In this document: positions 1 through 64,000 of the stretch, one piece after another
Position numbering within the stretch: position 1 is the stretch's first letter
Layout: every line of letters begins with the position of its first letter
Source: Thermobifida alba
GTDB taxonomy: Bacteria > Actinomycetota > Actinomycetes > Streptosporangiales > Streptosporangiaceae
NCBI RefSeq assembly: GCF_023208015.1
Contig: NZ_CP051627.1
Coordinates: forward strand, 4,756,422 to 4,820,421
Length of the DNA stretch: 64,000 nucleotides
Direction of reading: 5' to 3'
The notes under the pieces: generated by a model
What the model was told of the DNA's origin: nothing
What the model saw: the letters and a program-made list of their open reading frames with translations, nothing else
Databases searched by the model: none
Position numbers and translations under genes: made by a program

Positions 1-410
1 ATGTTGGCGAAGGCGACGCCCCACAGCAGGGCGGGCAGGGCGCTGCCCCAGAAGATCGCCTGGTCCCAGCGGGCGCGCCAGCGCTCGTCGTCGACCTTGC
101 CGCGGTACTCGAACGCCACCCCGCGGGCGATCAGCGCGAGCAGGACCACCAGCAGCGGCAGGTAGAAGCCGCTGAACAGGGAGGCGTACCAGGCGGGGAA
201 GGCGGCGAACATCGCTCCGCCCGCGGTGAGCACCCACACCTCGTTGCCGTCCCAGACCGGGCCGATCGCGTTGATCATGACACGGCGGTCGGTGTTGGTC
301 CTGCCGAGGAAGGGCAGCAGGATGCCCACCCCGAAGTCGAACCCCTCCAGGACGAAGTAGCCGATCCACAGCACCGCGATGGCGGCGAACCAGATGACTG
401 CGAGATCCAT
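1..410 (-). CDS. cydB: cytochrome bd oxidase subunit II (partial, 3' end beyond the window)
   Basis: CydB is the second integral membrane subunit of the quinol-oxidising cytochrome bd terminal oxidase. The visible 136 codons begin MDLAVIWFAAIAVLWIGYF and contain the family hallmark FVLEGFDFGVGILLPF, followed by the conserved NAIGPVWDGNEVWVL stretch; at least two membrane helices follow. The ATG lies nine bases after the cydA stop and a GGAG Shine-Dalgarno overlaps that stop, so the two genes are one transcript and probably translationally coupled. The remaining C-terminal part lies left of the window. The identification rests on clear motifs and on the partner gene. Confidence 0.95.
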   Translation of the reverse strand, partial: MDLAVIWFAAIAVLWIGYFVLEGFDFGVGILLPFLGRTNTDRRVMINAIGPVWDGNEVWVLTAGGAMFAAFPAWYASLFSGFYLPLLVVLLALIARGVAFEYRGKVDDERWRARWDQAIFWGSALPALLWGVAFAN

Positions 411-419
411 GCCGGGCTC

Positions 420-1871
420 CTAGTAGACGAACGCGGGGACGGGGGCGTCGTGGTCCTCTGCGGAGTCGTCGTCCCTGGGCGGCACGACGTGGGCGGGACC
501 CGCCTTGACGTAGCGCCACAGCAGCCCGGCCTCGACCACCGCGAGCACGCCGTAGATCAGGGTGAACAGGCTCAGCGAGAGGGCGACCTCGGTCAGGGAG
601 ACCCCGGGCGAGACGCTGGCCGCGGTGAGCAGTTCGCCCACGACCGTCCAGGGCTGGCGGCCCATCTCGGTGAGGATCCAGCCGCAGATGTTGGCGGCCA
701 GCGCGGCGGGCAGGGCGAGGACCGCGACCCAGTACATCCAGCGCTGCTCGGGCAGCCGGCCGCGGCGGGTCAGCCACAGCCCCGCGACCGCCACGGCGAC
801 ACCGCCCAGCCCCAGGCCCATCATCAGCCGGAACGACCAGTAGATGACGGGGACGTTGGGCACGTAGGAGCCCGGGCCGTAGGCGTCCTCGTAGCGTTCC
901 TGCACGTCGTTGATGCCCTGGACGTTGCCGTCGAGGCTGTCGGTGGCCAGGAGGCTCAGCAGGTGGGGGATCTGGATGTTGACGTGGTTGCGTCCGTCGA
1001 CCACGTCGCCGACCGCGAACAGCGAGAAGCCCGCGCCGTCCTCGTCCTCCCACAGCGCCTCGGCGCTGGCCAGCTTCATCGGCTCGTACTGGGCCATGAG
1101 CTGGGCCTGGTGGTGGCCGGAGAGGGCGACCACCAGGCCGGCGGCCGCGGTGACGGCCAGGCCGGCGCGCAGGGTCTTGCGGAACAGTTCGGGTTCGCTG
1201 CGGTGGGGGGCCTGGCCGGGGGTGCCGGTGTCGCCGTGGAAGCGGGCGCGCATCAGTTTGAAGGCGCTGACCGCGACCACGAACAGGCCCGCCGCGATGA
1301 ACGATCCGGCGACCGTGTGCAGGTAGGTCGACCACGCCTGGTCGTTGGAGAGCACCGCCCAGATGCTGGTGAGCTGGGCGCGTCCGGTCTCGGGGTTGAT
1401 CTCGAAGCCCACCGGGTTCCGCATCCAGGCGTTGGCGGCGAGGATGAAGTAGGCGGACAGGTTGGTGCCGACGGCCGCGGCCCAGATGGTGGCCAGGTGG
1501 ACCTTGCGGGGCAGTTTGTCCCAGCCGAAGATCCACAGTCCGATGAAGGTGGACTCCAGGAAGAAGGCGAGCAGGGCCTCCATGGCCAGGGGCGCGCCGA
1601 ACACGTCGCCGACGAAGCGCGAGTACTCGCTCCAGTTCATGCCGAACTGGAACTCCTGGACGATGCCGGTGACCACGCCCATGGCGAAGTTGATCAGGAA
1701 GAGCTTGCCGAAGAACTTGGTCGCCTGCAGGTATTCGTGCCTGCCGGTGCGGTACCAGGCCGTCTGCAGGCCGGCGACGATGACGGACAGGCCGATCGTC
1801 AACGGGACGAACAGGAAGTGGTAGACGGTGGTGATCCCGAACTGCCACCGTGCGAGGTCTAGTGCGTCCAT
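420..1871 (-). CDS. cydA: cytochrome bd oxidase subunit I
   Basis: CydA oxidises quinol and carries the haems of cytochrome bd, a high-affinity oxidase that works at low oxygen or when the bc1-aa3 branch is blocked. The 483-residue protein is of usual size. It starts MDALDLARWQFGITTVYHFLF, with His18 at the position of the haem b595 ligand, and it carries the GRQPW quinol-site signature in TEMGRQPWTVV. About nine transmembrane helices can be seen. A GGAGAGG ribosome site precedes the ATG. The upstream region holds three head-to-tail dyads (1911-1955), which suggests tight control by a dimeric repressor. The gene heads a cydA-cydB operon. Confidence 0.97.
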   Translation of the reverse strand: MDALDLARWQFGITTVYHFLFVPLTIGLSVIVAGLQTAWYRTGRHEYLQATKFFGKLFLINFAMGVVTGIVQEFQFGMNWSEYSRFVGDVFGAPLAMEALLAFFLESTFIGLWIFGWDKLPRKVHLATIWAAAVGTNLSAYFILAANAWMRNPVGFEINPETGRAQLTSIWAVLSNDQAWSTYLHTVAGSFIAAGLFVVAVSAFKLMRARFHGDTGTPGQAPHRSEPELFRKTLRAGLAVTAAAGLVVALSGHHQAQLMAQYEPMKLASAEALWEDEDGAGFSLFAVGDVVDGRNHVNIQIPHLLSLLATDSLDGNVQGINDVQERYEDAYGPGSYVPNVPVIYWSFRLMMGLGLGGVAVAVAGLWLTRRGRLPEQRWMYWVAVLALPAALAANICGWILTEMGRQPWTVVGELLTAASVSPGVSLTEVALSLSLFTLIYGVLAVVEAGLLWRYVKAGPAHVVPPRDDDSAEDHDAPVPAFVY

Positions 1872-1910
1872 ACGCCTCTCCGAAAGCAGGACGGCCCCGG
1901 GGCCTGAACT

Positions 1911-1955
1911 ACTACACAGTGTACTACTACAACTTGTAGTTCTACGACGTGTAGT
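1911..1955. promoter_or_regulatory. three contiguous 15-bp operator-like dyads upstream of cydA
   Basis: Three 15-bp units of the form nCTACnn-n-nnGTAGn abut exactly: 1911-1925 (one arm mismatch), 1926-1940 (a perfect 7-1-7 dyad, ACTACAA/TTGTAGT) and 1941-1955 (core CTAC/GTAG conserved). In each unit the CTAC-N5-GTA core sits at the same place, so the centres are exactly 15 bp apart. The array lies about 40-85 bp upstream of the cydA start. TACTACA/TGTAGTA-type dyads are known operators of BlaI/MecI/CopY winged-helix repressors; assignment of such a repressor here is inference. Confidence 0.7.
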
Positions 1956-2046
1956 AGATTACGGCAGGGGTCACGGGAGACCGCGGAGGGGCCGGGAAAG
2001 ACGACGGGCCGGCGGACGCCCGTCCGCCGGCCCCGGGACGCGGTCC

Positions 2047-2715
2047 TCACTCCACCGGTTCGGCCCCGCGCTCCACCAGCATGTCGTTCATCAGGTCGAT
2101 CTCGCTCTCCTGGGCGTCGATCATGCCCTGGGCCAGTGAGACCACCTTCTCCTCGGCGGCCAGCTCCACCGCCGCCTCGGCCATGTCCACCCCGCCCCGG
2201 TGGTGCTCGATCATCAGCTCCAGGAACAGGATCTCCGCCTCCACGCCCGAGGCCGCCCGCAGCGCCTCCATCTGCTCCTCCGTGGCCAGGCCCGGCATCC
2301 GGTCCGGCACCTCGCCGCCGCCTCCCCCGTGGTCGTGGCCGGCCATCCAGGTCATGGGCGGCTGGCTGCCGCGCATGGGCAGGTCCCAGGCGGCCAGCCA
2401 GCCGTCCATGCGCCCGATCTGGCCCTGCTGGGTGACGGCCATGTCGTAGGCCACCGTCTTCAGCATGGGCTCCTCGGTCTTGTCGTAGATGATCAGCGCC
2501 ATCTCCACCGCCTGGGCGTGGTGCGCGCTCATGTCGCGCAGGAAGCCCGCGTCCGCGGAGGAGTCCAGCGGCGTGTCGGAGCGGTTGACCAGAAGACCGG
2601 CCGCCGCGGCGAGCACGACCAGGAAGACCACGACCGGGAGCGGGACACGCCGCGGTACCCGCGGTAGTGAGGCCGTTACGGACCTGTCATCGCCTTCGTT
2701 ACCCAACGGAACCAT
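2047..2715 (-). CDS. DUF305 family exported/membrane-anchored protein
   Basis: This 222-residue protein has an N-terminal hydrophobic segment (about residues 25-44, VPLPVVVFLVVLAAAAGLLV) that serves as a signal anchor, then an extracytoplasmic DUF305 four-helix domain. Two Met/His-rich signatures, MSAHHAQAVEMA and MIEHHRGGVDMA, face each other in the fold, and a second His/Gly patch (GHDHGGGGGE) sits between them. DUF305 proteins are often found near copper or metal-handling genes, and these residues look metal-binding, but no reaction is established. It is divergent from the DUF3105 gene, a pairing I recall as frequent in actinobacteria. Confidence 0.88.
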   Translation of the reverse strand: MVPLGNEGDDRSVTASLPRVPRRVPLPVVVFLVVLAAAAGLLVNRSDTPLDSSADAGFLRDMSAHHAQAVEMALIIYDKTEEPMLKTVAYDMAVTQQGQIGRMDGWLAAWDLPMRGSQPPMTWMAGHDHGGGGGEVPDRMPGLATEEQMEALRAASGVEAEILFLELMIEHHRGGVDMAEAAVELAAEEKVVSLAQGMIDAQESEIDLMNDMLVERGAEPVE

Positions 2716-2743
2716 CCTGGAGGAAAGAGCGTTGATTGGTGCG

Positions 2744-2765
2744 TATGTTCCTCCTCGGGAGCATA
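2744..2765. promoter_or_regulatory. imperfect dyad between divergent DUF305 and DUF3105 genes
   Basis: TATGTTCC (2744-2751) and GGAGCATA (2758-2765) form an inverted repeat with one mismatch and a 6-base centre. It sits in the 99-bp divergent intergenic region, where it could serve both promoters. No regulator can be named. Confidence 0.35.
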
Positions 2766-2814
2766 GGTGACAATGTTTACATTCCTGACCGATGTCGGCT
2801 ACTAGGAGTCACGG

Positions 2815-3492
2815 GTGGGCAAGAGTTCAGCGGAACGGCGACGCCAGGTAGCGCTGGAGATGCGTGCGCGGCGGGAACGCGAGGCCCGCAACCGCAAGAT
2901 CACCAAGATCACGGTCATCGTCGCGGTGGTCGCCCTGGTGGCGGGAGGCATCGGCTACCTGTTCTACCTCGACTACCGCAACCGCAACATCGAGGGCCTC
3001 CAGGAGTACTCCGGCCTGACCCGCGAGCACGTCACCGAGGAAGTGGACTACGAGCAGAGCCCCCCGGTCGGCGGCAACCACCACGCGGCCTGGCAGAACT
3101 GCGGTGTCTACGACGAGCCGCTCCGCGACCTCCACGCCGTCCACTCGCTGGAGCACGGCGCGGTCTGGATCACCTACCGGCCCGACCTGCCCGAGGCGGA
3201 GGTCGAGAAGCTGGAGGCGCTCTACAGCCCCGGCAGCTACATCCTGGTCAGCCCGTACGAGGGCGAGATGGACTCCCCCATCGTGGCCTCCGCCTGGGGA
3301 CTGCAGCTGGGCGTGGACAGCGCCGACGACCACCGGCTGAACAGCTTCCTGCGCGCCTACGAGCGCGGCCCCCAGACACCGGAGCCGGGCGCCGCCTGCT
3401 CGGGGGCGGTCCACCTCACCGAGGCCGACCCGCAGGAGGCGTGGGACGCCCTCCTCGGAGACGTCCAGACCATGGAGCAGAGCGAGCAGTGA
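2815..3492 (+). CDS. DUF3105 family membrane-anchored protein
   Basis: A 225-residue protein with a basic N terminus (MGKSSAERRRQVALEMRARR), one transmembrane helix at about residues 29-55 and an extracytoplasmic DUF3105 domain. The domain shows the conserved GGNHHAAWQNCGVYDEP and HAVHSLEHGAVWITY motifs, rich in His and Cys and suggestive of metal binding. The GTG start is supported by an AGGAG site at 2804-2808. Function is unknown. Its pairing with DUF305 suggests an envelope metal-related role, which is inference. Confidence 0.88.
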   Translation: MGKSSAERRRQVALEMRARREREARNRKITKITVIVAVVALVAGGIGYLFYLDYRNRNIEGLQEYSGLTREHVTEEVDYEQSPPVGGNHHAAWQNCGVYDEPLRDLHAVHSLEHGAVWITYRPDLPEAEVEKLEALYSPGSYILVSPYEGEMDSPIVASAWGLQLGVDSADDHRLNSFLRAYERGPQTPEPGAACSGAVHLTEADPQEAWDALLGDVQTMEQSEQ

Positions 3493-3573
3493 CCGGCACG
3501 GTCCCGGGGCCGTGCACCGGACGGTCCGCGCCGCGGCCCGGGAGGGGCCGCGGCGCCGTCGTACGGACCGCCC

Positions 3574-4044
3574 TCACAGCCTCCCCGGGGGCAGCGCCGG
3601 GATCTCCTCCTCGATCAGCTCGCTGAGCGTCGTCAACGCGACGGCGGAGGGGGTGTAGGTGGCGGGCAGGGTCAGTTCCACATACGCCTCGCGCCCCACC
3701 GCCGTGAACAGGGTCGGCGAGGCCGCGGGCTCCGGCAGCCACGGGATGTCGTTGACCGACAGCAGCTGCGACTCGGGCCGCAGGCCCGCGGGCCGCTCCA
3801 CCCCGCAGCGCACCGCGATGGTCGGCGACCCCCAGGCCGCCACCAGATCGGAGTCGGGCACCACGGGGACGCGGTCCTGGCCGTAGAGGGTGTCGGGCAG
3901 GCGCGCCATCATCGTCCGGCACAGTCCAGCGGTCCGCGCGTCGGGCTCGGGCGGCTCCATCCGCACCGCGCCGCACCCGGCGGCCAGCGCCAACAGCACC
4001 GCCAGCACCGGGACACGCAACACCGCGCGGGCCGCACGTCGCAT
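3574..4044 (-). CDS. DUF3515 family lipoprotein
   Basis: A 156-residue predicted lipoprotein. The signal peptide ends in the lipobox LAAGC (Cys about residue 24), so the mature protein should be lipid-anchored on the outer face of the membrane. The rest matches the actinobacterial DUF3515 family, which is usually encoded beside thiL and the Lrp-like sensor gene, as here. Conserved features are the CRTMMARLPDTL segment and the VRCGV motif. No activity is known for the family. Confidence 0.82.
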   Translation of the reverse strand: MRRAARAVLRVPVLAVLLALAAGCGAVRMEPPEPDARTAGLCRTMMARLPDTLYGQDRVPVVPDSDLVAAWGSPTIAVRCGVERPAGLRPESQLLSVNDIPWLPEPAASPTLFTAVGREAYVELTLPATYTPSAVALTTLSELIEEEIPALPPGRL

Positions 4045-4066
4045 CGGGTATCGGCTCCAGACCGGG

Positions 4067-4306
4067 TCAGGACTCCACGTTCACGACCGGGCAGGTCAGC
4101 GTGCGGGCGATGCCGTCGATCCGCTGGATCCGCGCGATGACCAGACGCCCCAACGCGTCCATGTCCTCGGCCTGCGCCCGCACGATCACATCGTAGGGCC
4201 CGGTGACGTAGTCGACCCGGGTGACCCCCTCGACACCGGAGATGTCCGGCATGACCCGTTCCGCCCTGCCGACCTCGGTCTGGATCAAGATGTACGCCTG
4301 CACCAT
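4067..4306 (-). CDS. stand-alone Lrp/AsnC ligand-binding (RAM) domain protein
   Basis: A 79-residue protein made only of the Lrp/AsnC effector-binding fold (MVQAYILIQTEVGRAERVMP...) with no helix-turn-helix. The GVTRVDYVTGPYDVIVRAQA core is typical. Stand-alone versions assemble into ring-shaped oligomers and probably sense amino acids or modulate full-length Lrp regulators. The DUF3515 gene follows it after 22 bp in the same direction, so they are likely co-transcribed. It is divergent from thiL. The ligand cannot be read from the sequence. Confidence 0.88.
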   Translation of the reverse strand: MVQAYILIQTEVGRAERVMPDISGVEGVTRVDYVTGPYDVIVRAQAEDMDALGRLVIARIQRIDGIARTLTCPVVNVES

Positions 4307-4433
4307 GCGATAAAGCCTCCGCGACTCTTCGTTCGAGCGTGTGATCGTCGTGCAGGACCCGCGGACCGTTCCGCGGAGACGTCCGTCCGGCGGACGGAGA
4401 GCGGGTCTAGACCAGTGTGCCGGAGCGCCACCG

Positions 4434-4439
4434 TACCCT
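4434..4439 (+). promoter_or_regulatory. -10 element for a leaderless thiL transcript
   Basis: TACCCT lies 7 bases before the GTG at 4447, the spacing expected when transcription starts at the start codon itself. No ribosome site is seen before that GTG. Leaderless mRNAs are common in actinobacteria. Confidence 0.5.
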
Positions 4440-4446
4440 GAGAACT

Positions 4447-5409
4447 GTGTCGAGCACCATTGGAACCCTCGGGGAATTCGGGTTGATCGCCCGGATCACC
4501 GCCAGATTTCCCGCCACCGACGACGTCCTCCTCGGCCCCGGCGACGACGCGGCCGTCGTCGCCGCACCCGACGGCCGCGTCGTCGCCACCACGGACCTGC
4601 TCGTGGAGGGGCGGCACTTCCGCCGGGACTGGTCCAGCGCGCGTGACGTCGGCCACAAGGCCGCCGCGCAGAACCTCGCCGACGTCGCCGCCATGGGCGC
4701 CAGGCCCACCGCGCTGCTCGTGGGTTTCGCCGCCCCCGCCGACCTGCCCACCGTCTGGGCGGAGGAGCTCAGCGAGGGGCTGCGCGCCGAGTGCGCGGCC
4801 GCCGGGGCCGCGGTGGTGGGCGGAGACGTCGTCAGCTCCGACACCCTCACCATCGCCGTCACCGCGCTGGGCGACCTGCGGGGAGTCCCTCCCGTCCGCC
4901 GCGACGGGGCCGCCGTCGGCGACCTCGTCGCGGTCACCGGCGACCTCGGGCTCTCCGCCGCCGGACTGGACCTGCTCCGGGCCGGGATCGCCGAGGAGCA
5001 GCCGGCCTGCGTGGCCGCGCACCGCAGGCCCGCGCCGCCGTACGCGGCCGGTCCGGCCGCGGCGGAGTCGGGGGCCACCGCCATGATCGACGTCAGCGAC
5101 GGACTGGTGCAGGACCTCGGCCACATCGCCGCGGCGTCCGGCGTGGCGGTGGCCCTGCGCCAAGCGGCCCTGCGCCCGCCCGCCGCGCTGGTGGAGGCGG
5201 TCGAGGCGCTCGCCCGGGCCGGTGCCGCCCCCCGCTCCCCGCTCGACTACATGCTCGCCGGAGGAGAGGACCACGCGCTGGCCGCCACCTTCCCCGCGGG
5301 CACCGCGCTGCCCCCCGAGTGGACCGTCGTCGGCACGGTGGCCGAGGGGCGTGGGGTCACCGTGGACGGGGCGGCCCCCGAACTCCCCGGATGGGACCAT
5401 TTCCGGTAG
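4447..5409 (+). CDS. thiL: thiamine-monophosphate kinase
   Basis: ThiL phosphorylates thiamine monophosphate to the active cofactor thiamine diphosphate with ATP. The protein (320 residues from this GTG) has the AIRS/PurM-like fold: an N-terminal GEFGLIARI start, the Mg/ATP-binding GPGDDAAVV motif, STDLLVEGRHF-like TTDLLVEGRHF, VGGDVVSSD, and the second metal motif MIDVSDGLVQDL. An in-frame ATG at 4417 would add ten residues, but a TACCCT -10 box at 4434 points to the GTG as a leaderless start. It is divergent from the Lrp-like sensor gene. Confidence 0.93.
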   Translation: MSSTIGTLGEFGLIARITARFPATDDVLLGPGDDAAVVAAPDGRVVATTDLLVEGRHFRRDWSSARDVGHKAAAQNLADVAAMGARPTALLVGFAAPADLPTVWAEELSEGLRAECAAAGAAVVGGDVVSSDTLTIAVTALGDLRGVPPVRRDGAAVGDLVAVTGDLGLSAAGLDLLRAGIAEEQPACVAAHRRPAPPYAAGPAAAESGATAMIDVSDGLVQDLGHIAAASGVAVALRQAALRPPAALVEAVEALARAGAAPRSPLDYMLAGGEDHALAATFPAGTALPPEWTVVGTVAEGRGVTVDGAAPELPGWDHFR

Positions 5410-5425
5410 TAACGACGGTCAGTCA

Positions 5426-5490
5426 TGGGTAGGTCACCCAAAGGCAAGATTCCGGTTTTGGGAGACTGGTCGCGCTAAGCTCTGGCGACC
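5426..5490 (+). promoter_or_regulatory. promoter region with two dyads upstream of the CBM2 gene
   Basis: Two inverted repeats lie in the 155-bp space before the CBM2 gene: TGGGT-N5-ACCCA at 5426-5440 and GGTCGC-N11-GCGACC at 5468-5490. The second brackets a -10-like TAAGCT at 5476-5481, so a protein bound there would block transcription. The half site TGGGAG at 5459-5464 resembles one arm of the CelR/CebR operator, but the other arm is missing. Confidence 0.4.
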
Positions 5491-5564
5491 GACGGCTCGT
5501 CTGTCATCAGAGATCCCCCCGAGCGAGGAGTCGGTCGACCGGAACTCGGAAAGGCACGGAATCT

Positions 5565-6344
5565 ATGCGGAGGCACGGACTGGGACGGGAGCGGCGGGGC
5601 GCGCACCGTGCGGAGCCTCCCGGCGGCGGTCCGCTGGCCACAGTGGGCCACGTGCTGGGAAGCACCGTACCCAAACGGGTGTCCCCGCCGCGCCCGCTGC
5701 GTGTCGTCGTCTTCTCCGGGGTGATCGTCGGCGCCCTGCTGTTCAGCTACAGCACCACCCAGATCTACCTGCGTTTCGCGGAACCGAGCCAGGACCCGCC
5801 GGTCCCGGGCGTCACCGCGTCGGCCGCACCCGCCCCCGACACCGGGGACGGCACCGGCACCCAGGCGGCCGCCTCCACCCAGGTGGAGATCACGGTGGAG
5901 GGAGAGGACGAGGAGGAGCCCTCCCCTCCGGCGGGGCAGCGGGACGAGACGGACGGTGCGGCCGCCGCCCCGGGCCGCCAGGAGGGGGCCCCCAGCCCTC
6001 CGCCGCCGCCCGTGTCCGTTCCGCAGAGCGCGACCGGGACGCCCCAGGTCTCCTACCAGAAGGTCGTCTACGACGAGGACCACTTCATGGGGCAGCTGAC
6101 CATCACCAACACCGGAAGCGGTGTCCTGGAGGGGTGGGAGCTGCAGGTCGGCTTCAGCGACGCCCAGGTGGTCTCGGCGTGGGGAAGCGAGTGGGAATCG
6201 GTCCCGGGCGGTTTCGTCGCCCGTCAGCCGTCCTGGGCGGGCGGGATTCCCCCGGGACAGTCGACCACCGTCAGTTTCACCGCGCGGGGGCGCAGCCACA
6301 CGCCGGAGAGCTGCTCCCTCAACGGCGCGTCCTGCTCCCTCTGA
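5565..6344 (+). CDS. membrane-anchored protein with C-terminal family-2 carbohydrate-binding module
   Basis: A 259-residue protein with no catalytic domain. Residues 1-43 are basic and cytoplasmic, about 44-68 form one transmembrane helix, 72-158 are a Pro/Thr/Ala/acidic linker, and 160-258 form a CBM2-type module. The module keeps the conserved aromatic and glycine pattern: NTGSGVLEGWELQVGF, a Trp at 206 (SAWGSEW), Trp224 in PSWAGGIPPGQS, and a final CSLNGASC. CBM2 modules bind crystalline cellulose or chitin through surface tryptophans. The topology predicts display on the cell surface, which could tether cells to polysaccharide. The usual N-terminal disulphide cysteine is absent; Cys250 and Cys257 might pair instead. 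Confidence 0.75.
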   Translation: MRRHGLGRERRGAHRAEPPGGGPLATVGHVLGSTVPKRVSPPRPLRVVVFSGVIVGALLFSYSTTQIYLRFAEPSQDPPVPGVTASAAPAPDTGDGTGTQAAASTQVEITVEGEDEEEPSPPAGQRDETDGAAAAPGRQEGAPSPPPPPVSVPQSATGTPQVSYQKVVYDEDHFMGQLTITNTGSGVLEGWELQVGFSDAQVVSAWGSEWESVPGGFVARQPSWAGGIPPGQSTTVSFTARGRSHTPESCSLNGASCSL

Positions 6345-6654
6345 CCGCTCTTCGGCTCCGCACAGGAGAGGCAGCCCGGCGGGAGCAGCGTTCCGGCGGG
6401 GGCGGCCGCGGTACCGGGCCCCACCGGCGCCGGGGCGGCCGCGGACGACGCGCCACCCCGGAGGCGAACCGTCCCCCGCGCAGGCACCCGGCAGCCCGGG
6501 GCACACGTCACGGAAGGGGGGACGCCGCCACCACCGCGCGGCCGAGGAGCCCGCGGTCCGGACGGAACGGGCCCGCAGAGCAGTCGAGCGCCACGACGGT
6601 TCGTCTGTGACGCTCGAAGACGGTGGGCGCGCGCGGTGCGGCGGGATGGGATGT
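6345..6654. other. 310-bp convergent intergenic region, no gene seen
   Basis: This GC-rich spacer separates the end of the CBM2 gene from the end of rpmB on the other strand. Short open frames cross it, but none has a convincing ribosome site or recognisable product. No clear terminator with a T-tract was seen. Confidence 0.5.
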
Positions 6655-6843
6655 TCAGGAACGCTCGACCTTGCCGGCCTTGAGGCAGGAGGTGCACACG
6701 TGCAGCCGCTTCGGCGTGCCGCCCACGCGGGTGCGGACGGTCTGGATGTTCGGGTTCCAGCGGCGGCGGGTACGGCGGTGCGAGTGCGAGATACGGTTCC
6801 CGAACCCTGGTCCCTTGCTGCAGATGTCACAGACGGAAGCCAC
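6655..6843 (-). CDS. rpmB: 50S ribosomal protein L28
   Basis: L28 is a small rRNA-binding protein of the large subunit. The 62-residue product (start [15 protein letters not shown] after the initiator) keeps two CxxC pairs, CDIC near the N terminus and CTSC near the C terminus, so it is the zinc-binding C+ form. The central [17 protein letters not shown] motif is diagnostic. The GTG start at 6843 is chosen because a GGAG site precedes it and because upstream in-frame sequence is unrelated to L28. In Streptomyces a Dak-phosphatase gene lies between rpmB and recG; here it is missing. Confidence 0.95.
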
Positions 6844-7171
6844 GGTAACTCCATTCACGCGCTCGGGCCGGGCTGTGCTCGCACGCACGTCGATGACCCG
6901 AGAGAGGTCTGATGGGCAAGCGGTTCGGCGCTGGGCGCCAACCGTGGAAGCGTACCCGAAGGCGAAGCGGACCCACCAAACCGGGAGAGCCGCACCTTCG
7001 GACGAACACCGGATTGCCAACCGGAAGGGAAATCCGGCCCCAGGAAGTCCCCCGCTGAGGAGCCGTCCCAAGATAATCGCTCCATCAAGTATAGCCCGGC
7101 GACGATCCGTAAGATGCCACAGTGGCGGGCCGCGCGGGCGGGAACGCGGTCCGGGAAGTCGGGGGAAGAGC
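6844..7171. other. 328-bp divergent promoter region between rpmB and recG
   Basis: This region must hold the rpmB promoter (reverse) and the recG promoter (forward). A TAAGAT -10-like hexamer at 7110-7115 and the GGGGA ribosome site just before the recG ATG are the only elements seen. No RNA gene or conserved small ORF was recognised. Confidence 0.45.
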
Positions 7172-9370
7172 ATGACAGACCTGCACGAGCCGTTGGCCAA
7201 GAGACTCGGCGACCGGACCGCGAAGGTCCTGGCCACCGCTCTGGACCTGCACACCGTCGGCGACCTGCTGCGGCACCACCCCCGGCGCTACGACCGCCGC
7301 GGCGAGCTCACCGACCTGGCCGGACTGGCCGAGGGGGAGCAGGTCACCGTGGTCGCCGAGGTCCTCAGGGGCGCCACCCGGCCGATGCGCAACCGGCGCG
7401 GCTCCATCTTCGAGGCCACCGTCACCGACGGCCACGGCCAACTGTCCCTGCTCTTCTTCCATCGTGCCGGCTGGCACCGCGACCGGCTGCTGCCCGGCCG
7501 GCGCGGACTGTTCGCCGGGAAGGTCTCCGTCTACCGGGGACGCCGCCAGCTGGCCCACCCCGAGTACGAGCTGTTCGAGACCGAGGACGGGGCGCAGGAG
7601 CGGGCCCGCGCCTACGCGGACGCGCTCATCCCCATCTACCCGGCGGCGGAGAAGGTCACCTCGTGGAAGATCGCCAAGGCCGTGGCCACCGTGCTCGACA
7701 CGCTGGACGACCTGCCCGACCCGCTGCCCGCCGACCTGCGCGCCCGGCACCGCCTCGTCGGACTGGCCGAGGCCTACCGGCTCCTGCACACCCCCGCCGA
7801 CTGGGACGACGTGCGCGCGGCGCGCAGACGGCTGAAGTGGGACGAGGCCTTCGTGGTGCAGGTGGCGCTGGCCCAGCGGCGGCGCGCGGCCCAGCGGCAG
7901 CCCGCCCGCGCCCGCCCGCGCGTTTCCGGAGCGCTGCTGGACGCCTTCGACGCGGGCCTGCCCTTCACCCTCACCGAGGGGCAGCGCGAGGTCGGCGAGG
8001 TGATCGCCGCCGACCTCGCCTCCGACCACCCCATGCACCGGCTGCTGCAGGGCGACGTCGGCGCGGGCAAGACCCTGGTCGCGCTGCGCGCCATGCTCCA
8101 GGTGGTGGACGCCGGAGGGCAGGCGGCGCTGCTAGCTCCCACTGAGGTGCTGGCCCAGCAGCACCACCGCTCCATCACCGCGATGCTCGGCCCGCTCGCC
8201 CGGGCGGGGCAGCTCGACGGCGCCGAGCACGCCACCCGGGTCGCCCTGCTCACCGGGTCGCTGGGGGCGGCGGCCCGCCGCGAGGCGCTGCTGGACGCCG
8301 CCTCGGGACGGGCGGGCATCGTCATCGGCACCCACGCCCTGCTCCAGGAGCAGGTCTCCTTCGCCGACCTCGGCCTGGTGGTCGTGGACGAGCAGCACCG
8401 CTTCGGGGTCGAACAGCGCGACGCGCTGCGCGACAAGTCCGCCGACGGCCGACCGCACGTGCTGGTCATGACCGCGACCCCGATCCCGCGCACGGTGGCC
8501 ATGACCGTCTACGGCGACCTCGACGTCGTCGCGCTCAAACAGCTTCCCGCCGGACGCTCGCCCGTGGCCACCCACGTGGTCCCCGCCCGGGACAAGCCAC
8601 ACTTCCTGACCCGCGCCTGGGAGCGCATCCGCGAGGAGGTCGCCCAGGGGCGGCAGGTCTACGTCGTCTGCCCGCGCATCGGCGGGGAGGGGGAGGAGCC
8701 CGACGAGACCGGGCAGCTCGTCTCCGACACGGAGGTCGGGGAGGCGCAGGGACGGCGTGCCCCGCTGGCCGTGGTCGACCTGCTCGCGGAGGTGGAGCGG
8801 GGGCCGCTGGCGGGACTGCGGCTGGCCGCGCTGCACGGCCGCCTCGCCCCCGACGACAAGGACAAGGTCATGCGGGCCTTCGCCGCGGGCGAGGTCGACG
8901 TGCTGGTTGCGACCACCGTGGTCGAGGTCGGGGTGAACGTGCCCAACGCCACCGTGATGATGATCATGGACGCCGACCGGTTCGGCGTCTCCCAGCTGCA
9001 CCAGCTGCGCGGCCGGGTGGGCCGGGGCAGTCTGCCGGGACTGTGCCTGCTGGTCACCGACGCCGAGGAGGGCAGCCCCGCGCGGGAACGCCTGGATGCG
9101 GTGGCCTCCACCACCGACGGCTTCGAACTGTCCCGGCTGGACCTGGAGCAGCGCCGCGAGGGCGACGTCCTGGGGGCGGCCCAGTCCGGCCGCAGCGCCA
9201 CCCTGCGGCTGCTCACCATCACCCAGGACGAGGAGCTCATCGGCCGGGCGCGGGAGGAGGCGACCGCCCTGGTCGAGGCGGACCCAGAGCTGGCCGCGCA
9301 TCCCGTGCTGGCCCGGACCCTGGAGGAGCGCCTCGGCGACGACCGCGCGGAATACCTGGAGAAGGCCTGA
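7172..9370 (+). CDS. recG: ATP-dependent DNA helicase RecG
   Basis: RecG remodels stalled replication forks and branch-migrates Holliday junctions. The 732-residue protein has the N-terminal wedge/OB domain, then superfamily-2 motor motifs: Walker A GDVGAGKT at about residues 294-301, the DEQH box in [10 protein letters not shown] (about 406), motif [11 protein letters not shown], and motif [11 protein letters not shown]. The start at 7172 ([15 protein letters not shown]) follows a GGGGA site and matches the family N terminus; a long in-frame extension upstream is not RecG-like. Confidence 0.97.
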
Positions 9371-9528
9371 CCGGCTCTCGGGGCGCGCCCCGGCCCACCC
9401 CGGGGAGCGGAGGAGGACTCCGGGGGCGGGGCCACCCGGGAATTCTTCCGGGGCCCGCTCCGAGGGCGTCCGCCCGGTGACGCCCTAGGGTTGACGGGGC
9501 AGGAGCGCACGGACGAGGAGCACACGAG

Positions 9529-10110
9529 ATGACCCGCATCATCGCCGGAGCCGCGGGGGGACGCAGGATCGCCGCGCCCGAGGGACGGGCCACCCGGCCC
9601 ACCAGCGACCGGGTGCGCGAGGCCCTGTTCGCCTCGGTGCTGTCCGCCCTGGGGACCCTCGCCGGGCTGCGGGTGCTCGACCTGTACGCGGGGTCGGGGG
9701 CGATCGGCCTGGAGGCGCTCTCCCGCGGCGCCGCGCACGCCCTGCTGGTGGAGGCGGACCGGCGTGCGGCCGCGGTCATCCGCCGCAACATCGCCCGGAC
9801 CGGACTGGCCGGGGCGCGCCTGGTCGTCGACCGGGTGGAACGGGTCCTGGCCCGGGGCGCCGAGGACGGCCCCTACGACCTGGTGGTCGCCGATCCGCCC
9901 TACTCGGTCGGCGACGACCAGGTCGCCGCGGTGCTGGCGGCGCTGCGCGACCACGGCTGGCTGGCCGACGACGCGCTGGTCGTCGTGGAGCGCTCCTCCC
10001 GGGGAGACGCCTTCCGTTGGCCCGACGGCTACCTGGAGGGCAAGGCGCGTCAATACGGTGAAACATCCCTTTGGTACGGTCACGCCGCGAGCCTCCCCGG
10101 CCCGAGCTGA
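9529..10110 (+). CDS. rsmD: 16S rRNA (guanine(966)-N(2))-methyltransferase
   Basis: RsmD methylates N2 of G966 in 16S rRNA using S-adenosylmethionine. The 193-residue protein starts MTRIIAGAAGGRRIAAPEG, has the SAM-binding LDLYAGSGAIGLEALSRGA motif I, and the catalytic DPPY at about residues 122-125. It lies directly upstream of coaD, the conserved bacterial arrangement, with a 66-bp gap, and is probably co-transcribed with it. Confidence 0.95.
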   Translation: MTRIIAGAAGGRRIAAPEGRATRPTSDRVREALFASVLSALGTLAGLRVLDLYAGSGAIGLEALSRGAAHALLVEADRRAAAVIRRNIARTGLAGARLVVDRVERVLARGAEDGPYDLVVADPPYSVGDDQVAAVLAALRDHGWLADDALVVVERSSRGDAFRWPDGYLEGKARQYGETSLWYGHAASLPGPS

Positions 10111-10176
10111 CCAGCTGGGCAGAATCCTGTGATACCGGCTCGCTGATCCGCAGACCAGTCAGAGAGGAGCGGTCCC

Positions 10177-10671
10177 GTGCGCCGTGTCGTCTGCCCCGGA
10201 TCCTTCGATCCCGTCACCAACGGCCACATCGACATCATCAGTCGGGTGGCGCAGCAGAACGAGGAAGTCATCGTCGCGGTCCTGGTGAACGTCAACAAAC
10301 GGGGGCTCTTCACGGCGGACGAGAAGCTCGACATGCTCCGGGAGGCGACCCGGGAGTTCGACAACGTCTCGGTGGCCAAGTTCGACGGGCTGCTCGTCGA
10401 CTTCTGCAGGGCCAACGACGTCTCCGCCATCGTGCGGAGCCTGCGCTCGGTCAGCGACTTCGACTACGAGCTGCAGATCGCGCAGATGAACTACCAGCTC
10501 TCGGGGGTGGACACGCTGTTCTTGACGGCCAACCCCAAGTACTCGTTCCTCAGCTCCAGCCTGGTCCGCGAGATCGCCCAGTACAACGGGGACGTCAGCG
10601 CGCTGGTCCCGAGCTACGTGGAGGAGCGGCTGCGCGCCAAGTACGCCGAGCTGGCCGCGAAGCGGGACTGA
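10177..10671 (+). CDS. coaD: phosphopantetheine adenylyltransferase
   Basis: CoaD transfers AMP from ATP to 4'-phosphopantetheine, the penultimate step of coenzyme A synthesis. The 164-residue product has the nucleotidyltransferase signature CPGSFDPVTNGHIDII (TxGH-type motif) near the N terminus and the SFLSSSLVREIA phosphate-binding motif near residue 130, with the usual NPKYSFLSS context. The GTG start is preceded by GAGAGGAGC. The size is typical of the family. Confidence 0.96.
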   Translation: MRRVVCPGSFDPVTNGHIDIISRVAQQNEEVIVAVLVNVNKRGLFTADEKLDMLREATREFDNVSVAKFDGLLVDFCRANDVSAIVRSLRSVSDFDYELQIAQMNYQLSGVDTLFLTANPKYSFLSSSLVREIAQYNGDVSALVPSYVEERLRAKYAELAAKRD

Positions 10672-10820
10672 CGGTTCCGCCCTGCGGTGATTTGGGACGA
10701 GGGGACCGCGCCGGTAGAATCGATGACCGGCCCATCTCCGCGGTCATGTCGTGTCCGCGGGACGGCCCCGCGGCGCCGGCGGCCGGTCGCCGCCGTGGTC
10801 AGTCCCCGTTCCCACCCGGT

Positions 10821-11432
10821 GTGGGATCCGTCTCAACCGAAAGCGCGATCACCCTGTCTCGTCTGGATTCCCGTTCCCCGCTCGTGGTCGACACCCGGCC
10901 GCTCGGCAGGCAAGCCGGTTCGATGCGGTCCGAGGAGCGTGTCGTCCCCGCCCCTGCGCCGCTGGCCGTGGGGATGGCCGGCGTGCCCGAGGGCAGCGAC
11001 ATCGAACTGTCCCTGCGGTTCGAGGCCGTCATGGAGGGCGTCCTCGTGACGGGGGAGGCGCGGACCCGGTACACCGCCGAGTGCTCCCGCTGCCTGGACC
11101 CGGTCTCCGAGGCGTTGGAGGTCGGCTTCCAGGAGCTGTTCCGCTACCCGTCCGACGACGACGGGTACGAGCCCGTGGACGAGGTGGACGCCGGTGACGA
11201 GGACGAGGACTACTATCTTGAGGGCGATCTGCTCGACCTCGAACCGGTGATCCGCGACGTGGTGGTGCTCGCGCTGCCGCAGTCGCCGCTGTGCCGGGAC
11301 GACTGCCCCGGCCTGTGCGCGGAGTGCGGCGTCAGACTCGCCGACGTCGACCCCGGGCACAGCCACGGCGAGGACCTCGATCCCCGGTGGGAGGCGTTGC
11401 GTCGACTGCGCGAGGACTCCGGAGGGGGATGA
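10821..11432 (+). CDS. YceD/DUF177 family protein
   Basis: This protein is the actinobacterial DUF177 member encoded between coaD and rpmF. The core runs from LDSRSPLVVDTRPLGRQAG through an acidic middle (residues about 110-135) to a C-terminal metal-binding motif of the form CxxxCxxLCxxCG (residues about 159-170). In other bacteria the family is linked to 23S rRNA maturation. It is always tied to rpmF, as here. The start is uncertain: the GTG at 10821 gives about 203 residues and lies just before the conserved region, but no strong ribosome site precedes it. It is likely an operon with rpmF. Confidence 0.8.
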   Translation: MGSVSTESAITLSRLDSRSPLVVDTRPLGRQAGSMRSEERVVPAPAPLAVGMAGVPEGSDIELSLRFEAVMEGVLVTGEARTRYTAECSRCLDPVSEALEVGFQELFRYPSDDDGYEPVDEVDAGDEDEDYYLEGDLLDLEPVIRDVVVLALPQSPLCRDDCPGLCAECGVRLADVDPGHSHGEDLDPRWEALRRLREDSGGG

Positions 11433-11538
11433 ACGCACCGCCGACGGGCGTCGGGCGGGTTGGCCGGCGAAGCCCGGCAACTCCGTGCTACCGGGACCTC
11501 TCCTCCGCTGCGGGCGGGCAGGTCGCCGAGGAGCACAC

Positions 11539-11604
11539 GTGCCCCCGCGACCGCGGGGGTGACCCAGGAAAGTGAGCTCCCGCGAGCGCGGGGGTGACCC
11601 AGGA
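11539..11604 (+). repeat. two tandem CRISPR-repeat-like hairpins in the rpmF leader
   Basis: Unit A (11539-11569) and unit B (11572-11604) share an identical 18-base 3' part (11552-11569 and 11587-11604), a 35-bp period. Each forms a hairpin: CCCCCGCG/CGCGGGGG in A (perfect, 2-base loop) and CTCCCGCG/CGCGGGGG in B (one T-G pair). The general shape, GTG then a C-run/G-run stem then GTGACCC, is that of a 29-base type I-E CRISPR repeat, but the units are only 2 bases apart with no spacer. Unit B ends in the rpmF Shine-Dalgarno AGGAGG, so folding could affect L32 translation. Confidence 0.6.
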
Positions 11605-11612
11605 GGATTGAA

Positions 11613-11789
11613 GTGGCCGTCCCGAAGCGGAAGATGTCGCGGAGCAACACTCGCATCCGTCGCTCCCAGTGGAAGGCGGCGCGCCCGGTGCTGATCAGCT
11701 GCCCGCGCTGCCGTGACCCCAAGCTCCCGCACGTCGCCTGCCCCACGTGCGGCACCTACAACAACCGCCAGGTCGTCAACCCGGCGTGA
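11613..11789 (+). CDS. rpmF: 50S ribosomal protein L32
   Basis: The 58-residue product begins [20 protein letters not shown], the classic L32 N terminus, and has a zinc-binding pair of knuckles, CPRC and CPTC. It is too short for many ORF callers but fully conserved. A perfect AGGAGG lies 6 bases before the GTG. The gene follows the DUF177 gene and the two tandem hairpins. Confidence 0.97.
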
Positions 11790-12061
11790 CAGCGTGAAGG
11801 CGGGTCCGAGAACGTGGTCGGGCCCGCCGCTCCGTATGCCCGCGAACGGTCCGCAGAACCGGCGCGGGCGTCGTCCGGAGCGGTACGGGAATTCCCGAGG
11901 TCGTGGTGGTCGCCGTGCTCATCCCACGACGTCCACCTCGCCTTCGAGCGTTCCCGACCGGACCGGGTCCCGGTTCCGCAGCCGATCCGAACGGTCAGTC
12001 CGTCCTGCGGCGGTTCCCGCCAGACGGGGCCCCGCACGGTCCGCACAGGAATGTGAAGCCG

Positions 12062-12784
12062 ATGGGAACGCAGCTCTCCGCAACCGAAGTCACCGAGTTC
12101 CAGCAGTCGGTCGGGATCGAGGTCGCCCCCGACATCCTCACCCGCGCCCTCACCCACCGGTCCTACGCCTACGAGAACGGCGGTCTGCCCACCAACGAGC
12201 GGTTGGAGTTCCTGGGGGACTCCGTGCTCGGCCTGGTGGTCACCGACACCCTCTACCGCACCCACCCGGACCTCCCCGAGGGGCAGCTGGCCAAGCTGCG
12301 CGCCGCGGTGGTCAACATGCGGGCGCTCGCCGACGTGGCGAGGAGCCTGGGCATCGGCCGCTACGTGCGGCTGGGCCGCGGTGAGGAGGCCACGGGCGGC
12401 CGCGACAAGTCCTCGATCCTGGCCGACACCCTGGAGGCCCTGATCGGAGCCGTCTACCTGGACCGCGGACTGGACGAGGCGTCCGCGCTGGTGCACCGGT
12501 TGTTCGACCCGCTGATCGCCCGCGCCTCGGGCCTGGGCGCCGGCCTGGACTGGAAGACCTCCCTGCAGGAGCTCACCGCCGCCGAACTGCTCGGCGTGCC
12601 CGAGTACCTGGTCGAGGAGAGCGGACCGGACCACCAGAAGACCTTCCGCGCCACGGTGCGGGTCGCCGGGCAGACCTACGGCTCGGGCGAGGGGCGCAGC
12701 AAGAAGGAGGCCGAACAGCAGGCCGCGGAGTCGGCCTGGAAGGCGATCCGGGCCGCCGCCGGGAACAGCGCACGGGAGAGCTGA
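12062..12784 (+). CDS. rnc: ribonuclease III
   Basis: RNase III cuts double-stranded RNA in rRNA precursors, structured mRNA leaders and antisense duplexes. The 240-residue protein has the N-terminal catalytic domain with the signature [14 protein letters not shown] (Mg-binding Glu/Asp) and a second acidic site in [13 protein letters not shown], followed by a C-terminal dsRNA-binding domain (from about residue 165, with [18 protein letters not shown]). The ATG at 12062 is chosen over an in-frame GTG at 12053, which lies too close to the AGGA site. It abuts mutM by four bases. Confidence 0.96.
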
Positions 12785-12788
12785 CGGG

Positions 12789-13679
12789 ATGCCGGAACTG
12801 CCCGAGGTCGAGGTGGTGCGGCGCGGCCTGGAGAAGTGGGTCGCCGGGACGTCCTTCGGCGAGGTCGCGGTCCTGCATCCGCGTTCGGTGCGGCGCCACG
12901 CCCCGGGGGCCGCGGACTTCACCGCCCGCCTGGCCGGGCGCACGGTCGCCGAGGTGCGGCGGCGCGGCAAGTACCTGTGGCTGACCCTGGACTCCGGGGA
13001 CGCGCTCCTGGCCCACCTGGGGATGAGCGGACAGCTGCTGGTCCAGCCGCGCGGCGCCGCCGACGAACGGCACCTGCGGGTGCGGCTGCCGCTGGTGGCG
13101 CGGTCGGGCGACGGTGTGGACGAGCCCCGGGAGCTGCGCTTCGTCGACCAGCGCACCTTCGGCCACCTGCTGGTGGACCGGCTCGTCGACGACGGCGCCG
13201 GGGAGGGGGTGCCCTCGGTGATCACCCACATCGCACGGGACCCGCTGGATCCCGCCTTCGACGACGACGCGTTCGCCGCGGCGCTGCGCCGCAGGCGCAC
13301 CGGTCTCAAACGGGCGCTGCTGGACCAGTCCCTGGTCAGCGGCATCGGCAACATCTACGCCGACGAGGCGCTGTGGATGTCCCGGCTGCACTGGGCCAGG
13401 CCCACCGAGACGCTGCGCCGACCCCAGGTGGACGCGCTGCTCGCCGCGGTCCGCGAGGTGATGGTCGCGGCGCTGGCCCAGGGCGGGACGTCCTTCGACA
13501 GCCTCTACGTGAACGTCAACGGGGAGAGCGGCTACTTCGAACGCAGCCTCAACGCCTACGGGCGCCGGGACCGCCCGTGTGCCCGCTGCGGCACGCCGAT
13601 CCGGCGGGAGACGTTCATGAACCGCTCGTCGTACAGTTGTCCGCGGTGCCAGCCGAAACCGCGTGACGCGCGCGTGTGA
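12789..13679 (+). CDS. mutM: formamidopyrimidine-DNA glycosylase
   Basis: MutM (Fpg) excises 8-oxoguanine and formamidopyrimidines and nicks the abasic site. The 296-residue protein starts MPELPEVE, giving the catalytic Pro2 and Glu3. It has the conserved RRRGKYLWL lysine segment, the helix-two-turn-helix [12 protein letters not shown], and a C-terminal zinc finger (CARCG ... CPRCQ). It starts four bases after rnc and forms an operon with it. Confidence 0.96.
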
Positions 13680-13724
13680 TCCCCTTGTCCCGTGCGGCCG
13701 GTCGGAAGTGAGCAGGGGTAGCCG

Positions 13725-14000
13725 ATGGGTGACATTCGTATGACCGCGTGGGTGCGTGGACGCGTGCAGGGTGTGGGCTTCCGGTGGTGGGTGCGTGCGC
13801 GCGCGCTGGAGCTGGGACTCACCGGGGCCGCGACGAACCTGGCCGACGGCAGGGTCGAGGTGGTCGCGGAAGGGGAGCGCGCGGCCTGCGAGCAGTTGCT
13901 CGCGCTCCTGCGCGGCGGACAGACACCCGGCCGGGTCGATTCGGTCATTGAGCGTTGGACAAACCATAGGGGTTCTTTCACCGGATTCGAGGAGCGGTGA
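13725..14000 (+). CDS. acyP: acylphosphatase
   Basis: A 91-residue ferredoxin-fold enzyme that hydrolyses acyl phosphates. The active-site loop [13 protein letters not shown] with its catalytic Arg, and the catalytic Asn in [10 protein letters not shown], are both present. The usual YxxRxxxx position reads [14 protein letters not shown] at the C terminus. An in-frame alternative ATG three codons on is possible. It follows mutM, the normal actinobacterial order (mutM, acyP, smc). Confidence 0.93.
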
Positions 14001-14347
14001 GTATCCTGGACTTGGGGACACGATTCGCGTGAGCTCCCGGCGTGCGACACGGGACCGTTCCGCTTCCGGAGGGCCGACTCCCTCCACGGCGAACACCGGT
14101 TCACCGCCCACCGGGGGATCACCAAAGGATCGTGGGACCTCGCATGCCCAACGACGCCGCCAGCCACGGTCGTCGTCGGCTTTTCCGTCCAATTCTTGAC
14201 CGACGGCTCGCACGGTGAGACGCTGGAAGGTACATAATGCGCTTATCCACGTTCACGCCAGGGTGACCAGGCTTTTCCAGCACCCGGCCGTGTTCTCATT
14301 CTTCTGTGCAATTCCCGTCAGGTCACTCAGTGTGGAGGACCCGCATC
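14001..14347. other. 347-bp intergenic region, no gene seen
   Basis: The part from about 14190 to 14330 is less GC-rich than its surroundings and probably holds the promoter of the small coiled-coil gene that follows. I see no recognisable RNA, repeat or protein in it. Confidence 0.45.
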
Positions 14348-14539
14348 ATGGCAAAAGCTCTGTTCGGTCACGTCGGAGGCCCGGACCCCCGTATGGTCCA
14401 GGAACTGCGGCGCCTGCAGAAGCGAGTACGCGACCTCGAAGACGAGGTCGTCCGACTCCAGGCCCAGAACGACCGGCTCACCGAGACGCTCACGGACGTC
14501 ACCGTCTCCACCTCCGAGCGCGAGCCGGCTCTGGCCTGA
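14348..14539 (+). CDS. small coiled-coil protein
   Basis: A 63-residue protein starting MAKALFGHVGGPDPRMVQEL. Residues about 15-48 have an unbroken heptad pattern rich in Leu, Arg and Glu (LRRLQKRVRDLEDEVVRLQ), a strong coiled coil, and the tail is Thr/Ser-rich. An AGGAGG-like GTGGAGG precedes the ATG. From memory, similar small proteins lie next to smc in other actinobacteria; no function is known. A helper of chromosome or septum proteins is possible but unsupported. Confidence 0.75.
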   Translation: MAKALFGHVGGPDPRMVQELRRLQKRVRDLEDEVVRLQAQNDRLTETLTDVTVSTSEREPALA

Positions 14540-15074
14540 CGCGGCTCCGTCAGCGCTGCGCGTGTCCCACTGGTCGAAGGGCGCCTGTGAACAGTGACTC
14601 CTGGCGCCCCGGAGACCCCGGGGAAGCCGCTGACCGCTGAGAAGATCTTTCTTTCCACTGGAATTATCCAGGATTTACCCTGAGATCCTTTCCGGTAATC
14701 CTGGACGATCGAATTCCTCCCGTGTTTGTCGACGCGTCCGGTCCTGGCGGCGCTGCATGCGACCGCATCCGGACCGGACCGGCGGGGCGCGACGGGGGAA
14801 GACGATCCTGGTGACCCCGCCGCCTCCCGATCCTTTCCGTCCTGGAACCGATCCTTCGTCCCGTCGAACGCCCGAAACGGGCCTTTTCGCCGCGAAGGAG
14901 AAACCGCTTGCGGTGCCGTGGTCGGACCGACCTCCCGTCCCGCGTCCCGTGACCGCCCGCGAAAAGGCGAAGACAGAGGTCACGACGGTCTGGAGAGCGT
15001 CCCGTGCGCTCCCCGGAACATGGCACTCTTGACAACGACGGAGTCGGGAGGCCAGCGGAGGTGGACGCGCGACC
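14540..15074. other. 535-bp intergenic region before smc with a large inverted repeat
   Basis: The main feature is an interrupted dyad at 14660-14717: the inner arms TCCAGGATTTACC (14667-14679) and GGTAATCCTGGA (14694-14705) pair with one bulge around a 14-base loop, and outer GGAATT/AATTCC arms extend it. It may be the terminator of the coiled-coil gene or a regulatory site. The remaining 350 bp up to the smc GTG hold no convincing gene. Confidence 0.5.
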
Positions 15075-18000
15075 GTGTATTTGAAGACCCTCACACTGCG
15101 CGGGTTCAAATCCTTCGCGTCGGCCACCACCCTCCGTTTCGAACCCGGCATCACCTGTGTGGTGGGCCCCAACGGCTCCGGAAAGTCCAACGTGGTCGAC
15201 GCCCTGGCGTGGGTCATGGGGGAGCAGGGCGCGAAGACACTGCGCGGCGGCAAGATGGAGGACGTCATCTTCGCGGGGACGTCCTCCCGGCCCCCGCTCG
15301 GCCGCGCCGAGGTCAGCCTCACCATCGACAACACCGACGGCGCGCTGCCCATCGACTACTCCGAGGTCACCATCAGGCGGACCATGTTCCGCAACGGGGG
15401 CTCGGAGTACGCCATCAACGGCGACACCTGCCGCCTGCTCGACATCCAGGAGCTCCTCAGCGACTCGGGCATCGGCCGGGAGATGCACGTCATCGTCGGC
15501 CAGGGGCAACTCGACACCGTCCTGCACGCGGGACCGGAGGAACGCCGCGCCCTCATCGAGGAGGCCGCCGGAATCCTCAAGCACCGCAAGCGCAAGGAGA
15601 AGGCGCTGCGGAAGCTCTCCGCGATGCAGGGCAACCTCGACCGGGTCAGCGACCTGGCCGCCGAACTGCGCCGCCAGCTCAAACCCCTGGGCCGCCAGGC
15701 CGAACTGGCCCGCAGAGCCGCCGTCATCCAGGCCGAACTGCGCGACGCCCGGCTCCGACTGCTCGCCGACGACATCGCCACCCTGCGCCGGACCCTGGCC
15801 AAGGAGGAGGCCGACGAGGCCGAGGTCCGCGACCGCCGCGCCGCCGCGGAACAGGCCCTGGCCCAGGCCCAGGAGCGCGAGGCGCAGCTTGAGCAGGCCG
15901 CAGCCGAGGCCGCCCCGCTGCTGGCCCGCGCCCAGGAGACCTACCACGCCCTGTCCCGGCTCAAGGAGCGGCTCAGCGCGGTCGCCGGCCTGGCCACCGA
16001 GCGCCACCGCAACCTCGCCGCGGCGGGGGAGGAGGAGTACCGCGGCCGCGACCCCGAGGAACTGGAACGGGAGGCCGCGGAGATCCGCGCCCAGGAGGAG
16101 GAGCTGCAGGCCCACCTGGACGACGCGCGCACCCGGATGGAAAGCGTCGTCGTGGAACGGGCCGAGGCCGAGGCGGCCCTGCGCGACGAGGAGCAGCGCG
16201 TCGCCGCGGCCGCGCGGGCCGCCGCCGACCGCCGTGAGGGGCTGGCCCGGCTCCGCGGCCGCCTGGAGGCGCTGCGCAGCAAACTGGAGGCCGGACAGGC
16301 CGAGATCGAGCGACTCGACCAGGCCGCGGCGGAGGCCCGCCGGCGTGCGGCCGAGGCCCAGGAGGCCTTCGAGGAGGCCCGCGCCGAGGCCGCGGGACTG
16401 GAACTGGGCGACAGCGAACTGGACGAGGTCGAGGAGCAGGCCCGCGAGGAACTGGCCGCGGCGGAGAGCCGCCTCAACCGGCTGCGCGACGTCGAACGGG
16501 CTGCCGAACGCGAACGCGCCGCCTTGGAGGCGCGCCGGGACGCGCTGGAGATGGGGCTGGAACGCCGTGACGGCGGCGCCGCACTGCTCGCCTCCGACGA
16601 GAAGACCCCGGGACTGGTCGGTTCGCTCGCCGCCCTGCTCGACGTCGAAGCGGGCGATGAGAGCGCGATCGCCGCGGCGCTGGGGGCGGCCTCCGACGCG
16701 GTGGTCCTGGACACCCACGACGCCGCCCGCGCAGCCATCGACCTGCTCAAACAACGGGACGCCGGGCGCGCCGGAATCGTCGTGGCCGACGCGGGGGACA
16801 TCGAGCCCCGGCAGCGGTGGCCCGAACCTCCGCCGGGCGCCCGCTACGCCCTGGACTCGGTGAGCGTGCCGCCGCACCTGCGGGACGCGGTGACCGCGCT
16901 GCTCGCCCGCACCGTGCTGGTCCCCGACCCGGGCACGGCCGCGCGGGTGCTGGCCGAACGCCCCGACCTGCGCGCCGTCACCCCCGACGGCGACGTGTTC
17001 ACCTCCGCGTTCGTGCACGGCGGCTCCACCGCCGGGCCCAGCCTGCTGGAGGTGCGCGCGGCCGTGGACGAGGCGGTCGAACAGCTCGCCGCCGCCGAGG
17101 AGACCTGCAAACGGGCCGCCGCCGACCTCGCCGACGCCAGGGCCGAACGGGACCGGGCGGCGGCCGCCGTCGAGGCGGTCAACGCCCGCCGCCGCAGCGC
17201 CGACCGCCGCCGCAACGAGGTCGCCCAGCAGGTCGGCAAGCTCGGCGGCCAGGCCCGCGCGGCCGTGCAGGAGGCCGAACGGTACGCCGCCGCCGCACAC
17301 CGGGCCGCGCAGGGCCGCGAAGCGGACCTGCTGGCGCTCGCCGAACTCCAGGAGCGGCTGGAGCAGGCGGAGGACGAACCCGTCGACGACGGGGAGCCCG
17401 ACACCGCGCGCCGCGACCAGCTCGCGGCGGAGGCCACCCGGCTGCGGTCGGTGGAGATGGAGGCACGCCTGGCGGTGCGCACCGCCGAGGAGCGGGTGCG
17501 CGCCATCACCGGACGCGCCGAGGCGCTGCTGCGCACGGCGGCGGCCGAACGCCGGGCCCGCCAGGAGGCGGCCCTCCGCAGACGGCGCCGCGCCGCGGCG
17601 GCCAGGGTCGCCGAGGCGGTCACCGACGGAGCGGCCCAGGCACTGGCCCGCATCACGGTCTCCCTGGCCGCGGCCGACGGCGAACGCCGTCTCGCCGAGG
17701 AGCAGCGCGACGCCCGCGAGGCCGAACTCAAGACCGTCCGGACCCGGGTCCGCGAACTCTCGGTCGAACTGGAGAAGCTGCTCACCGTGGTGCACAGCGG
17801 AGAGGTGGCCCGTGCCGAGCGCCGCCTGCGGCTGGAACAGCTGGAGACGCGTGCCCTGGAGGAGTGGGGCATGGAGGTGGAGACGCTCCTGGCCGAGTAC
17901 GGCCCGCACCTGCCGGTCCCCCCGCCCGCCGACGCCGGGGAGGACGAGGCCGTCCCGGTGCCCTACGTGCGCGAGGTGCAGGAGAAGCGCGCCAGGACGG

Positions 18001-18626
18001 CGGAACGCCAACTCGGCCAGCTCGGCAGGATCAACCCGCTGGCCCTGGAGGAGTTCGCTGCGCTGGAGGAGCGGCACAACTTCCTCACCGCCCAGCTGGA
18101 GGACCTGAAGAAGACCCGCCGCGACCTGCTGACCGTGGTCAAGGAGGTCGACGACCGGGTCCAGGAGGTGTTCTCCGCCGCCTACGCCGACGTCGAACGG
18201 GAGTTCTCCCGCATCTTCGCCCGCCTCTTCCCCGGCGGTGAGGGGCGCCTCGTCCTCACCGACCCCGACGACATGCTCACCACCGGGGTCGAGGTCGAGG
18301 CCCGCCCGCCCGGGAAGAAGGTCAAACGCCTCTCCCTGCTCTCCGGCGGGGAGCGGTCCCTGACGGCGGTGGCCTTCCTGGTCGCCATCTTCAGGGCCCG
18401 CCCGTCCCCGTTCTACGTGATGGACGAGGTGGAGGCCGCACTGGACGACACCAACCTGCAGCGGTTGCTGGTGATCTTCGAGGAGCTGCGCGCCACCTCC
18501 CAGCTGATCGTCATCACCCACCAGAAGCGCACGATGGAGGTCGCCGACGCGCTGTACGGCGTGACGATGCAGGGCGACGGGATCTCCCAGGTGATCAGCC
18601 AGAAGCTGGACCGCGCGGCGAGCTGA
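15075..18626 (+). CDS. smc: chromosome segregation protein SMC
   Basis: SMC is the ATPase of the bacterial condensin complex, which compacts and separates replicated chromosomes with ScpA/ScpB. The 1183-residue protein has the N-terminal Walker A GPNGSGKS (31-38), a first long coiled coil (about 170-500), a hinge (about 515-650, including GLVGSLAALLD), a returning coiled coil, and a C-terminal head with the ABC signature LSGGERSLTAVAFL (about 1088) and Walker B FYVMDEVEAALDD (about 1113). The GTG start matches the family MYLKTLTLRGFKSF start. In Streptomyces ftsY follows closely; here a B12 uptake pair is inserted between. Confidence 0.97.
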   Translation: MYLKTLTLRGFKSFASATTLRFEPGITCVVGPNGSGKSNVVDALAWVMGEQGAKTLRGGKMEDVIFAGTSSRPPLGRAEVSLTIDNTDGALPIDYSEVTIRRTMFRNGGSEYAINGDTCRLLDIQELLSDSGIGREMHVIVGQGQLDTVLHAGPEERRALIEEAAGILKHRKRKEKALRKLSAMQGNLDRVSDLAAELRRQLKPLGRQAELARRAAVIQAELRDARLRLLADDIATLRRTLAKEEADEAEVRDRRAAAEQALAQAQEREAQLEQAAAEAAPLLARAQETYHALSRLKERLSAVAGLATERHRNLAAAGEEEYRGRDPEELEREAAEIRAQEEELQAHLDDARTRMESVVVERAEAEAALRDEEQRVAAAARAAADRREGLARLRGRLEALRSKLEAGQAEIERLDQAAAEARRRAAEAQEAFEEARAEAAGLELGDSELDEVEEQAREELAAAESRLNRLRDVERAAERERAALEARRDALEMGLERRDGGAALLASDEKTPGLVGSLAALLDVEAGDESAIAAALGAASDAVVLDTHDAARAAIDLLKQRDAGRAGIVVADAGDIEPRQRWPEPPPGARYALDSVSVPPHLRDAVTALLARTVLVPDPGTAARVLAERPDLRAVTPDGDVFTSAFVHGGSTAGPSLLEVRAAVDEAVEQLAAAEETCKRAAADLADARAERDRAAAAVEAVNARRRSADRRRNEVAQQVGKLGGQARAAVQEAERYAAAAHRAAQGREADLLALAELQERLEQAEDEPVDDGEPDTARRDQLAAEATRLRSVEMEARLAVRTAEERVRAITGRAEALLRTAAAERRARQEAALRRRRRAAAARVAEAVTDGAAQALARITVSLAAADGERRLAEEQRDAREAELKTVRTRVRELSVELEKLLTVVHSGEVARAERRLRLEQLETRALEEWGMEVETLLAEYGPHLPVPPPADAGEDEAVPVPYVREVQEKRARTAERQLGQLGRINPLALEEFAALEERHNFLTAQLEDLKKTRRDLLTVVKEVDDRVQEVFSAAYADVEREFSRIFARLFPGGEGRLVLTDPDDMLTTGVEVEARPPGKKVKRLSLLSGGERSLTAVAFLVAIFRARPSPFYVMDEVEAALDDTNLQRLLVIFEELRATSQLIVITHQKRTMEVADALYGVTMQGDGISQVISQKLDRAAS

Positions 18627-18769
18627 CCCGGCCGGGCCGCGAGGACGGCGGCCGACGGCGCGGGGGCTCCCGCGCCGCGTCCCGGCCCACCCCGCCGCTC
18701 CGACGCAGTCCGACAAGTCCTAAGATGGCCTGGTCGCACCGCATAACGGAATCGCACCGATGCGGGGCG

Positions 18770-18885
18770 ATGGCGTCACGTGAGCGAAGTCCGGACCCGA
18801 AACCGGCGCTGTCTCCGCAACTGTGACACTCCGTGTCCGCCCCGGCGGAAACGGGGTGGAGCCAGGTCGCCTCACGTGCTCGTCG
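18770..18885 (+). ncRNA. cobalamin riboswitch
   Basis: The leader of the transporter genes carries hallmark pieces of the adenosylcobalamin aptamer: the conserved core CTGTCTCCGCAACTGT (about 18809-18824), a preceding paired CCGG/CCGG segment, and a B12-box-like AGCCAGGTCGCCT (18860-18872). The outer stem can form between CACGTGAG (18777-18784) and CTCACGTG (18871-18878). A -10-like TAAGAT at 18721-18726 lies upstream. The expression platform is expected between 18880 and the GTG at 18965. Binding of cobalamin should lower expression of the genes downstream. Confidence 0.85.
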
Positions 18886-18964
18886 GCGTCCACTGTCCTC
18901 GTGGGAAGGACGGTCCGTCTGTTGCGGGCTCTGTTCTCCCTACCTCTGCTGTAAGGAGCCCTAG

Positions 18965-19891
18965 GTGCGTGTCGCACGCAGCCTCACGGCATTCTCGCTG
19001 CCCCTGCTGATCGCTCTCACCGCCTGCGGCGGTTCCCCCTCCGACGAACCGGCCGCCGAGCAGTCGTCCGCGGCCGGGGACTTCCCGGTGACCGTCACCG
19101 ACGCGCGCGGCGAGGTCACCCTGGAGGCGATGCCCGAGCGCATCGTCTCGCTGTCGCCCTCGCTCACCGAGATCCTGTTCGAGGTCGGCGCGGGCGAGCA
19201 GGTCGTCGCCGTCGACGAGTACTCCTACTACCCGCCGGAGGCCCCCACCACCGACCTGTCCGGGTTCACCCCCAACGTCGAGGCCGTCGCCGAGTACGAA
19301 CCCGACCTGGTGGTGCTCTCCGAGGACGGCGGCGACATCACCGAACAGCTGGAGAAGCTGGCGATCCCGGTCCTGCTGCTGCCCGCCGCCCAGACCCTGG
19401 ACGACACCTACGCCCAGATGGAACTGCTGGGCGAGGCCACCGGCAACACCGAGGAGGGTGCGGCCGCAGCCGACGGGCTGCGCGAGCGCATCGACGGCAT
19501 CGTCGCCGACATCGGGGACGACGCGGCGGAGCTGAGCTACTACCACGAGATCGACGCCCAGCTGTACTCGGTCACCTCCGACACCTTCATCGGACAGGTC
19601 TACGGGCTGTTCGGCCTCACCAACATCGCCGACCAGGCCCCGGACACCGCGGGCGGCTACCCGCAGCTGTCCGCCGAGTTCGTCGTCGAACAGGACCCCG
19701 ACCTGATCTTCGTCTCCTACCCCGGCGGCGTGGAGGACGTCCGGGGACGGCCCGCCTTCGACTCGGTGACCGCCGTGCAGGAGCAGAACGTGGTCGAGGT
19801 GGACGCCGACACCTCCTCCCGGTGGGGGCCGCGCGTCGCCGATTTCGCCGAGGACGTGGCCGAGGCCATCGAGGCGGCCCGCGCCGAATGA
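18965..19891 (+). CDS. btuF: vitamin B12-type ABC transporter substrate-binding lipoprotein
   Basis: A 308-residue periplasmic-binding-type lipoprotein (class III, TroA-like fold). The signal peptide ends in the lipobox LTAC (Cys about residue 20), and the two lobes are joined by a long helix. The N-terminal lobe has VTDARGEVTLEAMPERIVSL and SLTEILFEVGAG, typical of BtuF/FecB proteins. The upstream cobalamin riboswitch makes a corrinoid the likely substrate. The stop overlaps the permease ATG (ATGA), so the two are coupled. Substrate choice rests on the riboswitch, not on the protein alone. Confidence 0.88.
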   Translation: MRVARSLTAFSLPLLIALTACGGSPSDEPAAEQSSAAGDFPVTVTDARGEVTLEAMPERIVSLSPSLTEILFEVGAGEQVVAVDEYSYYPPEAPTTDLSGFTPNVEAVAEYEPDLVVLSEDGGDITEQLEKLAIPVLLLPAAQTLDDTYAQMELLGEATGNTEEGAAAADGLRERIDGIVADIGDDAAELSYYHEIDAQLYSVTSDTFIGQVYGLFGLTNIADQAPDTAGGYPQLSAEFVVEQDPDLIFVSYPGGVEDVRGRPAFDSVTAVQEQNVVEVDADTSSRWGPRVADFAEDVAEAIEAARAE

Positions 19892-20973
19892 CCGGTGTGA
19901 CCCTGACGGGTCTGCGGACGGGTCTGCGGACGGGGGCCGGCCGCCGGGCCGCGGCCGGCCCGCTGTGGCTCGGGGCCGGGCTGGCCGCGCTGTTCGGCGC
20001 GATGCTCCTGGGCATCAGCGCCGGCGCGGCCTCCCTCGCCCCGGCCGAGATCATCCGGGAACTCCTCAGCCACCTGCCGTTCCTGGGGGTGGAGTCGGCG
20101 CTGACCGACCAGCAGCGGGCCGTCCTGGAGCAGCTGCGGATGCCCCGGGTCGTGCTGGGCGCGCTGGTGGGCGGACTGCTCGCCAGCGCGGGCGCCGCCT
20201 ACCAGGGCGTGTTCCGCAACCCGCTGGCCGACCCCTACCTGCTGGGCGCGGCCAGCGGGGCTGGCCTGGGCGCGACCCTGGTCATCGTGTACGGCGGCGG
20301 AGCCGCGCCGAACGGACTGCCGCTGATCCCGGTGGCCGCGTTCGCCGGGGCGCTGCTCGGCGTCATGACCGCCTACCTGCTGGGCCGCACCGCCGGAGGC
20401 GGAAGCACCGCGTCCCTGCTGCTGGCGGGGGTGGCGGTGTCGTCCTTCCTGACCGCGGCGCAGACCTTCGTCCAGCAGTCGCGCATCGACGAACTGCAGC
20501 GCGTCTACACCTGGATGCTCGGCGGCCTGGGCTACGGCGGCTGGGACGACCTGTGGCTGGTCGCGCCGTACGCGGCCGTGGCGGTGGCGGTGCTGCTGGG
20601 CAGCGGCTTCCTGCTCGACCTGCTCGCGCTCGGCGACGAGAAGGCCGTCAGCCTGGGGGTGCGTCCCGCCCTGGTGCGCCTGGTCGTGATCTCCGCCGCG
20701 TCGCTGGCCACCGCCTCGGCCGTGGCGGTGAGCGGACTGATCGGGTTCGTGGGCATCGTGGTCCCGCACATCGTGCGCCGCCTCGCCGGCCCCGGCTACC
20801 GCCGCATCCTCCCGGTGTCGCTGCTGTTCGGCGGGGCGTTCCTGATCGTGGCGGACATCGCGGCGCGCACCCTGGTCGCCCCCGCCGAACTCCCCCTCGG
20901 CGTGGTGACCGCGTTCGTCGGCGCCCCCTTCTTCGTCCTCGTGCTGCGCGCCACCCGGGCGCGTGCGCGCTAA
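19888..20973 (+). CDS. btuC: vitamin B12-type ABC transporter permease (FecCD family)
   Basis: A 361-residue FecCD/BtuC permease with about ten transmembrane helices. Family signatures include QLRMPRVVLGALVGGLLASAGAAYQ near the N terminus, RNPLADPYLLGAASGAGLG, and the cytoplasmic coupling segment VSGLIGFVGIVVPHIVRR near the C terminus. It overlaps btuF by four bases. No BtuD-type ATPase follows; ftsY is next. The ATPase must come from elsewhere in the genome or be shared with another system. Confidence 0.9.
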   Translation: MTGVTLTGLRTGLRTGAGRRAAAGPLWLGAGLAALFGAMLLGISAGAASLAPAEIIRELLSHLPFLGVESALTDQQRAVLEQLRMPRVVLGALVGGLLASAGAAYQGVFRNPLADPYLLGAASGAGLGATLVIVYGGGAAPNGLPLIPVAAFAGALLGVMTAYLLGRTAGGGSTASLLLAGVAVSSFLTAAQTFVQQSRIDELQRVYTWMLGGLGYGGWDDLWLVAPYAAVAVAVLLGSGFLLDLLALGDEKAVSLGVRPALVRLVVISAASLATASAVAVSGLIGFVGIVVPHIVRRLAGPGYRRILPVSLLFGGAFLIVADIAARTLVAPAELPLGVVTAFVGAPFFVLVLRATRARAR

Positions 20974-21047
20974 GCGCCCCGCGGACCGGCGGACTCCCCT
21001 CGGGGGATACCGGGAAACCGCCGGTGGTCTGGGAGACTGAAAGCGCT

Positions 21048-22229
21048 ATGGACTACACGATTGTTGTCATCGCCATCTTCGTCGTCGCGCTCGTGGCGGT
21101 CGGCGGCGCGCTGCTGGTCATCCCCCGGCGCCAGGTGGGGCCGGCCGAGAAGAAACCCGAGGTCGAACGATCCGAGGGCAGTTCGGGGGCGGGGGCCACG
21201 GCGGTCCTCGAACCCGAGGAGGCCGAGGGGGGCACGGCGGTCGCCGAGCCCGAGGCGCCCGTGGTGCCGGCTCCGCCCCCGGTGCCGCAGATCGAACTCC
21301 CGCCTCCCTCGGCCGGACGGCTGGTGCGGCTGCGCGCCCGCCTGGCCCAGTCGCAGAACGTCTTCGGCCGCGGTCTGCTGAACCTGCTGGCCGGCGACAA
21401 GCTCGACGAGGACACCTGGGAGGAGATCGAGGAGATCCTCATCACCGCCGACGTCGGGGTCACCTCGGCCACGCAGATCACCGAGGGGCTGCGCACCCGG
21501 GTCAGGGTGATGGGCACCCGCGACGCCGACGAGGTCCGCAAGCTGCTGCGGGCGGAACTGCTCGCGCACATCAACCCGGACCTGGACCGCACGGTGCGGA
21601 CCGAACCGCACGGCGAGCGCCCGGCCGTGATCCTGATGGTCGGGGTGAACGGGGTCGGCAAGACCACCACCGCGGGCAAACTGGCCCGGGTCGTCGTCGG
21701 GGACGGGGGCAGCGTCCTGCTAGGCGCGGCCGACACCTTCCGGGCGGCCGCGGCGGAGCAGCTGCAGACCTGGGGCGAGCGCGTGGGCGCCACGGTGGTG
21801 CGCAAGGAGGAGGGCGCGGACCCCGCCAGCGTGGCCTTCGACGCGGTCGCCAAGGGCCTCGAGGAGGGCGTCGGCACCGTCATCATCGACACCGCCGGAC
21901 GTCTGCACACCAAGACCGGCCTGATGGACGAGCTGGGCAAGGTCAAGCGGGTCGTGGAGAAGAAGTCCCAGGTGGACGAGGTCCTGCTGGTGCTGGACGC
22001 CACCACCGGGCAGAACGGCCTGCGGCAGGCCCGGGTGTTCGCCGAGGTCGTCAACGTCACCGGGATCGTGCTGACCAAGATGGACGGCACCGCCAAGGGC
22101 GGCATCATCATCCAGGTGCAGCGGGAACTCGGCGTGCCGGTCAAACTCGTCGGGCTCGGCGAGGGCCCCGACGACCTCGCGCCCTTCGACCCGGAGGCGT
22201 TCGTCGACGCGATCCTGGAGACGCCCTGA
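21048..22229 (+). CDS. ftsY: signal recognition particle receptor FtsY
   Basis: FtsY docks the SRP-ribosome complex at the membrane. The 393-residue protein has an N-terminal transmembrane helix (residues about 3-26), an acidic/Pro-rich linker to about 85, then the NG GTPase domain: G1 GVNGVGKTTTAGK (about 199), DTAGRLHTK, and TKMDGTAKGG. The ATG at 21048 gives the membrane-anchored actinobacterial form. Partner Ffh is encoded about 5.6 kb downstream. Confidence 0.96.
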   Translation: MDYTIVVIAIFVVALVAVGGALLVIPRRQVGPAEKKPEVERSEGSSGAGATAVLEPEEAEGGTAVAEPEAPVVPAPPPVPQIELPPPSAGRLVRLRARLAQSQNVFGRGLLNLLAGDKLDEDTWEEIEEILITADVGVTSATQITEGLRTRVRVMGTRDADEVRKLLRAELLAHINPDLDRTVRTEPHGERPAVILMVGVNGVGKTTTAGKLARVVVGDGGSVLLGAADTFRAAAAEQLQTWGERVGATVVRKEEGADPASVAFDAVAKGLEEGVGTVIIDTAGRLHTKTGLMDELGKVKRVVEKKSQVDEVLLVLDATTGQNGLRQARVFAEVVNVTGIVLTKMDGTAKGGIIIQVQRELGVPVKLVGLGEGPDDLAPFDPEAFVDAILETP

Positions 22230-22268
22230 CCCGTCGCGGCGCGGACCGTCCGCGCCGCGACGGACAGG

Positions 22269-23066
22269 TCACACCCCGACGTCGCGGCGGGTGAAGGCGA
22301 GCGCGCCGAGCGCGGCCAGCACCACCGGGACGGCCAGCAGCAGCGCGGTGCGGCCGAGGTCGAAACCGTGGAGCAGCGGGTCGGGGTCCATCGCGTAGTG
22401 GAAGGCCGACCCGAAGCGCAGCCACTCCAGTTCCGCCACCTGCCGGGCGAAGGTGTTGCCGAGGTAGCCCACGACCGCCAGCACGGCGGCGGCGCCCAAC
22501 GCGGGGGCCCGGCGCCCCGTGGCCGCCCCCACCGCCAGCGCGACCGCCCCGTAGACCAGGGCGATCAGAGTCACGGAGACACAGGCGGCGAGCAGCCGGT
22601 CGACCGGCAGGTCGACGTCGATGGCCGGACCGAGCACCAGCAGCGTGCCGAACACGACCGCCCCGAGGACGGCGACGAACACCGCCGCGGCGGCGGACCG
22701 CTGCACCAGGACAGCGGTCCGGGTGACCGGATGGGCCAGCAGCAGCTCCAGTTCCTGGGCCTCCTCGGCCCCGGCGATCGCCCGCGCCCCGAGCGTGACC
22801 GCGGCGATCACCAGCAGCACCGGGGTGAGCAGTCCGAACACGGTGGCGCCCAGGTAGCCCTCGACCGTGGCCAGGCTGCTCCACCCCATCGACTCCATGA
22901 GCCCCTCGGGCAGCGACTCCAGGTAGGCGTCCATCGCGTCGCCGGAGTCGCGCATCGACGGCCAGAAGGCGCTGTACAGCGCGGTCACGGCGGCGACGCC
23001 GACGCTCCAGCCGACGAGGGTGCGCAGGTGGTCGCGCAGGAACCGGCCGAAGACGTTACGCCGCAT
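22269..23066 (-). CDS. ABC-2 type exporter permease
   Basis: A 265-residue integral membrane protein with about six transmembrane helices in the ABC-2 pattern. It begins with a short cytoplasmic helix (MRRNVFGRFLRDHLRTLVGW), has a large loop after the first helix, and ends in a cytoplasmic tail TRRDVGV. The start overlaps the end of the ATPase gene by 11 bp, so the pair is coupled. Substrate is unknown; such pairs export lipids, antibiotics or peptides. Confidence 0.88.
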   Translation of the reverse strand: MRRNVFGRFLRDHLRTLVGWSVGVAAVTALYSAFWPSMRDSGDAMDAYLESLPEGLMESMGWSSLATVEGYLGATVFGLLTPVLLVIAAVTLGARAIAGAEEAQELELLLAHPVTRTAVLVQRSAAAAVFVAVLGAVVFGTLLVLGPAIDVDLPVDRLLAACVSVTLIALVYGAVALAVGAATGRRAPALGAAAVLAVVGYLGNTFARQVAELEWLRFGSAFHYAMDPDPLLHGFDLGRTALLLAVPVVLAALGALAFTRRDVGV

Positions 23067-23976
23067 CGCCGACCTCCTCCTGATCGGTGTAGTAGGTGAA
23101 GAACAGCTCCTCCAGGTCGGGTTCGGCGCTGTCGAGCTCCAGCACGGTGTGCCGTGCGGCCTGTTTGACCAGCGCGTCGGGGCTGCCGTCGACGACGCAG
23201 TGCACGGTGTCGCCGTCGACGTCGAGGTCCCGCACGCCCGCCAGGCCGGCGAACTCGGCGGCGGCGACCGGCGCGGCGAAGCGGATGCGGACCCGGCGCG
23301 CGGCGCGTCGGCGCAGCGCGTCCATGTCCTCGGTGGCGACGAGCCGTCCCCCGCGCAGGACGGCGGCGCGGTCGGCGACGTCCTGCACCTCGCTGAGCAC
23401 GTGGGAGGACATGAACACGGTCCGGCCGTCGGCCCGGGCCTCCCGCACCATCGCCAGGAACTCCCGTTGCAGCAGCGGGTCCAGTCCGCTGGTGGGCTCG
23501 TCCAGGACGAGCAGTTCGGGGCGGTGCATGAACGCCTGGACCAGGCCGACCTTCTGCCGGTTGCCCTTGGACAGGCTGCGCAGGGGGCGGGACAGGTCCA
23601 GGTCGAGGCGTTCGGCGAGTGCGTCGACCTGCGCGGCGGGCACCCCGCCGCGCAGGTCGCCGAGGTAGGCGAGCAGGTCCCGGGCGGGACGGCGGCTGGT
23701 GAAGACGAGGTCCCCGGGCAGGTAGCCGACCCGGCGGCGGATCTCGACGCCGTCGGTGCGCGGGTCGCGGCCCAGGACGAGGACCTCGCCCGCGGAGCGG
23801 CGGATGAGGTCGAGCAGGATGCGGATGGTGGTCGACTTGCCCGCGCCGTTGGGGCCGAGGAAGCCGAAGACCTCGCCGGCGCGGACCCTCAGGTCCAGGC
23901 CGAACAGGGCCCGGCGGCTGCCGTAGTCCTTGGTGAGGCCGCGGGTTTCGATGACGGGGTCCGGGGATGCGTGCAC
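23056..23976 (-). CDS. ABC exporter ATP-binding protein
   Basis: A 306-residue ABC ATPase with Walker A GPNGAGKSTTI (about residue 41), Q-loop, signature LSKGNRQKVGLVQAF, Walker B LLVLDEPTSGLDP and the H-loop SSHVLSE, followed by a C-terminal domain of about 80 residues typical of DrrA/CcmA-like exporters. The start is GTG with a GGAG site upstream. It lies 28 bp downstream of the GbsR-like regulator gene and is probably in one operon with it (regulator, ATPase, permease). Confidence 0.92.
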   Translation of the reverse strand: MHASPDPVIETRGLTKDYGSRRALFGLDLRVRAGEVFGFLGPNGAGKSTTIRILLDLIRRSAGEVLVLGRDPRTDGVEIRRRVGYLPGDLVFTSRRPARDLLAYLGDLRGGVPAAQVDALAERLDLDLSRPLRSLSKGNRQKVGLVQAFMHRPELLVLDEPTSGLDPLLQREFLAMVREARADGRTVFMSSHVLSEVQDVADRAAVLRGGRLVATEDMDALRRRAARRVRIRFAAPVAAAEFAGLAGVRDLDVDGDTVHCVVDGSPDALVKQAARHTVLELDSAEPDLEELFFTYYTDQEEVGDAA

Positions 23977-24004
23977 GGAGGTCTCCCCTTTCCGTGACGA
24001 GGGT

Positions 24005-24514
24005 TCAGAGCGGGTGTTCCCGCTGCCAGGCGAGCCAGCGCTCCACCAGGTGGGGAATCTCTTCCTGGACCCAGGTGAAGAACTGGTGCATCTCGCGGAG
24101 GCGGGCCAGGCGTCCCGGGGGTTCGTCGCGGAACTCGGTGAGGCCGCGGGCGGCCAGTTCGGTGAAGACCGCGTAGACGGGCGCCTGCTGGCGGAGCATC
24201 GTGCTCCACGCGTTGGGGGTGATGCGGTAGTAGTCGCGTCGTTGTCCGGGCTTGGCGACCTTCTCGATCCAGCCGGCGGTGCGCAGGAAGCGCAGCGCCG
24301 GGCTGATCGACCCCTTGCTCGCCTGCAGTGCCGCGCTGATGTCGGGAGCGCTCTGCTCCGGCGGATCGCAGACGAGCAGCCAGCCGATCACCCGGCCGTG
24401 CATACGCACCAGGCCCATCTGCTCCAGGACGACGGCGACCTCCTCGACGTAGTGCCGTTCCTGGTCGGTGGGGTCGCGCGGGGAGTCGGGGGGAGCGTCG
24501 TCGCCGTGAACCAT
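24005..24514 (-). CDS. GbsR/MarR family transcriptional regulator
   Basis: A 169-residue winged-helix regulator of the GbsR (COG1510) type: YVEEVAVVLEQMGLVRMHGRVIGWLLV leads into the helix-turn-helix SAPDISAALQASKGSISPALRFLRTAGWIEKV, with a dimerising C-terminal helix region. It heads the ABC exporter operon. The start ATG at 24514 lies only two bases from a perfect dyad that overlaps its own -10 box, so it very likely represses its own operon. The inducer is unknown, probably the exported compound or a stress solute. Confidence 0.88.
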   Translation of the reverse strand: MVHGDDAPPDSPRDPTDQERHYVEEVAVVLEQMGLVRMHGRVIGWLLVCDPPEQSAPDISAALQASKGSISPALRFLRTAGWIEKVAKPGQRRDYYRITPNAWSTMLRQQAPVYAVFTELAARGLTEFRDEPPGRLARLREMHQFFTWVQEEIPHLVERWLAWQREHPL

Positions 24515-24516
24515 GA

Positions 24517-24549
24517 GTTCAGTATTTGCTGAACGTTCCGAATAATCAA
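24517..24549 (-). promoter_or_regulatory. promoter and operator of the GbsR-ABC exporter operon (leaderless)
   Basis: On the reverse strand, a -35 TTGATT (24549-24544), a 17-bp spacer and a -10 AATACT (24526-24521) are followed by the ATG at 24514, so transcription should begin at or next to the start codon. A perfect dyad GTTCAG-N6-CTGAAC (24517-24534) covers the -10 box. Confidence 0.65.
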
Positions 24550-24853
24550 GAGTCCTTCGCGGCTGTCGGTGCCCCGGGCGGCGGGGAGCGCGCGGCCCGC
24601 CGCGCGGAGGGCGGCGCCACCGCCGACATCGCGGAGGGAGAGGGGCCGCCGCACCGGGACGTGGCGGTTCACACACCCGTAACGCGCCGTCCGGTGTCTT
24701 TACGCGCACGCAACAGTCCCGGATACGCCGATTAACACGCAGATCGGAAGCTTTCGGACGTGGAACTGGTCGTCGAGCCCGAGGACGTGCCCGAGCGGAC
24801 CACACCTTTCCGACACCATCAGATCCCCCCGCACGGAGAATCGTGGAGGCGAC
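24550..24853 (+). promoter_or_regulatory. upstream region of the ammonium transporter gene, possible GlnR site
   Basis: This 304-bp stretch holds no gene. GTTCAC (24667-24672), six bases, then GTAAC (24679-24683) reads on the other strand as GTTAC-N6-GTGAAC, close to the GTnAC-N6-GaAAC box bound by GlnR before actinobacterial amtB genes. The match is imperfect and only one pair is seen. Confidence 0.3.
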
Positions 24854-26173
24854 GTGTTAGACACCGGCACCACCGCGTGGCTGTTGACCAGCGCGGCACT
24901 CGTGATGCTCATGACCCCGGGCCTGGCCTTCTTCTACGGAGGCATGTCGCGGGCCAAGAGCGTCCTCAACATGATGCTGATGAGTTTCGCCAGCATCGCC
25001 GTCGTCAGTGTCCTGTGGGTACTGGTCGGCTACTCGCTCACCTACGGTGCGGGCTACGGCCCGCTCACCCACCTCATCGGCGGCCTCGGTGACTTCGGCT
25101 CCGGCGGCTTCGTCAACGCGGTCGACGAGGAGGGCGGCTACCCGATCCTGGTCGACGTCGGCTTCCAGATGATGTTCGCCATCATCACCGTCGCCCTGAT
25201 CAGCGGGGCCATCGCCGACCGCGCCAAGTTCGGCGCCTGGCTCCTCTTCGTCCCGGTCTGGTCCCTGCTCGTGTACTTCCCCGTCGCCCGCTGGGTGTGG
25301 GGCGGCGGCTGGTTCGACCAGCTGGAGACCTGGTTCGGCGTCGGCGTCGTCGACTTCGCGGGCGGCACCGCGGTGCACATCAACGCCGGCGCCGCCGCGC
25401 TCGCCCTGACCTTCGTCCTGGGCCGCCGCAAGGGGTTCGGCTCCGAGTCCATGCGCCCGCACAACCTGCCGTTCGTCCTGCTGGGCGCGGCGCTGCTGTG
25501 GTTCGGCTGGTTCGGCTTCAACGCCGGCTCCGCCTACGGCGCCACCGAGACGGCCGGCCTGGCCCTGGTCAACACCCAGGTCTGCACCGCCGCCGCCACC
25601 GCCGCGTGGATGCTGGTCGAACGGGTCCGCTACGGCAGGGTGACCGCGCTCGGCTTCGCCTCCGGCGCCGTCGCCGGGCTGGTCGCGATCACCCCGGCCG
25701 CCGCCAACCTGACCCCGGTCTGGTCCGTCGTGCTGGGACTGCTCGCCGGCGCCGTCTGCGCCTACGCGATCAGCTGGAAGTTCAAGTTCAGGTACGACGA
25801 CGCCCTCGACGTGGTGGGCATCCACATGGTCGGCGGCGTCATCGGCTCGCTGGCCCTGGGCCTGTTCGCCTCCTCGGTGGTGGGCGGGGGCGCGCCCGAC
25901 GGGGTCTTCTTCGGCGGCAGCCCGATGTTCCTCCTGGTGCAGTTCATCGCGGTCGCGGCCACGACCGTCTACTCCTTCGCGGTCACCTGGATCATCGCCA
26001 AGGTCATCGACCTGGCCCTGGGCTTCCGCATCCCCGAGCACGTCGAGACGAACGGACTGGACGTCGAACTCCACTCCGAGTCCGCCTACGCCTTCGACGA
26101 GCTCGACGCCGCAGAGCTCTCCTCGCCGACGCCTCCGGGCGAGGAGAAGCCCCCGGCGCGGGTGCAGGTCTAG
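24854..26173 (+). CDS. amtB: ammonium transporter
   Basis: A 439-residue Amt/MEP/Rh-family channel with about eleven transmembrane helices that takes up ammonium. Conserved features are the N-terminal FFYGGMSRAKSVLNMM, DFAGGTAVHINAGAAAL with the first pore histidine, and VVGIHMVGGVIGSLALG with the second. An extended acidic/Pro C-terminal tail follows the last helix. The start is GTG. In Streptomyces the amtB gene is followed by glnB (PII) and glnD; here neither is present, and a lipoprotein gene and ffh follow. Confidence 0.96.
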   Translation: MLDTGTTAWLLTSAALVMLMTPGLAFFYGGMSRAKSVLNMMLMSFASIAVVSVLWVLVGYSLTYGAGYGPLTHLIGGLGDFGSGGFVNAVDEEGGYPILVDVGFQMMFAIITVALISGAIADRAKFGAWLLFVPVWSLLVYFPVARWVWGGGWFDQLETWFGVGVVDFAGGTAVHINAGAAALALTFVLGRRKGFGSESMRPHNLPFVLLGAALLWFGWFGFNAGSAYGATETAGLALVNTQVCTAAATAAWMLVERVRYGRVTALGFASGAVAGLVAITPAAANLTPVWSVVLGLLAGAVCAYAISWKFKFRYDDALDVVGIHMVGGVIGSLALGLFASSVVGGGAPDGVFFGGSPMFLLVQFIAVAATTVYSFAVTWIIAKVIDLALGFRIPEHVETNGLDVELHSESAYAFDELDAAELSSPTPPGEEKPPARVQV

Positions 26174-26221
26174 CGTCCCCGACGACGAGGTCGCACCCCG
26201 TACCGCGACGCGGCGGGGGCC

Positions 26222-26259
26222 GGCGGGGCCGGTGAGGTACTCTCCTCGCCGGCCCCGCC
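26222..26259 (+). terminator. hairpin after amtB
   Basis: GGCGGGGCCGG (26222-26232) pairs with CCGGCCCCGCC (26249-26259), extended by GAGG/CCTC around a 6-base loop. It lies 48 bp after the amtB stop. No T-tract follows, as is common in high-GC actinobacteria. The remaining 260 bp to the next gene hold no other recognised element. Confidence 0.6.
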
Positions 26260-26519
26260 GCCGTCCGTGCGGGATGCGACCCCCCGAGGGGCGCTCCGCA
26301 CGCCGTCGACTGCGAGAACAGCGCCGAGGTTGGATAGGCTCGGAACTCGATTCGACGCCGTGCCGGTCGGGACCGGTCCCCGCGCGCCCGGTGGCGGACG
26401 AAGCGCGGACGGCACGATTCTCCGGGTTTCCGGGTTCCCCCAGAACCAGAACGGACCCCGGTACGTCCAAAATTTTCGAGTACACCCCCACCCCCCTTCG
26501 GTTAGGGCCAGGAGGCACA

Positions 26520-27716
26520 ATGGCGCGGGCGATTCGCATGCCGTGGCGAGCAGTGAGGACGACGACCCCCGTCGCGGCAGCGACCGTGTTCGCACTCAGC
26601 ACCACCGGATGCGGGTTGCTCGGTCTGGGGTCGGGAGGGGATCCGGACCCGTCCCCGTCCCCGACCCCGGTCAGCGCGGGGCCCGTCTTCGAGGAGGCGC
26701 TGACCGCACTGGAGGAGGCCCCCGCGATCCAGCTCCAGGGGCAGTTCTCCGACCCCGAGGACACCAGCGACGTGGTGAACACCTCCCTCACCGTCACCGA
26801 CGCCGGGGCCGCCCTGGGGACCTTCCAGGCCGGGACGGACGACGAGGCCAGCTACTTCGAGGCTGACGGCAAGCTCTTCGTCAAGGCGGACGACGACTAC
26901 TGGCTGACCCACGACGTCTTCAACCCCGACAGCGACGCCTACTCCGACAACTGGGTGCGGATCACCCACGAGCAGTTCGGACTCGACCCCGGCGGCGTGC
27001 TGACTCCCGCGGGGCTCGCGGAGAGCCTGCGCCTCCTGGCCCCCGGCGACGACGCCGAGGTGGTGGAGGAGAAGCTCGACGGGGTCGTCGTCTACCGTGT
27101 CGAGCTGTCCGGCGGCACGGTCTGGATCACCTCGGAGGCGCCGCACCAGCTGGTCCGGATGCAGGTCGAGGAGCTCGCCCCGGCGGAGGGGGAGGGGGTC
27201 AGCAGCCGCATCGACGCCAGCTTCGCCGAGGTCGACACCGCCACCGTGGAGCAGCTCTACGACGACCTCATCACCTACGCCGAGGACGAGCTGGGCTCCG
27301 CCCGGGACGCCCGCCTGGAGGTGGCCTGGGCCGAGGAGCTCGGCGGCGACTGCCAGACCGGCGGCGCGTGCACCATGATCGGCACGATCGAGGAGACCAG
27401 CGGAGCCTCCGAGGGCTCCATCCTCGTCCGCATGGACGGCTACTTCAACAACGACGAGCTGGGCGAGAAGACGTGCAACAAGTCCGGCACGCTGGAGGCC
27501 GGGGGCACCGTCGAACTCTCCTGCTCGATCGACTACGCGCTCGCGCCCAGCGCCGACCCGGTCACCTACACCATCAGCTTCGAGGCCCTGCTGTCCACCC
27601 GTGCGCTCTCCGGGGACGCCCGGGAGGAGCTGGTCGCGGCCATCAAGGAGCAGCGGGAGGCCACCCTCTCCGGCGACGCCGGGGAGGAGGCCGCGGAGGA
27701 GGGCGAGGACTCCTGA
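26520..27716 (+). CDS. predicted lipoprotein of unknown function
   Basis: A 398-residue lipoprotein. The signal peptide ends at LSTTGC (Cys about residue 31), followed by a short Pro/Ser spacer. The first domain (about 50-260) resembles LppX/LprG-like or outer-membrane-carrier-type beta folds (EEALTALEEAPAIQLQGQF... ), and the second (about 265-370) has two cysteine pairs that could form disulphides (CQTGGAC and the Cys pair in KTCNK/LSCSID). The tail is acidic. AGGAGG precedes the ATG. It sits alone between amtB and ffh. The lipid-carrier resemblance is only a guess from its pattern. Confidence 0.7.
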   Translation: MARAIRMPWRAVRTTTPVAAATVFALSTTGCGLLGLGSGGDPDPSPSPTPVSAGPVFEEALTALEEAPAIQLQGQFSDPEDTSDVVNTSLTVTDAGAALGTFQAGTDDEASYFEADGKLFVKADDDYWLTHDVFNPDSDAYSDNWVRITHEQFGLDPGGVLTPAGLAESLRLLAPGDDAEVVEEKLDGVVVYRVELSGGTVWITSEAPHQLVRMQVEELAPAEGEGVSSRIDASFAEVDTATVEQLYDDLITYAEDELGSARDARLEVAWAEELGGDCQTGGACTMIGTIEETSGASEGSILVRMDGYFNNDELGEKTCNKSGTLEAGGTVELSCSIDYALAPSADPVTYTISFEALLSTRALSGDAREELVAAIKEQREATLSGDAGEEAAEEGEDS

Positions 27717-27810
27717 CCCGTCGGGGCCGCCGGACGGTCGGCGCGGCCCCCGGCTTCCGGCGGGTAACCTGAGAGTCTGACCCGAGAGACACAAAGGACA
27801 GGGCTCACCC

Positions 27811-29409
27811 GTGTTCGAGACGCTTTCCGACCGCCTGACCACGGTCTTCTCCTCGCTGCGCGGCAAAGGCCGTCTCTCCGAGGAGGACATCAACGCGACC
27901 GCGCGCGAGATCCGTCTCGCCCTGCTGGAGGCCGATGTCGCGCTGCCCGTCGTCCGCGAGTTCATCGCGCGGATCAAGGAGCGGGCGCGCGGTACGGAGG
28001 TCTCCAAGGCGCTGAACCCGGCCCAGCAGGTCGTCAAGATCGTCAACGAGGAGCTCATCGAGGTCCTGGGGGGCGAGACCCGCACGATCCGGTTCGCCAA
28101 GAACCCGCCGACGGTCATCATGCTGGCGGGTCTGCAGGGTTCGGGTAAGACGACCCTGGCGGGCAAGCTCGCCCGGTGGCTCGCCGACCAGCGCAACACT
28201 CCGCTGCTGGTCGCGGCCGACCTGCAGCGGCCCAACGCGGTCACCCAGCTCCAGGTCCTGGGGGAGCGGGCGAAGGTCGCGGTGTACGCGCCCGAGCCGG
28301 GCAACGGAGTCGGCGACCCGGTCGAGGTGGCGCGCTCCTCCATCGACTACGCACGGAACAACAACCACAACGTCGTCATCATCGACACCGCGGGCCGGCT
28401 GGGCGTCGACGAGGAGATGATGCGGCAGGCGGCCGACATCCGCGACGCGGTCTCCCCCGACGAGATCCTCTTCGTCGTCGACGCGATGATCGGTCAGGAC
28501 GCGGTCAACACGGCGCAGGCGTTCCTGGACGGCGTCGGCTACGACGCGGTCGCGCTGACCAAGCTGGACGGCGACGCCCGGGGTGGCGCCGCACTGTCGA
28601 TCCGGCACATCACCGGCCGGCCCATCATGTTCGCCTCCAGCGGCGAGAAGCTTGAGGACTTCGACCTCTTCCACCCCGACCGCATGGCCTCGCGCATTCT
28701 CGACATGGGTGACGTGCTCACCCTGATCGAGCAGGCGCAGCGCACCTTCGAGGAAGCCGAAGTCGAGAAGATGGCCAGCACGCTGGCCTCCGACGAGGAC
28801 TTCACGCTCGACGACTTCCTTGAGCAGATGACGATGATCCGCAGGCTCGGGCCCATCGGGAAGCTGCTGCAGATGATGCCCGGCATGGGGCAGATGCGGG
28901 AGCAGATCGAGAACATCGACGAACGCGAGCTGGACCGCACCGCGGCCATCATCCGGTCGATGACCCCGGCCGAGCGGGCCAATCCCAAGATCATCAACGG
29001 GTCCCGCCGGCTGCGCATCGCCAACGGCTCGGGAACCCAGGTCAGCGAGGTCAGCGGACTGGTCACCCGGTTCTTCGAGGCGCAGAAGATGCTCCGCCAG
29101 CTGAAGCAGGGCGGCGGCCTCCCCGGGATGCCGGGAATGCCCGGCATGCCGGGTGTGGGCGGCGGTCGGAAGAAGGCGGCCAAGGCCGGGAAGAAGGGCA
29201 AGAAGAACCGGCAGCGCAGCGGCAACCCCATGAAGGCCCGCCAGCAGGAGGCCGAGCGCGCCGCACAGCGCGAGCGCAAGCGCACCGAGCAGCCCGCGGA
29301 CACCGGGCTGCCCCCGGGCTTCGGCGGCGGGGCGCCGCAGCTGCCGCCCGGCTTCGGCGGCGGGAAGATCCCGGACCTGTCCAACTTCAAACTGCCCAAG
29401 AACAAGTGA
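27811..29409 (+). CDS. ffh: signal recognition particle protein Ffh
   Basis: Ffh binds signal sequences and 4.5S RNA to target nascent membrane proteins. The 532-residue protein has the N domain, the G domain (GLQGSGKTTLAGKLA at about 108, DTAGRLGVD, TKLDGDARGG) and the methionine-rich M domain (MTMIRRLGPIGKLLQMMPGMGQM). The C-terminal tail is longer than in E. coli, with repeated GMPGMPGMP-type and Pro/Gly/Phe repeats and a Lys-rich stretch, as in other actinobacteria. The start is GTG. Confidence 0.96.
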   Translation: MFETLSDRLTTVFSSLRGKGRLSEEDINATAREIRLALLEADVALPVVREFIARIKERARGTEVSKALNPAQQVVKIVNEELIEVLGGETRTIRFAKNPPTVIMLAGLQGSGKTTLAGKLARWLADQRNTPLLVAADLQRPNAVTQLQVLGERAKVAVYAPEPGNGVGDPVEVARSSIDYARNNNHNVVIIDTAGRLGVDEEMMRQAADIRDAVSPDEILFVVDAMIGQDAVNTAQAFLDGVGYDAVALTKLDGDARGGAALSIRHITGRPIMFASSGEKLEDFDLFHPDRMASRILDMGDVLTLIEQAQRTFEEAEVEKMASTLASDEDFTLDDFLEQMTMIRRLGPIGKLLQMMPGMGQMREQIENIDERELDRTAAIIRSMTPAERANPKIINGSRRLRIANGSGTQVSEVSGLVTRFFEAQKMLRQLKQGGGLPGMPGMPGMPGVGGGRKKAAKAGKKGKKNRQRSGNPMKARQQEAERAAQRERKRTEQPADTGLPPGFGGGAPQLPPGFGGGKIPDLSNFKLPKNK

Positions 29410-29414
29410 GCGAC

Positions 29415-29454
29415 GGGAGCCGGGGACGGCGGCCGCGCCGCCGCTCCGGCTCCC
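29415..29454 (+). terminator. ffh terminator hairpin
   Basis: GGGAGCCGG (29415-29423) pairs with CCGGCTCCC (29446-29454), and an inner CGGCGGC/GCCGCCG stem (29427-29433, 29437-29443) closes on a 3-base loop. It begins six bases after the ffh stop. Confidence 0.7.
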
Positions 29455-29659
29455 GGTCCCGCGGCGCGCGGCCACGCCACGGGACCGGATCCTGCGCATC
29501 CCGCGTCCGATCATCTGGCACAATTGGTGTCGACTAACGGCGTGCGGAGTCAGCCCTCTACCTCACTCCTCGCGCCCACGTCCCACCCGGCGCGGCACCG
29601 CAGCCCCACGCGGTGTTCCGACCAGGGTGTTTCCGCCTTAACCGGGAGAGACCACACCA

Positions 29660-30100
29660 GTGGCTGTCAAGATCAAGCTCAAGCGTATGGGGAAGATCCG
29701 TACGCCGCAGTACCGGATCATCGTGGCCGACGCGCGCACCAAGCGCGACGGAAAGGCGATCGAGGAGATCGGCAAGTACCACCCGAAGGAGGAGCCGAGC
29801 CTCATCGAGGTGGACTCCGAGCGGGTGCAGTACTGGTTGTCCGTGGGGGCCCAGCCCACCGGTCCGGTGCAGCACATCCTCAAGCTCACCGGCGACTGGC
29901 AGAAGTACAAGGGCCTGCCCGCCCCGAGCAAGCCGCTCAAGGTCGCCGAGCCCAAGGACAAGGAAGCCCAGGAGGCCGCCTTCCAGGCCGTGCTGAAGGA
30001 GCTCGTCCTGCCCGGCAGCGAGAACAAGGGCGGCAAGTCCAAGAAGGCCGACGAGAAGCCGGCCGAGAACACCGCGGAGAAGTCCGAGGGCGAGGCCTGA
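29660..30100 (+). CDS. rpsP: 30S ribosomal protein S16
   Basis: S16 is an assembly protein of the small subunit. The 146-residue product has the conserved core ([31 protein letters not shown] begins the protein) in the first 85 residues, then a Lys/Glu/Ala-rich tail of about 55 residues typical of actinobacterial S16. The GTG start is supported by a GGGAGAG site. It overlaps no gene but is followed after one base by khpA and so leads the S16-KhpA pair. Confidence 0.96.
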
Positions 30101-30101
30101 C

Positions 30102-30344
30102 GTGCTGGAAGAGGCGCTGGAGCACCTCGTCAGGGGAATCGTTGAACACCCTGACGACGTCCACGTGCGGTCCCGCAGACTCCGCAAGGGCAAGGTGCTC
30201 GAAGTCCGGGTCCATCCCGACGACCTCGGAAAGGTGATCGGTCGCAACGGCCGTACCGCCAAGTCGCTGCGGACCGTCATCGGTTCGCTGGCCGGCGGCC
30301 GGTACGTCCGGGTCGACCTGCTGGACCTGAACGAGGTGCGCTGA
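30102..30344 (+). CDS. khpA: KH-domain RNA-binding protein KhpA
   Basis: An 80-residue single KH-domain protein (VLEEALEHLVRGIVEHPDDV...). The GxxG-type loop lies in GKVIGRNGRTAKSLRTVI, the RNA-contacting motif. KhpA/KhpB proteins bind RNA and affect cell-wall growth and small-RNA function. The GTG start lies one base after the rpsP stop. Two hairpins follow the gene. Confidence 0.93.
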   Translation: MLEEALEHLVRGIVEHPDDVHVRSRRLRKGKVLEVRVHPDDLGKVIGRNGRTAKSLRTVIGSLAGGRYVRVDLLDLNEVR

Positions 30345-30356
30345 CTCGCGCCACGT

Positions 30357-30430
30357 GACACCGGAGCGGCCGGTGTCCCCGTCAGCGACGCGAGCGCGCG
30401 GACAGGGCGGTGCCCTGTCCGCGCGCTCGC
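30357..30430 (+). terminator. two tandem hairpins between khpA and rimM
   Basis: The first, GACACCGG/CCGGTGTC (30357-30364 and 30370-30377), has a 5-base loop. The second is a perfect 19-bp stem (30390-30408 with 30412-30430) closed by a 3-base loop and followed by TTTC. This is one of the strongest intrinsic-terminator-like structures in the window, and it splits the otherwise tight S16-KhpA-RimM-TrmD cluster. Confidence 0.75.
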
Positions 30431-30503
30431 TTTCCCGCATGCCCCTCGAACGGCGTGTCCAGCGGCGTCCGCCGCGACGCGCGACACGTGCCTAGGAGAA
30501 GAT

Positions 30504-31016
30504 GTGCGTCTCGTCGTCGGCCGAATCGGCCGCCCGCACGGAGTCAGAGGCGAGGTGGCCGTCGAGGTGCGTACCGACGCGCCCGAGGAACGCTTCGTGG
30601 TGGGAAGGACGCTCGCCACCGACCCCGATGGCGTCGGACCGCTCACGATCACGGCGGTGCGGCGGCACGGCGACCGGCTGCTGGTGCGTTTCGCGGAGGT
30701 CGCCGACCGCACCGCGGCCGAGGAGCTGCGCGGAGTCTTCCTGGTGGTGGACTCCTCCGAGGTGCCCCCGTTGGACGATCCCGACGAGTTCCACGACCAC
30801 GAGCTCATCGGCCTGCGGGTGGAGACCACCGCGGGCGAGGCCGTCGGCGAGATCGTGGACATCCTGCACCACGCCCAGGACACGCTGGTGATCACCGGTG
30901 AGGCGGGCACGGAGGTCCTCGTGCCGTTCGTGCGCGCCCTGGTGCCCGAGGTCGACACCGAGGCGGGCCGCGTCGTCATCGATCCGCCCCCGGGCCTGCT
31001 CGAACTCGGTCAGTAG
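30504..31016 (+). CDS. rimM: ribosome maturation factor RimM
   Basis: RimM binds S19 and assists maturation of the 30S head. The 170-residue protein starts MRLVVGRIGRPHGVRGEVAV, the family signature, with an N-terminal beta-barrel domain and a C-terminal PRC barrel (DHELIGLRVETTAGEAVGEI; VLVPFVRALVPEVD). The GTG start follows a TAGGAGAAG site. trmD follows after 21 bp. Confidence 0.95.
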   Translation: MRLVVGRIGRPHGVRGEVAVEVRTDAPEERFVVGRTLATDPDGVGPLTITAVRRHGDRLLVRFAEVADRTAAEELRGVFLVVDSSEVPPLDDPDEFHDHELIGLRVETTAGEAVGEIVDILHHAQDTLVITGEAGTEVLVPFVRALVPEVDTEAGRVVIDPPPGLLELGQ

Positions 31017-31037
31017 CCGGAAAGGCCGCCACGTCCC

Positions 31038-31826
31038 ATGCGCATCGACATCATCACGATCTTCCCCGACTACTTCGCCCCGCTCGACCTGTCCCTGATC
31101 GGCAAGGCCCGCCGGTCCGGACTGATCGACGTGCGCCTGCACGACCTGCGCCGGTGGACCTACGACCGGCACCACACCGTCGACGACACGCCGTACGGAG
31201 GCGGCCCCGGCATGGTGATGAAGCCGGAGCCCTGGGGGGAGGCGCTGGACGCGGTCACCGGCGACGCCGACGGCGCGACCCCCCGACTGGTCCTGCCGAC
31301 GCCCAGCGGGCTGCCCTTCACCCAGCAGGACGCGGTCCGGCTGGCCGCGGAACCCTGGCTGGTCTTCGCCTGCGGGCGCTACGAGGGCATCGACGCGCGG
31401 GTCGCGGTGGACGCGGCGCGCAGAATGCCGGTCGAGGAGCTCAGCATCGGCGACTACGTGCTCAACGGGGGAGAGGCCGCGACCCTGGTGATGGTGGAGG
31501 CCGTCTCCCGCCTCCTGCCGGGAGTGCTCGGCAACGCGGAGTCCGTGGCGCAGGACTCCTTCGCCCCGGGGATGATGGACAACCTGGTGGAGGGGCCGGT
31601 CTACACCAAGCCCGCGGTCTGGCGCGGCCAGGAGGTGCCGCCCGTACTGCTGTCCGGACACCACGGCGCGGTGGACCGCTGGCGGCGCGACGAGGCGCTG
31701 CGCAAGACCGCCCGCAACCGCCCCGACCTGCTCGACCGTCTCGACCCCGACACTCTTGACCGGCGCGATCGCGAGGTCCTCGCGGAGGTGCGGTTGCAGG
31801 GGACGTCGGAATCTGTGGCAGACTAG
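31038..31826 (+). CDS. trmD: tRNA (guanine(37)-N(1))-methyltransferase
   Basis: TrmD methylates G37 next to the anticodon to prevent frameshifting. The 262-residue SPOUT enzyme has MRIDIITIFPDYF at the start, DDTPYGGGPGMVM, and the trefoil-knot cofactor site (CGRYEGIDARV; SIGDYVLNGGEAA). The C-terminal domain ends with the usual WRRDEALRKTARNRPDLL motif. It lies in the rimM-trmD-rplS order seen across bacteria. Confidence 0.96.
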   Translation: MRIDIITIFPDYFAPLDLSLIGKARRSGLIDVRLHDLRRWTYDRHHTVDDTPYGGGPGMVMKPEPWGEALDAVTGDADGATPRLVLPTPSGLPFTQQDAVRLAAEPWLVFACGRYEGIDARVAVDAARRMPVEELSIGDYVLNGGEAATLVMVEAVSRLLPGVLGNAESVAQDSFAPGMMDNLVEGPVYTKPAVWRGQEVPPVLLSGHHGAVDRWRRDEALRKTARNRPDLLDRLDPDTLDRRDREVLAEVRLQGTSESVAD

Positions 31827-31990
31827 GGAGGGTTGTCCCTGACCGTCGACTCGTGTCGGCGTTCCGCGCGCCCGGGTTTCATCGCAGACACCGGGTCCGG
31901 ACCGACAGGGACGACGTATTCCACCCAGCAGATCCGCCCGCGCGAGCGCAACCCGTCGGCGCGGCGCGCTGTCGATGAGGAACCGCTGAG

Positions 31991-32335
31991 ATGCACACCG
32001 CCATTCAGGAGCTTGAGAAGGCCCAGTTGCGCTCCGACGTGCCTGACTTCCGTCCGGGCGACACGCTGAACGTCCACGTTCGGGTCACCGAGGGCAACCG
32101 GACCCGTGTCCAGGTCTTCAAGGGCGTGGTGATCCGGCGGCAGGGGTCGGGAATCCGCGAGACCTTCACCGTCCGCAAGATCAGCTACGCCGTCGGAGTG
32201 GAGCGGACCTTCCCGGTGCACAGCCCGGTGCTTGAGAAGATCGAGGTCGCCGCCCGCGGCCGGGTCCGCCGCGCCAAGCTCTACTACCTGCGCAACCTGC
32301 GCGGCAAGGCCGCCCGCATCCGCGAGCGCCGCTGA
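31991..32335 (+). CDS. rplS: 50S ribosomal protein L19
   Basis: L19 lies at the 30S-50S interface. The 114-residue protein has [15 protein letters not shown], the signature [22 protein letters not shown], and the conserved [13 protein letters not shown] end. A 164-bp leader separates it from trmD, so it probably has its own promoter. The ATG is chosen as the first in the conserved region. Confidence 0.96.
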
Positions 32336-32424
32336 CCGTCCGGCCGACGCCGCGGTACGCGTCCACTCCGATCGCGGCGTCACTGCCGACAGAAGTCGTC
32401 GCGCTCGGCTAGGCTTCAGATCCG

Positions 32425-33444
32425 ATGAGCAACGACGAACGGTCCGGCCAGGCCGGGAACGACGAAACAGACGACGCCGCCGACCGCCCCGACGAGGGCG
32501 ATCCGGCCGGCGACCCTGGCTCCCCCGTGTCACCGCACGGGGGAGCCGGTGTGCTTTCCGAGGCAACGGCCGGGAAGCGCGACGACACCGCAGAGAATCC
32601 GGATGGCACCATGAGCGCGAAGAAGAAGGGCGAGGACAGCCAGGGGTCCTTCTGGAAGGAACTCCCCATACTGATCGTGGTCGCCCTGGTACTGGCGTTC
32701 GTCATCCAGAGGTGGGTGGTCCAGCCCTTCCACATCCCGTCCAGGTCGATGGAGGAGACCCTCCTCGTCGGGGACCGGGTGCTGGTCAACAAACTGGTCT
32801 ACCAGTTCCGCGACATCGAACGCGGCGATGTCATCGTCTTCAACGGGGGAGGGAACTGGGACGAGGGCAGCGAGGTCGCGGTCGTCCCGGACGGCAACCC
32901 GATCTCCCGGTTCTTCACCTGGGTCGGCCAGCAGCTGGGTGCCGCCCCCACCGGCAAGGACTACATCAAACGGGTCATCGGCCTGCCCGGCGACACCGTC
33001 GAGTGCTGTGACGAGCAGAACCGGCTCATGGTGAACGGCGTGGCAGTGGACGAGGACTACCTCTACCCGGACAGCCTGGCCACCCACCAGGAGTTCGGTC
33101 CGGTCACCGTCCCCGAGGGGCACCTGTGGGTGATGGGCGACCACCGTGCCATCTCCTACGACTCGCGCATGCACCAGAGCGACAACGGGGGCGGCAGCAT
33201 CCCGGAGGAGTCCGTGGTCGGCCACGCCTTCGTCATCGTCTGGCCGGTGGAGAACATCGGAACGCTCTCCTCCTCCGACGCGTTCGACGAGTTGCACGAC
33301 GAGGCCGCGGACCAGGCCGCGGCGGCGGTCCCGCTGGCGCTGGGCGTGGCCGGAGCGGTCCCCCTCCACCTGCTCGGACGGAGCCTGGCACGTCGCTCGC
33401 GACGCGGTGGGGACCCGGGCATTGCCGGGAGCAGCCACGGGTAG
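32425..33444 (+). CDS. lepB: signal peptidase I
   Basis: LepB removes signal peptides from exported proteins. The 339-residue protein has a disordered acidic N terminus (1-75), one transmembrane helix (about 80-97), then the catalytic domain with Ser108 in IPSRSMEETL and the general base Lys182 in YIKRVIGLPGD. Further conserved boxes are GDVIVF and VMGDHRAISYDSR. A second hydrophobic stretch near residues 305-325 suggests a C-terminal membrane anchor. A -10-like TAGGCT lies 9-14 bases before the ATG, so the transcript may be nearly leaderless. Confidence 0.94.
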   Translation: MSNDERSGQAGNDETDDAADRPDEGDPAGDPGSPVSPHGGAGVLSEATAGKRDDTAENPDGTMSAKKKGEDSQGSFWKELPILIVVALVLAFVIQRWVVQPFHIPSRSMEETLLVGDRVLVNKLVYQFRDIERGDVIVFNGGGNWDEGSEVAVVPDGNPISRFFTWVGQQLGAAPTGKDYIKRVIGLPGDTVECCDEQNRLMVNGVAVDEDYLYPDSLATHQEFGPVTVPEGHLWVMGDHRAISYDSRMHQSDNGGGSIPEESVVGHAFVIVWPVENIGTLSSSDAFDELHDEAADQAAAAVPLALGVAGAVPLHLLGRSLARRSRRGGDPGIAGSSHG

Positions 33445-33575
33445 TTGACACGTGCACCACTATGGTGCTGTGGGCGTGCTCCCGCTCGGCCGAGCGGGAG
33501 CACGGGCGTCCCGCCGCGTGACCGATAAAGGAGGTCGGGTCACCGCACTGGAACGGCACGACGAAAGCGAGCTGT

Positions 33576-33902
33576 GTGATGAGTTCTGAAGACCTGGAGA
33601 AGTACGAAGCCGAGATGGAGTTGCAGCTCTACCGCGAGTACCGGGACGTCGTGGGACTGTTCAGCTACGTGGTGGAGACCGAACGCCGCTTCTATCTCAC
33701 CAACCATGTCGACCTGCAGCCGCGTTCCGCCGACAACGGCGAGATGTACTTCGAGGTCACGATGCAGGACGCCTGGGTCTGGGACATGTACCGGCCGGCC
33801 AGGTTCGTCAAGAACGTCCGCGTGGTGACCTTCAAGGACGTCAACGTGGAGGAGATCACCAAGGCCGACCTGGAGATCCCCCCGCACGGCTCCTCCGACT
33901 GA
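33576..33902 (+). CDS. DUF2469 family protein
   Basis: A 108-residue acidic actinobacterial protein (MSSEDLEKYEAEMELQLYRE...) of the DUF2469 family, which lies between lepB and the YraN gene in many actinobacteria. The YEAEMELQLYREYRDVVGLFSYVVETERRFYL core is nearly invariant within the family. No biochemical role is known. An AGGAGG-type site lies about 45 bp upstream and does not set this start; a weaker GAAAGCGAG lies nearer. Confidence 0.9.
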   Translation: MMSSEDLEKYEAEMELQLYREYRDVVGLFSYVVETERRFYLTNHVDLQPRSADNGEMYFEVTMQDAWVWDMYRPARFVKNVRVVTFKDVNVEEITKADLEIPPHGSSD

Positions 33903-33986
33903 GCTGAGGGCGGCGTCCGTGGTCGGATGCCTCTCCCCCGGGTAGTGGCTGTCGGGAAACCGACCGCACGATCGGGGAGAGAGACA

Positions 33987-34364
33987 GTGGAAGAGCAGCA
34001 ACCCGGCAGCGACGCGGCCCGGACCAACCAGGCCCGCACCGAACCCCTCCCCGCCAGCCCGGAGTCCCCCCGCGGGCAGGAGGCGGTGCGACGCAACGAA
34101 GAACTCGGAACCTCGGGGGCCGGAACCGGAGCGACGGCTCCCGGCCGGACCGGCCGACACGGCGAAGGGGCCCTTCCGTCGGCGGTCAGCGCGGGCACCC
34201 CGGCTGCCGAGGCCCCGCAGGACGCGCCCGGAGTCCAGGCGGCCCGAGCCGAACCGGGAAAGCCCTGGCGCGTCACCACCGTGGCCAACGCCGTGCACGG
34301 GAAACCCGACGGCGAGGTCGACACCCGCCCGGAGCCGCCCGCGAGCGGTCCGGAGAGCCCCTGA
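33987..34364 (+). CDS. hypothetical low-complexity protein
   Basis: A 125-residue frame beginning with GTG after a GGGGA site. The product is wholly disordered, rich in Pro, Ala, Glu, Gly and Thr, with no signal peptide, helix or domain. The same stretch carries long open frames on the other strand, which is normal for this GC content. It fills a 570-bp space between DUF2469 and the YraN gene. It may be real or a chance open frame. Confidence 0.35.
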
Positions 34365-34473
34365 ACGCACCGGGGAGCCCCGGCCCCCGGAGAAGGCCGG
34401 CCACGGGCTCCAGAAGGTTGTCCACAGCCCGGAAAAGCCCCTGCCGACACCCCGCCTCCATCCGCCACCGTGG

Positions 34474-34866
34474 ATGCGGGAGGTGGTGCGCGTGCGCACA
34501 CGGTCACGGTCGGCGGACCGGCGGCAGGAGTTGGGACGGCGCGGCGAGGAGCTCGCCGCGGACTATCTGACCCGGACGGGCCTGCGGGTCCTGCACCGCA
34601 ACTGGCGGTGCCGGGCCGGTGAGGTCGACATCATCGCACGCCAGGGCCGGACCCTGGTCGTCGTCGAGGTCAAGACCCGCTCCGGAAGGCGTTTCGGCAC
34701 TCCGACGGAGGCGGTGGACGAGGCCAAACGCGCCCGGCTGCGTGCCCTGGGGCACCGGTGGGCACGGGAGCACGGCCATCCCGCGCGGATCCGGGTCGAC
34801 GTGCTGGGGCTGCTGGTCCTGCCCGGCGACCGGTGGTTCCTCCGCCACCAGCGGGGGGTGGCCTGA
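34474..34866 (+). CDS. YraN/UPF0102 family nuclease-like protein
   Basis: A 130-residue protein with the RecB/Holliday-resolvase-like nuclease fold. It has [17 protein letters not shown], the metal-binding GEVDIIARQ, and the EVKTRSG motif, matching the catalytic D...ExK pattern. The family is encoded beside comM and dprA, as here, and is presumed to act on DNA. The start could be the ATG here or a GTG at 34483 or 34489. Confidence 0.9.
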
Positions 34867-34868
34867 CG

Positions 34869-36404
34869 ATGGTGCTGGCGCGCACCCGCTCCGTCTCCCT
34901 GCTCGGGGTCGAGGGCTACGGCGTCGAGGTGGAGGCCCACATCGGCACCGGGAAAGCCGGGCTCACCCTGGTCGGCCTTCCCGACGCCGCGCTGCGCGAG
35001 GCCCGGGACCGGATCAGGGCCGCCGTCGTCAACAGCGGCGAGTACTGGCCCGAGACCCACATCACCGTCAGCCTGTCCCCGGCCAGTCTGCCCAAACGAG
35101 GCAGCGGATTCGACCTCAGCATCGCCGTGGCGATCCTCGCCGCCAGCGGCGTCGTCCCCGCCGACGAGGTCGGCGAGACCGCGTTCCTGGCCGAACTCAG
35201 CCTCGACGGCCGCACCCGCCCGGTCCACGGAGTGCTGCCCATGATGCTGGCCGAGACCCTGCGCGGCCGTCGTTCGTTCGTCGTCGCACGGGCCAACGCG
35301 GAGGAGGCCCGGCTCGTGGCCGGGGCCGACGTCCTGGCGGTGGGCTCCCTCGCCGAACTCGTCAGCCGGCTCAGGGGCGGCCACACCACCCCGGAACCCG
35401 CCCCCGAACCGGTCGCCCCCGTTGCGGCGGAACGGGAGGGCGCGGACCGGCCCCGCCCCGACCTCGCCGACGTCCTCGGCCAGCCCGTGGCCCGCAAGGC
35501 GGTGGAGATCGCCGCGGCGGGCGGACACAACCTGTTCCTGCTGGGGCCGCCGGGCACCGGCAAGAGCCTGCTGGCCGAACGGATGCCCACGATCATGCCC
35601 CGTCTCGACACCGACGAGGCTATCGAGGTCACCGCCATCCACTCGGTGGCGGGCACCCTGCCCCGCGACGAGCCGCTGATCACGCGGCCGCCCTTCTGCG
35701 CCCCCCACCACACCGCCACCCGCGCCGCCGTCATCGGCGGCGGCAGCGGCGTCCTGCGGCCCGGCGCGGTCAGCCTCGCCCACCGCGGACTGCTCTTCCT
35801 GGACGAGGCCCCCGAGTTCGCCCGGGGAGTGCTGGACTGTCTGCGGCAGCCACTGGAGAGCGGGGAGGTGGTGGTCGCCCGAGCCGCCGCCACCGCGCGT
35901 TTCCCCGCGCGGTTCCTGCTGGTCATGGCGGCCAACCCGTGCCCCTGCGGCAAGTCCGGAGCCAACTGCGTGTGCCCGTCGGCCGCACGGAGGCGCTACC
36001 TCGGCCGCCTCTCGGGGCCGCTGCTCGACCGGATCGACCTCAAGGTCGAACTCCAACCGGTGTCCCGGGCCGAACTCCTCGCCGACCGGGCTTTCGTGGA
36101 GTCCTCCGCAACCGTCGCCGTCCGGGTGGCCCAGGCGCGGGAACGCGCGGCCCACCGTCTGCGGGACACCCCCTGGTCCTGCAACGCGATGGTGCCCGGG
36201 GCGGAGCTGCGTCGCCGCTTCGCCCCGCAGCCGGAGGCGCTGCGCGTCCTGGGGGAGGCCATGGACCGCGGAGCGCTGAGCGCACGCGGCGCCGACCGCA
36301 TCCTCAGACTGGCGTGGACTGTCGCCGACCTGGGCGGCAGGGACACGCCGACCCCCGACGACGTCGGATACGCGTTCGCCCTGTGGACGGGGGCCGCGCA
36401 GTGA
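34869..36404 (+). CDS. comM: YifB/ComM-family Mg-chelatase-like AAA+ ATPase
   Basis: A 511-residue protein: an N-terminal Lon-protease-like domain (LVGLPDAALREARDRIRAAV), a central AAA+ domain with Walker A GPPGTGKSLLAERMP, Walker B LLFLDEAPEF, and a cysteine-containing loop NPCPCGKSGANC, and the C-terminal Mg-chelatase domain. ComM is a helicase that promotes branch migration during integration of foreign DNA. The dprA start codon overlaps its stop by four bases, so both are coupled. Confidence 0.93.
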   Translation: MVLARTRSVSLLGVEGYGVEVEAHIGTGKAGLTLVGLPDAALREARDRIRAAVVNSGEYWPETHITVSLSPASLPKRGSGFDLSIAVAILAASGVVPADEVGETAFLAELSLDGRTRPVHGVLPMMLAETLRGRRSFVVARANAEEARLVAGADVLAVGSLAELVSRLRGGHTTPEPAPEPVAPVAAEREGADRPRPDLADVLGQPVARKAVEIAAAGGHNLFLLGPPGTGKSLLAERMPTIMPRLDTDEAIEVTAIHSVAGTLPRDEPLITRPPFCAPHHTATRAAVIGGGSGVLRPGAVSLAHRGLLFLDEAPEFARGVLDCLRQPLESGEVVVARAAATARFPARFLLVMAANPCPCGKSGANCVCPSAARRRYLGRLSGPLLDRIDLKVELQPVSRAELLADRAFVESSATVAVRVAQARERAAHRLRDTPWSCNAMVPGAELRRRFAPQPEALRVLGEAMDRGALSARGADRILRLAWTVADLGGRDTPTPDDVGYAFALWTGAAQ

Positions 36405-37573
36405 CCGCCGACGGGCCTCCCGCCGCGCCCCCCTCGGCCGAGGACGCGGCGGCTCGCGCCGGGCTGAGCGCGGTCGCCGAACCCGGGGACCCGGTCCTCG
36501 GCGCACTCCTGCGGACCCAGCCCGCCGCCCAGGTGTGGGCGGCGCTGCGCGCGGGCGCCCCGCTGGACGCGCCCGAGGGGTGTGCCGCCGCCCTCCAGGG
36601 CCGGCTGGAGCGGTGGCGTGCCCGCGCCCGTGGAACCGACGTCGACCGGATGCTCACACGGGCGGCCGAGTACGGGGCCAGGCTGGTGCTCCCCGGCGAC
36701 CCCGAATGGCCCAGCCAACTCGACACGCTGGCCGAACGCCGCCCCCACGCGCTGTGGGTGCGCGGCGCCCACGACCTGCGCAACGCCTGCCTGCGCGCGG
36801 TCTCCGTGGTGGGGTCCCGGGCGGCCTCCGCCTACGGACTGCACGTGACCTCGGGACTGTCCCACACCCTCGCCGAACGCGGCTGGTGCGTGGTGTCGGG
36901 GGGCGCCTACGGCATCGACGGCGCGGCCCACCGGGGCGCGCTGGCCGGGGGCACGGCCACCGTGGCCGTGCTGGCCTGCGGTGTCGACGTGGGCTATCCG
37001 CGAGGGCACGAGCAGCTCTTCGCCGAGATCACCGGGCACGGGGTCCTGGTCAGTGAGCATCCGCCCGGCACCACCCCGACCCGCCACGCCTTCCTGGTGC
37101 GCAACCGGCTCATCGCCGCGCTCACCCCGGGGACCGTGGTGGTCGAGGCGGGACAGCGCAGCGGGGCCATGAACACCGCAGCCCACGCCCAGGAACTGGG
37201 CCGCACCCTGATGGCGGTGCCCGGACCGGTGACCTCGGCCCTGTCGGCGGGCTGCCACCGCCTGCTCCGCGACTACCAGGCGGTGTGCGTGACCAGCGCC
37301 CGCGACGTCATCGAACAGCTCAGCCCGGTCGGGACGGAGCCGCCGGCCGAGAGCGGCGTCCGGGTGGGCACGGAGCTTCTCGACGACACCGCCAGGCGGC
37401 TGCTGGACGCTCTCCCCGAACGGGGAAGCGCCGGTGTGGCGGTGGTCGCGGCGGCCGGCGGTCTGAGCCCCGACGCCGCGCTGCGGCACCTCGGCCTGCT
37501 CGCGGCGGCGGGGCACGTCGAGCGTACGGCGACGGGCTGGCGGCGCAGGACCTCCGATGAGCGCCGTTCCTGA
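36401..37573 (+). CDS. dprA: DNA processing protein DprA
   Basis: DprA protects incoming single-stranded DNA and loads RecA. The 390-residue protein has an N-terminal helical region, the central Rossmann fold (VSVVGSRAASAYG; VVSGGAYGIDGAAHRGAL; TVAVLACGVDVGYPRGH; FLVRNRLIAAL; VVEAGQRSGAMNTA) and a C-terminal winged helix. The GTG start overlaps the comM stop. Actinobacteria of this type are not known to be naturally competent, so the role may be general recombination. Confidence 0.94.
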   Translation: MTADGPPAAPPSAEDAAARAGLSAVAEPGDPVLGALLRTQPAAQVWAALRAGAPLDAPEGCAAALQGRLERWRARARGTDVDRMLTRAAEYGARLVLPGDPEWPSQLDTLAERRPHALWVRGAHDLRNACLRAVSVVGSRAASAYGLHVTSGLSHTLAERGWCVVSGGAYGIDGAAHRGALAGGTATVAVLACGVDVGYPRGHEQLFAEITGHGVLVSEHPPGTTPTRHAFLVRNRLIAALTPGTVVVEAGQRSGAMNTAAHAQELGRTLMAVPGPVTSALSAGCHRLLRDYQAVCVTSARDVIEQLSPVGTEPPAESGVRVGTELLDDTARRLLDALPERGSAGVAVVAAAGGLSPDAALRHLGLLAAAGHVERTATGWRRRTSDERRS

Positions 37574-37596
37574 GGGCAGGGAGATAGGGTGCCGAT

Positions 37597-37953
37597 GTGA
37601 GCAAGAACTACAGTCCCGCCCGAATCGCTGAAGGACCGCTGATCTTCGTCTCCGGTCAGGTGCCCGAGGCCGCGGACGGCAGTGTGGCCGAGGGGGACGT
37701 CACCGAGCAGGCGCGACAGGTTCTGGCCAACATCGAAGCGGCCCTGGCACCCCACGGAGCCGACCTGCGGCACGTCGTCAAGTTCACCTACTACCTGCGC
37801 CACATCGCCGACCTTCCCGTGCTGCGCGCGGTTCTCGCCGAGCGGCTGGTCCACGAACCCCGTCCGGCGGCCACCCTGGTCGAGGTCAGCGGTCTGGTGG
37901 ATCCCCGCTACCTGGTGGAGATCGATGCGGTGGCGGTCCGCCCCACGCCGTGA
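37597..37953 (+). CDS. RidA family protein
   Basis: A 118-residue RidA/YjgF fold protein that may deaminate reactive enamine/imine intermediates. Conserved features are FVSGQVPEAADG, the VKFTYYLRHIADLP strand, and RPAATLVEVSGLVDPRYLVEIDAVA with the catalytic Arg. It starts 23 bp after dprA with GTG. Its link with dprA is unclear; it could be co-transcribed by chance. Confidence 0.9.
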   Translation: MSKNYSPARIAEGPLIFVSGQVPEAADGSVAEGDVTEQARQVLANIEAALAPHGADLRHVVKFTYYLRHIADLPVLRAVLAERLVHEPRPAATLVEVSGLVDPRYLVEIDAVAVRPTP

Positions 37954-38163
37954 CGGTGGAGAGCGGGAGGTGCCGGTCAGAACGCCCACCGGCTTCCTCC
38001 CGCGCCCCTGTCGGGGACGCTCGGTCCGCGACGGGAGAGCGGGGCACCGCCGCATCCCGGCGCCTCTGGTCACGCAAAGTCGCAGATCACCGACACAAAG
38101 GAACTTTTCCCCCGGGTGTGGCATCCGACCAGGGGGAACTGCTGATGACGCAGAGAGGATGCC

Positions 38164-40047
38164 ATGGGGGAAAACAGGGAGAAACCGGACTCCGACGACG
38201 CGCGCGGGCACGAGGACGCCTCGTGCGAGGACGGTAAGGAGGCCGACAGAGCGTCCGGGGCACACGAGGAGCCGGTGGACTCCGCCGGGTCCCGACCGGA
38301 CGCCTCCTCAGCGGCGGAGTCCGAGGGCGTCGATGAGACCCCCGCCGAAACGGAACAGGCACGACAGGAGCGGCCCGTCGCCCCCGGGGGCGGACCGGGG
38401 CAGCCCCAACAGCCCCCCTGGGCCGGGCCGCAGTACGGGGCACCGCCCCCGGGAGGCCACGGCCCCTGGCCCCGGCAGCACTGGGGCGCGCAGCCCCACC
38501 CCTCCCCCTATCCCCCCTATCCGCGGCCTCCCCGTCCCAGAAGGCCGCTGCCGTCCACTCCCGCCTGGCTGCCGGCCGCGGTGCTCGCCGCGGGAGCCGG
38601 CGCCGCGCTGTTCCTGCCGGTGAACGGTCCCGGCCTGGGAACACTCGTCGCCGGGATCGTAGCGGCCCTCTCCGTCGCCTCCGTGATCCGCGCCGGCTGG
38701 ACCCCGTGGGCGCTCTGCTACGGGACCCTGGCCGCAATCCTGCTGAGCACCGTCGCCGTGCGCGCCGCCGACTGGGTCGTCACCGGCTCGCTGGCCGGAG
38801 CGTTCGCCCTGGCCTCCCTCGCCGTGGCCGTCCGGGCTCCCGAAGCCCGGGCGAACTGGCCGGGGACGCTGTACGGCGCCCTCGCGCTGCTGCGCAACCT
38901 GCCCGCCACGCCGCGGTTCCTCGCCGCCGCGCCGTCCCCGGGCGGAAACCGACGCGGCTGGCAGCCCGTCCTGATCGGTATCAGCGTGACGGCCCTGCTG
39001 CTCCTCGTCTTCGGCGGACTTCTCATGGCGGCCGACCCGGTCTTCGCCAGGATCATCCTCACCTACTTCGAGGGACTTCCCTTCAGGGGCACGATGTTCG
39101 TGCTGTTCGCCCTGGGAACCGGTGCGGCAGCCCTGACCGCACTGCGTCCGGCGCGAACGGAGCAGCCCGAGGGGGACGCCGCGAAGCGGCCGAAGCCGCG
39201 CACCCCGGTGCCGATGACGGCCTGGCTCCTGCCCCTGGGCGCGCTCAACCTGCTCTTCCTGTCCTTCATCGCGGTACAGGCGGCGACCCTGTTCGGCGGT
39301 GAGGAGTACGTGCAACGCGCCACCGACCTCACCTACGCCGAGTACGCCCGGCAGGGCTTCTTCCAGCTCCTCACGGTCGGTTTCCTCGTCCTGGGGGTCA
39401 TCGCCGCGGTGTGCTGGCTGCTGCGTACCGTGCACGGCGGGGAGCGCCGGTTGCGCAACGCCCTGCTCGGCGTGCTCTGCCTGCTGACCCTGCTGCTGCT
39501 GGCCTCGGCGCTGAACCGGCTCGACCTGTACGCCGAGACGTTCGGGCTCACCCGGCTGCGCGTCCTGGCGGAAGCCGCCATCTGGTGGATCGGCGCGGTC
39601 TTCGTCCTCGTCGTCGTCGCGGGGGCGATCGACACGTTCGGCGGCAGGAGCGGATGGCTGCCCCGGGCCGTGGTCGCGCTGACCGGTGCGGGCCTGGCGC
39701 TGTTCGCCTACTCCGACCCCGACCTGCGGATCGCCGAGAGCCACGTGGATATGCCCGTCGCCAGGATCGACATGTTCTACCTGAACGGACTGTCCGACGA
39801 CGCCGTGCCCGCGCTGGCGCGGATCGTCCAGCGGGCCGACTGCGCCTACATCCCGGAGGCGGACCGGATACAGCTGAGGGAGAGGCTGGACACGGGCACC
39901 TCCTGGACCGACTGGAACGCCTCCCGACGGCGGGCGGACGCCCTGCTGGAGGAGGCGCTGGACGACCCCGAGATCCTGACGGCCTTCGAGGAGTGCGGCG
40001 ACTCCGCGGCGCTCGGGTGGCGCCCGCACACCCACCTCTACCGCTGA
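38164..40047 (+). CDS. large membrane protein, DUF4153/DUF4173-like
   Basis: A 627-residue protein: a hydrophilic, Pro/Glu-rich cytoplasmic N terminus (1-130), about eleven to twelve transmembrane helices (about 135-520), and a C-terminal soluble part (about 525-627) starting DLRIAESHVDMPVARIDMFYLNGLSDDAVPAL, which is the mark of DUF4153/DUF4173 proteins. No function is known. A GAGAGGA site precedes the ATG. GGAACTT at 38100-38106 resembles an ECF-sigma -35 element, which would fit an envelope-stress role, but the -10 is not convincing. Confidence 0.75.
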   Translation: MGENREKPDSDDARGHEDASCEDGKEADRASGAHEEPVDSAGSRPDASSAAESEGVDETPAETEQARQERPVAPGGGPGQPQQPPWAGPQYGAPPPGGHGPWPRQHWGAQPHPSPYPPYPRPPRPRRPLPSTPAWLPAAVLAAGAGAALFLPVNGPGLGTLVAGIVAALSVASVIRAGWTPWALCYGTLAAILLSTVAVRAADWVVTGSLAGAFALASLAVAVRAPEARANWPGTLYGALALLRNLPATPRFLAAAPSPGGNRRGWQPVLIGISVTALLLLVFGGLLMAADPVFARIILTYFEGLPFRGTMFVLFALGTGAAALTALRPARTEQPEGDAAKRPKPRTPVPMTAWLLPLGALNLLFLSFIAVQAATLFGGEEYVQRATDLTYAEYARQGFFQLLTVGFLVLGVIAAVCWLLRTVHGGERRLRNALLGVLCLLTLLLLASALNRLDLYAETFGLTRLRVLAEAAIWWIGAVFVLVVVAGAIDTFGGRSGWLPRAVVALTGAGLALFAYSDPDLRIAESHVDMPVARIDMFYLNGLSDDAVPALARIVQRADCAYIPEADRIQLRERLDTGTSWTDWNASRRRADALLEEALDDPEILTAFEECGDSAALGWRPHTHLYR

Positions 40048-40205
40048 CGCCCTACCCCACGGTGTGGTCCCCCGCCGCAGGGACTCTGCGACGGGGGACC
40101 GCAGCGCCCCGCCACCGCGGGCCGGCCCGCCCGATCCGAGGACGGGGTGTCTGCGTCCGGCGCGTGCCGGTTCCGTTCCGGGCGGAGGTCGGCGAAGCTG
40201 GACGC

Positions 40206-41129
40206 ATGGCCGACACCGGTTGGACCCCCTTCGGGAACGCTTCCGTCGACGTCCTCTCCGACTTCGAGCGGTACCTGCGCGTCGAACTCGGCCGCTCACC
40301 CCACACGGTGCGCGCCTACCTCGCGGACGTGCGCGGCCTGCTGGGGCACCTGGAGCACGCGGGCGGCGGACGCACCGTGGCAGACCTCGACCTGGCGACG
40401 CTGCGCGGATGGCTGAGCGCGCTGCACGAGGCCGGAGCGAGCCGGGCCACCCTGGCGCGGCGGACCGCCGCGGTCCGGGTGTTCACCTCCTATCTGCACC
40501 GCACCGGGCTCCTGGACACCGATCCGGGACCGCGCCTGGCCGGCCCCCGACGGCGCCGCACACTGCCCGCGGTGCTGGACGAGGCCCAGGCCGCCGAGGT
40601 GTGCGCCGCGGCGGGGGGCGACGGGGAGTCGCCGCTCGCGCTGCGGCGCCGCGCGGTGGTGGAGGTCCTCTACGGCACCGGCATCCGCGTGGCGGAACTG
40701 TGCGGACTGGACCTGGACGACGTGGACCGGGAGCGGCGCACGGTGCGGGTGCTCGGCAAGGGGAACCGGGAACGGGTCGTCCCCGTCGGCGCACCCGCCC
40801 TGGAGGCGGTGGACCGCTGGCTGCGCACGGGACGCCCCAGGTGGGCCACGGCCGCCAGCGGCCGCGCGCTGTTCCTCGGGGCGCGCGGCGGCAGACTGGG
40901 GGTGCGTAGCGCACGCCGCGACGTCCACGACAGCACCGAGGCGGTGGCGCGCACCGGCCCGCACGGACTGCGGCACAGCGCCGCCACCCACCTGCTCAAC
41001 GGCGGCGCCGACCTGCGCAGCGTCCAGGAGATCCTCGGGCACGCCTCGCTGGCCAGCACTCAGCTCTACACGCACGTCTCCGTCGAACGGCTGACCCGCG
41101 TCTACCACCAGGCCCACCCCCGGGCCTGA
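40206..41129 (+). CDS. xerC: tyrosine recombinase XerC
   Basis: XerC acts with XerD at dif to resolve chromosome dimers. The 307-residue protein has the N-terminal SAM-like core-binding domain (LSDFERYLRVELGRSPHTVRAYL) and the C-terminal catalytic domain with Arg in GTGIRVAELCGL, Lys in VLGKGNRERVVPV, HGLRH, LGHASLASTQ and the nucleophile Tyr in LYTHVS. The ATG at 40206 is chosen because the upstream frame does not resemble Xer. In actinobacteria it lies between dprA and rpsB. The end overlaps an M23 frame on the other strand. Confidence 0.95.
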   Translation: MADTGWTPFGNASVDVLSDFERYLRVELGRSPHTVRAYLADVRGLLGHLEHAGGGRTVADLDLATLRGWLSALHEAGASRATLARRTAAVRVFTSYLHRTGLLDTDPGPRLAGPRRRRTLPAVLDEAQAAEVCAAAGGDGESPLALRRRAVVEVLYGTGIRVAELCGLDLDDVDRERRTVRVLGKGNRERVVPVGAPALEAVDRWLRTGRPRWATAASGRALFLGARGGRLGVRSARRDVHDSTEAVARTGPHGLRHSAATHLLNGGADLRSVQEILGHASLASTQLYTHVSVERLTRVYHQAHPRA

Positions 41130-41633
41130 CCGGTCCCGGGGCAGCGGCAGCAGCCGCACGGCCGCCTTCCCCAGCAGGGCGAGCGGGTCGAGGTAGTCGC
41201 GGCCGCGCAGCAGCCCCCAGTGCAGGCAGTGCCGCGGCGCGCAGTGCCGGGGGCGGGCGGGGAGCGTGCCGATCGCCTGCCCGGCGCGGACCTCCTCGCC
41301 GCGCCCGACCAGGGGAGCCGCCGGGAGGTAGGTGGTGCGCGTCGTGCCGTGCACGACGGTCACCACGGGGACGCCTCCCACGGTCCCGGCGAACCCCACC
41401 CGCCCCCATCCGGCGGCCAGCACGGTGTCGCCCGGGGCGGCGGCGAGGTCCACTCCGCGGTGGCCGGGAAGCCAGCGCTGTGCGGGCGGGTCGAACCCCC
41501 GCAGCACCGTGGGCGTCCCGGGCAGCGGCCAGGTCCACGGACCGGTGTCGGCACGGGCCGGCGGAACCGGGAGGACGGCGACCAGCAGGGACAGCAGGGA
41601 CAGGACGGCGAGGACACGGAGTGGGGACGTCAT
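40296..41633 (-). CDS. M23 family metallopeptidase (frame runs on antisense to xerC)
   Basis: Residues 1-28 are a signal peptide (MTSPLRVLAVLSLLSLLVAV...ARA), and about 30-165 form an M23/LytM-like peptidase domain with HRGVDLAAAPGD (zinc His/Asp) and HCLHWGLLRG (second HxH). It should be exported and cut or bind peptidoglycan. The domain ends near base 41139, but the frame has no stop until 40296, so about 280 further codons are antisense to xerC and look like non-protein sequence. A one-base shift near 41120 would give a TAG at about 41101. Either a frameshift removed the natural stop or the tail is translated. Only 41139-41633 is well supported as coding. Confidence 0.7.
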   Translation of the reverse strand: MTSPLRVLAVLSLLSLLVAVLPVPPARADTGPWTWPLPGTPTVLRGFDPPAQRWLPGHRGVDLAAAPGDTVLAAGWGRVGFAGTVGGVPVVTVVHGTTRTTYLPAAPLVGRGEEVRAGQAIGTLPARPRHCAPRHCLHWGLLRGRDYLDPLALLGKAAVRLLPLPRDRSGPGVGLVVDAGQPFDGDVRVELSAGQRGVPEDLLDAAQVGAAVEQVGGGAVPQSVRAGARHRLGAVVDVAACATHPQSAAARPEEQRAAAGGRGPPGASRAQPAVHRLQGGCADGDDPFPVPLAEHPHRAPLPVHVVQVQSAQFRHADAGAVEDLHHRAAPQRERRLPVAPRRGAHLGGLGLVQHRGQCAAPSGAGQARSRIGVQEPGAVQIGGEHPDRGGPPRQGGPARSGLVQRAQPSAQRRQVEVCHGASAARVLQVPQQAAHVREVGAHRVG

Positions 41634-41749
41634 GGACCCAGCGTCGCGGAGGCCGCCGGGACGTCGCCAGGTGACTTCCCCTCCTGTGGACGGCGCTCCC
41701 CGGGCGGCGGGTCCGGCGGAGCGGAAACACGCCCCGCCCGCCGGGCGGC

Positions 41750-41780
41750 TAGAATTCTTTGGGTGGTCCGTTGGCGGACC
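41750..41780 (+). promoter_or_regulatory. rpsB promoter -10 and leader hairpin
   Basis: TAGAAT (41750-41755) is a good -10 box about 175 bp before rpsB. Just after it the RNA can form GGTCCG/CGGACC (41765-41770 and 41775-41780) with a 4-base loop. The long leader could mediate S2 feedback control as in other bacteria; that is inference. Confidence 0.45.
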
Positions 41781-41929
41781 GCACATCACGCACGTCCCCG
41801 AGCCTCCCCGAGCGGAGGGGCCGGACTCACGGTCCGCGTCACGCCCGAGCGGCGGCGCGGCGGCCCGGTCGGGGCGTCAGGAACAACCGGAGGCGGGCGA
41901 ACGCCCGCCGCACAAGGAGGGCCGAAGTC

Positions 41930-42790
41930 ATGGCCACAGTCGTGACGATTCGCCAGTTGCTGGAGAGCGGCGTCCACTTCGGGCACCAGACCCGTCGCTG
42001 GAACCCGAAGATGAAGCGCTTCATCTTCACCGAGCGCAACGGCATCTACATCATCGACCTGCAGAAGTCGCTGTCCTACATCGACCGCGCCTACGAGTTC
42101 GTCAAGGAGACGGTCGCCCACGGCGGCACCATCCTGTTCGTCGGCACGAAGAAGCAGGCCCAGGAAGCCATCTACGAGCAGGCCCGCCGCGTCGGCATGC
42201 CGTACGTCAACCAGCGCTGGCTGGGCGGCATGCTCACCAACTTCTCCACCGTGCACAAGCGTCTGCAGCGCCTCAAGGAACTTGAGGAGATCGACTTCGA
42301 GGACGTCGCCTCCTCCGGCCGCACCAAGAAGGAGCTCCTCGGACTGCGGCGGGAGAAGGAGAAGCTGGAGCGCACCCTCGGCGGTATCCGCGACATGGCC
42401 CGCGTTCCCAGCGCGGTGTGGATCGTGGACACCAAGAAGGAGCACATCGCGATCAGCGAGGCCCGCAAGCTCAACATCCCGGTCGTGGCGATCCTCGACA
42501 CCAACTGCGACCCCGACGAGGTCGACTACCCGATCCCGGGCAACGACGACGCGATCCGCAGCGTCAGCCTGCTGACCCGGGTGGTCGCCGACGCCGTCGC
42601 CGAGGGACTGATGATCCGCTCCGGCGGGGCGCCGGGCGAGGCGAAGGGCGCCGAGGAGCCGCTGGCCGAGTGGGAGCGCGAGCTCCTGGAGGGCAAGAGC
42701 GAGGCTTCGGACGAGCAGGCGACTCCTGCCGCCGAGGGCCAGGCCGCCGAGGCCAAGAACACCGAGGCCAAGAGCACTGAGGAAGCCTAG
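41930..42790 (+). CDS. rpsB: 30S ribosomal protein S2
   Basis: S2 is added late to the small subunit. The 286-residue protein starts [20 protein letters not shown], contains the signature [15 protein letters not shown] and [19 protein letters not shown], and has a long acidic/Ala-rich tail typical of actinobacteria. An AAGGAGG site lies nine bases before the ATG. It is followed by tsf with a 56-bp gap. Confidence 0.97.
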
Positions 42791-42846
42791 GCTCCTCCTC
42801 TCACAGTCCTTTCCATCCACACCGAGCGGATAGAGATACCGAAGCT

Positions 42847-43683
42847 ATGGCGAACTACACCGCCGCCGACGTGAAGAGGCTGCGCGAGCTCACCGGCGCT
42901 GGCATGATGGCCTGCAAGAAGGCCCTGGAGGAGGCAGCCGGCGACTTCGACAAGGCCATCGAGGCCCTGCGGATCAAGGGCGCCAAGGACGTCGGCAAGC
43001 GTGCCGAGCGCACCGCGGCCAACGGCCTGGTCGCCCTGGCCCAGGACGGCGACACCTCCGCCGTCCTGCTGGAGCTCAACTGCGAGACCGACTTCGTCGC
43101 CAAGAACGAGAAGTTCCAGGCGCTGGCCGCCGACCTCGCCGCGTTCGTGGCGCGCACCAACCCCGGTGACGTGCCGTCGCTGCTCACCGCCGACTACGCC
43201 GACGGCAAGACCGTCGCCCAGGTGATCGAGGAGCACAGCGCGGTCATCGGCGAGAAGCTGGAGATCCGGCGCTTCGCCAAGGTCGAGGGCGCCTACGTGG
43301 CCAGCTACATGCACAAGTCCGACCCCGACCTGCCGCCCACCCTCGGGGTGCTGGTCGAGCTGGACAAGGCCGACGCCGAGGTCGCCAAGGACCTGGCGCA
43401 GCAGATCGCCGCCCTGGCGCCGAAGTACGTCGGCCGTGACGACGTGCCCGCCGAGGTCATCGAGAACGAGCGCCGCATCGCCGAGGCCACCGCCCGCGAG
43501 GAGGGCAAGCCCGAGCAGGCACTGCCCAAGATCGTCGAGGGCCGGGTCAATGGTTTCCTCAAGGATGTGACGCTGCTCGGTCAGCCGTTCGTCAAGGACA
43601 ACAAGAAGACGGTCCAGAAGGTCGTCGACGAGGCCGGTGTGACCGTGCGCCGCTTCGTCCGCTTCAAGGTCGGTCAGGCCTAG
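42847..43683 (+). CDS. tsf: elongation factor Ts
   Basis: EF-Ts recycles EF-Tu-GDP to EF-Tu-GTP. The 278-residue protein has the UBA-like N terminus [21 protein letters not shown], the [10 protein letters not shown] motif for EF-Tu contact, and the C-terminal [20 protein letters not shown] segment. It is co-directional with rpsB and probably co-transcribed. A 13-bp hairpin follows it. Confidence 0.97.
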
Positions 43684-43697
43684 AGCTTCTGCGATGA

Positions 43698-44579
<882 letters not shown>

Positions 44580-44634
44580 CCGGTCTGCCCAGTCCTCGTA
44601 CTACTCCGGCAAAGCGACACACGGGAGTCCCGAA

Positions 44635-45192
44635 ATGATCGAAGAGACCCTCCTCGAAGCAGAGGAGAAAATGGAGAAGGCCGTCCTCGTCACCAAGGAA
44701 GACTTCGCCTCGATCCGTACCGGGCGTCCCAGCCCAGCGACCTTCAGCCGGATCACCGTCGAGTACTACGGAGCGATGACCCCGGTCAACCAGCTCGCCT
44801 CGTTCCAGGTGCCCGAACCTCGCATGGTGGTCGTCTCCCCGTTCGACAAGGCGGCGATGCCGGCCATAGAGAAGGCGATCCGCGAGAGCGACCTGGGCGT
44901 CAACCCCACCAACGACGGCAACATCATCCGCGTGGTCTTCCCCGAGCTGTCGGAGGAGCGCCGCCGGGAGTACGTCAAGATCGTGCGGGGCAAGGCCGAG
45001 GACGGCAGGACGTCCATCCGCAACGTGCGCAGGCACGCCAAGGACGCCATCGACAAGGCCGTCAAAGCCGGTGAGATCGGAGAGGACGAGGGCCACCGCG
45101 CCCAGAAGGAGTTGGAGGCGCTCACCCACAAGTACGTCGCGGAGGTCGACGACCTGCTGAAGCACAAGGAAACAGAGCTGCTTGAGGTCTGA
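44635..45192 (+). CDS. frr: ribosome recycling factor
   Basis: RRF splits post-termination ribosomes with EF-G. The 185-residue protein starts [32 protein letters not shown], the family signature, and ends in the helical [21 protein letters not shown] arm. It is separated by only three bases from the cdsA start. Confidence 0.97.
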
Positions 45193-45195
45193 TCC

Positions 45196-46155
45196 TTGTC
45201 CAACTCCGACTCCTTCGAGGGCGCGACGCCGGAGCGGGGTGGTGAGGACGCGCCCTCGTCCGACGGAACCGGGCGAGGGGCGAACAGCTCCACTGACTCC
45301 CACGAGAAGCGCTTCACCCTGCACAAACCCGGCGGTCAGCCCGTGCGTACCGGGCGCAACCTGCCCCTGGCCATCGCCAGCGGGCTGGCGCTGGGCGCGC
45401 TCGTCTACCTCGCGATCGTGCCGTATCCCCCCCTGTTCGTCCTCATCACCTCGGCCGCGGTGGTGCTGGGGGTGCGGGAGCTGCGGAGGGCCTTCGCCTC
45501 CCGGGACGTCCACCTGACGCTGGTCCCCGTCGTCGCCGGCGGCGTGGCCATGCAGGCCGCGGCCTTCTTCGGTGGCCCGCTCTGGCTGGTCGGGACGCTC
45601 GCGGTCGCGGCGATCCTGGGACTGGTGTGGCGGCTGCGCGGCGGGGCCGAGGGGTACGTCCAGGACTCCACGGCCACCCTGTTCACCCTGCTCTATCTGC
45701 CGCTGCTGTTGAGCACCTGGCTGCTGCTGCTCGCCGAGCCGGACGGCCGCTGGCGGCTCATCGCCTTCATCGTGGTGACGATCAGCAGCGACATCGGCGG
45801 CTACTTCGCGGGCATCCTGTTCGGCCGGCACAAGATGGCGCCGGTGATCAGCCCCAACAAGACGTGGGAGGGCTTCGCCGGGTCGGTCCTGAGCTGCATG
45901 GTCGCCGGTGCGCTCACCGTCGGCCTCATGCTGGACGGCCCCGTCTGGGCGGGACTGGTGCTCGGCGCCGCCGTGGTCCTCGCGGCGACCGTGGGCGACC
46001 TGATCGAGTCGCTCATCAAACGCGACTTCGGCCTCAAGGACATGGGCTCCTTCATGCCCGGCCACGGCGGACTGCTGGACCGGGTCGACTCGCTGCTCAT
46101 CGCCGGGCCGGTGGCGTGGATCGTGCTGAGTCTGCTCGTCCCGGTCGCGGGCTGA
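45196..46155 (+). CDS. cdsA: phosphatidate cytidylyltransferase
   Basis: CdsA makes CDP-diacylglycerol, the precursor of all phospholipids. The 319-residue membrane protein has a hydrophilic N terminus (1-52), about seven to eight transmembrane helices, and the signature near the C terminus: SDIGGYFAGILFGRHKM, SPNKTWEGFAGS, and KRDFGLKDMGSFMPGHGG. The TTG start is placed by the close spacing to frr and by an upstream GAGG-like site. It closes the pyrH-frr-cdsA operon. Confidence 0.93.
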   Translation: MSNSDSFEGATPERGGEDAPSSDGTGRGANSSTDSHEKRFTLHKPGGQPVRTGRNLPLAIASGLALGALVYLAIVPYPPLFVLITSAAVVLGVRELRRAFASRDVHLTLVPVVAGGVAMQAAAFFGGPLWLVGTLAVAAILGLVWRLRGGAEGYVQDSTATLFTLLYLPLLLSTWLLLLAEPDGRWRLIAFIVVTISSDIGGYFAGILFGRHKMAPVISPNKTWEGFAGSVLSCMVAGALTVGLMLDGPVWAGLVLGAAVVLAATVGDLIESLIKRDFGLKDMGSFMPGHGGLLDRVDSLLIAGPVAWIVLSLLVPVAG

Positions 46156-46233
46156 ACCGGGGCCCGTGGGGCCGCGCCACCTCCGTGCCGCGGCCCCGTC
46201 GCCCGTCTCCGCGGCGGTGCCGCCCCTCGGGGC

Positions 46234-46590
46234 TCACAGCCGCGCCGGGGGCTCCTCCAGCAGGCGCTGGCCGCAGATACGGCAGCGCAGCGCGTGCTTG
46301 GGGTTGGGCGCCCGGCAGGCCGTGCAGGAGACGGTGCCCAGCCCCTCGTCGATGGCGCGGGCCACGGAACCCAGCGGTTCGTCGGCGAGCGCCGTGTGGG
46401 CCGCGCACAGGCCCTCGCAGAACGGCACCACCTGGTCGGGGGAGAGCGTCACGGAACGGCCCGCCCGCGTGGTGATCCGGTAGCCGTCCCGCCCCTGGTC
46501 CTCGTGGAAGGTCAGCAGTCCCTCCTGCTGGGCCAGCCGGAGCAGGGTGCTCAGATAGGCGTGGGTGCCGCGTTCGAGCAAGGGAAACAA
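46234..46590 (-). CDS. unknown zinc-ribbon protein
   Basis: A 118-residue protein beginning with TTG after a GGAAGGA site. The N-terminal part (1-80) is helical and resembles a small winged helix (YLSTLLRLAQQEGLLTFHED ...), and the C terminus ends in a zinc ribbon with two CxxC pairs (CTAC and CRIC). The combination suggests a DNA- or RNA-binding or adaptor protein, but no family is recognised. It follows the SUFU-like gene in the same direction with a 56-bp gap, so they may form an accessory pair inserted between cdsA and rlmN. Confidence 0.6.
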   Translation of the reverse strand: MFPLLERGTHAYLSTLLRLAQQEGLLTFHEDQGRDGYRITTRAGRSVTLSPDQVVPFCEGLCAAHTALADEPLGSVARAIDEGLGTVSCTACRAPNPKHALRCRICGQRLLEEPPARL

Positions 46591-46646
46591 CCGATCTTCC
46601 TTCCGTCCACGTGAGGTCAGGCAGGAAACCAGGCTAGACCGTGGGC

Positions 46647-47729
46647 TCAGCCCAGGATCCAACTGCGCCCCTCCGCGGCGAGTTTGGCGAGGAGGGTCTC
46701 GGTGTCGTGCTCCTTGGCGAAGAGGTGCTCGGGGCGGGTGATGGGGACCACCCACAGCCAGTTCACCGGGTCGCCGTGGAACGTCAGCCCCGACAGGTCG
46801 GGCGGGGGAGCCCAGTCGGGACCGGCCAGCACACCGGGGTCGGAGACCAGCAGCACCGCCGCGTGGTTGCCGCGCAGCGGGGAGTCCTCGTCGTTGTCCA
46901 GCCACTTGATGCTGTGGCCGGGACCGAACCAGGTGACCGCCCGCCACGGGAAGGTGCCCAGCCAACGGAAGATCCGTGCCGCCAGATGGGCCGGGGCGGT
47001 GGTCGCCAACGCCAGTTCGATGCGCGCGTAGGCGGAGGTGTCCGCCATGTAGCGGTCCAGGGTGGGCATCCGCTGGCCGCACATGCCCACGGTGCTCAGC
47101 ACCGTGTAGGGCCGCTCCGGGGTGGGGGGCCGTTCGGAGACGCGGATCAGCGGGTCGTAGCCGTCGGAGACGTCCCAGTAGTGCCCGGTGGGCCCCACCT
47201 TTCTGAGGTGGTTGAACACCGAGCGCTGCACGCTGCGCCAGGCGCCGGGGGCGGCACGCCAGGACCAGTACGCCTCGGCGTGCACCACCCGGGGCCACAG
47301 CTGCGCCGCCACGTCGTCCAGGGCCCAGGCGTAGGCGCTGCGGCCGATCGCGTCGCGCGAGTAGCCGGGCAGGCCGCGGTCGGCCTCGGCCCATCCCGGG
47401 ATGATCGCCAGCAGCCCCTCCTCGTCCAGCAGGGCGACCCCGTCGCCCTCCTCGAACCACACCACCCGCAGCCGGGAGGGGTCCAGGGGCGCGCGGCCCT
47501 GCGGGTGCTTGGTGTGGGCCGCGGGCATCAGCGGCGCCCGGCCCGCGTACAGGCCGGAGGGGTCGCTGCTCTCCGGCGCGATCTCGTGGTTGGCCAGCCA
47601 TACCGGGACGCGCACCTGGCCGCGCGGGTCCAGTAGGTAGGCGGCGGTGGTGTGGGTGTCGTACTCGACGATGACCCGGCGACTGCGGTAGGGGCTGGTC
47701 TCGTCGAGGAGAACCTGGGTCGGGGCCAC
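46647..47729 (-). CDS. SUFU-like domain protein
   Basis: A 360-residue soluble protein with no signal peptide. The C-terminal half (about 175-345) resembles bacterial suppressor-of-fused (SUFU) domains, including a VNWLWVVPITRPEHLF segment near residue 327 that matches the conserved WLxxxPIT pattern. The first 110 residues have several beta strands and are unrelated to anything I recognise. Bacterial SUFU proteins often serve as immunity proteins in polymorphic toxin systems, though no toxin is seen here. The GTG start has an ideal GAGGAGGAG site. Confidence 0.55.
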   Translation of the reverse strand: MAPTQVLLDETSPYRSRRVIVEYDTHTTAAYLLDPRGQVRVPVWLANHEIAPESSDPSGLYAGRAPLMPAAHTKHPQGRAPLDPSRLRVVWFEEGDGVALLDEEGLLAIIPGWAEADRGLPGYSRDAIGRSAYAWALDDVAAQLWPRVVHAEAYWSWRAAPGAWRSVQRSVFNHLRKVGPTGHYWDVSDGYDPLIRVSERPPTPERPYTVLSTVGMCGQRMPTLDRYMADTSAYARIELALATTAPAHLAARIFRWLGTFPWRAVTWFGPGHSIKWLDNDEDSPLRGNHAAVLLVSDPGVLAGPDWAPPPDLSGLTFHGDPVNWLWVVPITRPEHLFAKEHDTETLLAKLAAEGRSWILG

Positions 47730-47920
47730 ACACTCCTCCTCGTCACTCGGTCACCGCGCGAGGGCCTGCCTGCGCCGCATAGTATGGACGACAGTGCCGG
47801 TTGGGGGAACACGCCGTCTTGGGGTGAAAGCGCCGTGGTCGGCTCCAAATTACCGCGCACCGCCCGTTTCCACCGGCCCGACCGCCGACAGACACCCTTT
47901 TGCGACCTGGACCTGAAGCC

Positions 47921-49018
47921 ATGCCTGCTGAGCTCACCTTCGTAGCGCCGCGCCGGGCCAAACCCCCCCGGCACCTCGCCGACCTCGGTCCCGACGAGCG
48001 TCGGGAGGTGGTCGCCGGCCTGGGGGAGAAGCCGTTCCGCGCCAAGCAGTTGGCCCAGCACTACTTCGGCCGCCTGGAGTCGGACGCCACGCGGATGACG
48101 GACCTGCCGGCCGCCTCGCGCGAACGGCTGGGCGAGGCGCTGCTGCCCCGCCTGCTCACCCCGGTCAAGCACGTCACCTGCGACGGCGGAATGACCCGCA
48201 AGACGCTGTGGCGGGCCTTCGACGGGGTGCTGTTCGAGTCGGTGCTGATGCGCTACCCGGACCGGGTCACCCTGTGCGTGTCGTCCCAGGCGGGCTGCGG
48301 TATGAACTGCCCGTTCTGCGCCACCGGGCAGGCCGGGCTCACCCGCAACCTGTCCACCGGCGAGATCGTCGACCAGGTCGTCTCGGTCGCCCGTGACCTG
48401 GCGCGCGGCGAGGTCGCGGGCGGTCCCGGCCGGATCAGCAACATCGTCTTCATGGGGATGGGCGAGCCGCTGGCCAACTACCGGCGGGTGCTGGAGTCGG
48501 TGCGCCGGATCACCGACCCGGTGCCCGACGGTCTGGGCATCTCCCAGCGGGGCGTCACCGTCTCCACGGTGGGGCTGGTCCCGGCGATCGAGAAGCTCAC
48601 CGCGGAGCGCCTCCAGGTGCGGCTCGCGGTCTCCCTGCACGCTCCCGACGACGAGCTGCGCGACGAACTCGTTCCGGTCAACAACCGGTGGAAGGTCGCC
48701 GAGGTCCTGGACGCCGCCTGGCGGTACGCCGACACCACGGGGCGCCGGGTGTCCATCGAGTACGCCCTGATCCGGGACATCAACGACCAGCCCTGGCGCG
48801 CCGACCTGCTCGGCAGGCTGCTGGCGGGGCGGTTGGCGCACGTCAACCTGATCCCGTTGAACCCCACACCGGGGTCCAAGTGGACCGCGTCCCGCCCCGA
48901 GGACGAACGGGAGTTCGTACGCAGACTCCAGGCGCGCGGCGTCTCGGTGACGGTCCGCGACACCCGCGGGCAGGAGATCGACGGCGCCTGCGGCCAGCTC
49001 GCCGCCTCCGGAGCCTGA
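47921..49018 (+). CDS. rlmN: 23S rRNA (adenine(2503)-C(2))-methyltransferase RlmN
   Basis: RlmN is a radical-SAM enzyme that methylates C2 of A2503 in 23S rRNA (and A37 of some tRNAs). The 365-residue protein has the CxxxCxxC cluster Cys126, Cys130, Cys133 in GCGMNCPFC, the GMGEPLANY motif, and the catalytic C-terminal Cys region ([15 protein letters not shown]). The ATG at 47921 starts [10 protein letters not shown]; a TTG at 47900 is a less likely start. It is divergent from the SUFU-like gene. Confidence 0.95.
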
Positions 49019-49037
49019 CCGGGGCCGGGCTGCTCAC

Positions 49038-49505
49038 GTGGCCGAGAGCCTCCTGGCCTTCCTCGTCGCGCTGGTCTCCGCGCTGCTGCCGTTCCTCAAC
49101 ATCGAGGTCTACCTGCTCGGTGTGGCCGCGTTGACGGACGGCGGGTGGCTGCTGGCGGCCGCGGTGGCCGCGGGAGCGGGGCAGACCCTGGGCAAGACGG
49201 CCTACTACTACCTGGGGCGGGGGGTGCTCACCGTTTCCTGGCTGCGCCGCAGGGGCCGGACGCCCGGGAGGTGGAGCGCGCGCGTCGCGCGCTGGCGGGA
49301 CAGGGCTCGGGGGCGCCCGGTGTGGACGGCGGGACTGCTCGCGCTCAGCTCCCTGGCCAGTGTGCCGCCGTTCACGGTGATCTCGGTGCTGGCGGGGACG
49401 GTCCGGATGCCGTTGGCGGTCTTCGCGGCGGTGACCCTGGCGACCCGTACTGTCCGGTTCGCGCTGCTGGTCTACGCGCCCGGTGCGGTGGCGGCCCTGC
49501 TGTGA
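49038..49505 (+). CDS. small membrane protein, DedA/YqaA-like
   Basis: A 155-residue protein with about four to five transmembrane helices. It resembles the VTT (DedA/YqaA) fold: an N-terminal amphipathic helix region, a Gly-rich reentrant loop (AAGAGQTLGKTAYYYLGRG) and a basic loop rich in Arg. The GTG start lies 20 bp after rlmN, suggesting co-transcription. Family members are lipid scramblases or transporters; the assignment is from pattern only. Confidence 0.65.
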   Translation: MAESLLAFLVALVSALLPFLNIEVYLLGVAALTDGGWLLAAAVAAGAGQTLGKTAYYYLGRGVLTVSWLRRRGRTPGRWSARVARWRDRARGRPVWTAGLLALSSLASVPPFTVISVLAGTVRMPLAVFAAVTLATRTVRFALLVYAPGAVAALL

Positions 49506-49527
49506 CGCCGGTGCGTCCGGGGCGGTG

Positions 49528-50022
49528 CTAGCGCGTTCCCCAGGCGTAGGTCTGTTTGCGCAGCTTCAGGTAGAGGAAGGTCTCGGTGGCGGTGACGGTG
49601 GGGACCGCGCGGATGCGGCTGAGGATCTTCAGCAGCTGGTCGTCGTCCTCGGCCACGACCTCCACCAGCAGGTCCAGGGAGCCGGCGGTGATGACGACGT
49701 ACTCGACGCCGTCCAGGTCGGAGATCGCGTCGGCCACGGCGTTGGGGTCGCCGTTGCAGCGGACGCCGATCATCGCCTGGCGTTTGAAGCCCAGCATCAT
49801 GGGGTCGGTCACGCCCACCACCTGGACCACTCCGCCCTCCAGGAGGCGCTGGACACGCTGTCGGACCGCGGCTTCGGACAGGCCGACCGCCTTGCCGATC
49901 GCCGCGTAGGAGCGCCGTCCGTCCTGCTGGAGCTGCTCGATGATCCGCTTGGCGGTGTCGTCGAGGACCACTCCGCCGCCGTTGCGGCGCGGTGCGGGCG
50001 CTGACTCCGGTCCTTCGGCCAC
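49528..50022 (-). CDS. Lrp/AsnC family transcriptional regulator
   Basis: A 164-residue regulator with an N-terminal winged helix-turn-helix (DDTAKRIIEQLQQDGRRSYAAIGKAVGLSEAAVRQRVQRL) and the C-terminal RAM ligand domain (about 75-155). Proteins of this type sense amino acids. It lies next to the PucR-type regulator and the aminotransferase/dehydrogenase genes, so it probably controls amino-acid catabolism. AT-rich upstream sequence (50023-50137) carries two dyads, CCAGG-N5-CCTGG (50076-50090) and ACGGAA-N8-TTCCGT (50093-50112). Confidence 0.93.
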   Translation of the reverse strand: MAEGPESAPAPRRNGGGVVLDDTAKRIIEQLQQDGRRSYAAIGKAVGLSEAAVRQRVQRLLEGGVVQVVGVTDPMMLGFKRQAMIGVRCNGDPNAVADAISDLDGVEYVVITAGSLDLLVEVVAEDDDQLLKILSRIRAVPTVTATETFLYLKLRKQTYAWGTR

Positions 50023-50137
50023 CTGTTCCTCCGCTATCGGTTGCTTATATCAGTCAAACTTCAGGAATTGGTTGTCCAGGGTACTCCTGGCAACGGAATC
50101 AAAAGTTTCCGTAAGTTTCGTGGTGGTCACGAAAACC

Positions 50138-51748
50138 CTATCGAGGGAACTGGTCGCGTACGGAGTCCAAGGCGAGGAGCGCGACGTGCAGGGACAGGCA
50201 GGTCTCCACCGATTCCAGGTCCGCACCGAGAATATGTGAGATGCGTCTCAGTCTCCCGTAGAAGGCGGGGCGCGACAGGTGCGCCCGGGACGCGGCCAGC
50301 GCCTTGTTCCGGCCGGCGTCCAGGTAGTGCCGCAGCACCGAGGTCAGGTCCTCGCCGTGCCGGGCGTCGTGGGCCAGCAGCGGCCCCACCTCGCGCTCCA
50401 CGTAGGTCTGCACCCGCTCGTCGTCGCGCAGCAGGTGCAGCAGCCCACGCAGACGCAGGTCCGGAAGCCGGTGGTAGGGGCGGTCGGCCGCCCGGTGCAC
50501 GGCCACGTCGCCCACCTGCCGGGCCTCCAGGAAGGAGGCCCGCACCCGGCGGATGTCGTCGGCGGGAGACCCCACCGCGATCACCGTCCCGGGGCCGACG
50601 CGCTCGTGGACCAGCGGGGCGAGCCGGTCCAGGCAGCGCTCCACGTCCTCGGCGGCCGACAGGGACAGCAGGACGCCCACCCGGAGGTCGTCGAGCGAGC
50701 CCACCAGGGCGGGCAGCCGCAGTTCCCGGCAGACCCGGGCGACACCCTCGGCGGTGTCGGCGAGCCGGGCCTGCACGGCCAGCCCGGTGCCGGCGTCGCG
50801 CAGCCGCAGCACCAGGGCGACCAGGGTGCGGCCGGCCAGCGGAACGCCGACGGCGCGTGCCCGGACCAGCGCCTCCTCCGGATCGGTGTAGGAGCGGTCG
50901 ATGATGCCCGCGATGATCGTGCGGTGGGTCTGGCGTTCCAGACTCTCCTGGTGGCGTTCCAGCAGCCGCCCCAGTGCCAGCGTCGTCGCCGCGCGCTCCA
51001 CCAGCGTGGTCTGCAGGGAGGTGGGGGAGGCGCCGCAGACCAGGATGAGCCGCCCCCAGTCCTGGCCGCGCGCGCCCACCGTGGTGACCAGCCAGCCCGT
51101 CGCCGGTTCGTGGACGGTGCGCCTGGTGGACCGCACCGACCGGGACCTGCTCTCCCAGGAGGCCAACAGGATGCCGGGGTCCTCGCCGTTGAGGTCGCAG
51201 GCCAGCACCTGGTGGGAGAGGTTCTCCAGGAGCACGGGGCAGCCCGACAGCCGGGCCACCTCCCGCAGCACCCGGTCGGGCGGCGCGCCCTCCACGGACA
51301 GGTCGGTGAAGACGGTGTGCAGCCGTTCCGAGGCGCGCAGCTCCTCCAACTGCTCGCTGAGCACGCGGCGGTGCACCGCCTCGGTGATCTCCACGAACCG
51401 GGTCTCGCGGTGCAGGCAGATCACGGGCACGCCCGCCTGGCGGGCCGCCTCCACCAGCGCGTCGGGCAGCCGCCGCCGGTACTTGCGCCCCAGCTCCACG
51501 GCGATCCCGCTGACCCCGGCCCCGGCGAGGTCGGTGACGTAGCGGCGCAGCGCCTCGGTGTCGTCGGGCAGCGCGATCCCGGTGGTCAGCACCAGTTCGC
51601 CGCCGCGCAGCAGGTGGGCCAGGTCGGTGACCTCGGCGACGTGCACCCAGCGCACGGGCGCGTCGAGCCGGTCCGCCCCCGTCACGACCCGGGGGCGGGC
51701 ACGCCGCACCACGGGCAGGTCGAGCACGTCGGCGAGGGAGGGCAGCAC
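50138..51748 (-). CDS. PucR family transcriptional regulator
   Basis: A 536-residue regulator: an N-terminal PucR domain (about 1-125, VLPSLADVLDLPVVRRARPRVV ...), a middle GAF-like/CdaR GGDEF-like region (about 290-400), and a C-terminal PucR-type helix-turn-helix (HTH_30, about 475-530, LRHYLDAGRNKALAASRAHLSRPAFYGRL). It starts with GTG at 51748, chosen because the PucR domain starts there. A long upstream extension of the frame crosses the divergent aminotransferase gene and is not real. It is divergent from the aminotransferase gene and shares with it a perfect 21-bp palindrome. Confidence 0.92.
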   Translation of the reverse strand: MLPSLADVLDLPVVRRARPRVVTGADRLDAPVRWVHVAEVTDLAHLLRGGELVLTTGIALPDDTEALRRYVTDLAGAGVSGIAVELGRKYRRRLPDALVEAARQAGVPVICLHRETRFVEITEAVHRRVLSEQLEELRASERLHTVFTDLSVEGAPPDRVLREVARLSGCPVLLENLSHQVLACDLNGEDPGILLASWESRSRSVRSTRRTVHEPATGWLVTTVGARGQDWGRLILVCGASPTSLQTTLVERAATTLALGRLLERHQESLERQTHRTIIAGIIDRSYTDPEEALVRARAVGVPLAGRTLVALVLRLRDAGTGLAVQARLADTAEGVARVCRELRLPALVGSLDDLRVGVLLSLSAAEDVERCLDRLAPLVHERVGPGTVIAVGSPADDIRRVRASFLEARQVGDVAVHRAADRPYHRLPDLRLRGLLHLLRDDERVQTYVEREVGPLLAHDARHGEDLTSVLRHYLDAGRNKALAASRAHLSRPAFYGRLRRISHILGADLESVETCLSLHVALLALDSVRDQFPR

Positions 51749-51778
51749 GGGCCGAGTGTACAGACAGCAGCCGCCGGA

Positions 51779-51799
51779 CGGTTGACACCATGTCAACCG
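51779..51799. promoter_or_regulatory. 21-bp perfect palindrome between the PucR and aminotransferase genes
   Basis: CGGTTGACA (51779-51787), CCA, TGTCAACCG (51791-51799). Each arm contains TTGACA, a consensus -35 hexamer, one on each strand. A regulator dimer bound here would contact both divergent promoters. It is the best candidate operator for the adjacent PucR-type protein. Clear -10 boxes at ideal spacing were not seen. Confidence 0.65.
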
Positions 51800-51862
51800 G
51801 AGGGGCCGGAAATCGCCACTGTGCCGCTGGCCAAGGCGGGAGGCAGCGGTGAGACTGGGGGC

Positions 51863-53152
51863 ATGTCGGAACTGCTCGCGCGCCACCGCGCGGTCATGCC
51901 CTCGTGGCTGGCCCTGTACTACGAGACGCCCATCGAGATCGTCAGCGGCAAGGGGAACCGGGTCGTCGACGCCGACGGCAACACCTACCTGGACTTCTTC
52001 GCCGGGATCGTCACCAACATGCTCGGCTACGACGTGGCGGAGGTCCGGGAGGCCGTGGAGGCCCAGCTGGCCCGCGGCGTCGTGCACACCTCCACCCTGT
52101 ACCTGCTGCGCGGACAGGTGGAGCTGGCCGAGAAGATCGCCCGCCTCTCCGGCATCCCCGACGCGAAGGTGTTCTTCACCAACTCCGGCACCGAGGCCAA
52201 CGAGACGGCGCTGCTGCTGGCCACCCACGCACGCGGCAGCGACCAGGTGCTGGCCCTGCGCAACAGCTACCACGGACGCTCCTACGGCACCATCGCGGTC
52301 ACCGGCAACCGGGGCTGGAAGAACTCCTCGCTGTCCCCGCTCAACGTGCACTACCTGCACGGCACCGACCGCTCCCACCCGGCCTTCGCGCACCTGTCCG
52401 ACGCCGAGTACATCGACGTGTGCGTGGCCGACCTGCGGGAGGTGCTCAGCACCACGGCTCCGAACGTGGCCTGCCTGATCGCCGAGCCCGTCCAGGGGGT
52501 CGGCGGGTTCGCGATGCCCCCGGACGGGCTGTTCGCGGCCTACCGGGAGGTCCTCGACGAACAGGGCATCCTGTTCGTCTCCGACGAGGTGCAGACCGGT
52601 TGGGGACGCACCGGCTCCAGCTTCTGGGGGATCGGCAACCACGGCGTCACCCCCGACGCGATGACCTTCGCCAAGGGGCTGGGCAACGGGTTCGCCATCG
52701 GCGGCGTGGTGGCCCGCGGGGACCTGATGGACGCCCTGCCCGCCAACGGGGTCGCCACCTTCGGCGGCAATCCGATCGCCACCGCCGCGGCCAACGCCAC
52801 CCTCGACTACGTGCTCGACCACGACCTGCAGGCCAACGCGGCACGGCTGGGGCCGCTGGTGCTGGACCGGCTCGCCCCGCTGAGGGGACTGCCCGCGGTG
52901 GGCGCGGTGCGCGGCAGGGGACTGATGTTCGCCATCGACATGGCCGACCCGGCCTCCGGCGCCCCCGCTCCCGAACTGGCCGCCGCCGTGCTGGAGGAGA
53001 CCCGCAGCCGCGGCCTGCTCGTCGGCAAGGGCGGACTGCACGGCCACACCCTGCGCATGGCGCCGCCGCTCACCCTCACCCGGGAGGAGGCCGAGGAGGG
53101 GGCGGACATCCTCGTCGAGGCCGTCACCTCGGTCAACGACGCGGCCGCCTGA
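51863..53152 (+). CDS. class-III aminotransferase (AGXT2/beta-alanine-like)
   Basis: A 429-residue PLP enzyme of the omega-aminotransferase group. It has VDADGNTYLDFFAGIVTNMLGY at the N terminus, FFTNSGTEANETALLLA, the PLP-stacking/acid motif VSDEVQTGWGRTG and the Schiff-base lysine in TFAKGLGNGF. The pattern is nearest to alanine-glyoxylate or 3-aminoisobutyrate/beta-alanine aminotransferases. The gene is followed by mmsA, so a semialdehyde formed here would be oxidised next. This suggests beta-alanine or 3-aminoisobutyrate catabolism, as in reductive pyrimidine degradation. The substrate is inferred. Confidence 0.85.
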   Translation: MSELLARHRAVMPSWLALYYETPIEIVSGKGNRVVDADGNTYLDFFAGIVTNMLGYDVAEVREAVEAQLARGVVHTSTLYLLRGQVELAEKIARLSGIPDAKVFFTNSGTEANETALLLATHARGSDQVLALRNSYHGRSYGTIAVTGNRGWKNSSLSPLNVHYLHGTDRSHPAFAHLSDAEYIDVCVADLREVLSTTAPNVACLIAEPVQGVGGFAMPPDGLFAAYREVLDEQGILFVSDEVQTGWGRTGSSFWGIGNHGVTPDAMTFAKGLGNGFAIGGVVARGDLMDALPANGVATFGGNPIATAAANATLDYVLDHDLQANAARLGPLVLDRLAPLRGLPAVGAVRGRGLMFAIDMADPASGAPAPELAAAVLEETRSRGLLVGKGGLHGHTLRMAPPLTLTREEAEEGADILVEAVTSVNDAAA

Positions 53153-53229
53153 ACCGACGGGGCGCGGCCCCTCCGCACCCGGGCCGTGCCCCCGCCCCGC
53201 ACACCCTCTCGTCGACGAAGAAGGTTCCG

Positions 53230-54732
53230 TTGTCTGTCAAGCACGTCTCACACTGGATCGGCGGCAAGCCCTGGCAGGGGCCGTCCGAACGCCGCGGCGA
53301 CATCTACAACCCGGCCACCGGGCGCGTCTCGGGAACGGTCGACCTCGCCGGACCGGACGAGGTGGCCGCCGCGGTGGCGGCCGCCAGGGAGGCCTTCCCG
53401 GCCTGGCGGGACACCTCGCTGTCCCGGCGCACCGAGATCATGTTCGCCTTCCGCGAGCTGGTCCGCGCCCACCGCGACGAACTGGCCCGCATCATCAGCG
53501 CCGAGCACGGCAAGGTCGTCTCCGACGCGCTGGGCGAGGTCTCCCGCGGGCTGGAGGTCGTGGAGTTCGCCTGCGGCATCCCGCACCTGCTCAAGGGCGG
53601 CTACTCGGAGAACGTCTCCACCCGGGTCGACGCCTACTCCATCCTGCAGCCGCTGGGCGTGGTCACCGCGATCTCCCCGTTCAACTTCCCCGCGATGGTG
53701 CCGATGTGGCTGTTCCCCGTCGCCATCGCCTGCGGCAACACCTTCGTGCTCAAGCCGAGCGAGAAGGACCCCTCGGCCCCGGTCCGCCTGGCCGAGCTGT
53801 GGGCCGAGGCGGGGCTGCCCGACGGCGTGTTCAACGTGGTGCACGGCGCGAAGGAGGCGGTCGACGCGCTGCTGGTCCACGAGGACGTCAAAGCGGTCAG
53901 CTTCGTCGGTTCCACGCCGATCGCGCGCTACGTCTACGCCACCGCGGCGGCCCACGGCAAACGGGTGCAGGCGCTGGGCGGGGCCAAGAACCACATGGTG
54001 GTGCTGCCCGACGCCGACCTGGACCTGGCCGCCGACGCCGCGGTCTCGGCGGGGTTCGGCTCGGCGGGGGAGCGGTGCATGGCGATCTCGGCGGTCGTGG
54101 CCGTCGGCGGGATCGCCGACGACCTGCTGGCCGGGATCAGGCAGCGGGTGGAGCGGCTGCGGGTGGGCCCCGGGGACGACGCGCGCAGCGAGATGGGGCC
54201 GCTGGTGACGCGCGAGCACCGCGACCGGGTCGCCTCCTACCTGGAGGCGGGGGTGCGCGAGGGCGCGACCCTGGCGGTCGACGGCCGCGTGCACCCGGTG
54301 CTCGGCGGCGAACGCGGCGGGTTCTGGCTGGGCCCGTCGGTGCTGGACCACGTCACCCCCGAGATGTCGTGCTACCGCGACGAGATCTTCGGGCCGGTGC
54401 TGTCGATCCTGCGGGTCGACTCCTACGAGGAGGCGGTCGACCTCGTCAACGCCAACCCCTACGGCAACGGGACCGCGATCTTCACCAACGACGGCGGCGC
54501 GGCGCGGCGCTTCCAGAACGAGGTGGAGGTGGGCATGGTCGGCATCAACGTGCCCATCCCGGTGCCGATGGCCTACTACTCCTTCGGCGGCTGGAAGAAC
54601 TCGCTGTTCGGCGATTCACACGCGCACGGAACGGAGGGCGTGCACTTCTACACCCGCACCAAGGCGGTCACCGCGCGCTGGCTCGACCCCAGTCACGGCG
54701 GGGTCAACCTCGGCTTTCCCACCAACGGCTGA
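53230..54732 (+). CDS. mmsA: methylmalonate-semialdehyde dehydrogenase (CoA-acylating)
   Basis: A 500-residue aldehyde dehydrogenase of the MmsA/IolA type, converting malonate or methylmalonate semialdehyde with CoA and NAD to acetyl- or propionyl-CoA. It has HWIGGKPWQGPSERRGDIYNPATG, the family mark SPFNFPAMVPMWLFP, and the catalytic Cys283 in GSAGERCMAIS. The TTG start at 53230 follows a GAAGAAGG site. It lies 77 bp after the aminotransferase gene and probably shares its promoter. Confidence 0.92.
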   Translation: MSVKHVSHWIGGKPWQGPSERRGDIYNPATGRVSGTVDLAGPDEVAAAVAAAREAFPAWRDTSLSRRTEIMFAFRELVRAHRDELARIISAEHGKVVSDALGEVSRGLEVVEFACGIPHLLKGGYSENVSTRVDAYSILQPLGVVTAISPFNFPAMVPMWLFPVAIACGNTFVLKPSEKDPSAPVRLAELWAEAGLPDGVFNVVHGAKEAVDALLVHEDVKAVSFVGSTPIARYVYATAAAHGKRVQALGGAKNHMVVLPDADLDLAADAAVSAGFGSAGERCMAISAVVAVGGIADDLLAGIRQRVERLRVGPGDDARSEMGPLVTREHRDRVASYLEAGVREGATLAVDGRVHPVLGGERGGFWLGPSVLDHVTPEMSCYRDEIFGPVLSILRVDSYEEAVDLVNANPYGNGTAIFTNDGGAARRFQNEVEVGMVGINVPIPVPMAYYSFGGWKNSLFGDSHAHGTEGVHFYTRTKAVTARWLDPSHGGVNLGFPTNG

Positions 54733-55086
54733 GGCTCCGCAACCGTCGAAACGGCGGTCTCGCGCACGAATCGACAGCGGATTCTCCCAGTGGTGATCAG
54801 TTGCCCGCTGCTCGGAGTATCGTGGTTGCCGGTTCGCCGCTCCGGGGACTGCCGTTTCGTCCGTGCCCCGGTGAGCGGCGCGGACCACGAGGAGATGCGC
54901 CCGATTCCTCTCCCCCCTCCGGGATTAGGGCGCACGGTGAAGGGGTGCTCCGGGCAGCCTCTCCCCCCAGCCCGGAGTACTCCTTCCACCCTGCCACCGC
55001 GCCCCGTCGAGGTGCGGCGGCCGGTGCCGCCGTGCCTCCTCCTCCCCGGCGGGAGGGCGCCCGCGGCGGAGCCGAACACCCTCCGG
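54733..55086. other. 354-bp intergenic region, no gene seen
   Basis: Lies between mmsA and a small zinc protein gene on the other strand. Short frames cross it but none has a ribosome site and a recognisable product. No strong hairpin or repeat was seen. Confidence 0.4.
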
Positions 55087-55347
55087 TCAGTGCGTGGCGA
55101 GCAGGTGGCGGTCGAAGGGGTCGGTGTGGTGGTCGGCGGCCAGTCGGGCGCACTCGGAGCACCCGTAGACCCGGGTGCCGTCGGGCAGCACCCCCAGTTG
55201 CTGGCGCGGCCGCGGCCATCTCGCGTGGCAGACGACGCAGGCATCCCCCATGACCTGCGCGTCGCTGAGTCCTTCCGGTGCGACGACGTAACCGTCGTCC
55301 TCGTCTGCGGGCGCACCGCGCTCGCACATGATGCTCAGACCGCTCAA
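55087..55347 (-). CDS. small CxxC zinc protein of unknown function
   Basis: An 86-residue protein. An acidic N terminus (MSGLSIMCERGAPADEDDG...) is followed by a knuckle pair, CVVC and CSEC, 28 residues apart, typical of a small zinc ribbon. The start could be here or at Met7. It may bind a partner protein or nucleic acid. Its neighbours are catabolic genes, but no link is evident. Confidence 0.55.
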   Translation of the reverse strand: MSGLSIMCERGAPADEDDGYVVAPEGLSDAQVMGDACVVCHARWPRPRQQLGVLPDGTRVYGCSECARLAADHHTDPFDRHLLATH

Positions 55348-55560
55348 CGTCCCTACTCCCCCCGTGGCACAGGACAGTCGCGGATCAAACAGACAGACAG
55401 GTGTCGGTGATTGGATTCAACCAGACAGGGTGTGCTCGCTGGATAAAGCAGAGCCAAAACTGTGACCTTGAGCTTAGTGGCGCTGACTCTGCGTAGTCAA
55501 AATCGGGGCTGCGTATCGGATCTTCGGCCTCAAGCAGGCACAGACCACTGAAATCCAGTG

Positions 55561-56367
55561 TCACGCGGGGTATTTCGGCTCGACGGAGAAGCGCCGCAGC
55601 GCCAGGGCGGGATTGACCTCGCGGACCTGCGCCACCCGTGCGGGATCCGCCTCCGCCACGGCGACGCCCTCCTGCTCGCCCAGGGACGTCACCACCACGC
55701 CCATCGGGTCCACGACCATGCTGTTGCCCGATCCCATCGGCGCACTCTGCCCCGCCGCCGCGACGTAGAGGGTGTTCTCGACGGCCCGGGCGCGTACCAG
55801 GAGGCGCCAGTGCTCCTCCTTCAACGGCCCCGGAACCCATGCCGCGCCCACCGCCACCACCTGTGCCCCGGCGTCGGCGAGCCTGCGCGTGACCTCGGGG
55901 AAACGCAGGTCGTAACAGGTCTGCAAGCCGAAGACGAGCCCGTCGACGGAGAACACCGCGGGGGCGGTGACCTCCCCCGGACGCACCACCGCCGACTCGG
56001 TGAACCCGAAGGCGTCGTACAGGTGCAGCTTGCGGTAGCGGGCCACCAGTGCGGCGTCGGGGCCGACGGCCACCGTGGTGTTGGCGAAGCGCCCCGGCTC
56101 GTCCAGCGCCTCGTTCACCCCGGCCACGACGTACACGCCCTGCTCCCGCGCCAGCTCCCGCAGCCCCGACACGTAGCGCCCGTCCAGGGGCTCGGCCGAC
56201 TCCACGAACCGGTGGTCGATGGCCGGGGCGGTGAACATCGCGTACTCGGGCAGCACCACCACCCGCGCCCCCCGATCGGCGGCCGAGCGCACCAGTTCGG
56301 CCGCTCGGGCCAGGTTCACCCGCTTGTCCGTTCCCGGTGCGAACTGCGCGACGGCCACCGCGACCAT
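55561..56367 (-). CDS. carbon-nitrogen hydrolase (nitrilase superfamily)
   Basis: A 268-residue amidase-type enzyme with the Glu-Lys-Cys triad: Glu41 in VVLPEYAMF, Lys113 in RYRKLHLYD, Cys151 in GLQTCYDLRFPE. Size and motifs match the omega-amidase/NIT2-like branch, which hydrolyses small amides. It shares a catabolic neighbourhood with two aminotransferases, which fits a role in removing alpha-keto amides or in a degradation pathway; that is inference. It lies downstream of gabT in the same direction, with a 133-bp gap. Confidence 0.9.
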   Translation of the reverse strand: MVAVAVAQFAPGTDKRVNLARAAELVRSAADRGARVVVLPEYAMFTAPAIDHRFVESAEPLDGRYVSGLRELAREQGVYVVAGVNEALDEPGRFANTTVAVGPDAALVARYRKLHLYDAFGFTESAVVRPGEVTAPAVFSVDGLVFGLQTCYDLRFPEVTRRLADAGAQVVAVGAAWVPGPLKEEHWRLLVRARAVENTLYVAAAGQSAPMGSGNSMVVDPMGVVVTSLGEQEGVAVAEADPARVAQVREVNPALALRRFSVEPKYPA

Positions 56368-56500
56368 GCCGACTCCCCGTGTGTGAGCGTTCCGTTGACC
56401 GCGACCCTACGCGCTGCACGGGACCACCGGGACAACGGGGCCGGGAACGGGGAGACGGCCCCCACTCGTCTCCACCCGTCCCCGGCCCCGGGAACCGGCC

Positions 56501-57847
56501 CTAGAGCCGGGCGAAGGCCTCCTCCAGGATGGACAGGCCCTCTTCGAGCAGGTCGTCGCCGATGACCAGGGGCGGCAGCAGCCGGATGACGTTGCCGTAG
56601 GTGCCCGCGGTCAGCAGGATCAGGCCGTTGGCGTGGCAGTGCTTGACGATCGAGGCGAGCGCCTCCGGGTTGGGCGTCTTGTCGCCCGCGCCCGCCACCA
56701 GTTCGAGCGCGACCATCGCGCCGCGCCCCCGCACGTCGCCGATGACGTCGTACCGTTCGGCGAGCGCGCGCAGCCGGGACAGCAGCACCTCGCCGATGGC
56801 CCGGGAACGCTCCACCAGCTTCTCGCTCTCGATCGTCTCCAGCGAGGCGAGCGCCGCCGCGCACGCGGCCGGGTTGCCGCCGTAGGTGCCGCCCAGACCG
56901 CCGCCGTGCACGGCGTCCATGAGTTCGGCGCGCCCGGTCACCGCGGCCAGCGGCAGGCCGCCCGCGATCCCCTTGGCGGTGGTGATCAGGTCCGGCACGA
57001 TCCCCTCGTGTTCGCAGGCGAACAGGGCGCCGGTGCGCGCGAACCCGGTCTGCACCTCGTCGGCGATGAACACGATGCCGTGCGCCCGGCAGAACTCCAC
57101 CAGCGCGGGCAGGAAGCCCTCGCCCGGCACGATGAAGCCGCCCTCGCCCTGGATGGGCTCGATCAGCACCGCGGCCACGTTCTCCGGGCCGATCTGCTTG
57201 GTGATCAGGTCGATGGCCTGGGCCGCGGCCTCGGGGCCGCAGTTGTCGGGGCCGGTCGGCCAGCGGAAGGGGTAGGCCATCGGCATCCGGTAGACCTCGC
57301 CCGCGAAGGGGCCGAAGCCCTGCTTGTAGGGCATGTTCTTGGCGGTCAGCGCCATCGTCAGGTTGGTGCGGCCGTGGTAGGCGTGGTCGAACACCACCAC
57401 CGCCTGGCGCCCGGTGGCGCTGCGCGCGATCTTGACCGCGTTCTCCACCGCCTCGGCGCCCGAGTTCACCAGGATGGAGCGCTTCTCGTGGTCGCCGGGG
57501 GTGAGCCGGTTGAGCGCCTCGCACACCTCGACGTAGCCCTCGTAGGGGTTGACCATGAAGCAGGTGTGCGTGAAGCGGGCCAGCTGCTCGCTGGCGCGGG
57601 CCACCACCCGCGGGTTGGCGTTGCCCACGTTGGTCACGGCGATGCCGGCGCCGAAGTCGATGAGGCGGTTGCCGTCCACGTCCTCGACGATGCCGCCGCC
57701 GGCGCGCTCCACATAGACCGGCAGGGAGCTGCCCACCCCCTGGGCGACGGCCGCGACGCGGCGCTCGTGCAGCGCACGCGACTTGGGACCGGGGATCTCG
57801 GTGACGATCCGGCGCTGCTGCGGGAGATCCGCGTGCTCGGTGGCCAT
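56501..57847 (-). CDS. gabT: 4-aminobutyrate aminotransferase
   Basis: A 448-residue class-III PLP aminotransferase. It has the GabT-type N terminus SRALHERRVAAVAQGVG, FVNSGAEAVENAVKIAR-like LVNSGAEAVENAVKIAR, FDHAYHGRTNLTMALTAK, IADEVQTGFARTG, and the PLP lysine in TTAKGIAGGLPLAAV. It transfers the amino group of GABA to 2-oxoglutarate, giving succinate semialdehyde. No succinate-semialdehyde dehydrogenase is adjacent. It is divergent from a second PucR-type regulator, with a dyad in the 174-bp gap. Confidence 0.93.
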   Translation of the reverse strand: MATEHADLPQQRRIVTEIPGPKSRALHERRVAAVAQGVGSSLPVYVERAGGGIVEDVDGNRLIDFGAGIAVTNVGNANPRVVARASEQLARFTHTCFMVNPYEGYVEVCEALNRLTPGDHEKRSILVNSGAEAVENAVKIARSATGRQAVVVFDHAYHGRTNLTMALTAKNMPYKQGFGPFAGEVYRMPMAYPFRWPTGPDNCGPEAAAQAIDLITKQIGPENVAAVLIEPIQGEGGFIVPGEGFLPALVEFCRAHGIVFIADEVQTGFARTGALFACEHEGIVPDLITTAKGIAGGLPLAAVTGRAELMDAVHGGGLGGTYGGNPAACAAALASLETIESEKLVERSRAIGEVLLSRLRALAERYDVIGDVRGRGAMVALELVAGAGDKTPNPEALASIVKHCHANGLILLTAGTYGNVIRLLPPLVIGDDLLEEGLSILEEAFARL

Positions 57848-57910
57848 GGTTCCCTGCCCTCCTCGTGGTTGTGGCTCGACCATTCGTGGTTGCTGGATCG
57901 ACAGTAGGCC

Positions 57911-57927
57911 GAACAACCCCCCTGTTC
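57911..57927. promoter_or_regulatory. dyad between gabT and the second PucR-type gene
   Basis: GAACA (57911-57915), seven bases, TGTTC (57923-57927). It overlaps the likely gabT promoter (a reverse-strand TACTGT at 57906-57901 is -10-like). TAGAAT at 57943-57948 could serve the regulator gene. Confidence 0.35.
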
Positions 57928-58021
57928 CCTCGCCGGTATGGATAGAATTCCAGGATGTTCTTGGCCTTTTTGGCAGAACCGCTGTCCTGACGGTCCGGAC
58001 CCGGTCGAACGAGGAGTGAGC

Positions 58022-59479
58022 GTGCCGCCTTCCCTGGGAGCGATCCTGCGCACCCCGCGGTTGCGGCTGCGGCTGCTCAACGGTGCCGACAAGCTGGACA
58101 CCCCGGTGCGCTGGGTGGCCGTCAGTGAACTCACCGACCCCACCCCGTACCTGGAGGGCGGGGAGCTGCTGTTGACCACCGGCCTGCGGTGGAGCCACGA
58201 GACCGACGCCGCGTGCTACGTACGACGCCTGGTCGACCGCGGGGTCGCCGGACTCGGCTTCGGGCTCGGCGTCGTCCACGAGCAGGTGCCGTCCACCCTG
58301 GTCGAGGCGGTCGCGAGGTTCGGGCTGCCGCTGATCGCGGTGCCCCGCCCGACCCCGTTCATCGCTGTCGGCAAAGAGGTCTCCCGGCTGCTGGCCCGGG
58401 AGGAGTACGAGGGGCTGACCAAGGCGTTCGCCGCGCAGCGCCAGCTGACCCGGGCCGCGCTGCGCGGCGCCGAGGCGGTGGTGGACCGGCTCGGCGCGGA
58501 ACTGGCCGGAGGGTGGGCGCTGCTGCTCACCCCCGACGGTTCACCGCTGCACGCCCGCCCCGCCGAGGCCGCCTCCCACGCCCCGGGACTCGCCGAGGAG
58601 GTGCGGCGGCTGCGGGAGCTGCGGCAGCCCGCCAGCGCCTCGCTGGCGGCGGGCTCCGGACACGTCACCGTGCAGCCGCTGGGGGTGTCGGGGCGGGTGC
58701 GCGGCTTCCTCGCGGTGGGCAGCTCCCATCCGCTCGGCTCGGACGAACGGACCCTGGTCAACGCCGCCAGCTCCCTGCTCTCCCTGGAGTTGGAACGCGG
58801 CAACCCCGCCACCTCGGACCGGCTGCGCGGCGGCCTGCTGGACGCGCTGCTGAGCGGGGCCGTGACCGTGTCCGGCCCGGGGACCGCGGCGCTGCGCGCG
58901 GCGCTTCCGGCGGAGCCGGTGGTCGTCGTGGCCGCCGAGGAGAGCCCCGCCGCCGTGTCCTGGGGGCGTGTCGAGGAGGACGGACTGGCGGCCGCGGCCG
59001 ACGGCCGCTTCACGTTCCTGGGCAGCGCCCGCTCCGATCCGGGGGGACGCCTGGCCGCGTTCACCGGGGGACCGGTGGGCGTGAGCGAGGAGTGCGGCTA
59101 CGACAGGCTGCCGGAGGCGCTGGCCCAGGCGGAACGGGCCCTGGAGGCCGCCCGGCGCGACTACGCCGCGCTGGTCCGCCACGCCGACCTGCCAGGCGGA
59201 TTCCTCGGCCTGCTGGACACCCCCGCCGGGACCGGAACGGCCCGGCGGCTGCTCGCTCCGCTGCGCGCGCACCGGTCCGCCCCCGAACTGCTGGCCTCGC
59301 TCCGCGCCTACCTGGCCGCCTCGGGACGCTGGGACGCCGCTGCCGAGTCCCTGGGGGTCCACCGGCACACGCTGCGCTACCGGATCGCGCGCATCCGGGA
59401 GCTGCTTCCCGGCGACCTCGACGACCCCGACTACCGGGCCGAGTTGTGGCTCGCGCTGCGGATGGCCGAGCGGGAGTGA
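58022..59479 (+). CDS. PucR family transcriptional regulator (GABA-gene associated)
   Basis: A 485-residue regulator with an N-terminal PucR domain (about 1-120, VPPSLGAILRTPRLRLRLLNGADKLDTPVRWVAVSELTDP...), a middle region, and a C-terminal HTH_30 helix-turn-helix (AAAESLGVHRHTLRYRIARIREL at about 440). Two in-frame GTGs lie six bases apart; the second, at 58022, is five bases after GAGGAG and is preferred. Divergence from gabT suggests that it activates gabT in response to GABA, as known for some PucR-type GabR proteins. Confidence 0.92.
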   Translation: MPPSLGAILRTPRLRLRLLNGADKLDTPVRWVAVSELTDPTPYLEGGELLLTTGLRWSHETDAACYVRRLVDRGVAGLGFGLGVVHEQVPSTLVEAVARFGLPLIAVPRPTPFIAVGKEVSRLLAREEYEGLTKAFAAQRQLTRAALRGAEAVVDRLGAELAGGWALLLTPDGSPLHARPAEAASHAPGLAEEVRRLRELRQPASASLAAGSGHVTVQPLGVSGRVRGFLAVGSSHPLGSDERTLVNAASSLLSLELERGNPATSDRLRGGLLDALLSGAVTVSGPGTAALRAALPAEPVVVVAAEESPAAVSWGRVEEDGLAAAADGRFTFLGSARSDPGGRLAAFTGGPVGVSEECGYDRLPEALAQAERALEAARRDYAALVRHADLPGGFLGLLDTPAGTGTARRLLAPLRAHRSAPELLASLRAYLAASGRWDAAAESLGVHRHTLRYRIARIRELLPGDLDDPDYRAELWLALRMAERE

Positions 59480-59682
59480 TCCGCCGCGGCCGGTCCGTCC
59501 CGGTTTGCCGCTCCCTTGCCCTCCCGTGCCCCGAAACCGGCGGACTGTTCACACAAAGGCCGCTGACCTCATGTTCTGTTGGTGCTCCGGTCCCGTTGGC
59601 GGAATGACCGACCGGGTGATCTGTGTTCAAGGTCACAAGAGGGTGGGGCTCGGAACGCGAGGGTGTCGGAGTCGGGAGGACG

Positions 59683-60774
59683 ATGGTCGGGCGTGCGCTG
59701 CGAACGGCGGTGGTGGGAGCGAGTGTGCTGGCGGGCGTGTGGGCAGGCGCCCCGGCCGCCGCGGCCGGACAGGACCCGACGGTCGCGGCGGAACTGTCGG
59801 ACGCCGCGGACCGCGTCTGCCTCGCCGAGATCCGCGAAGCCTGGGAGGCCCCGCAACCCTACGTCCACGACCGGGTCACCGAGGTGCTGCCCGAGGTCAC
59901 CCCCGAGGCCGTGGCCGAAAGCTTCGAACACGACCGGTCCGTCCGGGTCGCCGTGCTCCCGGAGCCGCACACCGCCCCGGGGGAGCTCGCCGAGCAGCTG
60001 CACGCGCAGGGGGACCGGTGGACCGCGGTCCTCTACAGCTGGCAGGACGGCGCCTTCCGGGTCGACACGGTCACCGGCGGCGCACCCCGGGGCGGGCGGG
60101 CGCCGACCGGCGTGAGCCACCGGGTCGACGCCGACGACCTGCTCGTCCACATGGAGGCCCTGGCCGTGGTCCTGCGCGGAGAGGTCATCCCCACGGCCGC
60201 GCAGGCCCTGGCGGAGACGACGCTGTACGTGGCCCCCGGGCTGGCGACCGACCTCACCGCGCAGCAGGTCGACGACCTCGCCGAGCGGTTCGCCTCGCTG
60301 GCCGAACCGGTGCGGGTGGCGCTGCTGCCCAGCGAGGCGGTCGGATACGAGGGCGCGGTGGTGCGCCGGGGCGCCGGCAACGTCGCGGAGCTGGTGCAGG
60401 GGGAGCGCGACGCGCCCGTCGTCGTCTACCTGGTGGACGGGGACGGGCACGTCGTCGCCGGTTCCGCGAGCGGCACGGCGGCGGGCAGCCGGTTCGGCCT
60501 GACCGGGGACAGCCTGTCCCGGATCACCGCGGCGGCCCGGGACGGCGACAGTGCCGCGGCCACGCTGACCAACCTGCTGGAGCGGCTGGACACGGCGCCC
60601 GCCGGGGGCGACGCCGTCGAGCGGGCGGCCGACTTCCTGCGCTACGCCCTCCCGTTCCTGATCGTCCTGGGAGCAGGGCTGGTGCTCGTGCTTCCGGTCC
60701 GCCGGGCGGAGGAAACCGTCCGGTCCGAAAGTGGGACGGACGGTGACGCGGTTTCTCCGCCGCAGGAGGACTGA
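59683..60774 (+). CDS. secreted/membrane-anchored protein of unknown function
   Basis: A 363-residue protein with a signal peptide (1-28, ending GAPAAAA), a mostly alpha/beta extracellular region and a C-terminal transmembrane helix (about 322-343, LRYALPFLIVLGAGLVLVLP) followed by a short basic/acidic tail. The extracellular part has two similar halves, each with a VRVAVLP/VRVALLP strand (about 87 and 207), which suggests an internal duplication. GGGAGGA precedes the ATG. No domain is recognised. It lies next to the caspase-like gene region, but a link is unproven. Confidence 0.75.
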   Translation: MVGRALRTAVVGASVLAGVWAGAPAAAAGQDPTVAAELSDAADRVCLAEIREAWEAPQPYVHDRVTEVLPEVTPEAVAESFEHDRSVRVAVLPEPHTAPGELAEQLHAQGDRWTAVLYSWQDGAFRVDTVTGGAPRGGRAPTGVSHRVDADDLLVHMEALAVVLRGEVIPTAAQALAETTLYVAPGLATDLTAQQVDDLAERFASLAEPVRVALLPSEAVGYEGAVVRRGAGNVAELVQGERDAPVVVYLVDGDGHVVAGSASGTAAGSRFGLTGDSLSRITAAARDGDSAAATLTNLLERLDTAPAGGDAVERAADFLRYALPFLIVLGAGLVLVLPVRRAEETVRSESGTDGDAVSPPQED

Positions 60775-60958
60775 ATCTTCCGTCTCTTTCACGGGGTGGC
60801 GCAGAGGTAAGCGATCTATGGCGTGATTCCTCTTTTTTGTCGGAATCTCTGCGGGAAGCCGTGCGCCGCGCGTACTCTCGCTGTGTCCCAGAACGGGAAA
60901 TTCCACGGCGGAGCCGGGGCATTCGCTCCGGAGCGCCGTGCCGACAGGAAGGAGCGCG

Positions 60959-61210
60959 GTGTCCGGGGCGAGCGAGGAGAAGAGTACGGTCCCGTGCATT
61001 CTTGGCGAACATATCGGGCTGATCGCCCATTCTGCCCGTGTCTCGGACGAATGCGGACAAGGGTGTCCGCCTTCTCCCGCGCTGCCGCTGCCCAGGCGCG
61101 GCAGCGGACGGAAACGCCTGCCCGCCCCCCGTGATCCGAACCGGCACCGCCCGGACCGGGCCATCCTGGAACGGGTGCTGCACGCGCTGCACTGCCTGGG
61201 ACGGGAGTGA
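60959..61210 (+). CDS. small hypothetical protein
   Basis: An 83-residue frame starting with GTG just after AGGAAGGAG, a strong ribosome site. It has no signal peptide; a short hydrophobic N-terminal segment (TVPCILGEHIGLIAHSARV) is followed by a basic Pro/Arg middle and a helical C terminus (RAILERVLHALHCLG). Three cysteines are spread through it. Nothing similar is recognised; it may be real because of its ribosome site. Confidence 0.4.
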   Translation: MSGASEEKSTVPCILGEHIGLIAHSARVSDECGQGCPPSPALPLPRRGSGRKRLPAPRDPNRHRPDRAILERVLHALHCLGRE

Positions 61211-61598
61211 ACCGCGGCGACGGGGTGGAGCCCGGGAAACGGGAGGATGAGCCGCCGCCCCGGGGCCCTCGACGCGGTACGGTGACGGCCGCGCAGTCGG
61301 AAACGGATCACGGTATGGAATGACCTCGGCCCGGACGGCGCGAACGCTCTCTACCCGGGATTACCGTTGTTCACACGTGGCGATGCGTTCCGCTGCGGAA
61401 AATCGTCCGGAAATTTTTCGCATACGCATCACACGTGGGACGACCGATCGCGAGAATGCGATAAGTCGCTTTGGGTGACTAATTCGTCACTTGACGGTCC
61501 GGTTGGGTCGGTCAGTGGGAACAGAGGTGCCACGTGCGGTTATTCCACACATTTCCGCCACCGTTCACGCCGGGGGCACGGTACGGAGCGGGAGGGCG
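61211..61598 (+). promoter_or_regulatory. AT-richer control region upstream of the caspase-like gene
   Basis: The 388 bp before the caspase-like gene include a stretch (about 61370-61490) of lower GC than its neighbours. It carries ACACGTGG twice (61373-61380 and 61431-61438, 58 bp apart) and a third CCACGTG near 61530, and a dyad GTGAC-N6-GTCAC (61475-61490) directly followed by TTGACG (61491-61496), a -35-like hexamer. No -10 box at a good distance was found. GGAGGG at 61591-61596 is the ribosome site. Confidence 0.45.
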
Positions 61599-64000
61599 AT
61601 GAGACCTCGGACGCGCAGGGCGCTGCTTGTCGCGGCCACCGCAGTCCCCGGTGACGCACCCGGGTACGGGGCCGGGGTCCGGTCGGGCGTCGAGGCGCTG
61701 GGGTCGGCGCTGACCGACGCGGCGTTCGACGAGGTGCGGGCCCTGGACGACCCGGGGCGCACCCGGATGCTGGAGGAGTTGCGCTCCTTCTTCGCGGTGG
61801 CGGAGCCGACCGACGTCCTCCTGCTCGCACTGCACGGCACCGTGGTCCGGGACGGCGACGGCCGACTGTGCTTCCCCGCCGCCCGGGGACGCCGGTTCGC
61901 CTCCGGAGCCGTGCGGCTGGACGCCGTGAGCGAGGTGATCCAGTCCTCCCCGGCCCGCGCCACCGTCGTGCTGCTCGACTGCGGCTACAGCGGCTGGTTC
62001 GACGACGGGCCGGACGGTTTCACCCCGACGGTCCCCCAACTCGAACTGCGGCGGGCCTTCCCCAGGGAGGGCTGCACCGTCCTCGCGGCGGCGGGAGGCG
62101 GACAGCACAGCGCCGGCCCGCTCAGCCTGGGCGTGGCCAGGGCGCTGCGGGGGGCCGCGCCCGACCGCGACGGCGACGGCTGGATCGACACCGCGGACCT
62201 GGGCGAGTACCTGGACCGCACCAGCGCCGCGGACCAGCGGCCCGTGCTCGTCACCGCCACACCCCCCGTCCCGCTGGCACGCCGGGCCTGCGGCCCGGCC
62301 GCCTTCGAGCGGTCCGGCCACCCCGACCCGCGCTCCCTCCTCGCCGACCTCGCCGCGGTCGAGGGCCTGGACCTGGCCCGGTTCGGCGACACCGCACTGG
62401 CCAGCCTCGCCCACGTGCCCGAACCGGGACAGGCCGAACCGGCCATCCCCATCAGCGCGGCCCCGATGAGCGAGGCCCACCACCGGGCGGTGGAGTCGGC
62501 GATGAGCCGACGGCTCACCGTCGTGGCCGCCCCGCCCGGCAACGGCGCCGGGACACTGGCGACCGCGGCCGCGCACACCGCCGTCGCCTCCGGGCAGAAC
62601 GTCCTCTTTGTCGCCTCCGACACCGCCTCCGCCGACGCCTTCACCGTCGACGTCCGAACCGAGCTGGAGACGGCGCACCTGCTCGTGGGCGGGCCGAGCG
62701 GCGGACGTTCCCACGGCGCCGTCCACGGCACCCTCCAGGAGCGCCGCACGCGCAGCGAGGAGGAGACCGCGGCGCGGGCGGCGCTGTACCGGGACTGGGC
62801 CGCAGTGTGCGTCGCCCGCGCCGCCATCGACGCGATCGCGCGCATCGAGCGGGACCTGGCGCTGCTGGCGGAGGCGCGCGGACAGATCATCGCGGCGGGC
62901 TGGGACCCCAGGGCGCTGTTCCGCGGCAGCAGCCCCCGGGAGTGGCTGCGCTGGGCCGAACAGGCCACCCAGCGGTTCCCGTTCCGCCCGCTGCGGCGTT
63001 CCGGCGCGCGGCGCAGACTGGCCGCCGCGACCGATCCGGCGCTCCTGGCCCGGGTGTGCCAGATCGCCCGGGTGGAGCAGGAGTGGCGCAACACCCTCGA
63101 CATCCGGCGCCGCGCGACCGCGCTGGAGGAGCTGTACGCCGACCTGGTGGCGGCGCTGGAGGCGCACCGGCGGTCCAGCGCCGCGTACCTGGCGGTCCAG
63201 GCGCGAGCACGCCACAGCCGCGCAACGGACGGCCCCGACCAGGCGGGGGCGACCGCCCCGGTCTGGTCGGTCGCGGTGGGCCGGGCCCGCGACCTGCCGC
63301 CCCGGGCGGGCATGTTCGACCTGGTGATCGTCGAGCGGGCGGAGCGGTGCGGCATCGGCGAGGTGCTCCCGCTGCTCTACCGGGCCCGCCGCGCACTGGT
63401 CATCGGCGACCCGGCCGCGCCCGCCACCGGAACGGACGGGCGGGGACACGGAGCGGCCGCGGTCCCCGCCTACCGGGCGCTGGCCCGCATCCGCACCGAG
63501 ACGGGGGGACGGGTGCTCTGGCTCGACGAACACGACCGGTGCCAGCCCGCGATCGCGGCGCTGGCCGACCGGTGCTGCTACGGCGGCAGGACGACCGTGC
63601 TCACCGACCCCTGGAACCTGCCCGGCGACGCCGCCCGGCCGGTGCAGTGGCACGACGTGGTCGGCGAGTACGAGGCGGAGGACGGCGGCTCCTACGTCAA
63701 CCGCGCGGAGGCGCACCGGGTGGCGGCCGTGCTGACCGCGTTGGACGTGCGGCTGCCCGAAGGGGCGACCGTGGGCGTGACCAGCCCGTTCCACGGGCAG
63801 CGCGCGCTGCTGCGCAGACTCACCGGCCGCCGCCGCTACTCCCGCGGGATCCGGATCGAACCCCCGCACGCCTTCGGCCTGCGGCCGTGCGACGCGCTGG
63901 TGGTCTCCCCCGTGCTGAGCGGGGCCACCCCGCACCGTACGGTGGCGCGGACGCTGGCCGGCGCCCAGTGGTGGCATCCCGTGCTGACCGGGGTGGTCGC
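61599..64000 (+). CDS. caspase-like protease fused to a degenerate superfamily-1 helicase-like region (partial)
   Basis: An open frame of 800 codons that runs off the right edge. Residues 1-225 form a caspase/metacaspase-like (C14) domain: strand RALLVAATAV, catalytic His79 in LLLALHGTV, and Cys128 in VVLLDCGYSGW; the following DRDGDGWIDTADLGEYL is the usual late element. From about 290 an SF1 (DNA2/NAM7-like) pattern appears: Walker A position VVAAPPGNGAGT (308-319, Lys replaced by Ala), a long helical insertion (380-535), Walker B position FDLVIVERAER (573-583, acidic DE lost), ALVIGDP (599-605), and GVTSPFHGQRALL (726-738). The helicase part therefore looks unable to hydrolyse ATP. GGAGGG precedes the ATG. 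It is a candidate effector-sensor protein; the C terminus is unseen. Confidence 0.8.
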   Translation, partial: MRPRTRRALLVAATAVPGDAPGYGAGVRSGVEALGSALTDAAFDEVRALDDPGRTRMLEELRSFFAVAEPTDVLLLALHGTVVRDGDGRLCFPAARGRRFASGAVRLDAVSEVIQSSPARATVVLLDCGYSGWFDDGPDGFTPTVPQLELRRAFPREGCTVLAAAGGGQHSAGPLSLGVARALRGAAPDRDGDGWIDTADLGEYLDRTSAADQRPVLVTATPPVPLARRACGPAAFERSGHPDPRSLLADLAAVEGLDLARFGDTALASLAHVPEPGQAEPAIPISAAPMSEAHHRAVESAMSRRLTVVAAPPGNGAGTLATAAAHTAVASGQNVLFVASDTASADAFTVDVRTELETAHLLVGGPSGGRSHGAVHGTLQERRTRSEEETAARAALYRDWAAVCVARAAIDAIARIERDLALLAEARGQIIAAGWDPRALFRGSSPREWLRWAEQATQRFPFRPLRRSGARRRLAAATDPALLARVCQIARVEQEWRNTLDIRRRATALEELYADLVAALEAHRRSSAAYLAVQARARHSRATDGPDQAGATAPVWSVAVGRARDLPPRAGMFDLVIVERAERCGIGEVLPLLYRARRALVIGDPAAPATGTDGRGHGAAAVPAYRALARIRTETGGRVLWLDEHDRCQPAIAALADRCCYGGRTTVLTDPWNLPGDAARPVQWHDVVGEYEAEDGGSYVNRAEAHRVAAVLTALDVRLPEGATVGVTSPFHGQRALLRRLTGRRRYSRGIRIEPPHAFGLRPCDALVVSPVLSGATPHRTVARTLAGAQWWHPVLTGVV

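Follow-up and report, generated by a model that had tools for sequence, protein, structure and literature searches.

Which repressor acts on the cytochrome bd genes of Thermobifida alba is the question raised by a row of short inverted repeats in front of cydA, found in a 64,000-nucleotide stretch of contig NZ_CP051627.1 (hereafter the window). Cytochrome bd has been described as a backup terminal oxidase and linked to tolerance of respiratory inhibitors in mycobacteria (PMC5874750, PMC5473688). A sequence-only reading of the window had likened the repeats to operators of the BlaI/MecI/CopY type and not to those of a redox sensor such as Rex, and had considered such a regulator unusual for this enzyme. 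The BlaI family is best known from penicillin resistance.

The 47 bp at window positions 1910-1956, TACTACacagtGTACTACTACaacttGTAGTTCTACgacgtGTAGTA, hold three CTAC-N5-GTA(G/C) dyads whose starts lie exactly 15 bp apart (Table 1), and the best of them forms a perfect 7-1-7 palindrome, ACTACAAcTTGTAGT (1926-1940), centred on box 2, as had been described from the sequence. Exact dyads occur twice in the 64 kb, both times as boxes of the array, against 0.03 expected (100 shuffles), and a pair of exact dyads at +15 appeared in none of 400 simulated 64-kb sequences built with the dinucleotide transition frequencies of the window. A chance origin of the 15-bp-period array is very unlikely. The GC content of the array is 38%, that of the window 72%.

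As cydA is the next gene on the minus strand, the array starts about 40 bp upstream of its ATG, and since a terminator-like hairpin parts cydA from the DUF305-family gene, the array lies within the promoter region of cydA itself. Two ABC-transporter genes following cydB on the same strand, left of the window, were read as putative cydD and cydC. It should be added that a DUF305 gene stands beside cydA also at four other loci (L093, L268, L273, L278). A sigma-70 promoter scan of the cydA upstream region found no promoter. Alignment of cydA promoters (20 loci tried, 7 without a returned start left out) suggests a candidate -10 hexamer overlapping box 1: TANACT is present at this place in the window and in three congeners, and is not evident in the other aligned genera. 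Such an overlap would explain the imperfection of box 1.

Table 1. Features of the cyd locus and boxed places in the T. alba genome. Positions refer to the window unless prefixed with G000:C1.
Feature	Position	Strand	Sequence or box	Remarks
cydB, 5' part	1..410	-		read from translations
cydA, cytochrome bd oxidase subunit I, target gene	420..1871	-		Pfam Cyt_bd_oxida_I, E=3.6e-167
Box 1, proximal, imperfect	1912..1924 (17-bp frame 1910-1926)		CTACacagtGTAC	
Candidate -10 hexamer of cydA	1918..1923	-	TACACT	overlaps box 1; suggested by alignment, sigma-70 scan negative
Box 2, middle	1927..1939 (17-bp frame 1925-1941)		CTACaacttGTAG	site also in three congeners
Box 3, distal	1942..1954 (17-bp frame 1940-1956)		CTACgacgtGTAG	site also in three congeners
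Terminator-like hairpin between DUF305 gene and cydA	2006..2033	-		1 found vs 0.1 expected in shuffles
DUF305-family gene upstream of cydA	2047..2715	-		
cydA and blaI				two of the seven boxed places in the genome
COX15/CtaA heme A synthase gene			box at start codon	same core listed in three congeners
Rieske protein gene			box just upstream	same core and same gene in three congeners
112-aa membrane protein gene	G000:C1:371896-371912 (box; L005, L217)		box ~10 bp upstream	no Pfam/NCBIfam match
CopD/CtaG gene			box upstream	possible 39-codon membrane-protein ORF (L216:1560-1679) between box and gene
WhiB gene, CopC gene next to it	G000:C1:4319515-4319556 (array; L060, L220)		degenerate three-unit 15-bp array	

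Other copies of the array were sought in the whole genome (4.9 Mb, one contig), as the sequence-only reading had proposed. The exact tandem pattern CTAC-N5-GTA-N3-CTAC-N5-GTA falls in two promoters only, those of cydA and of a blaI gene (three forward matches and one reverse). Lone CTAC-N5-GTAG sites are not enriched in the genome (10 sites vs 152 for the reversed-pattern control) and were dropped as proof of targets; since single sites do not exceed the control, evidence was drawn solely from place, tandem arrangement and conservation.

The genome has four matches to the Penicillinase_R profile, the fourth being weak and overlain by an ORF that reads as MarR-like. Only one of the four genes has a box in its promoter, namely blaI (L001, G000:C1:3608173-3608550), where CTACgccgtGTAG-TA-CTACcgccgGTAA forms two boxes with the same 15-bp period, the second imperfect; these two operators upstream of the gene predict autoregulation. 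The L001 protein belongs to the Penicillinase_R family (92.6 bits, cut-off 22.6), and the solved structure nearest to it is 2g9w (E=9.7e-33), the BlaI of Mycobacterium tuberculosis, Rv1846c (PMC9045315). It contains no cysteine and hence no CxC metal motif, and it scores 39 bits with the CopY equivalog, far under the cut-off of 121.95; a copper repressor of the CopY type was ruled out on these two grounds. The blaI gene is followed by one for a 314-aa membrane protease with a HEHAH motif and three hydrophobic segments, matching M48 with 40.5 bits (cut-off 20.3) and M56 with 28.6 bits, below the cut-off of 31; a domain scan of this partner found M48/M56 only and no penicillin-binding sensor domain. 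The sequence-only reading had suggested looking for BlaI/CopY-family genes near cydCD; this genome has no BlaI-family gene near the cyd operon, from which the nearest Penicillinase_R match is about 100 kb and the blaI with the boxes about 1.15 Mb distant.

The arrangement recurs beyond the species. All three other genomes of the genus have boxes 2 and 3, and box 1 is kept in one of the three congeners and degenerate in two (the kept form, with the same GTAC half, being that of G086 and G042, the degenerate one that of G040 and G111). Across the family, 169 of 297 genomes match the tandem pattern, a raw count that is weak by itself. Among the 30 family loci listed, 24 adjoin cydA-like and/or blaI genes; the other six comprise sdhC (L088), an FAD monooxygenase gene (L086) and four that resemble chance matches in coding sequence. 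In the class, the two-box pattern matches 29 of 197 genomes, with one locus taken per genome, against 43 of 197 for the reversed-pattern control, so that the location of the matches, and not their number, carries the argument: cydA-like and/or blaI genes are neighbours of 23 of the 29 loci, among which the locus of the window itself and that of one congener are counted, and the remaining six are copC (L251) and five without assignment. An exact box lies within 300 bp upstream in 20 of the 30 blaI loci listed and is absent from the other ten; a cydA-like gene occurs within the locus of about 3 kb in 10 of these 30, and blaI stands beside cydA with boxes between them in several lineages.

Box and Rex site were compared in the promoters of cydA loci from named genomes, the best 80 of at least 597, with the box sought up to 250 bp upstream. 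Among the 80 listed, an exact box was present in 26 promoters, in none of the 34 from Streptomycetaceae and in 26 of the 46 others. The exact Rex-like core TGTG-N8-CACA was found in 28 of the 34 Streptomycetaceae vs 2 of the 46 others in the same best 80 of at least 597, and with up to one mismatch in 33 and 12, respectively; neither box nor Rex-like core, with one mismatch allowed, was seen in 16 of the 80. BlaI was sought in 50 of the 80 named genomes (25 of the 30 omitted being Streptomyces). Where BlaI matched with 100 bits or more, 20 of 26 genomes had the cydA box, vs 2 of 24 genomes lacking such a match (Fisher p=8e-7; p=1.6e-4, 3.3e-5 and 4.8e-4 at 80, 90 and 110 bits, respectively), where the tests ignore kinship and the 100-bit threshold was picked after the scores were seen. 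The six of these 26 genomes in which a strong BlaI coexists with a boxless cydA were examined: in three (L114, L116, L132) a box separates blaI from a second cydA-like gene, two (L113, L115) have one at blaI, and one (L112) has neither a box at blaI nor a boxed second cydA-like gene. The second genes (L114/L198, L116/L197 and L132/L194, from Spirillospora and Actinomadura) are divergent, with 28-29% identity, and lie back to back with blaI, the boxes between them.

These results strongly support the assignment of the array to the BlaI/MecI/CopY type: the same array stands at blaI, the box recurs at the cyd promoters of related genera, whose lack of the array would have spoken against it, and blaI and cydA are frequently adjacent. 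The expectation that this would be unusual for cytochrome bd does not hold for the 46 non-Streptomycetaceae promoters listed, nor in view of a report from M. tuberculosis (PMC5473688).

The extent of the single site was derived from positions outside the search motif, as the two bases flanking CTAC were not used in box selection. Over the 92 half-sites of 46 boxes, both strands being read, the outer bases were T in 66 and A in 60 (T in 31), and owing to this bias the site extends to TACTAC-N5-GTAGTA, so that neighbouring 17-bp sites at a 15-bp period share two bases. The sequence-only reading had deduced cooperative binding of phased dimers on turned faces of the DNA. The turned faces stand, for 15 bp corresponds to about 1.43 turns at 10.5 bp per turn and neighbours would be turned by about 150 degrees; a fixed 15-bp phasing does not. 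Successive exact boxes in the 80 cydA loci are 15 bp (7 cases), 18 bp (5) or 19 bp (4) apart, with 23, 30, 34 and 88 bp occurring once each, some cydA promoters have a single box, and spacing is not conserved outside the family. With spacings of 18, 19 or 23 bp, or one box alone, in other lineages, 15-bp phasing is no general requirement, and the promoters compared do not support fixed cooperative stacking as a rule.

We consider it highly likely that the L001 BlaI, which would also repress its own blaI-protease operon, has in the array an operator of three units, from which the cyd genes would be released upon stress. Dimers of BlaI would occupy the TACTAC-N5-GTAGTA boxes over the cydAB(DC) promoter, perhaps cooperatively, and block RNA polymerase, while the same protein would repress the blaI-protease operon through the two-unit array of the same period. 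The neighbouring M48/M56-type protease would sense membrane stress and cleave BlaI, in the manner reported for the staphylococcal pair, where the protease cleaves the repressor (PMC5473688), and cleavage would free the cyd operon and, with it, further genes of respiration and copper. Respiratory or membrane stress as the signal is a guess based on the list of targets.

The regulator of the array is very probably this L001 protein, judging from the loci compared. We give little credence to the possibility that another Penicillinase_R paralog, L002 or L003, binds there; both are of the same family, and L002 is followed by an ORF that reads as protease-like, but neither locus (3.3 kb each) contains CTAC-N5-GTAG with up to one mismatch, and the ten blaI genes found in one locus with a cydA-like gene are 54-70% identical to L001 and have an exact box upstream in nine cases, which would favour L001. 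With their boxless loci, the paralogs were dropped. It is also quite improbable that the dimer sits in another register, on the GTAGTACTAC junction between boxes and not on CTAC-N5-GTAG. In a 15-bp array this junction can indeed be palindromic (GTAG-TA-CTAC), as it is in many relatives, and it is imperfect in the window; where boxes are spaced by 18, 19 or 23 bp or stand singly, however, the lineages keep CTAC-N5-GTAG and lose the GTAG-N2-CTAC junction. Because spacing varies between lineages, the site of the dimer would be CTAC-N5-GTAG.

That Rex is the true regulator, with the array coincidental or serving something else, we regard as very improbable, even though a gene for a Rex-type protein exists in the genome. 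In Streptomyces avermitilis, Rex has been shown to bind the cydA1 promoter, with a footprint at ATGTGAACGCGTTCACAA (PMC5355995), which is the commonest site in the Streptomyces cydA promoters among the loci listed. The T. alba cyd promoter (1872-2005), in turn, contains no TTGTG-N8-CACAA with up to two mismatches, and elsewhere in the window this pattern occurs at chance level (8 matches vs 7.2 expected). Only one of the 26 boxed cydA promoters holds the exact TGTG-N8-CACA, and seven hold it with one mismatch allowed. Rex was rejected for this promoter as it has no site there; a Rex-type operator, which would have displaced the BlaI assignment, is thus not seen.

Among the closest known counterparts is the M. 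tuberculosis pair BlaI (Rv1846c) and BlaR (Rv1845c). A 2017 paper states that mycobacterial BlaR is without the beta-lactam sensor domain and, citing Sala 2009, that BlaI binds the cytochrome bd promoter (PMC5473688), and an EMSA has been reported for BlaI at the Rv1303-atp promoter of the ATP synthase operon (PMC12565901). Both systems thus combine a close BlaI, a protease without a beta-lactam sensor and respiratory targets; they differ in that blaC is a BlaI target in M. tuberculosis, whereas no beta-lactamase was recognised at the seven boxed places here, and the accessible parts of these reports describe no tandem 15-bp array. The abstract of Sala 2009 reportedly lists ATP synthase and not cydAB. 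Other regulators named for mycobacterial cydAB are SenX3-RegX3 (PMC5874750) and a Crp (PMC7739888).

The staphylococcal BlaI-BlaR1 and MecI-MecR1 systems likewise encode a Penicillinase_R repressor with a membrane metalloprotease and use TAC/GTA dyads. Their operator is given as TACA/TGTA, and the related cop box as TACANNTGTA, duplicated at the cop promoter (PMC7253601). The array departs from the TACA-N2-TGTA core by one more base (box 2 has TACA-N3-TGTA), the partner is without a penicillin-binding domain, and the targets are respiratory. The CopY/CopR copper repressors resemble L001 in kinship, in dyad operators and in their duplication at the cop promoter, and differ from it in the CxC motif and the equivalog score given above.

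The Streptomyces Rex-cydABCD system is similar in placing a dedicated repressor site before cydA, yet operator and protein are others, and no boxed promoter occurs among the 34 Streptomycetaceae. The Rex regulon of S. avermitilis comprises cydA1B1CD, atp, nuo, rex-hem and wblE (PMC5355995). In kind it overlaps with the BlaI-box targets (cyd and a whiB) and with those of M. tuberculosis BlaI (atp). The overlap of the Rex and BlaI-box regulons would follow from wblE, which we take to be the counterpart of WhiB1.

Since many actinomycetes have the same sites at genes of respiration, a relative of an antibiotic-response switch seems to control a backup oxygen-reducing enzyme. The regulatory link is known in kind, as PMC5473688 and PMC12565901 report cases from M. 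tuberculosis, and tandem arrays of a BlaI-type operator with N5 core, tied to respiration, are a variant of it. The tandem architecture, the breadth, the partition between Rex and BlaI and the wider regulon look new in the literature searched; neither BlaI boxes in tandem at cyd nor a division of actinomycetes between BlaI and Rex were found described in these open-access sources. A broader reading, put forward tentatively, is that in much of the class BlaI and its protease may be mainly a respiratory switch taking the place of Rex at cyd, with beta-lactamase control a mycobacterial side branch of an energy-stress regulon, and damage to membrane or electron transport as its signal. If so, the target sets would be partly parallel, with cyd, atp, nuo, hem and wblE for Rex, and cyd, ctaA (heme A), copC/copD-ctaG (copper supply), sdhC, Rieske and WhiB1-like genes for the BlaI box. 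The shared box would make harmless actinomycetes a tractable model of the way in which a BlaR-type protease without a sensor couples gene expression to stress on membrane or respiration, a question left open for mycobacteria by PMC5473688. The motif could also help to chart respiratory regulons across many genomes, and cyd would offer an example from nature of one promoter served, depending on the lineage, by either of two unrelated repressors, Rex and BlaI.

The further candidate targets come from the 17-bp box with up to one mismatch, which occurs in the T. alba genome at 9 sites in seven places vs 12 for the control, and genes with a single site are to be taken as leads and not as proof (Table 1). 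The WhiB protein whose gene bears the degenerate array has WhiB1 as its closest solved relative. Among 10 named genomes, the perfect 17-bp box was matched in four, at ten sites, the genes there being cydA, blaI with cydA or a cydA-like gene, sdhC, WhiB, a thioredoxin-fold gene and copC, besides one without assignment (L243). The box at the WhiB gene of Actinomadura hibisca (L248) is intact and surrounded by repeated half-sites, and sdhC genes, for the cytochrome b subunit of succinate dehydrogenase (L088 and L247), have tandem or paired boxes about 150 bp upstream. A perfect 17-bp box (L249:1501-1517) lies directly upstream of the thioredoxin-fold gene, which reads as TlpA-like and possibly belongs to a cytochrome c maturation operon. 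In one congener (G111), the site TACTACGTCACGTAGTT is similar to the box before the 112-aa membrane protein gene. It should also be added that an intact tandem array (L086:1501-1528) precedes the FAD monooxygenase gene, which is not obviously respiratory.
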